NCBI GenBank assembly: GCA_016188155.1
Contig: JACPIH010000033.1
Location: 1-45,955 of the forward strand
Direction: 5' to 3'
DNA length: 45,955 nucleotides
From: Candidatus Woesearchaeota archaeon
GTDB taxonomy: Archaea; Nanobdellota; Nanobdellia; Woesearchaeales; UBA10216
Each line of letters opens with the position of its first letter. The first letter of the stretch is position 1. Below are positions 1 to 45,955 of this stretch, one piece after another. The position numbers and the translations under genes are program-made. The notes under the pieces are model-generated. The model did not search any database and was not told the DNA's origin. It saw only the letters and a program-made list of their open reading frames with translations.

Positions 1-942
1 TCCGGAGCATATGTCTTGGCAAGCAAGCCCAGGCCAACCAGAAACGCAATAAACGCATACCTTGAAGGCTACCTCAAGGATGAAAACATGCGCTTCAGGA
101 GCCATGGGATAAAGTTCGAGTCAAAGCCTCCAAAGAAGGCAATCAGCAAAGAAAGCCTTGTAAAATGGGGCAATATCAGCAAAAAGCTTGGAAAGTTTCA
201 CTTCACAGCCGAAGCAGGAGACCTGCCGAAAAAGCACGTCATTGGAGTGCTGGGCGAAAATGGGCTTGGCAAGACGAGCTTTGTGAAACTGCTTGCTGGG
301 GAAATAAAGCCCGACACCGGCAGCATACACGTCGGGATGCGCCCGATGGTACATTCCGCTAATGGCGGAATTGTAAGCGCAAACATCAGGATTTCCTACA
401 AGCCGCAATACATACACTCAGGCGAATTCGGCGACAAGCAGGTAACTGATATACTTGCAAAAGCCCAAAATGATTCCCAGCTGATGGCTAGATTGGAAAT
501 TGAGCCGCTCCTGCTGAAAAAAGTTGCCGAGCTTTCAGGAGGGGAGCTGCAGCGCGTAATGATTGCCCGCTGCCTTGGTGAGGAAGCAGACCTGTACCTT
601 CTTGATGAGCCAGCAGCATACCTTGACGCAGAGCAAAGGATAGTTGTCTCAAAGCTGCTCAGGGAAAGGATGGACCTGCACGGAAAAACAGCCCTTGTCG
701 TTGACCATGACCTTTTGCTTATTGACTATGTTTCAGACATGCTTATGGTGTTTCAGGGAGAGCCAGCGATAAAAGGGGAAGCAAAAGGGCCTTTTTCAAT
801 GGAGGACGGAATGAACAGCTTCCTCCGCAGCCTTAACATCACGCTGAGGCGTGATAAGGACTCAAACAGGCCGAGGATTAATTCACCGGAATCAAGGCTG
901 GACAGGGAGCAGAAAGCGGAGGGAAAGTACTATTATTCGTGA
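1..942 (+). CDS. abce1: ABCE1/Rli1 ribosome-recycling ATPase, C-terminal part (5' end outside window)
   Basis: Frame 1 is open from base 1 (SGAYVLASKPRPTRNAINAYLEGYL). Second ABC domain with GENGLGKTSFVKLLAGE Walker A, LSGGELQRV signature and DLYLLDEPAAYLD Walker B. Rli-typical RFR...I.F.. linker. Confidence 0.95.
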   Translation, partial: SGAYVLASKPRPTRNAINAYLEGYLKDENMRFRSHGIKFESKPPKKAISKESLVKWGNISKKLGKFHFTAEAGDLPKKHVIGVLGENGLGKTSFVKLLAGEIKPDTGSIHVGMRPMVHSANGGIVSANIRISYKPQYIHSGEFGDKQVTDILAKAQNDSQLMARLEIEPLLLKKVAELSGGELQRVMIARCLGEEADLYLLDEPAAYLDAEQRIVVSKLLRERMDLHGKTALVVDHDLLLIDYVSDMLMVFQGEPAIKGEAKGPFSMEDGMNSFLRSLNITLRRDKDSNRPRINSPESRLDREQKAEGKYYYS

Positions 943-982
943 CAAAAACTTTATATCTGATCGCTGTTCCCGCTGCCAGAAC

Positions 983-1495
983 ATGCAAAGCCTGACACCA
1001 GAGCAAGAAAGAAATGATGGCTTAATAGCGAAAGGAAATGAGCTATACGGGCGGTCATTTAGCCAAATACACCTTGCTTTTTCAGCATTACAGCCCTTCA
1101 TGACAGATGTTGCCGGATGTCTTGAAGCGTTAGTAAACCAACAGCGATGGAATAGAACGCATCAAAAAGAGAAAATTGAGCAAGTTGGTTATACTTTGGC
1201 AGATATCCTTGCTAAAGAAGCCTTGTGGGCGCAGCACCAAGCCAACAAGCATCGCGCGATTCGAATAGGTCCAGAAGCAATAGGAGACCTTGTACGAGAT
1301 GCTTTTACAAACCACGGGTTTGCAAAACACCCAATGGATCGTCCAAGTCACTATTCGGAGCGGTGGCACTCGGGCATGTCAAGCATGCAGGGAAGCCAAT
1401 CCGGAAATGGGCCATACACGGGCCAAACAGAACAACCAGGTTCTAATCCCGGCTATAGCCGCCGTAGCATTCCTCATCCTGATAGACCAAGCTAG
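983..1495 (+). CDS. hypothetical protein
   Basis: ORF trimmed to the first ATG after the abce1 stop. No recognised motif; C-terminus is low complexity. Confidence 0.4.
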   Translation: MQSLTPEQERNDGLIAKGNELYGRSFSQIHLAFSALQPFMTDVAGCLEALVNQQRWNRTHQKEKIEQVGYTLADILAKEALWAQHQANKHRAIRIGPEAIGDLVRDAFTNHGFAKHPMDRPSHYSERWHSGMSSMQGSQSGNGPYTGQTEQPGSNPGYSRRSIPHPDRPS

Positions 1496-1510
1496 ATGTT
1501 GAACTAACCC

Positions 1511-1924
1511 TCAACTAATTTTTACCAGCTTCAGCCCCTTAATCCTTGAGAAATCCTTTACGTTGAGGGTTGCGAGCGAGCAGCCGTTAACCATTGCAGT
1601 TGCCGCTATGAAAATATCTCTTAATTCAATTGGCGTTCCCTGAGAGTTCAGCTCTTTTCTGATTTCAGCAGACTTCCGGGCAGCAGCCTCATCAAGCATG
1701 AGAAGGTTGACCCGTTTTATCAGTTCCTCGACCGCTTCCAGATTGGTGCGCCTCAACAAAAGCTCAAACAGGCCGACGGAAGACAAAAAAATTTCCTTAT
1801 CTGAAATCTGCTCAATAACGTGAATTGCGCGTTGCCTCTTCTTTATTAGTTCAATGCAGACAGAAGTATCTAAAGCAACTCTTTTTTCAATTCCCTGTTC
1901 AATCGCCTGTCCCACTTTTCCCAC
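1511..1924 (-). CDS. vapC: PIN-domain ribonuclease toxin, VapC family
   Basis: VALDTSVCIELIK...ELRDIFIAATAMVNGCSLATLNVKDFSRIKGLKLV is the PIN/VapC acidic pattern. Overlaps the upstream antitoxin ORF. Confidence 0.85.
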   Translation of the reverse strand: MGKVGQAIEQGIEKRVALDTSVCIELIKKRQRAIHVIEQISDKEIFLSSVGLFELLLRRTNLEAVEELIKRVNLLMLDEAAARKSAEIRKELNSQGTPIELRDIFIAATAMVNGCSLATLNVKDFSRIKGLKLVKIS

Positions 1925-2127
1925 ATCTTTTTAGACCGCTTCATGACTTCGTCATATTCCGTGTCCCCTTCCAGTATTCCTGCGACCTCTTTTAGCCCCT
2001 CACCTGTCTTCCTTTTTGGTCTTGCCTCCAGTGCCTCGGCTATCACTTCGCTAAAGCTCTTGTTCGAGCCTTTCATCTCTTTCAATTCCTCATAAACCTT
2101 GTCAGCTATCATGATTGTCCTCGCCAT
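1870..2127 (-). CDS. vapB: VapB-type antitoxin
   Basis: MARTIMIADKVYEELKEMKGSNKSFSEVIAEAL is the archaeal VapB (DUF217-like) N-terminus. Precedes and overlaps vapC. Confidence 0.8.
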   Translation of the reverse strand: MARTIMIADKVYEELKEMKGSNKSFSEVIAEALEARPKRKTGEGLKEVAGILEGDTEYDEVMKRSKKMWEKWDRRLNRELKKELL

Positions 2128-2161
2128 GGTATGAATATACATATGAATATCTATATAAAGC

Positions 2162-2692
2162 TTACGCTCTTGCAGACAGAAGCTGCCTCACTTTCTTCCG
2201 CGAAGCGTAATAACCAGACAATCCAAACAGAACAATGCTTGCTGAAAGCAGAATTCCAACAAAGGCATTCGCTGACAAAACAGAGCCTTTAACAACGCTC
2301 AGCTTCACAGCAACGGCAGCGCCTAACGCTACGCTAACTCTTCCATTCTCATGGCTGTTAACGCTCATTATAATCTCACTCTCTGAAGTGCCCGCTTTTT
2401 TGCCAAAGGCGGTTACCGTTACAGCTACTGTCCCTCCTTCAGGCAGTGTACCGCTTGACGGAGAAACCAGCACCACTTCGGGGCTGCTGCTTTCGGCATT
2501 GAACTCTGATTCCTTCCCCGTATTATAGAGTGTGAGCTGCCTTGATGACTCTGAGCCCTCTTCAACAGTGAAATCCAGCGTTGACGGAGAAACGCCAAAG
2601 CCTGCAGCAGCAGAGGATTTTGTGTTACCAGCAAAAATAATCGTTGCAGCGGACAAAAAGCAAAACCAATAAATAAGGCAAGAAGCCTTCAT
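2162..2692 (-). CDS. secreted/membrane-anchored beta-sandwich protein
   Basis: N-terminal signal-like segment, FGVSPSTLDFTVEEGSESSRQLTLYNTG Ig-like fold motif, C-terminal TM helix plus basic tail. Start overlaps the stop of the upstream gene. Confidence 0.6.
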   Translation of the reverse strand: MKASCLIYWFCFLSAATIIFAGNTKSSAAAGFGVSPSTLDFTVEEGSESSRQLTLYNTGKESEFNAESSSPEVVLVSPSSGTLPEGGTVAVTVTAFGKKAGTSESEIIMSVNSHENGRVSVALGAAVAVKLSVVKGSVLSANAFVGILLSASIVLFGLSGYYASRKKVRQLLSARA

Positions 2693-4086
2693 TAGGAATT
2701 CACCGCGACCAGCGATATTACCCCCGAATAATTGCCTGGCACAGTTGCCAGTGGCAGCTTGAGCTTAATGCTTAATCCTCTCATAAATCCCGGATTAAGG
2801 TTAATGTCCTTCCTTGCTTTTGTATTTGTCATATTCCCGCCAAATGCCGCATCATTGTAGTTGCCATTGAATGTGTACTGGAGCCTCGAAGCTTCTACGG
2901 TACTGCTTTCAGCAGTGAAGTTTGTTGACCACACGTCAAAGTCCAACTGGACGTTGCCGGAATTGAGAAGGGTTATGTTTGTTGCCGTTGAGGTAGAGTT
3001 ATCGCCAACAACTTCATAAGTTGAGCCTGGCGAGGCGTAGAAAACAATAGAACTCGCATCCACATCAACTGCTGTTAGCGTCAGGTACTCGAACTGGGAA
3101 GAGGAATTGGCTGTAAACCCTGCAGTGTCAGTTGCCGCTACAGTTATGCTGTAGTTGCCTGCCGGGAAGCTGCTGGAAAGGTTAAAGGCCGCCGAATATA
3201 CTGCTGCTGTTGAGTTGATTTCGCTTTTCTTCGACATTGCAATTGCCGATGAGTTAAAGCCCAAAACTACCGAAGCTATGTCGGCAACGCCGTTGTCATC
3301 AGCAACGACAGCTTCTACACTCACTGTCTTATTTTTCTGGGGAACAGGGCTTACCTGGCTTCCCGGCAGGAAGCTGTCGTCATCGGTCAAAATGCTTAAT
3401 GTGCTTATAACAGGGCCAGAGCCGGAAACAACAATTATTATCTGGATTTCCGCATTGGTATTTGCCACAGCAGAAGCTGAAGAACTGCTGTTCCGGAAGT
3501 TTGGCGTTGCCTCAACAAAATCATTGGAATTGTTGTTCGTGTCAATGTAGCTGCCGTTTACAACCCTTCTCACCAGCGAGTTTCCGCTGCTGCTTCCGCC
3601 GTGAGGAACGCCCTCAAACAAGCCCGCTGCTATACCCGCAGGGCTGCCCCATCCTACAACATCAACAATTACGCTGCTGGAGTCTTTCAACGCCACACCC
3701 GCATCCGTGTTGGCTAAGGTTACTGCTTCTTCAAAGTCAGCATTAGACCAGCTGCTGTTGTCTTTTGCATTGGACCAGTTTAAATCTGCAATTAGGTAGT
3801 AACAGCCGCTGCAAATTATAGCTCCATTAGGAATAGTGGCATCTGTTGGAGAGGTTTCCGTAGCCAGAACCCAGCCACTTACGTTCACAGAAGAAGCTGC
3901 CGGGTTGTAAAGCTCAACGGCCTCCCCACCAGACTCTGAACCCAAAGGGTCATAAAGGACCTGCGTTATAATCACGTTAGCTGTCTCGTTTGCAGCTGCG
4001 GCCACTGCCGCGTCAGCACCGAGCACAACAGCGAGTACAGCCGCAACTGCAATGAACATGAACGACAACAACGACTTTTGCAACAT
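2692..4086 (-). CDS. secreted protein with N-terminal lamin-tail domain (LTD)
   Basis: Signal peptide, then NVIITQVLYDPLGSESGGEAVELYNPAASSVNVSGWVLATE...IPNGAIICSGCYYLIAD, matching the LTD pattern. Ig-like repeats follow. Confidence 0.7.
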   Translation of the reverse strand: MLQKSLLSFMFIAVAAVLAVVLGADAAVAAAANETANVIITQVLYDPLGSESGGEAVELYNPAASSVNVSGWVLATETSPTDATIPNGAIICSGCYYLIADLNWSNAKDNSSWSNADFEEAVTLANTDAGVALKDSSSVIVDVVGWGSPAGIAAGLFEGVPHGGSSSGNSLVRRVVNGSYIDTNNNSNDFVEATPNFRNSSSSASAVANTNAEIQIIIVVSGSGPVISTLSILTDDDSFLPGSQVSPVPQKNKTVSVEAVVADDNGVADIASVVLGFNSSAIAMSKKSEINSTAAVYSAAFNLSSSFPAGNYSITVAATDTAGFTANSSSQFEYLTLTAVDVDASSIVFYASPGSTYEVVGDNSTSTATNITLLNSGNVQLDFDVWSTNFTAESSTVEASRLQYTFNGNYNDAAFGGNMTNTKARKDINLNPGFMRGLSIKLKLPLATVPGNYSGVISLVAVNS

Positions 4087-4290
4087 TATCAATCACCTCA
4101 ACAACAATTACTTATTTAGAAAAATACTGTTGCAATTGGAATTAAAATGCCTTTCTGCCGATTTGCCGTCGGAATTCCGAAAGTTTAGCAAACTTTTCGG
4201 CGGCCTATGGAAATCTAACGGAAAAACGCGATTTTTTTGAAAGAAAAACGGTAAAGTCGCAAATAATTTGTGCCTTATTTATCGCTTTAT

Positions 4291-4854
4291 TTACGCCTTC
4301 CCCTTGCTCTCGCCAAGCTTTATTCCCGCCGCCATGAGATGAGCCACTCTTATCGGCTCTGGAATGTGGCTTCTTGTGCAGGAGATTTTCATAAGCTCTT
4401 TTGCCTTTTCCAGGCTGCAGCCCGCAAGCTGGACGTGAACCTTCCCTGCCTTGTGGATTGTGCCTGCCTTCTCTATCAGTTTCACCTTGTCCCTCATGCC
4501 AATCCTTTCCAAAGTGGCTTTTATCTTTTCAACTTCCGGGTAGTCGCGCATCACCACAACTATGGGGATTTTTGTTTTTTCATGCAGCTGCCGGATATCT
4601 ATAACATTAAAGCCGCCAACTGCTATGCCGTTGAGCATTATGGCCCTCAGTTGGGTGTAGAATTTGCTCTTCTTTACCATTCTTATAATTCTGGCTGTTG
4701 CATTGCTGCCGTCCACTGCTGCTGTGGTGGTCATAACGCCGTCCAGGCTGCTGCCGCCGCGAAAGAAAGTCCCGATTACCAAAACCTTTTTGTCCCTGAA
4801 CTTGTCAAAGGGGCTGTCGTCAATGCCCAGTATGCGGGCTTCTTTCTTTACCAT
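4291..4854 (-). CDS. DUF99 family protein (endonuclease V-like fold)
   Basis: MVKKEARILGIDDSPFDK...VLVIGTFFRGGSSLDGVMTTT matches the archaeal DUF99 pattern. Confidence 0.8.
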   Translation of the reverse strand: MVKKEARILGIDDSPFDKFRDKKVLVIGTFFRGGSSLDGVMTTTAAVDGSNATARIIRMVKKSKFYTQLRAIMLNGIAVGGFNVIDIRQLHEKTKIPIVVVMRDYPEVEKIKATLERIGMRDKVKLIEKAGTIHKAGKVHVQLAGCSLEKAKELMKISCTRSHIPEPIRVAHLMAAGIKLGESKGKA

Positions 4855-4862
4855 ACTGTTAA

Positions 4863-5180
4863 TCACTTCTTAAGCGCTTTGGCGTGGTGCAGCGACTTTC
4901 TGAAGTCTTCAAGCGTGGCATTGCTCTCTACACCCTTCTCCTTCATTAGCTCAAGAAATTCTCCAACATACGCATCTGCAAAGTTAGCAGCTCCTTCGAG
5001 AGTAAGCCTGCCTCTTAAATAAAGCTCAATGGCTTTCTCTTTCCTGTCCTCCTCAATTCCTTTCTGCACAAGGTTCCTGAAAGCTGTGGACTTGTCTATG
5101 TTAAGCACTTTGCTAACTTTTTCTACGTATTCAAGCATGCTTGTTTCCAACCTTGCAGTTACTGAAACCATTTTGCTCAT
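4863..5180 (-). CDS. UPF0175-type antitoxin
   Basis: RHH-like N-terminus and ELYLRGRLTLEGAANFADAYVGEFLELMKEKGV core. Overlaps the adjacent PIN-type ORF. Confidence 0.75.
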   Translation of the reverse strand: MSKMVSVTARLETSMLEYVEKVSKVLNIDKSTAFRNLVQKGIEEDRKEKAIELYLRGRLTLEGAANFADAYVGEFLELMKEKGVESNATLEDFRKSLHHAKALKK

Positions 5181-5689
5181 TTTCCTCCACTCTCCAGCGT
5201 TTTCAACGCTTCGTTTACAAGCTCATCTTTGTATCTTCCGTAAACTCTCAGCTTTTCAGCCATTTCTTTCGCGGCTATTCCTGTTATGATGCCTACGTCT
5301 TTTGCAGCAACCACCAAGGTCAATGCTGTGACAAAGGGCAGCCCGTAAATGTTGCAAATGTTCATAGCTTTACGGTCGTCAACGCCTGCAATGGCGCCTT
5401 TCGTTTCAAGGCAAAGCGCTATTGTCTCGCTTTCACCCTTTGCCGTGCCAAACTTGGCCATAAGTTCCTTAACTTTTTCTACTTTCTTTGGTTGTTCTTT
5501 GCCTATTAAGCCCTTGGTAAATGCCGCTTCCAAAGCGTAAGCGTCTGGTATGCCCTTAACCTTCCCCTTCTCAACGGCTTCATGATAAACGTGTCGGGTA
5601 ACCCTTACAGTATACGTCCGGGCTATTCTTTCAAGCAACCCTATCTTTTGCAGCAGTATAAGCGTTGACGCGTCGCACACCAAGAGCAT
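5177..5689 (-). CDS. PIN-like toxin, DUF3368-type
   Basis: MLLVCDASTLILLQKIGLLERIA...KGESETIALCLE..GAIAGVDDRKAMNIC pattern. Start trimmed to the internal ATG at 5689. Confidence 0.75.
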   Translation of the reverse strand: MLLVCDASTLILLQKIGLLERIARTYTVRVTRHVYHEAVEKGKVKGIPDAYALEAAFTKGLIGKEQPKKVEKVKELMAKFGTAKGESETIALCLETKGAIAGVDDRKAMNICNIYGLPFVTALTLVVAAKDVGIITGIAAKEMAEKLRVYGRYKDELVNEALKTLESGGK

Positions 5690-5777
5690 TATAACATTGC
5701 ATACTTTGTCATATATAAAGCTTTCTGCTTTTTTTCGCAAGATTTTTAAACAGCAAAAACATTTTTTCATCCCGAAA

Positions 5778-6287
5778 GTGAAAAAGAGGAGGTTTACTGA
5801 ACTAAGCAGGGGTATTTGCTTTGCTGCGGTAGTTGTAGCTGTGCTGCTTCTGATGCAGGCATGTAAGAGCAGTGAAGGGCAAAACAAGGCGGCAGTTTCA
5901 ACAGTCGTTAGCCAGGAAAATCAGCAGGCACGGGGGCAGCAAGCTCCGGAGCAGCAGCCAGGACGCGCCCTGCCTGCCAATTTTCAATCAATGCTTGCTG
6001 AAGCCAAACCGCTTTGTGAGCAATACAAGACAGCAACTTATGCGGTGAAATGTGAAGATGTACTCGGCAAGGTACTGCTTTACAGCCCAGGAACAGTTGA
6101 AAGGATTTATGTTGGGACAGAAAATGTGCCTGTTGAAGCCAAAGGCCTCGTCAAGAAGGATATGTGGCTGTTCGAAATAAGGCTACAAACACCATATGTT
6201 GACTCTTCTGGCAAACAAATAAACAGGGTGAGGGTAGGAGTCGGGCTTAACGAGGATGTGGGAATTGTAAGGATGCCCCTGCAATGA
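5778..6287 (+). CDS. predicted lipoprotein
   Basis: GTG start VKKRRFTELSRGICFAAVVVAVLLLMQAC gives a lipobox-like signal. A longer TTG-start ORF begins at 5697. Overlaps the next gene by 4 bp. Confidence 0.6.
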   Translation: MKKRRFTELSRGICFAAVVVAVLLLMQACKSSEGQNKAAVSTVVSQENQQARGQQAPEQQPGRALPANFQSMLAEAKPLCEQYKTATYAVKCEDVLGKVLLYSPGTVERIYVGTENVPVEAKGLVKKDMWLFEIRLQTPYVDSSGKQINRVRVGVGLNEDVGIVRMPLQ

Positions 6288-8353
6288 TGAAAACAAAATT
6301 TAATTTTATGAGGTTGACCATCATGCTGTCTGTAATGATAGCTGCAGCGGCAATATACCTTCCAAGCCCTGCCTCTGCAGTGTATGCTTGCTCGTATTCA
6401 TATTCGTGCTCCGATGGCTCATCAGGAAGCGGTAGCGACTGCTACGCTGTTAATTGGCTGCCATATGCGGATGATGACTGTTCTTACGACGGCAGCTGCA
6501 GTTCCTGCTTTGATAGTTGCTCTGGCGGCTCATGCTGCGCAACGGATTGCTACTGCAATTTATTTAATGATTGTTGTCCTGGCTCTACCGGAAGTTACAA
6601 CTACTGCCCAGGAGACCAATGCGGGCAAGATGATGGCTGTGGTGGCACGTGCTCCGATGCTGATATCAACACCTGCGGAAAGTGCGGTAATCCGGCGTCA
6701 GTTGATGGCGGTTGGAGTGCTAGCTGGAGTGCTTGTAGTAGTTGTACCCAGTATAAGTACTGCGATAATCCTTCTCCTGTTTGCGACGGTGCTGACTGTG
6801 ATGATGACAACATTCTTTCGCAGAGCTGTGGGTTAGTTAACGGCGGTTGGAGTGCTTGGGGTGCTTGTAGTTCCAGCTGTACCGCCACCGAGACCCAGAG
6901 CAGGACTTGCACCAATCCTTCTCCGGCTTGCGGCGGTGCTGACTGCTCCCTTCTCGACGGCGGCAACCCTTCGCAGGTCTGCAATTCGTGTACCCCCGGG
7001 CTTAACTGCGCCTTCGCTGAATTTTGTGATTGCAATGATGATTGCGCCTCTGGAGCGTGCGGCGCTACAGATGAATGCGTGTCGTGCGCTTACGGCCCGC
7101 CAGACGAGAATCCCCACACAGGATGCGACCCAAACCTCAACTGCGCTGACCTCTACCAGCGCCCGGACTGCGCTGCAGAATGTGCGAGCGGCATAATGTC
7201 GGGCGGTTGGTGTATGTCGTGCAGCGGCCAGACCACCAGCTGCAATGCTGAGCTTAGCTGTTCAGATACGACCGCTTGCGATTGCAAGGACGAGTGCTCA
7301 GGCGCCTATTGCGGCGGAACCTCGTCTGGCACGTACACGTGCAGAAGCAGCTGCGTGTCTAACGGGAACTATGCTCCAAGCTCTGCAAACTGCTGCTCAG
7401 GTCATATTCTCATCGACAGATGTGTTGAATGCTTAGTGAGCTCAGATTGCAGCTCTGGTTACTATTGTAGCAGCAATGCCTGTGTTCAGAAGTCGTGCGA
7501 GAGCAATCCTGTAGAGAATCCTTGCGATACTGACATTCCTAACGGCGCCTTAAGGTGTGATGAAGGCCAAACTGCTGATTGCGATGCCGAGTGCCGCAAA
7601 GACTCCAGCTGGCCTTGGGGCCTGCATTACGACTCAGGCACTGGCACGTGCGAGGAGTGCGTTTCAGACTCTGACTGCCCTGACAAGTGCGGCTACAGCG
7701 GCACAGATGCGCGTGGCAAAAGCCTCTACGGCACTACATGGGACTATTACTGCGACGGTAGCAAGGACTGCTCATGGACAGTGAACAAGGGAGAAGAAGG
7801 ATATTACTGCGATGATACCAACAGTGATTGGTGGTATGATCCGGCTGGTGGTGATTATACTCAGTCTTGTTGCACAAGTATGGGCTATGACACTGCCACA
7901 ACTCATTATGAGCAGGGCAGGTGCATTGATTACGACAGTAACCCGTCTACAGGCATTCCGAAAGGGCCTACACTTGCAGGCGATGGTTATGACTGCATAG
8001 ACACAATACCGCACGCAAACGCCTTTTACGCTGTGAACCAGTTTGGCCAGAAGCATTCGACCTTTATGGCAACAGGTAAGGCTTACAATTACTGGGTGCA
8101 GGTTTGGGACGACAATGGCGACTTAAACAACGCCCTTGCCGGAGTCTGGGTTGGCGTTCAGGACATGTCAGGCAACTGGGTGGTTGACGGCACGCCTGAC
8201 AGCAGGAAGATGACCATTGCCAACGGCCAATGTACCTGCACCACAACATGGAATGGTAAGTGCAGGGTTATGCAGTGCCTCAGCACCTTCGCTGACACGC
8301 CGTCAGGATGGCCGTCTCAGGTTAAGATTGTTGGCTACTCCTGGGGTAGTTAA
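6284..8353 (+). CDS. large secreted Cys-rich protein with thrombospondin type-1-like repeats
   Basis: Signal peptide, very high Cys density, and GGWSASWSACSS.. and GGWSAWGACSSSCTATETQSRTCTNPSPACGGADC segments. Confidence 0.7.
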   Translation: MMKTKFNFMRLTIMLSVMIAAAAIYLPSPASAVYACSYSYSCSDGSSGSGSDCYAVNWLPYADDDCSYDGSCSSCFDSCSGGSCCATDCYCNLFNDCCPGSTGSYNYCPGDQCGQDDGCGGTCSDADINTCGKCGNPASVDGGWSASWSACSSCTQYKYCDNPSPVCDGADCDDDNILSQSCGLVNGGWSAWGACSSSCTATETQSRTCTNPSPACGGADCSLLDGGNPSQVCNSCTPGLNCAFAEFCDCNDDCASGACGATDECVSCAYGPPDENPHTGCDPNLNCADLYQRPDCAAECASGIMSGGWCMSCSGQTTSCNAELSCSDTTACDCKDECSGAYCGGTSSGTYTCRSSCVSNGNYAPSSANCCSGHILIDRCVECLVSSDCSSGYYCSSNACVQKSCESNPVENPCDTDIPNGALRCDEGQTADCDAECRKDSSWPWGLHYDSGTGTCEECVSDSDCPDKCGYSGTDARGKSLYGTTWDYYCDGSKDCSWTVNKGEEGYYCDDTNSDWWYDPAGGDYTQSCCTSMGYDTATTHYEQGRCIDYDSNPSTGIPKGPTLAGDGYDCIDTIPHANAFYAVNQFGQKHSTFMATGKAYNYWVQVWDDNGDLNNALAGVWVGVQDMSGNWVVDGTPDSRKMTIANGQCTCTTTWNGKCRVMQCLSTFADTPSGWPSQVKIVGYSWGS

Positions 8354-8419
8354 GCAGGAGCAAATAACAGCAAGCCACCGCAGCGGCAGAGGATGTTAGG
8401 AGATTAGGAGGTTTTTCGT

Positions 8420-8977
8420 ATGGAACAAGCTGGCATAAAAAAATTGTTCGTGCTCGTCGCTTTTGTAATAGTGGGTGTTAGTGTTCTTTATCTTTTCACG
8501 TTGTTTGGAGGAAAGGAAAAGCCTGCTGACGAAACCGAGCAGGTGCAGATAGTGCAGGTTTCAGAGGCAGAGGCACAACCACCAGTCCAGCAAGCCCAGG
8601 CAGTTAACGAGTTTGACGAGTTTGCCAAGTTTTATCCGCCAGATGAAGTGCTTGCCAGCCTTTGCAGCCAGTACTCAAACCTTCCGGTTGACGTTGTGCC
8701 TTGCAGGAATGCTTACGATTTCGTTATTAAAAACTACAAGGCAAGCATAGTCTCATTTAGCCTCCTCCTGCAAGCCAGCAATGGCAGGCTGCAGCCTTTA
8801 GCGGCAGGCCAGCCAGCAACTGCAGCCGCAGGCACTCCCCAAGGCGCTCGCCTGGTGTGGTATGCTGTTCTGGAAGAAAAGCCGGCCTTTTCCGCTCTAG
8901 GCTCAAACGAAACATTCGCAAGAAAAGCAGTCATTATTGACGCGAAAAACCTGTCTGTCGTAAAAGAAACTTCATAA
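8420..8977 (+). CDS. membrane-anchored extracytoplasmic protein
   Basis: N-terminal TM (KLFVLVAFVIVGVSVLYLFTLF) and a Cys-pair domain LCSQYSNLPVDVVPC. GGAGG-like RBS upstream. Confidence 0.65.
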   Translation: MEQAGIKKLFVLVAFVIVGVSVLYLFTLFGGKEKPADETEQVQIVQVSEAEAQPPVQQAQAVNEFDEFAKFYPPDEVLASLCSQYSNLPVDVVPCRNAYDFVIKNYKASIVSFSLLLQASNGRLQPLAAGQPATAAAGTPQGARLVWYAVLEEKPAFSALGSNETFARKAVIIDAKNLSVVKETS

Positions 8978-8999
8978 AGATTTTGATTGCGGTTTCTGT

Positions 9000-9308
9000 T
9001 TAAGCAGTACTTACGGCTTCAATTTCTTCTTTTAGTGCATCTAAGTCATATTTTAGCGGAACTTTCCTTTCTTTCAGCAGGTCTATGAAGCGCCACATAG
9101 AAACTCCTGCTGTTTCTGCTGCTTTGCCAAGCGAAAGCTTGCCTTCAGCGTAGTCCCTTACTGCCGTGTTTTCCCTATATTCCGTTATTCCTATTGCCAG
9201 TAGTTCCCTAATTGCTGTTGACCTGTCCTCAAGCCTTTCCTTGGCCATTTTTTCTGCTTCTTCCAAAATCTTTTTTGGAAGTGTCAAACTGACCCTTTGC
9301 TGTTTCAT
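9000..9308 (-). CDS. UPF0175-type antitoxin (second copy)
   Basis: RVSLTLPKKILEEAEKMAKERLEDRSTAIRELLAIGI...YAEGKLSLGKAAETAGVSMWRFIDLLKERKVPLKYD. Confidence 0.8.
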   Translation of the reverse strand: MKQQRVSLTLPKKILEEAEKMAKERLEDRSTAIRELLAIGITEYRENTAVRDYAEGKLSLGKAAETAGVSMWRFIDLLKERKVPLKYDLDALKEEIEAVSTA

Positions 9309-9823
9309 CTTTTATCACCCTTCAACCTTTGTCCTGCTTGTAAAAATTCCGTGATAATTTCGGCTGAAATCCACGCGTTTTTGGAAAACTCTTTCAGGGA
9401 AGACTCATAGTCTCTTAGCCGAATAAGCCCTTTCTTAAGGGCTTCGTACAGCAACCCTAAGGTAGTTCTGCACTTTATTCCGTGCTCCTTCGCTATTCTC
9501 ATTGAATCCAAGTCGTCTGTGAGTAGGGTCTTTTGTCTTTCCTGTTCGCACAAGGCTATTGCTTCAGCTTCACCTTTTCCTATAACGGCTTTAAGGCTTT
9601 CTGCTTTTGCCGTGTGAGTTTTGTCGAGTTCCTTTACAGCTATTGACTCGCCTATTTGCTTTTCTATAAGGAAAGCATCGCTGTAGCGTTCCTCCTTGCC
9701 CTTAACAACAACCTCATCGTAAACCGCTTTCGGTATTAAGATCTTGCCGTATAGGCTGTTTACGATGCTTAACCTGTTTATCTTCGCAAGCAAAATCAAC
9801 GAAGAGCTATCACAAATAATCAT
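9305..9823 (-). CDS. PIN-like toxin, DUF3368-type (second copy)
   Basis: MIICDSSSLILLAKINRLSIV...GKGEAEAIALCEQERQKTLLTDDLDSMRIAKEHGI. Overlaps the antitoxin ORF. Confidence 0.8.
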   Translation of the reverse strand: MIICDSSSLILLAKINRLSIVNSLYGKILIPKAVYDEVVVKGKEERYSDAFLIEKQIGESIAVKELDKTHTAKAESLKAVIGKGEAEAIALCEQERQKTLLTDDLDSMRIAKEHGIKCRTTLGLLYEALKKGLIRLRDYESSLKEFSKNAWISAEIITEFLQAGQRLKGDKR

Positions 9824-9934
9824 TCGTAATCACTTAGCTTAAATAAGCAATCTTTTAACATCACTTAGATTATTTAAATGTTTTGTTTTTCTGCTCTTTG
9901 TTTTGTCACTTCTTCCTAGCCTGTTGAGAAGCCG

Positions 9935-10261
9935 TCAGAGACTTTTTGTGAACTCAACAAAGACGTTGCCCTCAATGTCCGTTATGGACATGGCAGTATT
10001 CAGCTTCATCATCTTTACCTCCTTTTTGGTGTCAAAGTCAAGCGTCTTCTCAAAAGCAAACATGTCAAAGCCGTGCCTGTCCTTGACCAGCCTGGCAAGA
10101 ATCTTCAGCTTGTACATAAGGGCGTAAAAGGTGCTGTGAGGTATCACTTTTACTACCTCCCTAAGCGAGATGACCGCGCTCTTGCTGAACATCTGGAGCA
10201 GCACAAAAAGCTGCGCGCTCCTCTTCTTGTCAATCGGCAGTATTATGGTGCAGGTGTTCAT
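9935..10261 (-). CDS. hypothetical protein, possibly a small winged-helix protein
   Basis: ORF with plausible composition and a TATA-like AT-rich upstream region. No firm family. Confidence 0.45.
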   Translation of the reverse strand: MNTCTIILPIDKKRSAQLFVLLQMFSKSAVISLREVVKVIPHSTFYALMYKLKILARLVKDRHGFDMFAFEKTLDFDTKKEVKMMKLNTAMSITDIEGNVFVEFTKSL

Positions 10262-10579
10262 TTTTGTTGTCTTTCCCTTTTATTGTTGTCTTTTTATAGT
10301 GGCTACAATAATGATGGTTTTTGGTTTGGGATTTAAGACTATGGCTTAAATATTATATATGATTATATAAAAAGTAACTCTGGAATGGTGGTGACATTTT
10401 TGGCATACCTTTGGACTGACCATGCAGCTTATGATTGTGATTGGGCTTAAAGTGCCTTTCGGTAGAAAAGGCGCAGGAATTCCGGCACTTGCGTAAGAAC
10501 TGCGGCTTCTCTGAGAAATCTTTCAAAAAAGAGGCTGTTTTCCGGAAGATTTTCGGAAAGTTGGAAAATCTTTGGCCGC

Positions 10580-11023
10580 CTATTTCCTGCCGGGCTGCTT
10601 CATCAAAGCGCCTGCCAGCTGCCTGGCAAATCCGTCTGCCTTGCCGTAAACCAGAGCTGTTCCTTTATCTCGGTCAAGCTGCACTATTGCCCTGAGGCTG
10701 CTTGGCTGCCTAACACCCATGCCGTCAATGTGCAAATCAAAGCTTATAGGAAGCTCTGTTGTCTTTTCGTAACGCGCAAACTCTGACGAATAAGCATTTC
10801 CCAACCGCTTGGAAATTGTTTTCACAAAGCCGTTTTTCTCGAGTATTCGCACAAATCCTCCTAAATCACTTCGTTTCAAGACGATGTCGGCATCTACGGA
10901 GAACCTGTGCTTGTACGCGGAAACAGCATACCCTCCTACAATAACAAATTCTAGCCCTGCCGCCACAAACTGCTGCAGAACCTCGAAAATCTGGTTTTCC
11001 CTTTCAATGAACCTGCCAAACAT
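10580..11023 (-). CDS. nucleotidyltransferase-fold protein (AbiEii/MNT-like)
   Basis: LEFVIVGGYAVSAYKHRFSVDADIVLKRSD contains the GG...D.D nucleotidyltransferase motif. Overlaps the upstream HTH gene. Confidence 0.75.
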   Translation of the reverse strand: MFGRFIERENQIFEVLQQFVAAGLEFVIVGGYAVSAYKHRFSVDADIVLKRSDLGGFVRILEKNGFVKTISKRLGNAYSSEFARYEKTTELPISFDLHIDGMGVRQPSSLRAIVQLDRDKGTALVYGKADGFARQLAGALMKQPGRK

Positions 11024-11664
11024 CAGTTAACACCTGCTTCCCTGTAGTGAACGTTCAACTTTTTTCTGTACATTTCCCGTATCATTTCCAATGCAGGCTG
11101 AAAGTTATAGAAATGCTTCTTCATGAAGGCAATTGTAGCTTCCAACGGATCCACAGGGATGTTTTCGCACCTTTCTGCCTTGAACTCGCGGACAAACTCC
11201 GGCCTGAAAAAAACTCCAGCACCAGCATTCACGCGCAAGCCTAACTTGTTGGTGTAAAAGTCAAAGATTTCCCTATCCTGCTCCTTTATCTTGACAAATA
11301 CCGGATAGTAGTCCTTGCTTCTGCCAATCTGATAGCCTCCCTTTGTCCACACAAAGACGGCATCAGTCTTGGTAAAGCAATAAGTTACGCCAGTCAAAGG
11401 CAACACAGAATAATAGAAAGAGGCGTCATTGCCAAAGACTTCCATTATGTAAGCCAAAGTCCGCTTGTACACGGCGCTGTTCTTGTTAAGTGTCAATCTC
11501 ATGCGGCTTGCCTGAAAAACACCTGCCCTGGCTAGCTCCTTTACCCACTTATAAGTCCAGCCGAAAGAGATGCCCGTGCGCTTAGCAATGGCATTAATAG
11601 AGTCAACATCCCTTGCGGCAATAAGTATCTTCATAACATGCGGATTCACAATCTGCAGATTCAT
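11023..11664 (-). CDS. HTH protein paired with the nucleotidyltransferase (AbiEi-like antitoxin role likely)
   Basis: N-terminal winged-HTH (INAIAKRTGISFGWTYKWVKELARAGVF). TGATG overlap with the NTase ORF. Confidence 0.65.
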   Translation of the reverse strand: MNLQIVNPHVMKILIAARDVDSINAIAKRTGISFGWTYKWVKELARAGVFQASRMRLTLNKNSAVYKRTLAYIMEVFGNDASFYYSVLPLTGVTYCFTKTDAVFVWTKGGYQIGRSKDYYPVFVKIKEQDREIFDFYTNKLGLRVNAGAGVFFRPEFVREFKAERCENIPVDPLEATIAFMKKHFYNFQPALEMIREMYRKKLNVHYREAGVN

Positions 11665-11749
11665 GTTATCATCCTAATGATAACTTATATATAAATCTTG
11701 TGGTGTTACAAGAAATTTCACCCCTCTTCAATAACGACAAAATGGAAAG

Positions 11750-11759
11750 ATTTATATAG
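11750..11759 (+). promoter_or_regulatory. archaeal TATA box for the 11783 gene
   Basis: ATTTATATAG about 25-30 nt upstream of the ATG at 11783; suggests a leaderless transcript. Confidence 0.6.
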
Positions 11760-11782
11760 GCGTTTTCCAAAGTTAGCTGCTC

Positions 11783-13882
11783 ATGGCTGATTTGGATGGT
11801 GCGGTGGAAAGGGCATGGGAAGGCAGCCCTTTGGCAAAGCTATGGGTAGCCAGGCGTGGGTTTAGGAACGAAGAAGGACTGCCTTTGGCTGTTTTGGAAG
11901 TAGGCCCTGCTCTGGAAATGCTGAGCCCTGCAGAGCTGGGTGGGTACAGCGCTTCGGTTAATAGTGAAGAACACAAGAAACCACAGCCTCAAGCTATCAT
12001 AGCAGATAATCGCAGAAGCGGCTTATTTGCCAGAGTGAGGGATTATGCTGCCAGTGCAGCTGCAGCTGTTTTGGATAAAATTTCCGATAGAATTCCCAAT
12101 AGTTTAAGGCCGTATCTGGCCGTTGTGCCAGTTACTATGCTGGCTGCGGCGTGTACGTTTGGCACTCCAACTCCTCAGCCTACAAGCATTCCAACCAATA
12201 CTCCAACCGCTGTTCCAACAGCCAGCCCTTATCCCATCGCGACGGCAACTGCTGCAGCAACACCAACACCTACTCCGTTGTGGACGCCAACCCCTCAGAA
12301 GCTATTGACGCCCACGCCTACCCCGACTCTTTGGGTTCCGCCTACTGCTACCTTTACTCCAACGCGAACCCCTACGGCTACTCCTACGGCAACTGCAACT
12401 TTTACTCCTACTTCATCCCCTACTCCAACGCATACTCCCAGGCCTAATCCTGCAGTTGTTTATGCGACAAGCCAAGGCCTTAGCCAAAATATCGTTGCCG
12501 GACTGGCAAGGTTCGGCTTGGACTTTTTATTGGACAGCACTGAAAAAGCGTTCATCGACGCTGTAGCTGCCAACCCGTTGGAAGTTCAGGTTGCAATGGT
12601 TACTTCACCTTACCTGGCTAACGGCAAACTTCCATTAACTGATTTGGTTGCTGCTGCAACTACGATGCAAAAATACAATCCTAAACTGAAGGAAGCTGTT
12701 TGGGCGATGCCTGACAAGGCAATACAACTTCCAAGCGGTAGCAGCTTTAACCCAATCACAGTTTTGGAAAGGTTTATTCAGAAAGATGCCAAAACAATCA
12801 AGGTGCTCGACTACACCCAAAGCAGGATTTTTGACAATGCCGAGTTTTGGAAAGCCTTCAACCAGGACGAATTCGTTGAGGGCAAGTATCCTAGCGGTTT
12901 TGTGTACAGGCAGACTTGGGTTAGGCGGGATGCCAGCAAGTGGCCTGTGAAGAACTGGCAGACAATGATTACAATGATGCAGAAGTATGACCCTTCCAAC
13001 TACAAAGAGGACGACCTCGACAAAATCCTTGACGAGCTTGGAGTTTATCCTGGGCAATGCTTTTACTGCGATGGTAAAACTTGGGACTTGCTTGAGGTAA
13101 CTGGCAAAGGCGATAAGGGCAACAACGGCTACACTGCTTACTTTAACATGGTTGGCTCTGAAGGCAACATAGTCAGGGAGTGGCTCAAAGCCATCACGCA
13201 TCACGTTTGGGCTGATGGTGAAGGGTTACTGGTAAGGCCTTTCAGAGCTAATAATGCTGAGCAGCTGAGGATGATGTACAGCAGAGACCCTATGGAAAAT
13301 AGTTGTGGTTCATCAATCGCTTATGGTTGTGCAAATGTTAGTTTTATGAACGCAACTGTTAGAGATGGCACATTTTTAAGCCCCTTTATTATTTCTTCCG
13401 AAATAATTAGCGATGCCTCATATCAGTCAACAAACGGTGCTACACCTGAACAAGTCGCTCTTGAAAGGCTTTTTGATTGGGGTAGGCGAAACCTTTCACA
13501 TATGGTTGCTCAAAGTCAAGAGATTGGTCCTGCCAATACTATGAACCGTATTTATAGTCCGATTTTTCCTCAAAATCCTATTGCCCCGCCTGCTTGGACA
13601 GTTCCAATAGTCCGGCAAGGTGGAAGCCCTACTACAGCAACCTTTTTTACGGCTCTATTAAGGTCATTGGGTATTCCAGCACAGGGTATGGTGTTCAGTC
13701 CTAACGTTGGTAAACGTGCTGGCCTTGTGGATGTTAACAACATTACAATATATTATGATGGAAATGATTTCTTTGATTTTAGGTTAAAAGCCATTCCTAT
13801 TTGTAATTTTTTGAATACGTCTTGGGGACCTGTAGAAAATGATGCTAACTCTGTGTATGGTTCAACGCAATTTTGTAACTAA
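11783..13882 (+). CDS. Thr/Pro-linker surface protein with degenerate transglutaminase-like C-terminal region
   Basis: Long open frame with TATA box. Hydrophobic segment [14 protein letters not shown], then ~85 aa of TPTPTP-type linker, then [11 protein letters not shown]...[24 protein letters not shown] resembling a transglutaminase core. Confidence 0.6.
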
Positions 13883-13967
13883 TGTTTTTCAAAAGTTATT
13901 TATATGGGTTGAATTAAGACTTATTGCTGGTTTATTTAACTACTAGGAAAAAGAGGGTCAGGCAGGA

Positions 13968-15290
13968 ATGAGAAAGTTGCTTTTGCTGTTGGTTGTGCTG
14001 TTAGTCTCAGGTTCTTTACTGTTGCTCCTTCCTGAAGCTTCTGTTGCCCAGGGGTGGGAACCTTCTGGGACTATTGGCGTTGGTCCGAAAATATGTGACT
14101 TTGACAGTGAATGCGGTACTGGTAATGAGTGTTATGCCTTCGATTGCCGATCTTGCTCAGGAAGCTGCCTCCCTTGCGGGACGTGGCAGGGAGGAGGAGG
14201 GTGCGGCTGCGTTAACGCTTTTGAAGACGCGCAAGATGGCTGCTCTGCTGGGTGGTGGTGCGAGTCAGGAACATGCGTAAACTGCCGTAGCCCTGGAGGC
14301 GCGTGCGATAAAGCATGCTGTGACCTTTGCGATGCCAGCACCTCTGTGTGCGTTCAGTGCGATGCTAATAATGTGCAAACTAACCCGCCAGTTGCCCAAG
14401 GAGGGGGAAAATGCGAGGAAAGCTGCGGGGCAAGTTCGCAATGTGATGAGCTAGCAGTAGGAACTTTTGTTGCCTCAGGAATATGCAACCTCACGTGCCA
14501 GTACGTTGACGGCGACCCTTCTCCACCAGCAAACTGTGAAGCCGCGGTTGGGCCAGGTCACTGGAACCTTGGAGGCGAAGTAGCTGCAACAACGTGCTGC
14601 GGTGATGATGCTGGAGAGAACACGCGCTCCCGTGAAACAGGCTGCACAATATTACCCTCGTGTGCCCTCAACGATTATCCCGAATTTTCTAATGACCCCG
14701 CTGATGATGCCTGCTGCAACAATCCTAATGATGCGGTTTTTAACAGTGCATGTTTTACGGATGATAATGGTGGAGGAGGGCCTTATTTGTACAGTGGTGG
14801 TGCTGTGTCTGTGGCAGTTGGCGCTCCGAACACCATTGCTGAGAATGGGAAATGGTATGACTGTGATAATAGCCTGGGTGCTTGTACTGAGTCGAAAAGC
14901 ACTGGAAGGTGTGGTTTAACGTGGGTTGCTGGCGGCGAAGCTGCGGCGTTTGGCGAGTATGCCACAGGCACTTCTACTGAGTGCTGCGGCGATGATGCTG
15001 GAGAGAACTCGCGCTCCCGTGAAACAGGCTGCACAATACCAGGATGTGCTCCCAACGGTTATCCTGAGTTTAGTCCTAGCGCTGGTGATGCTGTTTGCTG
15101 CAACAATCCTAATGATGCGGTTTTTAACAGTGCATGTTTTACGGATGATAATGGTGGAGGAGGGCCTTATTTGTTGTGGCTGCTGGGGCTGTTGTTCCAA
15201 ACACCATTGCTGAGAATGGGAAATGGTATGACTGTGATAACAGCAAAGGTGCTTGTGATGAGCCGAAAGTCAACGGAAGGTGTGGTTTAA
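13968..15290 (+). CDS. Cys-rich secreted repeat protein, N-terminal portion (frame broken near 15175)
   Basis: Signal peptide (RKLLLLLVVLLVSGSLLLLLPEA) and repeat unit CCGDDAGEN.RSRETGCTI...CCNNPNDAVFNSACFTDDNGGGGPYL. The tail after 15175 is out of frame relative to repeat 1. Confidence 0.6.
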   Translation: MRKLLLLLVVLLVSGSLLLLLPEASVAQGWEPSGTIGVGPKICDFDSECGTGNECYAFDCRSCSGSCLPCGTWQGGGGCGCVNAFEDAQDGCSAGWWCESGTCVNCRSPGGACDKACCDLCDASTSVCVQCDANNVQTNPPVAQGGGKCEESCGASSQCDELAVGTFVASGICNLTCQYVDGDPSPPANCEAAVGPGHWNLGGEVAATTCCGDDAGENTRSRETGCTILPSCALNDYPEFSNDPADDACCNNPNDAVFNSACFTDDNGGGGPYLYSGGAVSVAVGAPNTIAENGKWYDCDNSLGACTESKSTGRCGLTWVAGGEAAAFGEYATGTSTECCGDDAGENSRSRETGCTIPGCAPNGYPEFSPSAGDAVCCNNPNDAVFNSACFTDDNGGGGPYLLWLLGLLFQTPLLRMGNGMTVITAKVLVMSRKSTEGVV

Positions 15291-15352
15291 CGTGGGTTGC
15301 TGGCGGCGAAGCTGCGGCGTTTGGCGAGTATGACACAGGCACTTCAACCGAG
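14595..15352 (+). repeat. tandem duplication, two units (~387 bp and ~371 bp)
   Basis: Units start at TGCTGCGG (14595, 14982; a diverged third start at 15353). 14712-14790 and 15096-15174 are identical by eye over 79 nt. Confidence 0.85.
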
Positions 15353-16543
15353 TGCTGCGGCGACGACTCAAATGAGAAGTACCGCTCAACAGCAAAAGGG
15401 GGTACTACTTATTCTGCGTGCTGCAACTTGGCAACTGACTGTGTTGATGTTGGTAACGCCTGTGTTCCTACTGGCACGCAGAGTGGCGGCTTTATATGTA
15501 CAAGTGGCCAGTGGTTTGATGGAGACCTTTCCTCTACAGACTGCACAAATGCTGTAGGCGCAGGAAACTGGAACCTTGGCACTGGAAGCGAGGTTGCCGA
15601 AACGACGTGCTGCGGTGATGACCTTGGAGAGTACAACAGGTTCAGGGACTGCAAACCTGGCTCATGCGTTAGCGTCCCAAGCGATAAGAAGTGCTGCAAC
15701 GCAGACAAAGACTGTGTATATAGTGGCGAGTGTTTCTACGACGTTGACACTGCCATTAGCCTAGTTCAGGCAGAAAACACTGCTTTCTGCACAAGCAAGA
15801 AACAGGAGGAGCCATGCACTAAGGGAGAGGCTAAGGTAAAATGCGAGTGGACAGGCAGTAATTGTGTTGCGACTGCAACGAGAGCAGCTGTGCAGTTCAG
15901 CCAGAAAACTGGCGGCAGCTATAAAGCCTATGCCGATGTCAACAATGATGGCTCTGACGAGGTGTGCGTTGCTTCAAGCCCAGGCCAGTGGGAAGGCTCT
16001 ACGTTTGGCTCAGTGAGCGGCATTGTTAGGAACATTACAGACCCTGCCCAGGGAGCACTGGTTAGGGTGCTAGGCACTGCTTCCCAAGCAACGACTGCTG
16101 CTGATGGAAGCTACACTATAACCAACGTTCTTACAGGCTATCATGACATTGTTGCTTCAAAGAGCGAGTACGAAGCAAGCACTGCTTATGGAGTTTTTGT
16201 TCCTGATGGGGCGACTGTCACGGTTGACTTTACTTTGGTGAGGGCTTTGGGTGGCTGTGAGGACGACTGCACGCTGGTTGGCTCGAACCTGTGCGATGCG
16301 AGCTGCCAGGGCAAGGGCCTGTGCTGGTTCTACAGCGACGCTACTAAGGCTGCCTGCGATGGCACTTTCGGCATTATTGAAATGCCTGGGGGCTTGATGA
16401 ACGTTGACTGCTGCAAAGGCCAGCCGTACTCTCCAATCAAAGCGGATATTACTGTGCCTTCAAAGAACGTGATTGTGTCGAAGAAGCCTGTGCTTTACCA
16501 CGGAAAATTCATAAACATGGTAATGGTTGTGTTTAACAGGTAG
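15176..16543 (+). CDS. Cys-rich secreted repeat protein, C-terminal portion with carboxypeptidase-regulatory-like domain
   Basis: VPNTIAENGKWYDCDNSKGAC continues the repeat register in a different frame. Later GSVSGIVRNITDPAQGALVRVLGTASQATTAADGSYTITNVLTGYHDIVASKSEYE. Confidence 0.6.
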   Translation: MAAGAVVPNTIAENGKWYDCDNSKGACDEPKVNGRCGLTWVAGGEAAAFGEYDTGTSTECCGDDSNEKYRSTAKGGTTYSACCNLATDCVDVGNACVPTGTQSGGFICTSGQWFDGDLSSTDCTNAVGAGNWNLGTGSEVAETTCCGDDLGEYNRFRDCKPGSCVSVPSDKKCCNADKDCVYSGECFYDVDTAISLVQAENTAFCTSKKQEEPCTKGEAKVKCEWTGSNCVATATRAAVQFSQKTGGSYKAYADVNNDGSDEVCVASSPGQWEGSTFGSVSGIVRNITDPAQGALVRVLGTASQATTAADGSYTITNVLTGYHDIVASKSEYEASTAYGVFVPDGATVTVDFTLVRALGGCEDDCTLVGSNLCDASCQGKGLCWFYSDATKAACDGTFGIIEMPGGLMNVDCCKGQPYSPIKADITVPSKNVIVSKKPVLYHGKFINMVMVVFNR

Positions 16544-16572
16544 GACAGGTGGGCGGATTCTGTTTACTTCCC

Positions 16573-16923
16573 CTATGAGCTTTGGTTTTGCCTGCTGAGA
16601 AGTTTGACAATTTCCTTGACCAAAGCATCGAACGTGGAAGCCCTGATTTTTCCAAATGGCCTGATTACCAAGCCTTTGTCCAGGTGCATTATTTTGTCAG
16701 CACGTATCCTGCTTTTGAGGGGAAGTGTTCCGCTTTCAAGGTCTTCCCTGTCGATTACGACGCTTGGCGTTTTGATATTAAGATTTGACGTGACAGAGCA
16801 TGCGATGACGTCTTTGGTTCCCTGGTTGTAGTCATTGTTTGAAACAATGACCGCCGGCCGGATTTTGCTCTCCCCGAAACTGGAAAAGGGAAATCGCACC
16901 CACACAAGTTCCTGCTGTTTCAT
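16573..16923 (-). CDS. mazF: MazF/PemK-type endoribonuclease toxin
   Basis: MKQQELVWVRFPFSSFGESKIRPAVIVSNNDYNQGTKDVIACSVTSN matches the MazF core. Confidence 0.85.
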   Translation of the reverse strand: MKQQELVWVRFPFSSFGESKIRPAVIVSNNDYNQGTKDVIACSVTSNLNIKTPSVVIDREDLESGTLPLKSRIRADKIMHLDKGLVIRPFGKIRASTFDALVKEIVKLLSRQNQSS

Positions 16924-16924
16924 T

Positions 16925-17206
16925 TCAAGCGCCTTTTCCCTTTTTGAAAAACTTCTCCCAAACATCATCTTCCTTGCTCCACGCGCTCTCCATGGCTTTG
17001 TGCGACAGCGCCTTCCAGAACTTGTCTTCCTCGAGTGTTTCCAGGACTTCGGATTCTTTCTTCAGCAAAATATCCCCCTCCTTTTTAATCAAAACAAGCG
17101 TCGTTGTCCTGTCTATGCCGAGGTCCTTCCTGATATCTTCCGGGATAACGAGCTGGCCCCGGCTGTTAACGCTCACTGTCCTCAATTTTGTTTTCAGACC
17201 AGTCAT
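16925..17206 (-). CDS. AbrB/SpoVT-type antitoxin
   Basis: RTVSVNSRGQLVIPEDIRKDLGIDRTTTLVLIKKEGDILLKK is the AbrB swapped-hairpin pattern. Adjacent to mazF. Confidence 0.85.
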   Translation of the reverse strand: MTGLKTKLRTVSVNSRGQLVIPEDIRKDLGIDRTTTLVLIKKEGDILLKKESEVLETLEEDKFWKALSHKAMESAWSKEDDVWEKFFKKGKGA

Positions 17207-17416
17207 ACTGTTCGGACTAGTATGAACTTATTTAAATATTTTGCGTACTTTAGCCGATAACATAAGCTAACCTCATTTATGTTAAAACTATTTTTTTAAT
17301 GGGCTTAAAGCGTTTTTAGTAATGCTTTTATATAACGGCGTTTTAGTGGCTTTTGGGCGGCATGCGGCTAATGCTTCTGAAAGAGCCTCAACACCTCATG
17401 ACCTTTTTGCGAAAAA

Positions 17417-17466
17417 CCCAAGTCGTGCCTGCACGACTGGGCCCAGTCGACTTCTGTCGACTTGGG
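17417..17466. repeat. double-hairpin palindromic element, copy A (intergenic)
   Basis: CCCAAGTCGTGC-CT-GCACGACTGGGCCCAGTCGAC-TTCT-GTCGACTTGGG. Confidence 0.85.
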
Positions 17467-17560
17467 GCTCAACCAAAAAACGAGAAGGTCAATCAAGAAG
17501 ATAAGGCGTGTCGCCCCCTTTATTTTTTTATTCAGCTTACAAACGCTTTCGTGATTGCCA

Positions 17561-19354
17561 ATGTGCGGAATAATTGCTTATGTTGGAAACAAGCCGGCGG
17601 CAAGCGTTGTCCTTGAAGGGCTCAAGAAACTTGAGTACAGGGGGTATGATTCGTGGGGCATCGTTGCCCTCACTAACGACCTTCAGCAGCCTTTTTCTGT
17701 CATAAAAAGAATCGGAAAAATAGGCCATATAAACAGCGACTACATTAATGAGGCAATAAAGCTAGAAAGCCACACCGCACTTGGCCACACAAGATGGGCC
17801 ACACATGGGGGAGTAACTGAGCAGAACACGCATCCGCACCTTGATTGCACTGGCAGGATAGCCGTAGTTCATAATGGCATAGTTGAAAACTACCAGCAGC
17901 TGCGCAGCGAACTGGCTGGGCACGGGTTTGTGTCGCAAACAGACACAGAAGCAATACCGCACCTGATTGAGCACCTGATGGTAAAGGAAGGCATGAGCTT
18001 TGTTGACGCAGCAAGAAAAGCGGCCGGCATGCTCCAGGGGAGGTCTGCATTCGTTGCTGTAAACTCAGGAACAAAACAGGTCGTAGCTGCCAGAAAAGGC
18101 GCGCCCCTGATTTTGGGAGTGCACGAGAACAATGACAAAGAATTCTTCATAGCGTCTGACGTCACAGCCTTCCTCGACCATACAAACAAGGTGATGTACA
18201 TTGACGACAACGAAATGGCCGTAATTGATGGAAGGGCTGCCTTTTTCAACCTCACAACAGGAAATGAAACAGTAAAAAGGGTTGTTGAAATACACTGGCA
18301 TCGCGGGCACGCCAATAAAGAGGGCTATGACCACTTTCTCATCAAAGAGATTATGGAGCAGAAGGACACGCTTGCATTGGCAATAAACCAGGATGATGCA
18401 AAGATAATGGCTGTCGCTGAAGAGATAAAAGCCGCATACGGCACGTTCTTCGTCGGGTGCGGGACAGCCGGCAAGGTGTGCATGGCCGCAGACTACCTGT
18501 TTTCAAAGATTGCCAAAAAGCACGTCAATTCTGTTGTGGCATCCGAGTTCGGAAACTACCAGGACTACCTCACGCCAAAGACCCTGATGATTCCCATATC
18601 GCAAAGCGGGGAAACAGCCGACGTGCTGGAGGCAATAGACGTCGCCAAGTCAAAAAATGTGAAGGTAATCTCGCTGCTTAATGTCTTCGGCTCAACCATG
18701 ATGAGGATGAGCGACGATTTCTTCATGATAAATGCGGGAGCAGAGAGGGCTGTTGTAAGCACAAAAGCAACAACAGCACAGCTGGCCGTCGTCATGCTTT
18801 TAGCGTATGCAACAGCAGGAAAGCTCCAGGAAGGCAAGCTTCTGCTGATGAACACTGCAGCAGCTGTTAATGACATGCTTAATCCCAGGTATGATGAGCA
18901 TATCAAAAAGCTGGCAGCGCTGCTCAGTGACAGGAAAGACATGTTCGTCATCGGAAGGGGCATCAACTACCCGGCGGCGCTTGAGGCAGCAATAAAGATG
19001 CAGGAAACATGCTATACCAACGCACAAGGACTGGCAGGGGGGGAGCTGAAGCACGGCCCCTTAGCGCTTGTTGAGGAAGGAACACCATGCATAGTTCTTG
19101 TTGCCAATGACGAAACAAAAAGTGACATACTGGGCAACGCAATGGAAGTAAAGGCAAGGGGCGGATACATAATAGGCGTCTCTCCTGAAAACAACGAGAT
19201 ATTCGACTACTGGCTCAAGGTGCCTGACGTCGGAAACGCCTCGCCCATAGTGAACATAATCCCTGTCCAGATACTGGCCTACCATGTGGCGGTTCTGCGC
19301 GGATGCGATCCCGACTTTCCCAGGAATTTGGCAAAGAGCGTTACTGTCAAATAA
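17561..19354 (+). CDS. glmS: glutamine-fructose-6-phosphate aminotransferase (isomerizing)
   Basis: MCGIIAYVGNKPAA N-terminal Cys; HTRWATHG; two SIS domains; GGELKHGPLALVEEGTP; C-terminal LAKSVTVK. Confidence 0.97.
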   Translation: MCGIIAYVGNKPAASVVLEGLKKLEYRGYDSWGIVALTNDLQQPFSVIKRIGKIGHINSDYINEAIKLESHTALGHTRWATHGGVTEQNTHPHLDCTGRIAVVHNGIVENYQQLRSELAGHGFVSQTDTEAIPHLIEHLMVKEGMSFVDAARKAAGMLQGRSAFVAVNSGTKQVVAARKGAPLILGVHENNDKEFFIASDVTAFLDHTNKVMYIDDNEMAVIDGRAAFFNLTTGNETVKRVVEIHWHRGHANKEGYDHFLIKEIMEQKDTLALAINQDDAKIMAVAEEIKAAYGTFFVGCGTAGKVCMAADYLFSKIAKKHVNSVVASEFGNYQDYLTPKTLMIPISQSGETADVLEAIDVAKSKNVKVISLLNVFGSTMMRMSDDFFMINAGAERAVVSTKATTAQLAVVMLLAYATAGKLQEGKLLLMNTAAAVNDMLNPRYDEHIKKLAALLSDRKDMFVIGRGINYPAALEAAIKMQETCYTNAQGLAGGELKHGPLALVEEGTPCIVLVANDETKSDILGNAMEVKARGGYIIGVSPENNEIFDYWLKVPDVGNASPIVNIIPVQILAYHVAVLRGCDPDFPRNLAKSVTVK

Positions 19355-19458
19355 TTCGGGATTAAACAAAAACAATAAAAACAAGTGTCCTGGCAGCTAC
19401 TTTAGTGTGGTTCGGTCATCAAATTTAATCACCAAATACGGGGCAGGGGGAGGAAAAA

Positions 19459-20121
19459 ATGGAAATCTTCATCGATACGGCTAACATTGACGAGATAAGG
19501 CAGGCTAATGACTGGGGAATCCTCGATGGAGTTACAACAAACCCCAGCCTTGTCGCAAAAGAGAAGGACAAAGGAAAGGACTTCAAGGCGATAGTGAAAG
19601 AGATATGCGAGATTGTCCAGGGGGATGTTTCTGCTGAAGTTGTTGCTGTTAAATATGAGGATATACTTCACGAAGCCCGGGCGCTGGCAAAAATCCACAA
19701 GAACGTCGTTGTCAAAATCCCGCTGATACCTGATGGGCTGAAAGCCGTTAAAACCCTTGCAAAGGAGGGAATAAGGGTGAATGTAACGCTGTGCTTTTCT
19801 GCGAACCAGGCATTATTGGCAGCGAAAGTTGGTGCTTACATAATAAGCCCTTTTGTTGGCAGAATTGATGACATTGGCCAGAGCGGAGTGCAGGTTGTCG
19901 AGGAGATAAGGCAGATTTACGACAACTACGACTTCAAAACGAAGATACTGTTCGCCAGCGTAAGGCACCCAGACCACGTAAAGCAGGCTGCGCTGATTGG
20001 GGCAGACATAGCAACGTGCCCTTTCAAGGTTATTGAGCAGCTGTACAGGCACCCATTGACCGATGCCGGGCTGAAGCAGTTCCTTGACGACTGGGCAAAG
20101 CTGGGGCAGCAGATAAAGTAA
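19459..20121 (+). CDS. transaldolase-like fructose-6-phosphate aldolase (FSA/TalC family)
   Basis: [35 protein letters not shown]...[44 protein letters not shown]. Confidence 0.95.
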
Positions 20122-20126
20122 GTAAA

Positions 20127-20933
20127 ATGACTGATTTTCTGTCAGAAGCTGAGGCTGTTGCAATAAAAGCAGTCAGGGAAGCAGGCGAGATAGCTCTCAA
20201 GCATTTCAGGAAGAAGCTGAGCATTGAGTTTAAAGCATCCAATGTGAGGAACCTGGTTACGAATGCTGACAAGGAGGCTGATGCAGTGATAAGAAAAATA
20301 ATTCTTGCCAGATTCCCGGACCACAGCATAGTAACAGAAGAGGCTAAGCCGCAGAAAGGCAATGACTATGTATGGTATGTTGACCCCATTGACGGCACAA
20401 CCAACTACAGCAAGGGAGCAAACTACTTTACCACATCAGTAGCCCTGACACAGGGAAACAGGCTCCTTATCGGAGTTATCTACAATCCGGTATTCCCTGA
20501 GCTGTACACGGCCATAAGCGGAAGAGGGGCATTTATGAATGGAAAGAGGATAAGGACTACGAAAGCAGGTAGTATGGGTGAATCTATTGTCTGCTGTGAC
20601 TTTGGTTATGAAGACTGGAAAAGAGAGCGCATACTAAAAGTTATGGCTCAGCTTCTACAAGCAAATGGCCTGCGGTTCAAAGGAAGCGGCACTCTTGAAA
20701 TGTGCGAGGTCGCTGCAGGGATAAGTGAAGCGTACCTCAACCTTGGAAGCAGCCCATGGGACTACTCTGCAGCAACACTCATAGTGAGGGAAGCTGGAGG
20801 AGTTGTGACTGACTACGATGGAAAGCACTGGACACTGAGCTCGAAATCGATAGTTGCATCATGCACTCAGGAGCTCCACTCCAAACTGCTTGAAAAAATT
20901 GCAACAGCAGCAAAAAAAGAAATAGGAGCCTAA
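20127..20933 (+). CDS. inositol monophosphatase/fructose-1,6-bisphosphatase family protein
   Basis: LVTNADKEADAVIRK, HSIVTEEA, VWYVDPIDGTTNYSKG and SPWDYSAATLIVREAGG metal-binding motifs. Confidence 0.95.
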   Translation: MTDFLSEAEAVAIKAVREAGEIALKHFRKKLSIEFKASNVRNLVTNADKEADAVIRKIILARFPDHSIVTEEAKPQKGNDYVWYVDPIDGTTNYSKGANYFTTSVALTQGNRLLIGVIYNPVFPELYTAISGRGAFMNGKRIRTTKAGSMGESIVCCDFGYEDWKRERILKVMAQLLQANGLRFKGSGTLEMCEVAAGISEAYLNLGSSPWDYSAATLIVREAGGVVTDYDGKHWTLSSKSIVASCTQELHSKLLEKIATAAKKEIGA

Positions 20934-20939
20934 AAAGAA

Positions 20940-22163
20940 ATGAAAGCAGTAATACTCGCGGCAGGGAAATCAACACGGCTGCATCCCTTGACTGTGAACA
21001 GGTCAAAGGTGATGCTTCCGATAGGTAGGAAAACGGTTCTCGAGCACAACCTGCAGCAGCTGCTGGAAACAAAACTGATTGACGATGCAGTTATTGTTGT
21101 TGGGTTCTGCAGCGAGGAAATAATCACACAATTTGGCAATAATTATGGCAGCGGCAAAAATAAAATTAAACTTGCTTACGTGTTCCAGACAGAGCAGCTT
21201 GGGACAGGGCATGCGCTGTTGCAGGCTGAGAAGTTTGTTGCCGCAGAGAAAAAGTTTCTGGTAATTATGGGCGATGACCTCTACGGCAGCAATGACATAA
21301 AAAAGTGCCTTAGGCACGATAACTGTGTCCTTGCAAAAAAAGTTGACAATGTTAGCAGCTTTGGAAAAATAATTGCCGAAAATGGAATTCTGAAGAAATT
21401 GGTTGAAAAGCCAGACGAAAGCGACAGTGGCTTGGTCAATACGGGCTGTTATGTCTTGCCTGGCTCAATATTTCAGCTGCTGCGAAAGCTCAGGAAGAGC
21501 AATCGTGGCGAGTATGAAATTACAGATGCGGTGCTTGAATTGTCTAAAACCCAGAAAGTTGCTGTTGAGGAAGCTGGATTCTGGCAGCCAATAACATACC
21601 CGTGGTCACTTCTTGAAGCAAACGAGTTATTGCTGCGGCAAAAAGAAAAAAACAAGCCAGAAATATCAAAATCCGCTGTTGTCGAGAAATACGCGACGCT
21701 GAAAGGCTTCGTTGCTGTCGGGAAAGGGACGCTAATAAAGAACGGTGCCTATATCGAAGGTCCGGTTGTGATTGGCGACGATTGTGTTATTGGCCCGAAC
21801 TGCTTCATAAGGACTTGCACTTCAATAGGAAACAATTGCAAGGTTGGCAATGCTGTTGAAGTAAAGAATGCCATACTCATGGATGGAACTGCCATCGGGC
21901 ACCTCAGCTACTGCGCTGACTCAGTAATCGGCAAAGGCGTCAATTTCGGGGCTGGCACGATAACCGCTAACCTTCGCCACGACAACGGAAACGTAAAATC
22001 AATGATTAAAGGCCAGCTCGTTGACAGCGGCCGCAGAAAACTCGGCACAATCATAGGAGATAACGCAAAAACAGGCATCCACACCTCAATCTATCCCGGC
22101 AGGAAAATCTGGCCTGGGAAGACGACGCTGCCTGGAGCGGTTGTGAAGAAAGACGTAGCTTAA
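20940..22163 (+). CDS. GlmU-like sugar-1-phosphate nucleotidyltransferase/acetyltransferase
   Basis: MKAVILAAGKSTRLHPLTVNRSKVMLPI nucleotidyltransferase; left-handed beta-helix hexapeptide C-terminal domain. Confidence 0.92.
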   Translation: MKAVILAAGKSTRLHPLTVNRSKVMLPIGRKTVLEHNLQQLLETKLIDDAVIVVGFCSEEIITQFGNNYGSGKNKIKLAYVFQTEQLGTGHALLQAEKFVAAEKKFLVIMGDDLYGSNDIKKCLRHDNCVLAKKVDNVSSFGKIIAENGILKKLVEKPDESDSGLVNTGCYVLPGSIFQLLRKLRKSNRGEYEITDAVLELSKTQKVAVEEAGFWQPITYPWSLLEANELLLRQKEKNKPEISKSAVVEKYATLKGFVAVGKGTLIKNGAYIEGPVVIGDDCVIGPNCFIRTCTSIGNNCKVGNAVEVKNAILMDGTAIGHLSYCADSVIGKGVNFGAGTITANLRHDNGNVKSMIKGQLVDSGRRKLGTIIGDNAKTGIHTSIYPGRKIWPGKTTLPGAVVKKDVA

Positions 22164-22720
22164 AATGTACTAATAAGCCTGATTCCTTTAGGGAAAAGCA
22201 TAACACCTTTTCTCCAAAATCCGCCTTCTTTTGTATATAATTGTTTTTCCACGTAAAGAACTGGGACATCAGGCTTTACTTCAACACTTCCGTTTAACAC
22301 ATAGCCTACACCAACACATCCGCCCCTTTCGGCATACAAATACGTTGCGCTTCCCTCTGGAACTCTGCCAACCATAATACTGGTTAGGTGAGGATTGGGT
22401 TGCCCGTTTAAGAAGAATCTATTTTGGGCGTGTTTCAACCATGCCATTTGAGACGAGATTTCATTGTAAACCCTGCCTGTGGCATCTATTCTTATACTTA
22501 AAGCTTGCTGATTGGTGGCTACAAGGCCAGGAGAAAACTGGGAATGGCCGGTTCCCAAGCTATAGCCGGCTCCCACGGTATAGTCCTCGTAATCAGCCGC
22601 CAGTGATTCAAGCGGCTTCATGTCAGAGTCCCATGTAACGATGAGTTCCCTGGTCGCGTCGAAATTGCGTGATGTTACTATTTCCATTAAATTCGGCATG
22701 TCAACAAATACCCAAGACAA
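22160..22720 (-). CDS. hypothetical protein
   Basis: 186-aa ORF convergent with the GlmU-like gene (4-bp overlap). No recognised motif. Confidence 0.5.
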   Translation of the reverse strand: MSWVFVDMPNLMEIVTSRNFDATRELIVTWDSDMKPLESLAADYEDYTVGAGYSLGTGHSQFSPGLVATNQQALSIRIDATGRVYNEISSQMAWLKHAQNRFFLNGQPNPHLTSIMVGRVPEGSATYLYAERGGCVGVGYVLNGSVEVKPDVPVLYVEKQLYTKEGGFWRKGVMLFPKGIRLISTF

Positions 22721-22744
22721 ATGAGCAATTGCTGCGCATTTAAA

Positions 22745-23491
22745 TTATTTTCTAATTTTCCTCACGAAAGTCAAAAACCCGGAATGACCTATCTGCTGCG
22801 ACAGCGGCCTTACTATGCGGTCGTTGAACTCCCATTCCCGCTCTATTATTTCTATGGTTTTGATTAGCAGCAAAGATTTATTTTTTGCAGCCGCTGATAT
22901 AAAATCGCTAACCTGCGGAATTGTAGGTGAGTACGAGACAATGAAGCCGCCAATTTTCAGCGCCTCCGTTGCCGGCCCAACAGCCTTCCATGGTTCAGGC
23001 AAGTCAAGGCAGACAACGTCAACATTTTTCTCGTCAATGCCGTCATAAATGCTCTTGTTCTTTATGGTGACGTTCTTCATCCCCATTGCCGCGACGTTTT
23101 CAGCAGCGACCTTTGCAAAATCCTCGCGGATTTCGTACGTAACGACTTTCTTCGCGATGTTGCCAAGGAAGAGGGCAAGGGCGCCTGAACCGGTTCCCGC
23201 ATCAACAACAACGCTGTCCTTTCCGACTCCGGTTTCAGCAACTATTGCTGCCACGTCCTTTCTGGGAATTATCTGGGGAGCCCTCTTTATCTTCCAGTAG
23301 CTGTCGATGAATGATGGGGGGAAAACGAAAAGCTCCTTGCCTGTGTTTGTTTTGAGCATACCACCTGGCTTTGCCCTGGCGAGCGCTTCCTTGCCGATAA
23401 AGCCGAACTGGGTGTGGAAGTCCTCCTTAATGCTGCGGACGTAAAATTTCTTCCCATCTTCCGCAACGAGTATTTTTTTAATCGGTTCCAT
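22745..23491 (-). CDS. trmI: tRNA (adenine-N1)-methyltransferase, TrmI family
   Basis: RAPQIIPRKDVAAIVAETGVGKDSVVVDAGTGSGALALFLG...VDVVCLDLPEPWKAV. Confidence 0.9.
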   Translation of the reverse strand: MEPIKKILVAEDGKKFYVRSIKEDFHTQFGFIGKEALARAKPGGMLKTNTGKELFVFPPSFIDSYWKIKRAPQIIPRKDVAAIVAETGVGKDSVVVDAGTGSGALALFLGNIAKKVVTYEIREDFAKVAAENVAAMGMKNVTIKNKSIYDGIDEKNVDVVCLDLPEPWKAVGPATEALKIGGFIVSYSPTIPQVSDFISAAAKNKSLLLIKTIEIIEREWEFNDRIVRPLSQQIGHSGFLTFVRKIRK

Positions 23492-23600
23492 AGCAATTCG
23501 GCAGCAGCAACGATATAAAAACCTTCGCCTAATTGAAGGATTAAAGAAAAAATAAAACTAAAAAACCAATAAAATGGATAAAGGATTGTTTAAGACTTGA

Positions 23601-23726
23601 TTACCACTCGTCATCCTCGCCGGATGCGTCGTCAAAATCGTCTTCGTCCTCATCCTTGTCGCCGCCATCCAAGCCCTCATCAAAATCCTTCTCAGCACCC
23701 ATCATGTCAAACACCTGATACGCCAT
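23601..23726 (-). CDS. 41-aa highly acidic small protein
   Basis: Reverse-strand ORF MAYQVFDMMGAEKDFDEGLDGGDKDEDEDDFDDASGEDDEW*, below the ORF-track length cut-off. Fills the gap between trmI and dtdA. Confidence 0.5.
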   Translation of the reverse strand: MAYQVFDMMGAEKDFDEGLDGGDKDEDEDDFDDASGEDDEW

Positions 23727-23789
23727 TATCTCACCTCTGAATCTCGCTGCTGGCAACCACTTTGATATTTAAAGGTTGTGGTGAAAAAT

Positions 23790-24695
23790 TCAGGCTTTCA
23801 GCCAGTCAACGTTGCTGTTTTCAAGAAGCCCAGCAATCCTCTGCTTCTCAGGCCCAAGCCCCTTCCAGTCAAGCACAACCGATTTAGCTTCCGGAACGCA
23901 AGCGCTCATTGCCTGCCGCAGCAATTCCGGAGTGAGATTCGCCAAATGGCTCCTGGGGCAGATGTGGCCCACAGCGTATTTGGAGTCCGAGTCAAGCATG
24001 AGCTTCCTGAAGCCGCTCGCGTAGTGAAGGCCGCCCAGCCCAACAACAGGAACGAAGTTGTTCTCCAGGGCAACATAGTCGCCCAGGCCGCCAATAAGGG
24101 AATCAGCAACCATAGCGGCAAGCCTTTCATCATTCCACTCCTTCCCAAGTCGCTGCGGCGACTGGGCCCAATCGGCCGCTGCCGATTTGGGTTCCGTGCT
24201 GCCCACTTCGATGAACACTGCCGGCTTTTCAATGTAAGGGCCATGATGGGTAGCCTCCTGCACAACATCCCCCTCATAGCTGCCGCTCTTGGCGACAGCA
24301 GCAAGGTTTTGGAGAAAAAGCTTAAGCAATGAGGCTGAGGTTGGGCATATCATGCCATCTTGGCCTCCGTAATCCGCCTTTCCCCAGTTGCCAACAGAAT
24401 GGGTTGTAAGCGAAGGAACCCCTGCCTTGCTGTAATGCCTTGTTGCGAAAACAAACAAGCCAGCAGAAATCCTTTTGTCAATGTTTTCACAATGGATTGA
24501 ATCAGAGGCTGTAGTGAACAGCCTTGCCTCATAGTCCTCAACTGGCAGGCTGTAGACAGCAGAGCCCTCGAAGCCCTCGCCTTTAATTTCCCCAAAGCCG
24601 TAGTTCTTCAAAAGCTGCTGCTTTATCAACATGCCTGCAACGTCCCTGGAAGAAACAATGATTGCTATTCTCTTCAAATTGGCCGTGGTTTTCAT
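23790..24695 (-). CDS. dtdA: D-aminoacyl-tRNA deacylase, archaeal DtdA/GEK1 type, carrying a 16-aa palindromic-element insertion
   Basis: AIIVSSRDVAGMLI, VFATRHYSKAGVPSLTTHSVGNWG, EATHHGP...VFIEVGSTE and GLGGLHYASGFRKL motifs. Confidence 0.92.
   Translation of the reverse strand: MKTTANLKRIAIIVSSRDVAGMLIKQQLLKNYGFGEIKGEGFEGSAVYSLPVEDYEARLFTTASDSIHCENIDKRISAGLFVFATRHYSKAGVPSLTTHSVGNWGKADYGGQDGMICPTSASLLKLFLQNLAAVAKSGSYEGDVVQEATHHGPYIEKPAVFIEVGSTEPKSAAADWAQSPQRLGKEWNDERLAAMVADSLIGGLGDYVALENNFVPVVGLGGLHYASGFRKLMLDSDSKYAVGHICPRSHLANLTPELLRQAMSACVPEAKSVVLDWKGLGPEKQRIAGLLENSNVDWLKA
24144..24191 (-). repeat. double-hairpin palindromic element, copy B (inside dtdA, in frame)
   Basis: Minus strand CCCAAATCGGC-AGCG-GCCGATTGGGCCCAGTCGC-CGCA-GCGACTTGGG = 16 codons PKSAAADWAQSPQRLG, exactly codon-aligned. 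Confidence 0.9.
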
Positions 24696-24855
24696 CTTTG
24701 CATCCTTGGTTGAGGGATGGCTGCGGGTTTGTTAATAAATTTAGCTAAAAACAGCCGCTTTGGTATAGTATCTATAAGCGTAATGTTTATATATAAGTAT
24801 ACTAATTGGTATACTCTCTTTTGGCAGCTTTCCGGCTGCTTAAAGAGGTGTGCAA

Positions 24856-25182
24856 ATGTCAAAAAAGATTGGCGAAGTCATGGGCATGCTCAACTACGAA
24901 GAGCTGATCGACCTGCAGCGCGACCTGTTTGGGGGAGGCTCGGTCATAAAGCAGGTTGTTAACAACAAGATAAAGGAGATAAACGACTCGCAAACAAGGG
25001 TATGCGCCACATGCGGCGGAACTGTTAATCTGAGCGTTAATCAGGAATACACGCTCATATTTGGCCCAAAAGACCTGAAGAAGAGAGCATCCTTCTGCGC
25101 AATCGACTGCCTGGAATACTTTTTCGTGCAGCTCAAGCAGATAAGCGAAAAACGGCTGCAGTCATCAAAGCAGGAGCGATAA
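24856..25182 (+). CDS. small zinc-ribbon-like protein
   Basis: CATCGG...CAIDC Cys pairs; GAGGTG RBS-like sequence at ~24845; TATA-like tttatatata near 24786. Confidence 0.6.
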   Translation: MSKKIGEVMGMLNYEELIDLQRDLFGGGSVIKQVVNNKIKEINDSQTRVCATCGGTVNLSVNQEYTLIFGPKDLKKRASFCAIDCLEYFFVQLKQISEKRLQSSKQER

Positions 25183-25224
25183 ACCGGCGAAGCTAATCCT
25201 GATATAAGCAGATACGATAAATAG

Positions 25225-25234
25225 ATATTTAAAA
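25225..25234 (+). promoter_or_regulatory. archaeal TATA box for the KH-domain/top6 gene cluster
   Basis: ATATTTAAAA about 27 nt upstream of the ATG at 25256. Confidence 0.55.
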
Positions 25235-25255
25235 CACCGCCTCGTTCCGCAAGCC

Positions 25256-25804
25256 ATGGCAGAATACTCTTACGAGCTAAAGATACCATTGGCGAGGGTA
25301 GCGGTAGTAATAGGAACGCGGGGCATGGTCAAAAAGGAAATAGAAGAGGCAACCGGAACGAATATACAGATTGACTCTGCTGAAGGGGATGTTTTCCTCA
25401 CAGGAGATGATGCCCTGGGCCTTTACACGGCAAGAGAGGTCATAACGGCGATTGGCAGGGGCTTCAACCCAGAGCTTGCGAAGCTGCTGCTAAAGCAGGA
25501 CTATGCTTCAGAGCAGGTAGACATTGATGATTATGCAAAAACAAAGAAGCACGAGATAAGGGTGAGGGGCAGGGTAATAGGAGCTGAAGGCAAGGCACGG
25601 CAGGTGATAGAAGAGCTGACGGACTGCCACGTGTCTGTTTATGGCAAGACAATAACAATCATCGGGGAAGTCGGAAGCGTAACAATCTGCAGGGCAGCCA
25701 TTGAAAAGCTGCTGAGCGGAAGCCAGCACTCGTCAGTTTACCGCTGGCTGGAGAAGCAGAGAAAAGAGATGAAAAGGAAAAAAGCAATTGAAGGATTTGA
25801 ATGA
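25256..25804 (+). CDS. KH-domain RNA-binding protein (archaeal Pno1/Krr1-like)
   Basis: LKIPLARVAVVIGTRGMVKKEIEEATGTNIQIDSAEGDVFLTG and a second KH ending in VIGAEGKARQVIEELTDCHVSVYGKTITIIG. Confidence 0.88.
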   Translation: MAEYSYELKIPLARVAVVIGTRGMVKKEIEEATGTNIQIDSAEGDVFLTGDDALGLYTAREVITAIGRGFNPELAKLLLKQDYASEQVDIDDYAKTKKHEIRVRGRVIGAEGKARQVIEELTDCHVSVYGKTITIIGEVGSVTICRAAIEKLLSGSQHSSVYRWLEKQRKEMKRKKAIEGFE

Positions 25805-27513
25805 TGGAACCGAAAAAAGTTGATACTGAAATAACAGCAGAGGCCCTTGCCCTGAGGCAGAGGTCCATCTCCATAGCAGAGTTCTTTGAAAAGAACCGGC
25901 ACCTGCTGGGCTTTGACAATAAGAGAAAAGCACTGCTGACTGCCGTCAAGGAGGCAGTTGACAACAGCCTTGACGCATGCGAGGAAGGGCGAATACTCCC
26001 GGAGATAACAATCTCGCTCACAGAGCTCTCCGAAGAGAGATTCCAGCTGGTTGTCGAAGACAACGGCCCGGGCATTGTCAAGCAGCAGATACCGCAGGTG
26101 TTCGCGAGGCTGCTTTACGGAAGCAAGTTCCACAAGCTAAGCCAGAGTAGAGGGCAGCAAGGACTGGGCATAAGCGCTGCCATACTCTACGCGCAGCTGA
26201 CAACAGGCAAGCCTGCCCTGATAGTTTCGAGAATCTCGCCCAAAAAGCCCGCCCATTATTACGAGCTGAGGATTGACGTGCAGAAAAACCTGCCCGAAAT
26301 AGTCAAGGAGCAGGAAGTGGCCTGGCGGAAAGACCACGGAACAAAAATAGAGATGGAGCTTGAGGCATCATACCTGAAAGGCCTGCAGTCAGTGGACGAA
26401 TACATCAAGCAGACAGCCATAATAAACCCTCATGCCACAATAATATACACGACGCCAAAGGCAGAAAACATAATTTACTCAAGGGCAACAGAAAAGCTTC
26501 CCCCGCTGCCAAAAGAGATAAAGCCCCACCCATATGGGGTAGAGATAGGGCTCCTAATGAGGATGCTGTCCGCAACAACAAGCAGGACACTCCAGTCATT
26601 CCTGATGAACGAATTCTCAAGGGTGGGAGCGGAGACGGCAAAGGAGATATGCTCAAATGCTGCCCTGCTGCCCAGCCAGAAGCCGACCGAGCTGAACAGG
26701 GAGCATGCAGAAAAGCTCATAGAAGGAATCAAAAACACAAAAATAATCTCACCCCCGACAGACTGCATCTCGCCAATAGGAGAGGACCTTATAGAAAAAG
26801 GGCTAAAAAAAGAGATTGCCGCCGAATTCTACTGCTCAACCACCAGGCCGCCTTCTGTCTACAGGGGAAACCCGTTCCAGATAGAGTGTGGCATTGCTTA
26901 CGGAGGCGAGTTGCCGCAGGACCAGCAGGCAACCGTACTGAGGTTTGCCAACAAAGTTCCATTGCTATACCAGCAGGGCGCATGCGGCATGACTGAAGCC
27001 GTAGTTGAGACAAACTGGAAAAGCTACGGGCTGCAGCAGTCAGGCAACTCAATGCCAGCAGGACCTGCTGTAATCCTGATTGACATGGCATCTGTGTGGG
27101 TGCCGTTCACGTCAGAAGCCAAGGAGGCCGTAGCCCATTATCCTGAAATAATGAAAGAGGTAAAGCTCGCGCTCCAGGAATGCGGAAGAAAGCTGTCAAT
27201 CTACGTCAACAAGAAACACCACGCCCAGAGGCAGCTCGAAAGGGCAAACATCTTCGAGGCATACATCCCGGAGATTGCAGAATCATTGTCTGACCTGACA
27301 GGAACTTCCAGGACCGTCCTGCGGGAAAAGCTCAACTCAACCTTGAAAAAGGAGGAGATACAGGCGCAGCTTGACGTCAGGATACCCGAGGTAGAAGAGG
27401 ATATGCGGCTTCCGCCGAAAACCGCCATTGCAGATGACGAAGACGAAGAAACTGAACGCGGGTCAAAATCGCCGAAGAAGAATAGAGAGGAGCAGAAAAA
27501 GCTTAAAGGATAA
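25801..27513 (+). CDS. top6B: DNA topoisomerase VI subunit B
   Basis: SISIAEFFEKNRHLLGFDNKRKALLTAVKEAVDNSLDACEEGRILPEI; VEDNGPGI; GQQGLGISAA. GHKL ATPase motifs. Confidence 0.97.
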   Translation: MMEPKKVDTEITAEALALRQRSISIAEFFEKNRHLLGFDNKRKALLTAVKEAVDNSLDACEEGRILPEITISLTELSEERFQLVVEDNGPGIVKQQIPQVFARLLYGSKFHKLSQSRGQQGLGISAAILYAQLTTGKPALIVSRISPKKPAHYYELRIDVQKNLPEIVKEQEVAWRKDHGTKIEMELEASYLKGLQSVDEYIKQTAIINPHATIIYTTPKAENIIYSRATEKLPPLPKEIKPHPYGVEIGLLMRMLSATTSRTLQSFLMNEFSRVGAETAKEICSNAALLPSQKPTELNREHAEKLIEGIKNTKIISPPTDCISPIGEDLIEKGLKKEIAAEFYCSTTRPPSVYRGNPFQIECGIAYGGELPQDQQATVLRFANKVPLLYQQGACGMTEAVVETNWKSYGLQQSGNSMPAGPAVILIDMASVWVPFTSEAKEAVAHYPEIMKEVKLALQECGRKLSIYVNKKHHAQRQLERANIFEAYIPEIAESLSDLTGTSRTVLREKLNSTLKKEEIQAQLDVRIPEVEEDMRLPPKTAIADDEDEETERGSKSPKKNREEQKKLKG

Positions 27514-28610
27514 TGAAAATGACAGCCAAAGAAAAAGCAGCGGCAAAGGAAAAAGTGGTCCAGCTTGGGAAAAAGCTGGTCTCGGACATAGAGAAAGGAA
27601 CCAACCCGAGCATAGAAGTCCCTGTGCGGTCACTGAGCAACATAAGCTTTGATACAAAAGCAAAAACCCTGGTGCTGGGGGACAAAAAAGCAAAGCGGTT
27701 CTTTTTCAACATAGGGCACGTAAGGAAGTTCACCCAGACCATAGAAATTGCCAAGATAGCGAAGACGCTGCTGGAAGCAGGGAAGCATGCCAGCCTCAGG
27801 GATGTCTACTACATGGCAAAAAGGACAATACCCCATACAGCCATAAACATTGTTGACGAGCAGTCTGAAACAGACAACGCCATTGAGGACCTCGAGCTGA
27901 TATCAGACCTCAGCAGGGAGCGGTTGCACATGAACGCAAACAAGATGGGCTCAGTAGCTGGCAGGGTAATAATCGAAGACAAGGGTGACACCATAGACTG
28001 GGGCAAGCTGGGAAGCGGAGGCTGGAGCATCCCAAGCAACGTCGAAGAGATTGAATTCAAGAAAGTCACTGGTGAATACGTAATCTACATGGAAAAGGCA
28101 GCAGTCTGGGAAAGGCTTCACGAGGACAAGTTCTGGGAAAAGCAGAATTGCATTATAATGAGCTCGCAGGGCCAGACAACAAGGGGGGTAAGAAGGCTGC
28201 TCCAGAGGCTGCACGAGGAGCACAAGCTCCCAATTTATGTCCTAACTGACTTCGACAGCTATGGCATTTACATCTACAGCGTGCTGAAGTTCGGCTCAAT
28301 AGGGCTAGCGCACATGGCAGAGTCACTTGCCATTCCCGATGTAAGGTTCCTTGGCATAACAGCTGACGACATCATAAAATACGACCTCAAGAAGCACTTC
28401 ATCAAGATGAAAGACGTAGATCTTGCGCGGCTAAAGCAGATGGCGGACTACGACTGGTTCAAGAACAACAAGGCATGGCAAAGGCAATTCAAGATGATGA
28501 AAGACTTCGGCTCCAAAGTGGAAATACAGGCGCTCTCGTCCAGGGGCATCACGTTCATCTCTGACACATACCTGCCGGAGAAGATAAGGAAGAAGGATTT
28601 TATAGATTAG
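27513..28610 (+). CDS. top6A: DNA topoisomerase VI subunit A (Spo11-like)
   Basis: SLRDVYYMAKRTI catalytic Tyr region; TDFDSYGIYIYSVLKFGS Toprim motif. Confidence 0.97.
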   Translation: MKMTAKEKAAAKEKVVQLGKKLVSDIEKGTNPSIEVPVRSLSNISFDTKAKTLVLGDKKAKRFFFNIGHVRKFTQTIEIAKIAKTLLEAGKHASLRDVYYMAKRTIPHTAINIVDEQSETDNAIEDLELISDLSRERLHMNANKMGSVAGRVIIEDKGDTIDWGKLGSGGWSIPSNVEEIEFKKVTGEYVIYMEKAAVWERLHEDKFWEKQNCIIMSSQGQTTRGVRRLLQRLHEEHKLPIYVLTDFDSYGIYIYSVLKFGSIGLAHMAESLAIPDVRFLGITADDIIKYDLKKHFIKMKDVDLARLKQMADYDWFKNNKAWQRQFKMMKDFGSKVEIQALSSRGITFISDTYLPEKIRKKDFID

Positions 28611-28696
28611 GAATTTAGACTTTTTACGATTAATTTTTGTTCCAGAAAATTTTTAAATAGAAACAACACAGTTACTGAGTAAGGGGTATTTGGGGT

Positions 28697-29956
28697 ATGG
28701 ATCGATTAGAACAGCTCGTTGCTAAATTCTCTGCACAATTAGAAACCCAAGTCAAGAAAGAAGTGCCAGTTGCCTTCAAATTGGCTGTTTCTAATGCAAT
28801 AAGCCAGCTGTCAGGACAGGTTCTGCCAGTTAAAGGCCATTTGAGAAGCGGTGTTTTGGATTATCTGCTCCTCAGACAAAATGATGGCATACTTGTTGAG
28901 GGACATGAGGAAGACGGGACTCGTAACATGTATGCGGCCGCTGGCTTATTTAACTGTGGCGATTCAGAACAATTAGCGGCTGTAGTTGTACACAGAAACT
29001 ACTGGCATTATACTTTTGAAGTGTTTGTTAAAAAGGGCGACATAACTGGCGCTGCTGTTATCCTTGATGTACTGAACAGGCATCTTACCAAAGATAATCC
29101 GGTAAAAGGCAAGATTATAAATCTAATGGGCGATATAAGAACCCTCGACGACTTAGACTGGGACAGCGTTGCCATACCACAACAGTTCAAAACAGAGCTC
29201 GAGCGCAACATACTGTTTCCAATGAAAAACTATGAAACGTTGAGGAAAAGAGGCTTGTACGAAGCTGCAGGAGTGCTTTTGGCAGGCGAGGTTGGAATGG
29301 GCAAAAGCCTCCTTGGGAGAATAGTTGCTAAGAAGGTTACAGAATTAGGCGGGACCGTAGTTATGACAACACCACATGAAATAGGATCTGTCCCAAGTCC
29401 GGAATGGAAATACGTGTTCGAGGTTGCAGGAACTCTAAGACCAACCCTGCTTTACGTTGAAGACGTTGAAACTAGCGGGGCACCAGGGAGCTCTAAAATG
29501 TACCAACTGGCCGAATACCTTGACGGGCTTGAAGACAGAAAAGATGTGATGCTGGTGGTAACAACAAATGAGCTTGAATCGCTTGACAGGAGATTAAAGG
29601 AAAGGCCTGGAAGAATAGACAGAATACTTGTTTTTGACCCAAAGAAGCCCGAGTTTGGCACAGCTTGGAAAGAACAAGTACTGGCAATTCATCTTAACGG
29701 AAATAGGGGCTTAGAGGCCGATCCGAAGGAAATAGTCGGACTTGTAGGGAACAGGCCGTATAGCGGCGCACAGTTGGCAGCCATAATTTCCACTGCTACA
29801 AAAATTGTTCTTAACAGTAACGGACTGGCGCAACCTTATAGCCCTAATGGCAAAGTTATTTTAGACCGCCATGTGATTGAAGAGGCGATTAGGGTGTTAG
29901 ACAACACTTATAACTTTAGACGTACTCTTGGATTTTCCACTAATCAACAAACTTAA
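28697..29956 (+). CDS. AAA+ ATPase
   Basis: GVLLAGEVGMGKSLLGRIVAK Walker A; LLYVEDVE Walker B; LVVTTNELESLDRRLKERPGRIDRIL sensor/arginine finger. TATA-like ttttaaatag at 28651. Confidence 0.85.
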   Translation: MDRLEQLVAKFSAQLETQVKKEVPVAFKLAVSNAISQLSGQVLPVKGHLRSGVLDYLLLRQNDGILVEGHEEDGTRNMYAAAGLFNCGDSEQLAAVVVHRNYWHYTFEVFVKKGDITGAAVILDVLNRHLTKDNPVKGKIINLMGDIRTLDDLDWDSVAIPQQFKTELERNILFPMKNYETLRKRGLYEAAGVLLAGEVGMGKSLLGRIVAKKVTELGGTVVMTTPHEIGSVPSPEWKYVFEVAGTLRPTLLYVEDVETSGAPGSSKMYQLAEYLDGLEDRKDVMLVVTTNELESLDRRLKERPGRIDRILVFDPKKPEFGTAWKEQVLAIHLNGNRGLEADPKEIVGLVGNRPYSGAQLAAIISTATKIVLNSNGLAQPYSPNGKVILDRHVIEEAIRVLDNTYNFRRTLGFSTNQQT

Positions 29957-30058
29957 TGTAAAACCTTAAAATAAAAGATACTTGCCTTTTTCTGCAAAGA
30001 TTTATAGACTAAAACTTTATAGACAAAATTTCCATCTGCTGTTCAATATCTTCGATAT

Positions 30059-32599
30059 CTATAGCTGCCGCAAAGCATCCTCAATCTTTCTTGTCGAATC
30101 AACGTAGGAATCCTTGGCGGAAAAATCCAGGGGCTTGCCAAGTCTCACTATAACATCATGCCTGGCTGGCAGCTCAGGAAAAGTCTTTTTAGGGTGATAA
30201 ACCTCCCTGGCGCCTATAAGCTTAACAGGCACAACAGGCACGCCCATCTCAACAGCCAGGAACCCGGCGCCTTCCTTCAGCGGCAGCATCTTCCCGCTCC
30301 GGGAAACCCTGCCTTCCGGAAATGCTAAAACGGAAAATCCCCTGTCCAGCAGCCTGCCAGTGTACTCCAGCGAGGACTTGATCTGGCTCTGCTCCCTTCT
30401 TCCAAGTGGATAAATGTTGATAAGAAGGGTGAGGAATCCAGCGTACTTCGCAAATTCAGGATGCTCGTGCACTGCATCAATCGCTGCGGCAACCGCCAAT
30501 CTGTTTCTTATGCGCCCCGGTAAAGCCCGCATGGCAATAGGCGCATCCAATCCGCCAACATGGTTTGCAAAAAAGATAGCTGGCAGTTCGAGGTTTCTCA
30601 AATTTTCCAGCCCCTCAACCTTTGTAGGCGCATAAAAAGAAAGCCAGCTGTTAACCAAAATCTGCTGCAAAAACCATCTTATTATCCTTGCGGCTGCCGA
30701 GAGTGGCCATTCCTTAAACTCGTACTTCTCTACTTTCTGGGCTCCGGTTTCAATTTTACCTTTAAGCTCAGCAACAGACGTCTCGCTGGTAATCTCTGAC
30801 TCGTCAACTGCAATACCGAACTCTTCCTCTATTGAAGAAACCAGTTCTACCCTGGCTAAAGAGTCCAGCTTTAAGTCAGTACCGAGCTTTTTGTCATCCG
30901 TTATTTTATCCTCAGGCAATTCGCTGACTTGGGAAAGAATCTTGTAAATCCCGTGCTCTTTACTGGCTTCGGATTTCTTGGCCTCAGATTTCTCTGCCCC
31001 TGTTTCTTTCCCTTCATAAAAATGCTTCAAATATGCCAAAACTTCATTTTTCCTGACCTTTTTCGTCACGGTTCTCGGGAAATCGTCAAAAGGCCAGACT
31101 GTGAAGCCCTGAATCTGCTGATAAGCTGCCAGCTTAGAATTAACCTTTGAAATTACCTCACTCGGCTTCTTAACCCCTTTAATTCCTTCTCCCAGCAAAA
31201 CAGCATGAACCTCTAGCCTGCCGTTTCTTCTGAACCCAACCACAGCGCTGTCTTTCACTCCCTTATGCTTGTTCAGCTCGAACTCTACGTCCTCCGGGTA
31301 GACGTTTTCCCCGGCTTCGGTTATGATTACGTACTCTTTCCTGCCTTTGACGTATAAGTGGTCACCTTTGCCAAAATAGCCTATATCACCCGTCTTATAC
31401 CAGCCGTCAGCAAAGGATTCCCTGGTTTTCTTCGGATTTTTAAAATAGCCCTGGGTCACGTTTGGCCCTTTGACTAAAATTTCACCATCCCCTGCAAGCT
31501 TTACTTCCACGCCCTCAAAAGGCTTGCCCACAGAAGCAACCTTTCTATCCTCGTATCTGTTAGCCGAGATTACCGGAGAGGCCTCTGTCGTGCCGTAGCC
31601 TTGCAGTACGTAAATCCCAAACGCCTCCCATTTTTTCCCAACTTCCGCGTCCAGTGGAGCACCGCCTGAAACCACGGTGCGCAACTGGCTACCAAGTCTT
31701 TTTATAACTCTCCTGAAAATCAGCCTTCTTAGCTGCATTACTGGAATTTTAAAAGACAAGCCGCAGAGGATGTCAAAAAATTTCTTCTTTCCTCCCTTCT
31801 CTGCCACGGTTTCTATCCTTTTGGCAGTCAATTTCAGGAATTCTGGCACGGCCACAATTTTTGTGATTTTGTCGTCAACCAGGTTTTTCCTGATTGAAAG
31901 TGAGTTCAAGGATGTTGCATAAGTGACTTGTGCCCCGGCAGCCAATGGCACCAGCATCCCGCCAACCTGCTCAAACATGTGCGATAAGGGGAGGATAGAA
32001 AGAAACCTGTCATCCTTGCTTACAGGAATAGCCTTTAGGGAAGCCTTGACGTTTGAAAGGATATTCCTGTGGGTCAGCACCACACCTTTTGGAAAGCCCG
32101 TTGTTCCAGACGTATAGATTATTTCTGCAACATCATCCTCATTAATTTTAGGCTTTTTGAATTCAGGATTAAATTCTAAATGGGAAGAAAGGAGAGGAAC
32201 ATCTTCTATTTGTATTGTTTCAATGCCTTTAATTGCTGGCATGCGGCTTGATTTTATAACCAGTTTTGCTTCTGTTTGTCCTATAATTTTACTGATGAAC
32301 CCTTTTGTGCTCTGGACATTAATAGGAACGGCTACAGCGCCCTTGAGCTGAATCCCAAAAAACGAGGCAACCCACAAGTGCGAGTTCGGTGCCCAAAGCA
32401 GAACTTTGTCACCTTTCCGAATTCCAGCCTTTTCCAGCTGTTGCGCAACAAAAACAGAATATTTGAACAGGTCGCTATAACTCAAGGAGACAGCCCTAAA
32501 TCTGGGCCTTATTTTTATCGCTGTCCTGTTTTTGTAAGTTTGCGCTGCAGCTTCAATAAACTGGCCAAATGTTGTGATGTCCAAAAATTTCAGCATCAT
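30059..32599 (-). CDS. three-domain fusion: acyl-AMP ligase + acyl carrier protein + PlsC-type acyltransferase
   Basis: IIYTSGTTGFPKGVVLTHRN and GWYKTGDIG (AMP-binding); KKLGTDLKLDSLARVELVSSIEEEFGI (ACP with DSL phosphopantetheine Ser); FANHVGGLDAPI...FPEGRVSRSGK (PlsC motifs). Confidence 0.93.
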   Translation of the reverse strand: MMLKFLDITTFGQFIEAAAQTYKNRTAIKIRPRFRAVSLSYSDLFKYSVFVAQQLEKAGIRKGDKVLLWAPNSHLWVASFFGIQLKGAVAVPINVQSTKGFISKIIGQTEAKLVIKSSRMPAIKGIETIQIEDVPLLSSHLEFNPEFKKPKINEDDVAEIIYTSGTTGFPKGVVLTHRNILSNVKASLKAIPVSKDDRFLSILPLSHMFEQVGGMLVPLAAGAQVTYATSLNSLSIRKNLVDDKITKIVAVPEFLKLTAKRIETVAEKGGKKKFFDILCGLSFKIPVMQLRRLIFRRVIKRLGSQLRTVVSGGAPLDAEVGKKWEAFGIYVLQGYGTTEASPVISANRYEDRKVASVGKPFEGVEVKLAGDGEILVKGPNVTQGYFKNPKKTRESFADGWYKTGDIGYFGKGDHLYVKGRKEYVIITEAGENVYPEDVEFELNKHKGVKDSAVVGFRRNGRLEVHAVLLGEGIKGVKKPSEVISKVNSKLAAYQQIQGFTVWPFDDFPRTVTKKVRKNEVLAYLKHFYEGKETGAEKSEAKKSEASKEHGIYKILSQVSELPEDKITDDKKLGTDLKLDSLARVELVSSIEEEFGIAVDESEITSETSVAELKGKIETGAQKVEKYEFKEWPLSAAARIIRWFLQQILVNSWLSFYAPTKVEGLENLRNLELPAIFFANHVGGLDAPIAMRALPGRIRNRLAVAAAIDAVHEHPEFAKYAGFLTLLINIYPLGRREQSQIKSSLEYTGRLLDRGFSVLAFPEGRVSRSGKMLPLKEGAGFLAVEMGVPVVPVKLIGAREVYHPKKTFPELPARHDVIVRLGKPLDFSAKDSYVDSTRKIEDALRQL

Positions 32600-32985
32600 T
32601 CCACCAAAGCCACAAAAACGGCCATAGCATAATCGCCATCATGGCTTATGCTTAAGTCGCAGCTGACTATTTTGCCTTTGCTCAGATTTTTAGCAAGCTT
32701 AACAACAGGTTTTCCAGATTTTTTATTCGCAACCTCTATGTTGAGCCAAGAACCGGCTTTTAAGCTCAGCGCTTTCATTACCGCTTCTTTCGCAGCGAAT
32801 ATGCCGGCAATGTGCAAGTCGGCATAAGCCGACTGCACAGTCCTGCCGTAGCAGGACTTGTGCTTAGCTTCAGAATCTTTCAAGCTCTTCAGTTCAGAAG
32901 GCGAAAAGACAGTGTCTCGTATTTTGCCCATAACCTTCCTGAACCTTGGCAAATAAACCAAATCAACCCCAACCCTTGCACGCAT
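32596..32985 (-). CDS. acpS: holo-[acyl-carrier-protein] synthase with 16-aa palindromic-element insertion
   Basis: VGVDLVYLPRFRKVM, FAAKEAVMKALS and LSISHDGDYAMAVFV motifs. 4-bp overlap with the ACP-containing fusion gene. Confidence 0.9.
   Translation of the reverse strand: MRARVGVDLVYLPRFRKVMGKIRDTVFSPSELKSLKDSEAKHKSCYGRTVQSAYADLHIAGIFAAKEAVMKALSLKAGSWLNIEVANKKSGKPVVKLAKNLSKGKIVSCDLSISHDGDYAMAVFVALVE
32813..32862 (-). repeat. double-hairpin palindromic element, copy D (inside acpS, in frame)
   Basis: Minus strand CACAAGTCCTGC-TACG-GCAGGACTGTGCAGTCGGC-TTAT-GCCGACTTGCA. Codons 32862-32815 read HKSCYGRTVQSAYADL. Confidence 0.85.
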
Positions 32986-33083
32986 AATTTAAAGGCAAAT
33001 TTCCCCTGTTTTATATGTTTCGGTCACACGGCAGCTATGACCCCTGCAAAAGTTTAAATGCTTAGCAAGGAGGAATAGCTAAT

Positions 33084-33635
33084 ATGCACATAGCACTCCA
33101 TAAAACCGAGGTGATTGTTGACAGGCTGATACCGCCTCTCCTTGCCGGCTTGCTCGTAGTGATAGTGGGCGAGCTGTTCTTCTCGCACCAGTTTGAGTGG
33201 TACAAACACTACGCAGACTGGTTTGACGGCCTTGTCATACTTGTGTTCGCAACCGACCTCAGCTTCAAATATTCACGAATTAGGAAGCTGCCAACATTCG
33301 CAAAGAAATATTGGCTTGAAATAATAGCAACAATACCATTTTTCTTAATATTCAGACTGTTCGAGTTCTTTAAGCTGTCAGACCTATTGGAAACAAGTCA
33401 GGCTTTTGCGCACGAAGGGGTTGTTGCAGAAAGGATTGAGAAAGAAGCAGCAGTAATCGTCAAGGAAGCCGCAAGAGCAGGAGAGGTAAGCAGGACCGCA
33501 AGGATGCTGAACGCGTTCAGAGCGATAAGCAGATTCCCGAGATTCATCAAGGCAATGCCTTTCTTTGAAAAGCCCACCGGGCAGCACCACTGGCACGAGA
33601 AAATTCGCAGTGGAAAATCGCAGCAACAGCGCTAA
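33084..33635 (+). CDS. membrane protein resembling a voltage-sensor/ion-channel transmembrane domain
   Basis: Several TM helices with WFDGLVILVFATDLSFKYSRIRKLPTFAKKYWLEIIATIPFFLIFRLFEF, reminiscent of the S1-S4 region of cation channels. No pore motif seen. Confidence 0.5.
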   Translation: MHIALHKTEVIVDRLIPPLLAGLLVVIVGELFFSHQFEWYKHYADWFDGLVILVFATDLSFKYSRIRKLPTFAKKYWLEIIATIPFFLIFRLFEFFKLSDLLETSQAFAHEGVVAERIEKEAAVIVKEAARAGEVSRTARMLNAFRAISRFPRFIKAMPFFEKPTGQHHWHEKIRSGKSQQQR

Positions 33636-33712
33636 TGCCTTCTTCGAATAGCAGCCGCAACAACCGTCATAGCAACAACTTTAAATAAGCCCTGAGAGAA
33701 CTCTGTTGTTAA

Positions 33713-33846
33713 GGACCTGTAGCTCAGCTTGGACAGAGCGACAGCCTTCTAATGACCTTTTATTCGCTTGCGAGCGAACAAAAGCTCAACCAAAAGCCGG
33801 GAAGAAGGAAAGCTGAAGGTCGTGGGTTCAAATCCCATCAGGTCCG
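33713..33846 (+). tRNA. tRNA-Arg(TCT) with intron ~33752-33810
   Basis: GGACCTG...CAGGTCC acceptor, GCTC/GAGC D-stem, anticodon loop CTTCTA^A split by a 59-nt insert at the 37/38 position, GTGGGTTCAAATCCCAT T-arm. TATA-like tttaaataa ~30 nt upstream. Confidence 0.85.
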
Positions 33847-33847
33847 C

Positions 33848-33872
33848 TCGACCTTTTTAAGAAAAAGGTCGA
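33848..33872 (+). repeat. GACCTTTTT hairpin immediately 3' of tRNA-Arg
   Basis: TCGACCTTTTT-AAG-AAAAAGGTCGA perfect 11-bp stem, followed by TCAAAAAAC. Confidence 0.85.
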
Positions 33873-33908
33873 TCAAAAAACGCGTTGATTATAACGTAGT
33901 TTTTGGAT

Positions 33909-33931
33909 CAACCCTTTTCGGAAAAGGGTTG
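33909..33931 (-). repeat. related AACCCTTTT hairpin abutting the 5' end of tRNA-Cys
   Basis: CAACCCTTTT-CGG-AAAAGGGTTG; oriented on minus it is followed by ATCCAAAAAC. Confidence 0.8.
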
Positions 33932-34003
33932 CACACGTAGCCAAGCGGCCAAGGCGATCGCCTGCAGAGCGATTATTCGGGGGTTCGAGTCCCCCCGTGT
34001 GCT
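33931..34003 (+). tRNA. tRNA-Cys(GCA)
   Basis: GCACACG...CGTGTGC acceptor, ATCGC-CTGCAGA-GCGAT anticodon arm (GCA), GGGGGTTCGAGTCCCCC T-arm, T73. Confidence 0.92.
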
Positions 34004-34007
34004 CTTT

Positions 34008-34172
34008 TCACTTCTTTTTTGCAAGTTTAGGAATAATTTTGTAAGCCGTGATTGCCGCAATTATCGTTACAACCCAGAAAGCAGCTGGCTTTATTATCCT
34101 GAATACAAGACCGAGAAAGTTTGCAATGACCACAGCTGCCAAAATCAAACTGAGAGCCTTTGGAAGATTCAT
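34008..34172 (-). CDS. 54-aa small membrane protein
   Basis: MNLPKALSLILAAVVIANFLGLVFRIIKPAAFWVVTIIAAITAYKIIPKLAKKK*. Start overlaps the mazG-like stop by 4 bp. Confidence 0.55.
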   Translation of the reverse strand: MNLPKALSLILAAVVIANFLGLVFRIIKPAAFWVVTIIAAITAYKIIPKLAKKK

Positions 34173-34546
34173 TGCCGCTTCTTCTCCTTTTCCTTAGCCT
34201 TCGCCTCGCTCCAAACCCTTTTCTCTTCCTCAAGCGTTACCTTCCTGCCTGTGACGAGAAAGGGCTTTCTCCGCTTCATCTTCTCAAGAACGCTTCGGAT
34301 TGAGTCCTCAGGCTTAAACCAGCCATGTTTCTCGGCTATGAGCATGACCATAAGCGTATCCCAAAACAGGTCACCAAGCTCTGCCTTCAGGCCCTCACTA
34401 TCGCCATTGCCAACAGCTTCCTGCACTTCATCGGCTTCAGAAGCAAGATGAGCAGAATAGCTCTTTACAGTCTGCATGTTAGCCCAAGGCGACTCGGCAA
34501 GGGCCTTCCTTGCAAGCTTCACAAACTCCTCAAATTCTTTTTCCAT
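34169..34546 (-). CDS. MazG-like nucleotide pyrophosphohydrolase
   Basis: SEADEVQEAVGNGDSEGLKAELGDLFWDTLMVMLIAEKHG matches the EExxE...ExxD MazG pattern. Confidence 0.85.
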   Translation of the reverse strand: MEKEFEEFVKLARKALAESPWANMQTVKSYSAHLASEADEVQEAVGNGDSEGLKAELGDLFWDTLMVMLIAEKHGWFKPEDSIRSVLEKMKRRKPFLVTGRKVTLEEEKRVWSEAKAKEKEKKRQ

Positions 34547-34580
34547 CTTTCTTTGTTTTTGCTGTCTGGTAGTTTTTCGA

Positions 34581-34606
34581 TCAACCCTTTTTAGAAAAAG
34601 GGTTGA
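34581..34606 (-). repeat. AACCCTTTTT hairpin 3' of tRNA-Ala
   Basis: TCAACCCTTTTT-AG/CT-AAAAAGGGTTGA perfect 12-bp stem; on minus it is followed by TCGAAAAACTACC. Confidence 0.85.
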
Positions 34607-34607
34607 A

Positions 34608-34732
34608 TGGACTCGGCGGGAATCGAACCCGCAGCCTCCACCTTTTAAGGACTTTTTGGTCGAGCTTTTTGGTGAGCTTGCGAACTAAAAAGGTCGTGCG
34701 AAGGTGGCGTCATGCCGTTAGACCACGAGCCC
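34608..34732 (-). tRNA. tRNA-Ala(CGC) with intron ~34644-34696
   Basis: GGGCTCG...CGAGTCC acceptor with G3:U70, anticodon arm CCACC-TTCGCA^A-GGTGG split at 37/38, T-arm GCGGGTTCGATTCCCGC, A73. Confidence 0.85.
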
Positions 34733-34826
34733 AACTGAGAATAGGAGATTTCTGGCAGCTTTAAAATACTTATGCTGCTATCCCTAAATAATAAACTGAA
34801 AATAATAAACTAAAAACGCAATAGAA

Positions 34827-35000
34827 TCAGCTTGCCATGTAAAGGGTGTTGACCTTTTTGCCGTTTGTGTGCTCAAGCTCCTTCGCATCAGCTTGTCCGC
34901 CAATGAACAACTCGTCAGAGTCAGCGTTTCCCTCAGTGTAATCATCGTAGTCCTCAACGGGCTCGTGCTTCTCAACAGGCAAGAATCGTTCGTCTTTCAT
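34827..35000 (-). CDS. small acidic hypothetical protein
   Basis: MKDERFLPVEKHEPVEDYDDYTEGNADSDELFIGGQADAKELEHTNGKKVNTLYMAS. Confidence 0.45.
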   Translation of the reverse strand: MKDERFLPVEKHEPVEDYDDYTEGNADSDELFIGGQADAKELEHTNGKKVNTLYMAS

Positions 35001-35224
35001 AAAATCAATCACCTTTTTCTCATAATTTTTGTTATAAATGCTGTTAGAGGTTGTTTATATCCTTTTCGCCAATACATTTTTGCAAATAATGATTTTGAAA
35101 CTTGTTTTTTTCAGAAATCAGCGATAATGCAGCCACTTTTTGATACTTGTGATTATAAACTTTATAAAATATATAGCATCTTTCTTGTAATGTCTGGAAA
35201 ATTTGGAAGAATTTGTCTGACTGA

Positions 35225-35425
35225 TTAAATGCTCTTTGCCTTTCTTACCCTCACGAGCCTTGTGAGATAGCCTGCTATGGTGTTTCGCAGCTTTGTAGAA
35301 TAAACAGAAACAAGCTTGTTGACCAGTTCCTTATTTGCTGTGAAGTCCTCAGTGAACTGGCCCGTGTATCTTGCCATAAGCTGCTCGGTGGTCCTCTTGA
35401 TAAGCTGAGTTTTTATCCTGCCCAT
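35225..35425 (-). CDS. rps17e: ribosomal protein S17e
   Basis: MGRIKTQLIKRTTEQLMARYTGQFTEDFTANKELVNKLVSVYSTKLRNTIAGYLTRLVR. Confidence 0.92.
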   Translation of the reverse strand: MGRIKTQLIKRTTEQLMARYTGQFTEDFTANKELVNKLVSVYSTKLRNTIAGYLTRLVRVRKAKSI

Positions 35426-35431
35426 TCAAAC

Positions 35432-36217
35432 TCACTTCTTCCCCTTTTCTTCCTTCTTTGCAGCAGCTGCACCTGCACCTGGAGCGGCAGGCTTACCCGC
35501 TTCAGCGCCGGGAGCAGCAGCTGTTGTAGCTGGAAGCAGCTCATCAATGATCTTAGTAGGTATGGCAGCCTCAACAAGCTTCGCCTTTATCTCGCCACGA
35601 GCCTTGCCGGCCATCGCGTCAATAATTGCCTTGGCCCTGGCAAGGAACTCTTCCCTTCTCTTTTCAATCTCCTCAGCGAGCTTCTTCCTTTCGGCATCGA
35701 GCTCCTTGAGCTCCTCTGCCGTAAGCTCTGTCTTTTCAGACCTTATCTCATCAGCGAAAGCACCATCGTTAACCATTTTGATGGCTTCAACAGCGGGCTT
35801 TCCCTCAACAAGGATTCCCATGGAATTGCACGTTCCAATAATCTCCTTAATCTTTGACGTGAGCCCCTTGCCGAGAAGCTGCCCTTCCTTCATCTTTGCA
35901 ACCTTGATTATCTGCTCAATCCTTAAATCAGCGACCTTATCCATGAGTGGGTTGCTTGAGCCCTTCTCAATGCCGGCTTCTTTTTTGATGAGAGCGCTTG
36001 CCGGAGGCGTTCCGATGCTCACATTAAACGCCTTTGTGGCTGTATCGACAGAAACCTTGACAGGAACCTGCATTCCCTGAAACAATGCGGTCTTCTTGTT
36101 AATCTCGGAAACAACCTGGCCCACATTGATGCCCAATGGCCCTAAGGCTGGCCCGAGCGGAGGTGCTGCACTGGCTTTTCCTCCTTCAACAAGCGCTTCA
36201 ACGGTCTGAGTTGGCAT
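35432..36217 (-). CDS. rpl11: ribosomal protein L11 with long C-terminal extension
   Basis: EALVEGGKASAAPPLGPALGPLGINVGQVVSEIN, GTPPASALIKKEAG and GTCNSMGILVEG, then ~100 aa of charged/Ala-Pro tail. Confidence 0.95.
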   Translation of the reverse strand: MPTQTVEALVEGGKASAAPPLGPALGPLGINVGQVVSEINKKTALFQGMQVPVKVSVDTATKAFNVSIGTPPASALIKKEAGIEKGSSNPLMDKVADLRIEQIIKVAKMKEGQLLGKGLTSKIKEIIGTCNSMGILVEGKPAVEAIKMVNDGAFADEIRSEKTELTAEELKELDAERKKLAEEIEKRREEFLARAKAIIDAMAGKARGEIKAKLVEAAIPTKIIDELLPATTAAAPGAEAGKPAAPGAGAAAAKKEEKGKK

Positions 36218-36271
36218 AAGAATTCGGAACAGGCAGGGGCTTTAAATAGGTTTCTGTCAGCCAGGCGGTGT

Positions 36272-36925
36272 TCATTCCTCCTGGTGCTTGGCTGCCTCGC
36301 CTTCCTCTGATTCCCTTCTGATTACCTTGACAGCGTCGAGCTTCAGGGTGATGGGTATTGGAACAGCTGACTCCAGAAGCTCAACAACAATCTCTTCCTT
36401 GGTCTTGTCAATCCTTGTGACCTTGGCTTGCGAGTGCTTGAAAGCAGCGCCGCTTATAATCTCGACAATGTCACCCTTCTGGATATTGACCTCGACCTTC
36501 TTTGAAGGCTCAAGCATGTGCTCAATCTCCTCATAAGCGACTTCCTTGTCAAGAAGGCCGCGGGCATACGGAATTCTGAATGCTGCCTGCTCGGCATCCT
36601 GCCTGTTCTTGGCTTCCATAAAGATGTAGCCACGCATCCCGTGGGGATGAATAAGCGAGTAGACCTCAAGCTTTTTTTTCTTGGCGTTTGATGATATGAA
36701 GTCCATCACCTGCTCTTCCCTGTTTGCAGTGGTGCGAAGTGCAAATATTGGGGACCTCTCCTCAGGTGCAGCCTGCACCCCAGCCTTCCCAGTGGATTTC
36801 TCAGAGGCTTTTGGCTCTGCTTCCTTCTTGGGAGCTTCGCCAAACACGTTTTCGGTGTCGTTGAGGTTAAGCTCGAGCTCGTCCTCCTTCCCTTCCTTAT
36901 TAGCCATATCGTTGCCGCCAGCCAT
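36272..36925 (-). CDS. spt5: transcription elongation factor Spt5/NusG
   Basis: IFALRTTANREEQVMDFISS NGN domain and VNIQKGDIVEIISGAAFKHSQAKVTRIDKTKEEIVVELLE KOW. ~50-aa acidic N-terminal extension. Confidence 0.93.
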   Translation of the reverse strand: MAGGNDMANKEGKEDELELNLNDTENVFGEAPKKEAEPKASEKSTGKAGVQAAPEERSPIFALRTTANREEQVMDFISSNAKKKKLEVYSLIHPHGMRGYIFMEAKNRQDAEQAAFRIPYARGLLDKEVAYEEIEHMLEPSKKVEVNIQKGDIVEIISGAAFKHSQAKVTRIDKTKEEIVVELLESAVPIPITLKLDAVKVIRRESEEGEAAKHQEE

Positions 36926-36965
36926 TTTTCAACTTCCCACATTCGTTATTTAATCACTTGTTGAC

Positions 36966-37148
36966 TTATTGCTGAAAAACCAGCCTGTTGACAATGTGCA
37001 ATACAAAGCCGATGATGCCTATGAAGGCAATGCCGATGCCCGAAACCTTGACAACAGTCATAAGCTCTGCTTTCGTTGGCTTCTTAGTTACAGTCAAAAC
37101 CCTCTTGCATTCCCACGCGAAACTTTTAAGCTTTATGAAAATGCCCAT
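36966..37148 (-). CDS. secE: protein translocase subunit SecE/Sec61-gamma
   Basis: FAWECKRVLTVTKKPTKAELMTVVKVSGIGIAFIGIIGFVLHIV. Located between spt5 and the divergent promoter region. Confidence 0.9.
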   Translation of the reverse strand: MGIFIKLKSFAWECKRVLTVTKKPTKAELMTVVKVSGIGIAFIGIIGFVLHIVNRLVFQQ

Positions 37149-37207
37149 AACCATTTTGCTGCCTCTTTAACCCCCTAACTAACCGCCATTTTAACGCCTG
37201 ACTTAAA

Positions 37208-37253
37208 CCCAAATCGGCTTTGCCGATTGGGCCCAGTCGGCTCCCGACTTGGG
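37208..37253. repeat. double-hairpin palindromic element, copy C (intergenic)
   Basis: CCCAAATCGGC-TTT-GCCGATTGGGCCCAGTCGG-CTC-CCGACTTGGG. Confidence 0.88.
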
Positions 37254-37394
37254 AAACATATCTAAAATTCGCCTTAACAACCCAGAATAGCTGCTCGTTT
37301 TTAAAGCTTGCGGTTTTCTATTTTTAATTGATAACAAGATTTAAATATTTGTTCTACTTAAAGTAGTAAAAAATACTACCAAAGGTGGTAAAAG

Positions 37395-37670
37395 ATGCTA
37401 AAGACTGTAAAAATACCTGAAGAGGCGTACAAAGATGCGAAGAGGCTAGGAAAAGTGCTGGAGGAAGAAAAGGCTATTGCCGGGGTTTACAATGTTACAC
37501 TCTCAGCTGCTGTTAGTTTCGCCCTAAACAGAACGCTTGAAGAACTGGAAAAAAGGAGAAGGTTCAGGTCTGCTGCTGGCGGCTGGAAGGATGTTGACAC
37601 TGATAAGATGATAAAAGAAATTTACGAAGGTAGAAAAACCGGCACAAAATGGGACATAAGCTTTGATTAA
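37395..37670 (+). CDS. VapB-like antitoxin
   Basis: MLKTVKIPEEAYKDAKRLGKVLEEEKAIAG...SFALNRTLEELEKRR; followed by a PIN gene. Confidence 0.65.
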   Translation: MLKTVKIPEEAYKDAKRLGKVLEEEKAIAGVYNVTLSAAVSFALNRTLEELEKRRRFRSAAGGWKDVDTDKMIKEIYEGRKTGTKWDISFD

Positions 37671-37682
37671 TGGTGAGTTCAG

Positions 37683-38069
37683 GTGTACATTGTTGATACA
37701 GATGCTTCGATAGAGTATATGAAAGGCAACCCAACTGCCATCAGTTTGCTGAACTCACTTGAAAACCTCCATCTTACAACAATGACGATAGGAGAACTTT
37801 TTTTTGGAGCTTATAATTCTGAAAAGCCCTCCAAATTCCTGCCCGTATTAGGAGATTACATCCAAAGGTTCAGCTATCTTAGCATGCAGCTATGGGACTC
37901 TGTAAAGTTCGGGAAAATAAAGGCGGCATTGAGGAGAAAAGGTGCTATAATAGGAGATCCTGACATAATAAATGCATCAATAGCCTTATCATACGATTTT
38001 ACTCTTATAACAAGAAACGTAAAGCATTATGAGAGAATAAAGGGGCTAAGAATACTAAAATTGCAGTAA
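37683..38069 (+). CDS. vapC: PIN-domain toxin, VapC family
   Basis: MYIVDTDASIEYMKGNPTAI...TMTIGELFFGAYNSEK...GDPDIINASIALSYDFTLITRNVKHYERIKGLRI. Confidence 0.88.
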   Translation: MYIVDTDASIEYMKGNPTAISLLNSLENLHLTTMTIGELFFGAYNSEKPSKFLPVLGDYIQRFSYLSMQLWDSVKFGKIKAALRRKGAIIGDPDIINASIALSYDFTLITRNVKHYERIKGLRILKLQ

Positions 38070-38071
38070 GA

Positions 38072-39144
38072 TTAATCCACGAACTCTATGCCGAGCTCGG
38101 ACTCCATCTCCTTCTTTATCTGTGGGATTTTCCTGTGGCCGAGGATTTGGGCTGACTTGACGCCTGTGACTATCAGCATTGCCCTGACTGTCCTGGCAAG
38201 GTCCTCGTAAATCTGCGCGCCCCAGATGACCTTTGCATTTTCATCAAGCTTCTGGCTCACTGTCTCAACAACCTTCCTTGCCTCTTCCAATGTCATGTCC
38301 GGTCCTCCGGATATGTTTATCAGGGCACCAGAGGCTCCAGAGGTGTCAACATCAAGCAAAGGGTTGTTTATTGCCTTCTCAACCGCCTCAACAGCCCTGT
38401 TCTCCGAATCAGACTCGCCAACGCCAATCAGCGCAACACCGCCGCCGCCCATCACAGTGCGAATGTCGGCAAAGTCAAGGTTAATCAGGCCAGGCTTTGT
38501 GACCAGCTCAGCTATCTCTCATCAGCAACCTTAAATGCAGTCAGCAGCGGGAGGTCTGGAGCCAGTTCAAGGAGCTTGTCGTTCGGAATAACTATCAATG
38601 TGTCACTTATTGATTCGAGCTTTTCCAGGCCGCCAAGGGCGTTGTCATACCTTCGGTTGCCTTCCATCGAGAAGGGCAGGGTAACAACGCCAACGACAAG
38701 CGCGCCAAGCTTCTTGGCAACATCAGCGATAACAGGGGCAGAGCCTGTGCCTGTTCCCCCGCCAAGGCCGCATGTGATAAAAACCATGTCCGCTCCGGTC
38801 AAGGCATCCTTAATGTCATGCTCTGTTTCCCTTGCGGCTTCCTCCCCAATCCTTGGGTCAGAGCCGGCTCCCAAGCCGTGAGTGAGCTCCTTTCCAATCA
38901 GGATCTTCCTGTCGGATGTTGTGTAAAGCAGGTCCTGGGCGTCAGTGTTAACGGCTATCGTTTCAGCGCCAACAACGCCAACCTCAGAAATTCTTGTTAC
39001 TGTGTTGTTACCAGCTCCTCCGCAGCCCACAACCTTTATCGTGGCCCTGTGCTTCGAAAGAAGCTGCTCAAGCTCGGCATCAGCAGTATTGGTCTTGCTC
39101 AATGACCTTACCGTGTCCTTGGTTGAAAGCACAACACTCCCCAT
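38072..39144 (-). pseudogene. ftsZ: ftsZ interrupted at helix H7 (N-part 38512-39144, C-part 38072 to ~38520 in another frame)
   Basis: [45 protein letters not shown] and [13 protein letters not shown]; the other frame continues [36 protein letters not shown]. Confidence 0.88.
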
Positions 39145-39311
39145 AAAAACCCCTCAAAACCCCTTACTCACACGCTCTTTTGAATCAGTTATCAAAAGCA
39201 ACTCATTTTAGCCCTCCTACTACTATTTATATTTTTTCGTTAAACAAAATTTGGCACCGAGAAACTTTGTTTTATGCAGTGACGAAAAATGTTTGAAAAT
39301 TAAATTTTGAT

Positions 39312-39334
39312 TGACCTTTTTTCTAAAAAGGTCA
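39312..39334 (-). repeat. GACCTTTTT hairpin directly 3' of the FKBP gene
   Basis: TGACCTTTTT-TCT-AAAAAGGTCA perfect 10-bp stem, 3 nt past the FKBP stop; minus tail ATCAAAATT. Confidence 0.8.
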
Positions 39335-39336
39335 TG

Positions 39337-40071
39337 CTATGGTTGCTGGGATGATTGCGGCGGCTGCGGCTCTTGCTTTTGCGGCTCCTCTGATTTGGCT
39401 GCCTTAACCACGAAAGAGATGCCTTTAAGCTCTGGTATGGTTGACCTGAGCTTCTCCTCCATGTCCTTCTTCAGCTCTTCAGGAACCTCCTGTGGAAACT
39501 CAATGGAAGCAGAGCCATCGGTTGTTACAGAAACTTTCACGGCATTAGCGCTTATGCCAATCAGCCTCAGCATGGCATTAATCTTTTCAGAAAGGTCGGT
39601 GATTATCCTCTTAACTGTAACTTCGTACTCAATCTCCTTACCGGAGAGTGGATGGTTGAAGTCAACAATGGTCCTTCCACCGGCAACAGTGCGCACTGTG
39701 CCAACTATGCCGTCAATGTTGACCTGCATGCCAGGAAAAGGAGTCATCTGCTGCTGCCTGAACTTAGCTGTCGAAACAAGCTGAATCAGCTTGCCGTTCT
39801 TCTTCCCAAAGGCCTCCTCAGCAGGCAGCTTAATCGTGTAGCTCTTGCCAATTTCCTTGCCAACAAGCTGCTTGTCCAACCCAATCACAAGGTGCCTTTT
39901 GCCAATGCAGACAACCGCAGGGCTGTAAGCCGTGTGTTCGTCAAAAATCCCGCTTTCCTTCGCAACAGCAGCAGAGGTTGTGTCAAAAACCTCCCCGCCA
40001 CCAGCAACCCTGCCAGTGTAGTCCAGCTCAACAAAATCGTTTTCCTTTATCGTTTGTGCTGTTGCTGCCAT
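39337..40071 (-). CDS. FKBP-type (SlyD-like) peptidyl-prolyl isomerase
   Basis: ENDFVELDYTGRVAGGGEVFDTT...GLDKQLVGKEIGKSYTIKLPAEEAFGKK...VDFNHPLSGKEIEYEVTV; Q/P-rich C-terminus. Confidence 0.93.
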   Translation of the reverse strand: MAATAQTIKENDFVELDYTGRVAGGGEVFDTTSAAVAKESGIFDEHTAYSPAVVCIGKRHLVIGLDKQLVGKEIGKSYTIKLPAEEAFGKKNGKLIQLVSTAKFRQQQMTPFPGMQVNIDGIVGTVRTVAGGRTIVDFNHPLSGKEIEYEVTVKRIITDLSEKINAMLRLIGISANAVKVSVTTDGSASIEFPQEVPEELKKDMEEKLRSTIPELKGISFVVKAAKSEEPQKQEPQPPQSSQQP

Positions 40072-40144
40072 GTCAGTAACCATAAAGAATCCGAAAATTT
40101 GGAGGGTTTAAAAAAGTTCTTGTTTTGGGTTCTGTAAAGGTTTT

Positions 40145-40690
40145 CTAGTTCCTGCTCAACTGGGTGCTAATATATTGCTCAAACCGTAGCGGGTTAAATA
40201 CCTCAGGACTCTTTGGCACTAGTTCAAGTTCAATACCAATGGCACCCATACTCTCGACTAGTGGTCTTGCCCTTACTGACATGTAGCCAAACGTTTCGCC
40301 CCTTACTCCAACGTGCCTCAACATGCCTGCAGCTGTGCCGTAAGCCACAGCGACTTGTGCAGCCAACTCGTCGACAGAGCCTTTTTTTACCATGCCCCTC
40401 ACCAAGGCAAAGTCGCCTGCATTCACATTTTGCACAACCACATTCATATGCTTAGGAGCATGCTCAGACAGCACAGGATACCATTTATCCAAGTTTGCCA
40501 GAACTCTCTTACCATCAGTAAAGCTACTTACAACCAAGGCAATATAGCGTTTCAAACCTGGGAGGACCTGCGTAGTGCCATCATCTGACACCATTCTGGC
40601 AAGCTCGCTTCCCAAAAACCCTCTTTCGATAGCCTCGGAGATTTCGGAAAGCGCCCGAAAAGAGCCTTCTTCAAATAGTTCATCCCGCAT
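40145..40690 (-). CDS. hypothetical protein
   Basis: Long ORF with plausible composition; no recognised motif. Confidence 0.5.
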   Translation of the reverse strand: MRDELFEEGSFRALSEISEAIERGFLGSELARMVSDDGTTQVLPGLKRYIALVVSSFTDGKRVLANLDKWYPVLSEHAPKHMNVVVQNVNAGDFALVRGMVKKGSVDELAAQVAVAYGTAAGMLRHVGVRGETFGYMSVRARPLVESMGAIGIELELVPKSPEVFNPLRFEQYISTQLSRN

Positions 40691-40784
40691 TTCGCACACC
40701 TTTTTACTAATTGAGCACTTTTTTGATTTTTTGAATTTCAGATTTAAATAGTTTACACATATACAGAACTTACAAAATACGAAA

Positions 40785-41351
40785 TCAGCATGACTCGCAG
40801 CTTTTCTTCACCGCTTCAACAACCTTTTTCACAACCTCTTCAATAGTTGTTTTAGTGGTGTCAATGACGAGGTCGTACTGCTTCGTGTCGTAAGGATTCA
40901 GCTTGTAATACTTCATGTAGCGCAGCTGCTCTGACCTTTTCCTTTTGCGGATGCCGGCGAGCGTTGAAGCAAAGGTTGTGCTTTCCTTCTCAACCTTCCT
41001 GCCTCCCATCTTTTTTTTGATGTCTGAGAAAATCCTCTTTGCCGCCTCTTTATCGTCCACATCAAGAAAAACCTTGAACGACTTAGGGATAAAGTTGTAG
41101 GCCAGGCGGGAGTCCATAACAAAATCGTCTTCCTCCTTCCCAAGCTTTCTGGTTCTCTCATCCAGCTCGCGGTCGATTGAGCGGTCTTTCTCGGCTATTT
41201 TGCTTATCTCAAGCAGCGACATGCGCCGTTTTGCGGCAATCTCCCTCATGAAATCGCCTGCAGAATGGTGCCTGAAGCCGAGCTTCCTTGCGACCATTTT
41301 GGCTACTGTGCTTTTGCCAGAGCCTGGGGCGCCTGAGATGGTTATTATCAT
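40785..41351 (-). CDS. cmk: archaeal-type cytidylate kinase
   Basis: MIITISGAPGSGKSTVAKMVARKLGFRHHSAGDFMREIA...DRELDERTRKLGKEEDDFVMDSRLAYNFIP. Confidence 0.9.
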   Translation of the reverse strand: MIITISGAPGSGKSTVAKMVARKLGFRHHSAGDFMREIAAKRRMSLLEISKIAEKDRSIDRELDERTRKLGKEEDDFVMDSRLAYNFIPKSFKVFLDVDDKEAAKRIFSDIKKKMGGRKVEKESTTFASTLAGIRKRKRSEQLRYMKYYKLNPYDTKQYDLVIDTTKTTIEEVVKKVVEAVKKSCESC

Positions 41352-41404
41352 GGTACTAATGACAGCTAAAACAGCTTTTTAAAACTATTGCAGAATAAAG
41401 GTAC

Positions 41405-43114
41405 TCAATCCTTTTCCATCAGTATCTCAATGACCTTTGCATATGCCGGCCTTGTGATGAAGACACCAACGGACATGCCTATGATTGTCGTGAGGGCAAA
41501 GCCCCTGAGCATGCCGGCCCCGATGGCGAACAAAGGCAGCATGGCAACTAGCAGCGTGAAGTAAGCGCCGAATATGACTGCGAAAGCCGACTTGAGCTTT
41601 TCCTTCCAGGAAACAATCCTGCGCTGCTCTCCCTTAAGCGCATCATCGGTAATGACTATCTGGTCATTAACCCCGGTTCCGACAGCAGCTATTATGCCTG
41701 CTATGGCCGCGAGGTCAATGGTCCAGCTCAGGAATGGAAGGAGCGAAGCGAATCCCAGCATTATGAATATTTCCAACAGGCTCGTGAACATCATTGGAAC
41801 AGCAATCTGAAGCTTCCTGTAGGCAAAGGCGAGAATGCCAACAACGAAAAGTATGGCAATGAGCCCGACTTTTATGGCGTTGCCAAGGAACTTCTCGCCA
41901 AGTATTGGCGAAATTGAATCTGTTCTTACAATCTCAAGCTTTACAGGCAGGGAACCGGTTACGAGTATTGTCTGCAGGCGCCTCATGCTGCCCTTCTTGC
42001 CTGTTGCGGCATCCAGGGCAAACTTCCTGCTCTGGCCAGATCCCACACCGGTTATCCTTATGGCTGTAACAGCGTTGCCTTTGAGGTCCTTGTCTATCTG
42101 CAGCTCATCAACGAGCTCATCATCAAGGTAAAGCTGCAGCGGCTGGCTAAGGTGCTGGTCAATAACAGCAAGCTTTGCCGTTGCGGCTGCCTGCTTCGCA
42201 GCTGCCTGCTGGCTTAGTGAGATGGTAAAATAGAATGCACAGGACCATTCAGAGGCTGATGACTGTGCGCAGCCGTAGCTTGGGTCAATGCCTGAGCACG
42301 TAGCGCTCCTGCACACATCAGTTATTTCATTTCCTGCAAAGACAGTTTCGTTAGCTATTTTTGCCTCAAACTTGCCCTGCCTTGCAATGAGCTGCCTGAC
42401 ATCTGACTCATCTGCGCCAGCCACTTCCACCATGATGAACTGGTTGTCTGAAAACAGGTCAGAAGCATCCCTCACCGTGACATCGCTCAGGCCGAAAAGG
42501 TTAAGGCGCTTGTTCATGTTGGCAATGACAATAGCCATGTCATCCTTTGACAGGCCCTTTTCAGGCTTAAGAAGCACCCTTGCGCCGCCCTGCAAATCGA
42601 GACCGAGGCGGAGGTTTGTCTTTTGAACATTAGCGACTTTAAGCCCCAGGTCCTCAACGCCAACAATATCCTCTGCTGTCTTATTGACGAGGATTCTCCT
42701 GGTCTCATTTGTTGTTGCGTTAACAACTACGTCCTTTTCCTCAAGCTCGGGAAGGGTCCTTATGATAACCTGAGGCTTGGCCGTAAGCCTGTAAAATGCC
42801 TTGTTAGTTTCAATGCGAATGCTCTGGTTTATTTCAATCCCAGAGACGGAAGCTGCGTAGTCCTCAATTGCCTTTACATTGTTGTCGTCTATGGAAACAA
42901 TAACTTCCTTGGACGTGGATGATGTATCGCTTTCTGCGACCTTTATTCCGGCATCATAGGCAGCGCTGCCCTTTTCAACCCCGCGAATTGCTACGCCCTC
43001 CATCCCAAGAGAAAACGGAATGCCTGTTGACCATACCGCTATCAACACCGCAGCTATTACAATCAAAACCCTGAGGTTTGTGATTATCCTCCTGAACTTG
43101 CTTTTGGTAGACAT
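41405..43114 (-). CDS. secD: protein-export membrane protein SecD
   Basis: LRLGLDLQGGARVLLKPE; C-terminal TM block with AIAGIIAAVGTGVNDQIVITDDALKGEQR. Confidence 0.95.
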   Translation of the reverse strand: MSTKSKFRRIITNLRVLIVIAAVLIAVWSTGIPFSLGMEGVAIRGVEKGSAAYDAGIKVAESDTSSTSKEVIVSIDDNNVKAIEDYAASVSGIEINQSIRIETNKAFYRLTAKPQVIIRTLPELEEKDVVVNATTNETRRILVNKTAEDIVGVEDLGLKVANVQKTNLRLGLDLQGGARVLLKPEKGLSKDDMAIVIANMNKRLNLFGLSDVTVRDASDLFSDNQFIMVEVAGADESDVRQLIARQGKFEAKIANETVFAGNEITDVCRSATCSGIDPSYGCAQSSASEWSCAFYFTISLSQQAAAKQAAATAKLAVIDQHLSQPLQLYLDDELVDELQIDKDLKGNAVTAIRITGVGSGQSRKFALDAATGKKGSMRRLQTILVTGSLPVKLEIVRTDSISPILGEKFLGNAIKVGLIAILFVVGILAFAYRKLQIAVPMMFTSLLEIFIMLGFASLLPFLSWTIDLAAIAGIIAAVGTGVNDQIVITDDALKGEQRRIVSWKEKLKSAFAVIFGAYFTLLVAMLPLFAIGAGMLRGFALTTIIGMSVGVFITRPAYAKVIEILMEKD

Positions 43115-43145
43115 TTTTTTTACACCGCTCAAGCTCCGCCGAGCT

Positions 43146-44213
43146 CTAAGCCATTCCCTTCTTCTCAAGGTACCATCTCAAAAGGCCAGCATTGGTTATC
43201 CACGTGTGGATTATGTCAAAAATCATCCCTGCGCTCAAGATGAACATGATCTGCTTTATGGTTTCTGATTCTGCGAAAAAATATCCGGCTATAACGGCAC
43301 AAAATGCCGTGAGGCTCATCATGATACCTGTCTTGACTGCTGACCTTATCCTGTCAAAAAGCTTAAGCTCGCCGCCTTTCAAAGCCCGGACAGTCAGCAG
43401 GATGTCAGTGTCAACAGAGTAACCAATCAGCATGAGGAAAGCGGCAAGGCCGGCAGCCGAGACGTGTATACCGCTGAATGTCACAACAGCCAGCGTGCAT
43501 ACTATGTCAACAAATGCGGTCCACACAACGAACACTCCTGGGAGCCACAGCCACTTTCCGGCAATAATCCTGAAGTATATGAAAACGGCTATTGCCATGA
43601 AAACGAAAGCCAGTAGCATCCCGATTATCATCTGCCTGAAGAAGCTCTGGCCAAATGTCGCGCCCACCCTCTGAACAGTTAACTCGCCCTTGTTCACGTC
43701 CAGCCTGCTGCTGAGGAGATTAAGCATGGCATCTATGTCTGATTCTGACTCGATATTTGCCTCAACCACAATGCCAACGCTCTTGCCAATTTGGGTGAGC
43801 TTCCTGACGCCCACGTCAGAGCCAGGAAAGCGCTGTGAAAGCTCATTCTCGAGGGCAACATCCTCGCTGAAATCGGTAGCTGCTGAAACGCTTATGCCCC
43901 CGCTGAGGGAGATGTCCTTCTTGAAAAAGCTGCCCGTTGATGAGTAAGACTGCAATAGTATAACCGCAGCTACAATTATCACAGCTGCCGGGATAACCAA
44001 GAGCTTCTTGTATTGCTTGTCGTAGATGCTGATTACCGATTCTTTTAATGACGCAATAGATGCAGACTTAGATGCGGACTTTTCGCTTCCGCCGCCCTTC
44101 TTTTGCGGCTGCTGGTGATGCTGCTGTGCCTGCTGACGATGTTCCTGTTCGCTGTTGCTGCTGCTAATTGCAGAACTTTGCCCAGAACTGTGCTGATTTT
44201 GCTCTTCTGCCAT
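43146..44213 (-). CDS. secF: protein-export membrane protein SecF
   Basis: FFKKDISLSGGISVSA; LAAFLMLIGYSVDTDILLTVRALKG. Adjacent to secD. Confidence 0.94.
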   Translation of the reverse strand: MAEEQNQHSSGQSSAISSSNSEQEHRQQAQQHHQQPQKKGGGSEKSASKSASIASLKESVISIYDKQYKKLLVIPAAVIIVAAVILLQSYSSTGSFFKKDISLSGGISVSAATDFSEDVALENELSQRFPGSDVGVRKLTQIGKSVGIVVEANIESESDIDAMLNLLSSRLDVNKGELTVQRVGATFGQSFFRQMIIGMLLAFVFMAIAVFIYFRIIAGKWLWLPGVFVVWTAFVDIVCTLAVVTFSGIHVSAAGLAAFLMLIGYSVDTDILLTVRALKGGELKLFDRIRSAVKTGIMMSLTAFCAVIAGYFFAESETIKQIMFILSAGMIFDIIHTWITNAGLLRWYLEKKGMA

Positions 44214-44276
44214 CACAAGCCAGAACTTTTGGAAGCTTAATAAATGTTGCGGAAACAAATCAGGCTTTGAACGAGC

Positions 44277-44531
44277 TTAACGTTTCTTTTTCCTGTTCAG
44301 TGTGTCACCAATGACCTGAAAAAGCGAGAAGCCGCCCCATACGGCGTTAAGAATAAGGAAGGGCCACGCCTTGAGGGCAAAAGCGTAGTAAACCAGCATA
44401 AAAGCTCCAACGGCGTTGGCAGCGTCGTAAGCCGTGCTGTCCTGTGAAAGCTTTTTCATTTGGCTAAGAACGAAAAGCGCAAGGATTATCGCCATCCCCA
44501 ATACGCCAATTAAAAGAGTCAAATCCGCCAT
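44277..44531 (-). CDS. small membrane protein
   Basis: 84 aa with three hydrophobic segments (LTLLIGVLGMAIILALFVLS; ANAVGAFMLVYYAFAL; WPFLILNAVWGGFSLFQVIG). Confidence 0.6.
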   Translation of the reverse strand: MADLTLLIGVLGMAIILALFVLSQMKKLSQDSTAYDAANAVGAFMLVYYAFALKAWPFLILNAVWGGFSLFQVIGDTLNRKKKR

Positions 44532-44545
44532 TTTTACATTTCCTT

Positions 44546-45955
44546 CTAAACCTTAACCCTGTACTTCCTCTCAATCGCTGCCCGGATGAGCCCGTAGTAA
44601 AGGGGCGAGGGCTTTTCAAGCCTGGACTTGTATTCCGGATGTGCCTGGGTTGCGGTGAAGTATGGATGCGATGACTGGGGAAGCTCAATGAACTCTGCAA
44701 GCCTGCCGTTTCGCGATGTGCCTGAAATGGTCATGCCGTTCCTTTCGAGGATGCTGTGGTATTTTGGGTTGACTTCGTAACGGTGGCGGTGCCTTTCAAC
44801 GGCAACGCTGCTCTTGTAAAGGTTCGCAACAATAGTGCCTTTTTTCAGCTGCGCTGTTTCAGCACCCAGCCTCATCGTGCCGCCTAGCTCCTTGACTTTC
44901 TTCTGCTCGGGAAGAATCATTATGACGGGATTGGAGGTTTTCGGGTTAACCTCGGTGCTGTTGGCGTCCTTCAGGCCGCAAATGTTCCTGGCAAACTCGA
45001 CAACCGCCAGCTGGAGGCCGAAGCACAGGCCAAGGAATGGCACATTTTTCTCTCTCGCATACCTTATCGAAGCTATCTTGCCCTCCACGCCGCGAGCTCC
45101 AAAGCCTATGGGCACAATTATGGCGTCCATGCTGTGCAAAGCTGAGTCAACTGTTACCTTTCCATCCTCAATGTCAGTAGTTTCAATAAATGTTATCTCA
45201 ACTCCGCAATTGAGGTTGGCGCCGCTGTGGCGCAATGCCTCTATCAGGCTGGCATAAGAGTCGTTAAGGGCAGTGTACTTGCCGCAAATCGCGACCTTGA
45301 CCCTGTACTTCGGAGCCTTGATGTTTGAAATCAGCCTTCTCCACTCGGTAAGGTCCTTCACAGGGGAAAACCTGAAGTGCTTTGCAAGCAGCGAAAGCAT
45401 GCCCTGCTCCTCAAACATAACAGGCACCTCATAAATGGTCTCGATATCCTTCCCTGAAATGACCGCTTCCTCAGCAACATCGCAGAACAATGAAATCTTC
45501 TGCTTTGACTCCTTGGACAAGTGCTCCTCGCTCCTGCCTATGATTATGTCAGGCAAAATACCAAGGGACCTCAGCGTTTCAACATCCCTCTGTGCAGGCT
45601 TGGTTTTCTGCTGCCCGATGCTCTTAACGTAAGGAACATAGCTCAAGTGGATGTATAATATGTTCTCATGGCCGACCTCCTTCTTAAGCTGCCTCGCGGC
45701 CTCAATAAACCAGGAATTCTCAATATCGCCTATGGTGCCGCCAATCTCAATCAGGACAACATCAGCTTTCTCAATCCGCGCTATCTCCATCCATTTGGCC
45801 TTAATCTCATTGGTTATGTGAGGGATGACCTGGACAGTCTTGCCAAGGAAAAGCCCCTGCCTCTCCTTTTTGATTATTGACTCGAATATCTTGCCTGTTG
45901 TCAGGTTCCAGTCCTTCTTGCAGTTGATGTTGAGAAAGCGCTCGTAATGGCCGAA
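44546..45955 (-). CDS. pyrG: CTP synthase (N-terminus beyond window end)
   Basis: Frame open to base 45955 (FGHYERFLNINCKKDWNLTTGKIFESIIKKERQGLFLGKTVQVIPHITNEIK). GGTIGDIE and glutaminase PFLGLCFGLQLAVVEFARN. Confidence 0.97.
   Translation of the reverse strand, partial: FGHYERFLNINCKKDWNLTTGKIFESIIKKERQGLFLGKTVQVIPHITNEIKAKWMEIARIEKADVVLIEIGGTIGDIENSWFIEAARQLKKEVGHENILYIHLSYVPYVKSIGQQKTKPAQRDVETLRSLGILPDIIIGRSEEHLSKESKQKISLFCDVAEEAVISGKDIETIYEVPVMFEEQGMLSLLAKHFRFSPVKDLTEWRRLISNIKAPKYRVKVAICGKYTALNDSYASLIEALRHSGANLNCGVEITFIETTDIEDGKVTVDSALHSMDAIIVPIGFGARGVEGKIASIRYAREKNVPFLGLCFGLQLAVVEFARNICGLKDANSTEVNPKTSNPVIMILPEQKKVKELGGTMRLGAETAQLKKGTIVANLYKSSVAVERHRHRYEVNPKYHSILERNGMTISGTSRNGRLAEFIELPQSSHPYFTATQAHPEYKSRLEKPSPLYYGLIRAAIERKYRVKV

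Follow-up and report, generated by a model that had tools for sequence, protein, structure and literature searches.

The window we analysed is contig JACPIH010000033.1 (45,955 nt) of Candidatus Woesearchaeota archaeon GCA_016188155.1, the genome referred to below as G000. On its minus strand, positions 23790-24695 hold dtdA, which encodes a D-aminoacyl-tRNA deacylase (Pfam PF04414, 2.6e-48) of 301 residues, 16 of which come from an insert at 24144-24191. The minus strand there reads CCCAAATCGGCAGCGGCCGATTGGGCCCAGTCGCCGCAGCGACTTGGG, 48 nt whose first base falls on a codon boundary and whose translation, PKSAAADWAQSPQRLG, makes up residues 169-184 of the open reading frame. In the computed fold the insert forms two hairpins side by side (in minus-strand order, hairpin 1 at 24167-24191 and hairpin 2 at 24144-24166). 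Sequence, reading frame and fold all agreed with an earlier note on this DNA, which had described a 48-bp double-hairpin palindrome lying in frame in dtdA and adding exactly 16 codons. The fold energy of the insert by itself was unremarkable (z = -1.6); what stands above chance is the family of elements to which it belongs. Its central 16-mer CGAYTGGGCCCARTCG occurs three times in the window, where 0.00 occurrences would be expected, and we found further copies of the element at 17417-17466, 32813-32862 and 37208-37253, as the note had anticipated in stating that related elements were present elsewhere in the window.

We distinguished two types of element, for which the labels class A and class B were coined in this analysis. 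The dtdA copy is of class A, as are two non-coding copies: one of 50 bp at 17417-17466, upstream of a 599-residue open reading frame at 17555-19354 that we take to be glmS (from its N-terminal start MCGIIAYVGNKPA only), and one of 46 bp at 37208-37253, whose matching region in the nearest relative, G007, is free of any element. A class B element (50-nt match, TGCAAGTC..GACTTGTG) lies in frame at 32813-32862 on the minus strand within acpS (32596-32985, minus strand; 4'-phosphopantetheinyl transferase, PF01648), a second housekeeping gene of the window with an insert. It encodes about KSCYGRTVQSAYADL between SEAK and IAGIFAAKEA, and this insert was missing in four relatives. At 39305-39333 there is a small hairpin repeat of another kind (TTTTGATTGACCTTTTTTCTAAAAAGGTC), free of any element. 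Elsewhere a class A element is found at the tip of this repeat, and the flanks of the G007 element at L120:16715-16763 match the window copy at 100% identity over 29 nt.

The dtdA insert and its empty site

Residues 169-184 were missing from all 21 dtdA homologues aligned from related genomes, in which GSTE runs directly into the equivalent of KEW, and the archaeal solved structures PDB 2gfq and 1yqe both lack exactly the 16 insert residues. In G007, dtdA reads GGCAGCACGGAAAAGGAGTGG at the site where G000 has GGAA, the 48 bp and AAGG, and the joined flanks are 90% identical to those of G000 at the DNA level over 500 bp. The empty site GGAA/AAGG is clean in G007, with no target duplication, and removing the 48 bp from G000 dtdA gives the sequence present in G007. 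The earlier note had held that excision would restore GSTE-KEW and that homologues carrying the same 16 residues would refute an insertion; alignment to DtdA proteins, close relatives included, gave the precise 16-residue gap in every case, and neither the homologues nor the two structures carried the residues.

The note had also proposed that the insertion be examined on a structure. In an AlphaFold model of the G000 DtdA (mean pLDDT 86; best structural match 2gfq) the insert is placed between a strand and a helix as a low-confidence loop in an otherwise confident prediction, the lowest internal confidence of the model falling inside it (residues 174-182 except 177). Invariant residues S166 and W187 bracket the insert, indicating that it is tolerated near a conserved motif. 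The dtdA of a further relative, G001, contains a 93-bp nested double hairpin, also in frame and at another position than in G000 (L067), which we read from the alignment as an independent second insertion into the same gene.

Anatomy and dispersal of the element family

The class A consensus, CCCAARTCG-tip-CGAYTGGG followed directly by CCCARTCG-tip-CGAYTTGGG, is its own reverse complement. It describes two adjacent imperfect hairpins of ~25 nt each, with one bulged A or T in the outer arm of each, in which a constant self-complementary frame holds differing tips; class B elements have YGCAARTC...GAYTTGYR-like ends. Over 17 aligned copies, 97.6% of the cells of the double-hairpin structure were paired. 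Both-side changes were seen at 8 pairs (45 cells, against 13.5 in shuffles), with only three one-sided changes, and the ends were paired in all 17 copies. Compensated arm variants also occur in the family, with CAC/GTG or CGC/GCG in place of CCC/GGG. Covariation supported two adjacent hairpins and rejected a single long hairpin or cruciform, which was equally possible from the consensus but showed no both-side change. Among the parsed tips 46 of 58 were distinct, and their inner-stem positions comprised 108 Watson-Crick pairs, 1 G-T pair and 14 mismatches. That G-T pairs are almost absent suggests, by inference, that the pairing acts on DNA. Class A copies had a mean of 5.35 stop-free frames out of 6; in 200 simulations with GC-matched random double hairpins the corresponding figure was 3.9, and the highest 4.54. 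A common consensus makes the copies non-independent, and this openness therefore shows coding compatibility and not selection for it.

A BLAST search of G000 found 14 places at E-values of 2e-4 or less. A covariance model built from the 17 copies, whose E-values are rough, identified 46 distinct sites in G000 at E-values of 0.01 or less, most of them hit on each strand, as expected of a consensus identical to its reverse complement. Absence of the element elsewhere in the genome, which the note had named as a refuting observation, can thus be set aside. All eight genomes examined from the genus of G000 carry the element; it is abundant in G000, G001, G004, G005 and G007, and some other members have few copies. 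In the rest of the family it was present in 3 of 11 genomes, in few to moderate numbers, and it was found in none of 41 other genomes of the order. Matches in a sample of the phylum were limited to 7 of 380 genomes, making the element nearly absent outside the genus. The sole positive outside the family was G296, from another family of the class, with a single copy (L206:1501-1551) that interrupts, in frame, the gene of a Hel308-type helicase; this copy may reflect horizontal transfer or a binning error, which we could not distinguish. No Rfam family matched the double-hairpin element. Viral carriage was considered and rejected, as none of 15 exact 16-mer matches in IMG/VR was a double hairpin.

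Copies in other genes, nesting and mobility

Besides dtdA and acpS, G000 has in-frame inserts in the gene for a DHH/DHHA1 protein (51 bp; site empty in six relatives), in ftsY (96 bp; EEPKK and GFF contiguous in G007 and G004) and in gatC (48 bp; named from its position beside gatA and its N-terminal sequence, with no family search), as well as an insert of ~69 bp net in a phospholipase-D-like gene. In G007 the genes affected are aspS (48 bp; homologous G000 site empty, and no matching residues in PDB 6wom), gatA (48 bp net; G000 empty), bud32 (four relatives without the insert), hel308 and, putatively, that of an SNase-domain protein, judged from domain length only. In-frame insertion together with empty sites was thus found for dtdA, acpS, the DHH protein, ftsY, gatC, aspS, gatA and bud32. 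The measured net coding inserts were all multiples of three (48, 51, 69, 93 and 96 bp) and open in frame, although the gene list was partly chosen as intact open reading frames and this frame test is therefore only partly unbiased.

Elements were also found inside other hairpins. The ftsY element consists of dtdA hairpin 1 (25/25 identical after removing 48 bp) with a 48-bp class B element in its tip, and the bud32 site is empty in four relatives, holds a small ATAAGGGC-type hairpin in G001, and in G007 holds this hairpin with a class B element nested within it. Element flanks paired with each other above permuted flanks (mean -8.7 versus -7.5 kcal/mol, 0/200), a modest excess whose strongest cases were mostly nested or class B copies.

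Several companion repeats were noted in passing. A third small hairpin, GATAAGGGC..GCCCTTATCAACC, is alone in G001 bud32 (L204), has class B inside it in G007 bud32 (L131:1110-1190) and occurs again at L127:13530-13615. The separate dispersed hairpin repeat seen at 39305-39333, of the form GATTGACCTTTT..AAAAGGTCAATC, often flanks elements or bears one at its tip, and is also found near G000 and G007 elements (e.g., L109:6663 and L120:16715). Both hairpins of a composite element (L202, around G007:C8:24787-24885) contain class B insertions; its hairpin 1 is a close match to the nested ftsY hairpin of G000 and its hairpin 2 is different, which suggests that hairpins may reassort as modules.

A comparison of site occupancy between G007 and G000, covering ~361 kb of ~1.2 Mb, found only one common site (arms identical, tip changed, one flank 81% identical). 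The remaining alignable sites were occupied in just one of the two genomes or altered by larger changes, so that presence/absence polymorphism is observed between close relatives. Within G007, hel308 and bud32 share an identical 50-nt element with ~19 matching flanking bases, which we interpret as recent copying. Wherever a clean empty allele was available, the class A junction was blunt (dtdA, ftsY and aspS without target-site duplication). Class A flanks were A/T-rich at the first positions; class B has an ambiguous CA as a possible target duplication. The note had read the element as a mobile palindrome tolerated as peptide. Its mobility is supported by the precise empty sites, the polymorphic copies and the identical copies in two genes, while translation of the insert remains only inferred.

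Two candidate movers were dropped. No Y1 transposase (PF01797) was found in G000, G001, G005 or G007, genomes whose completeness of 82-92% limits this negative result; Y1 genes were present in G002, G004 and G009, leaving G000 and most copy-rich relatives without one. A reverse transcriptase (RVT_1) was likewise not found in these four incomplete genomes, and was identified in three other genus members, not the copy-rich ones.

Interpretation and comparison with known systems

We consider it probable that the insert belongs to a selfish, non-autonomous kind of double-hairpin DNA element that has spread by copy-and-paste within one Woesearchaeota genus and that would be passively translated as a loop where it lands in a gene. 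The element inserts bluntly, without target duplication, often beside A/T runs and sometimes within other hairpins; such sites suggest single-stranded or cruciform DNA as the substrate, for example at a replication fork. It would be moved by unidentified machinery, with an enzyme acting in trans. Copies in genes would be retained where the net insert length is divisible by three, the frame is open (as is usual) and the site is a protein loop, and in dtdA the 48 bp would give a passive 16-residue loop beside the GSTE motif. The insertion and its in-frame gap, the dispersal, the empty sites, the nesting and the covariation were observed directly. The single-stranded substrate, the trans-acting enzyme, the translated state of the insert and the absence of a host benefit are inferences from comparing sequences of incomplete metagenome-assembled genomes, with no expression or proteomic data. 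A broader proposal is more tentative, and we offer it as possible without thinking it the likelier outcome: that these are archaeal mobile hairpins transposing through single-stranded or cruciform DNA by an unrecognised host or trans-acting enzyme, aimed at A/T-rich sites and at the tips of hairpins, which would account for the nesting, and shaped to be harmless in any frame.

The alternative that survives best, though we think it unlikely, is a functional regulatory or structural repeat of the sorts suggested for REPs (a terminator, an mRNA stabiliser, or a site for protein binding or for topoisomerase), with the genic copies as tolerated by-products. The majority of copies do lie outside confirmed genes, the arms, unlike the variable tips, show strong conservation, and the one site common to G000 and G007 has kept its arms identical with one flank 81% identical. 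However, that is the only common site between the two closest genomes, several copies are mid-gene, some genus members have few copies, and the scarcity of G-T pairs favours DNA over RNA pairing. Slightly less plausible still is a REP-type system in which the hairpins are moved by a Y1 (RAYT/IS200) transposase, present or recently lost. Short paired hairpins without target duplication fit single-strand transposition, Y1 genes do exist in three members of the genus, and intragenic REP dimers are known from bacteria (PMC3733652); yet of the element-rich genomes only G004 has a Y1 match, and the element, whose CCC/GGG ends pair, lacks an unpaired GTAG or CGTC tag. We regard as improbable that the insert is removed from RNA or skipped by the ribosome, as a bulge-helix-bulge intron or by a bypass like that of mitochondrial byps, hairpin-forming coding inserts reported from the mitochondria of Magnusiomyces capitatus (cited in PMC8211752). 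Skipping would not need net inserts that are multiples of three and open in frame, as those here are within the limits of the frame test, and no pairing of flanking exons was evident by eye in dtdA. Palindromes can arise during library preparation and tips vary among copies, but an assembly or amplification artefact, or local creation of hairpins by template switching in place of transposition, is scarcely credible and on present comparisons already contradicted by the recurrence of one consensus, in frame, at unique sites that differ between genomes and have clean empty alleles.

Under our preferred reading of a selfish mobile element, several known systems are comparable. A typical MITE has inverted repeats at its ends and target duplications that match those of a parent transposon, whereas for the Woesearchaeota element neither a target duplication nor a parent was found. 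Shortness, non-autonomy and dispersal are in common with the archaeal MITEs of Sulfolobus and Haloquadratum (PMC10969869). The earlier note named Rickettsia palindromic elements as the known analogue; these are palindromes of ~150 bp in frame in unrelated housekeeping genes, predicted to be compatible with the protein fold (PMC10969869). The likeness holds in dispersal, in copy number (46 sites in G000) and in in-frame placement in unrelated housekeeping genes, but the element here is ~48 bp, an exactly symmetric double hairpin with variable tips, nested and archaeal. Nor is that analogue the only one, as CGTC-tagged REP dimers (including RPE-4 and RPE-6) are equally close: they are paired stem-loops with no dedicated transposase, and their intragenic copies encode 20-30 residues in repair and tRNA synthetase genes (PMC3733652). 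Both GTAG and CGTC REP dimers occur inside bacterial genes, and CGTC REPs have the tag outside the pairing together with short unpaired tails (PMC3733652). In contrast, the Woesearchaeota ends pair (CCC with GGG), and the Y1 gene expected for GTAG REPs with a RAYT was not found in the four incomplete genomes listed above. Mitochondrial double-hairpin elements of Allomyces and others, adjacent hairpins read as mobile DNA (Paquin et al. 2000, cited in PMC5910586 and PMC7813641), agree in both adjacency and polymorphism; those are organellar, and common descent with the fungal elements is implausible across such distance.

We found no relevant archaeal or Woesearchaeota precedent in the literature searched, which mostly did not cover subscription papers; in PMC3733652 the word archaea occurs only in the reference list. 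To the earlier reading our analysis adds the symmetric double hairpin with variable tips, the nesting, and REP dimers as a close analogue. Selfish DNA that repeatedly adds peptide segments to essential proteins, as in Rickettsia, would thus also be at work in small-genome DPANN archaea, and would account in annotation for lineage-specific loops in archaeal enzymes. The occurrence of both empty and filled alleles, the sequence of events readable from nested insertions and the rapid change of the clade make movement of such hairpins without a known transposase directly testable. Apart from the elements, two toxin-antitoxin-like gene pairs were recognised by eye in the window, at 16573-17206 (minus strand) and 37395-38069 (plus strand), of MazF/AbrB-like and VapB/VapC-like appearance.
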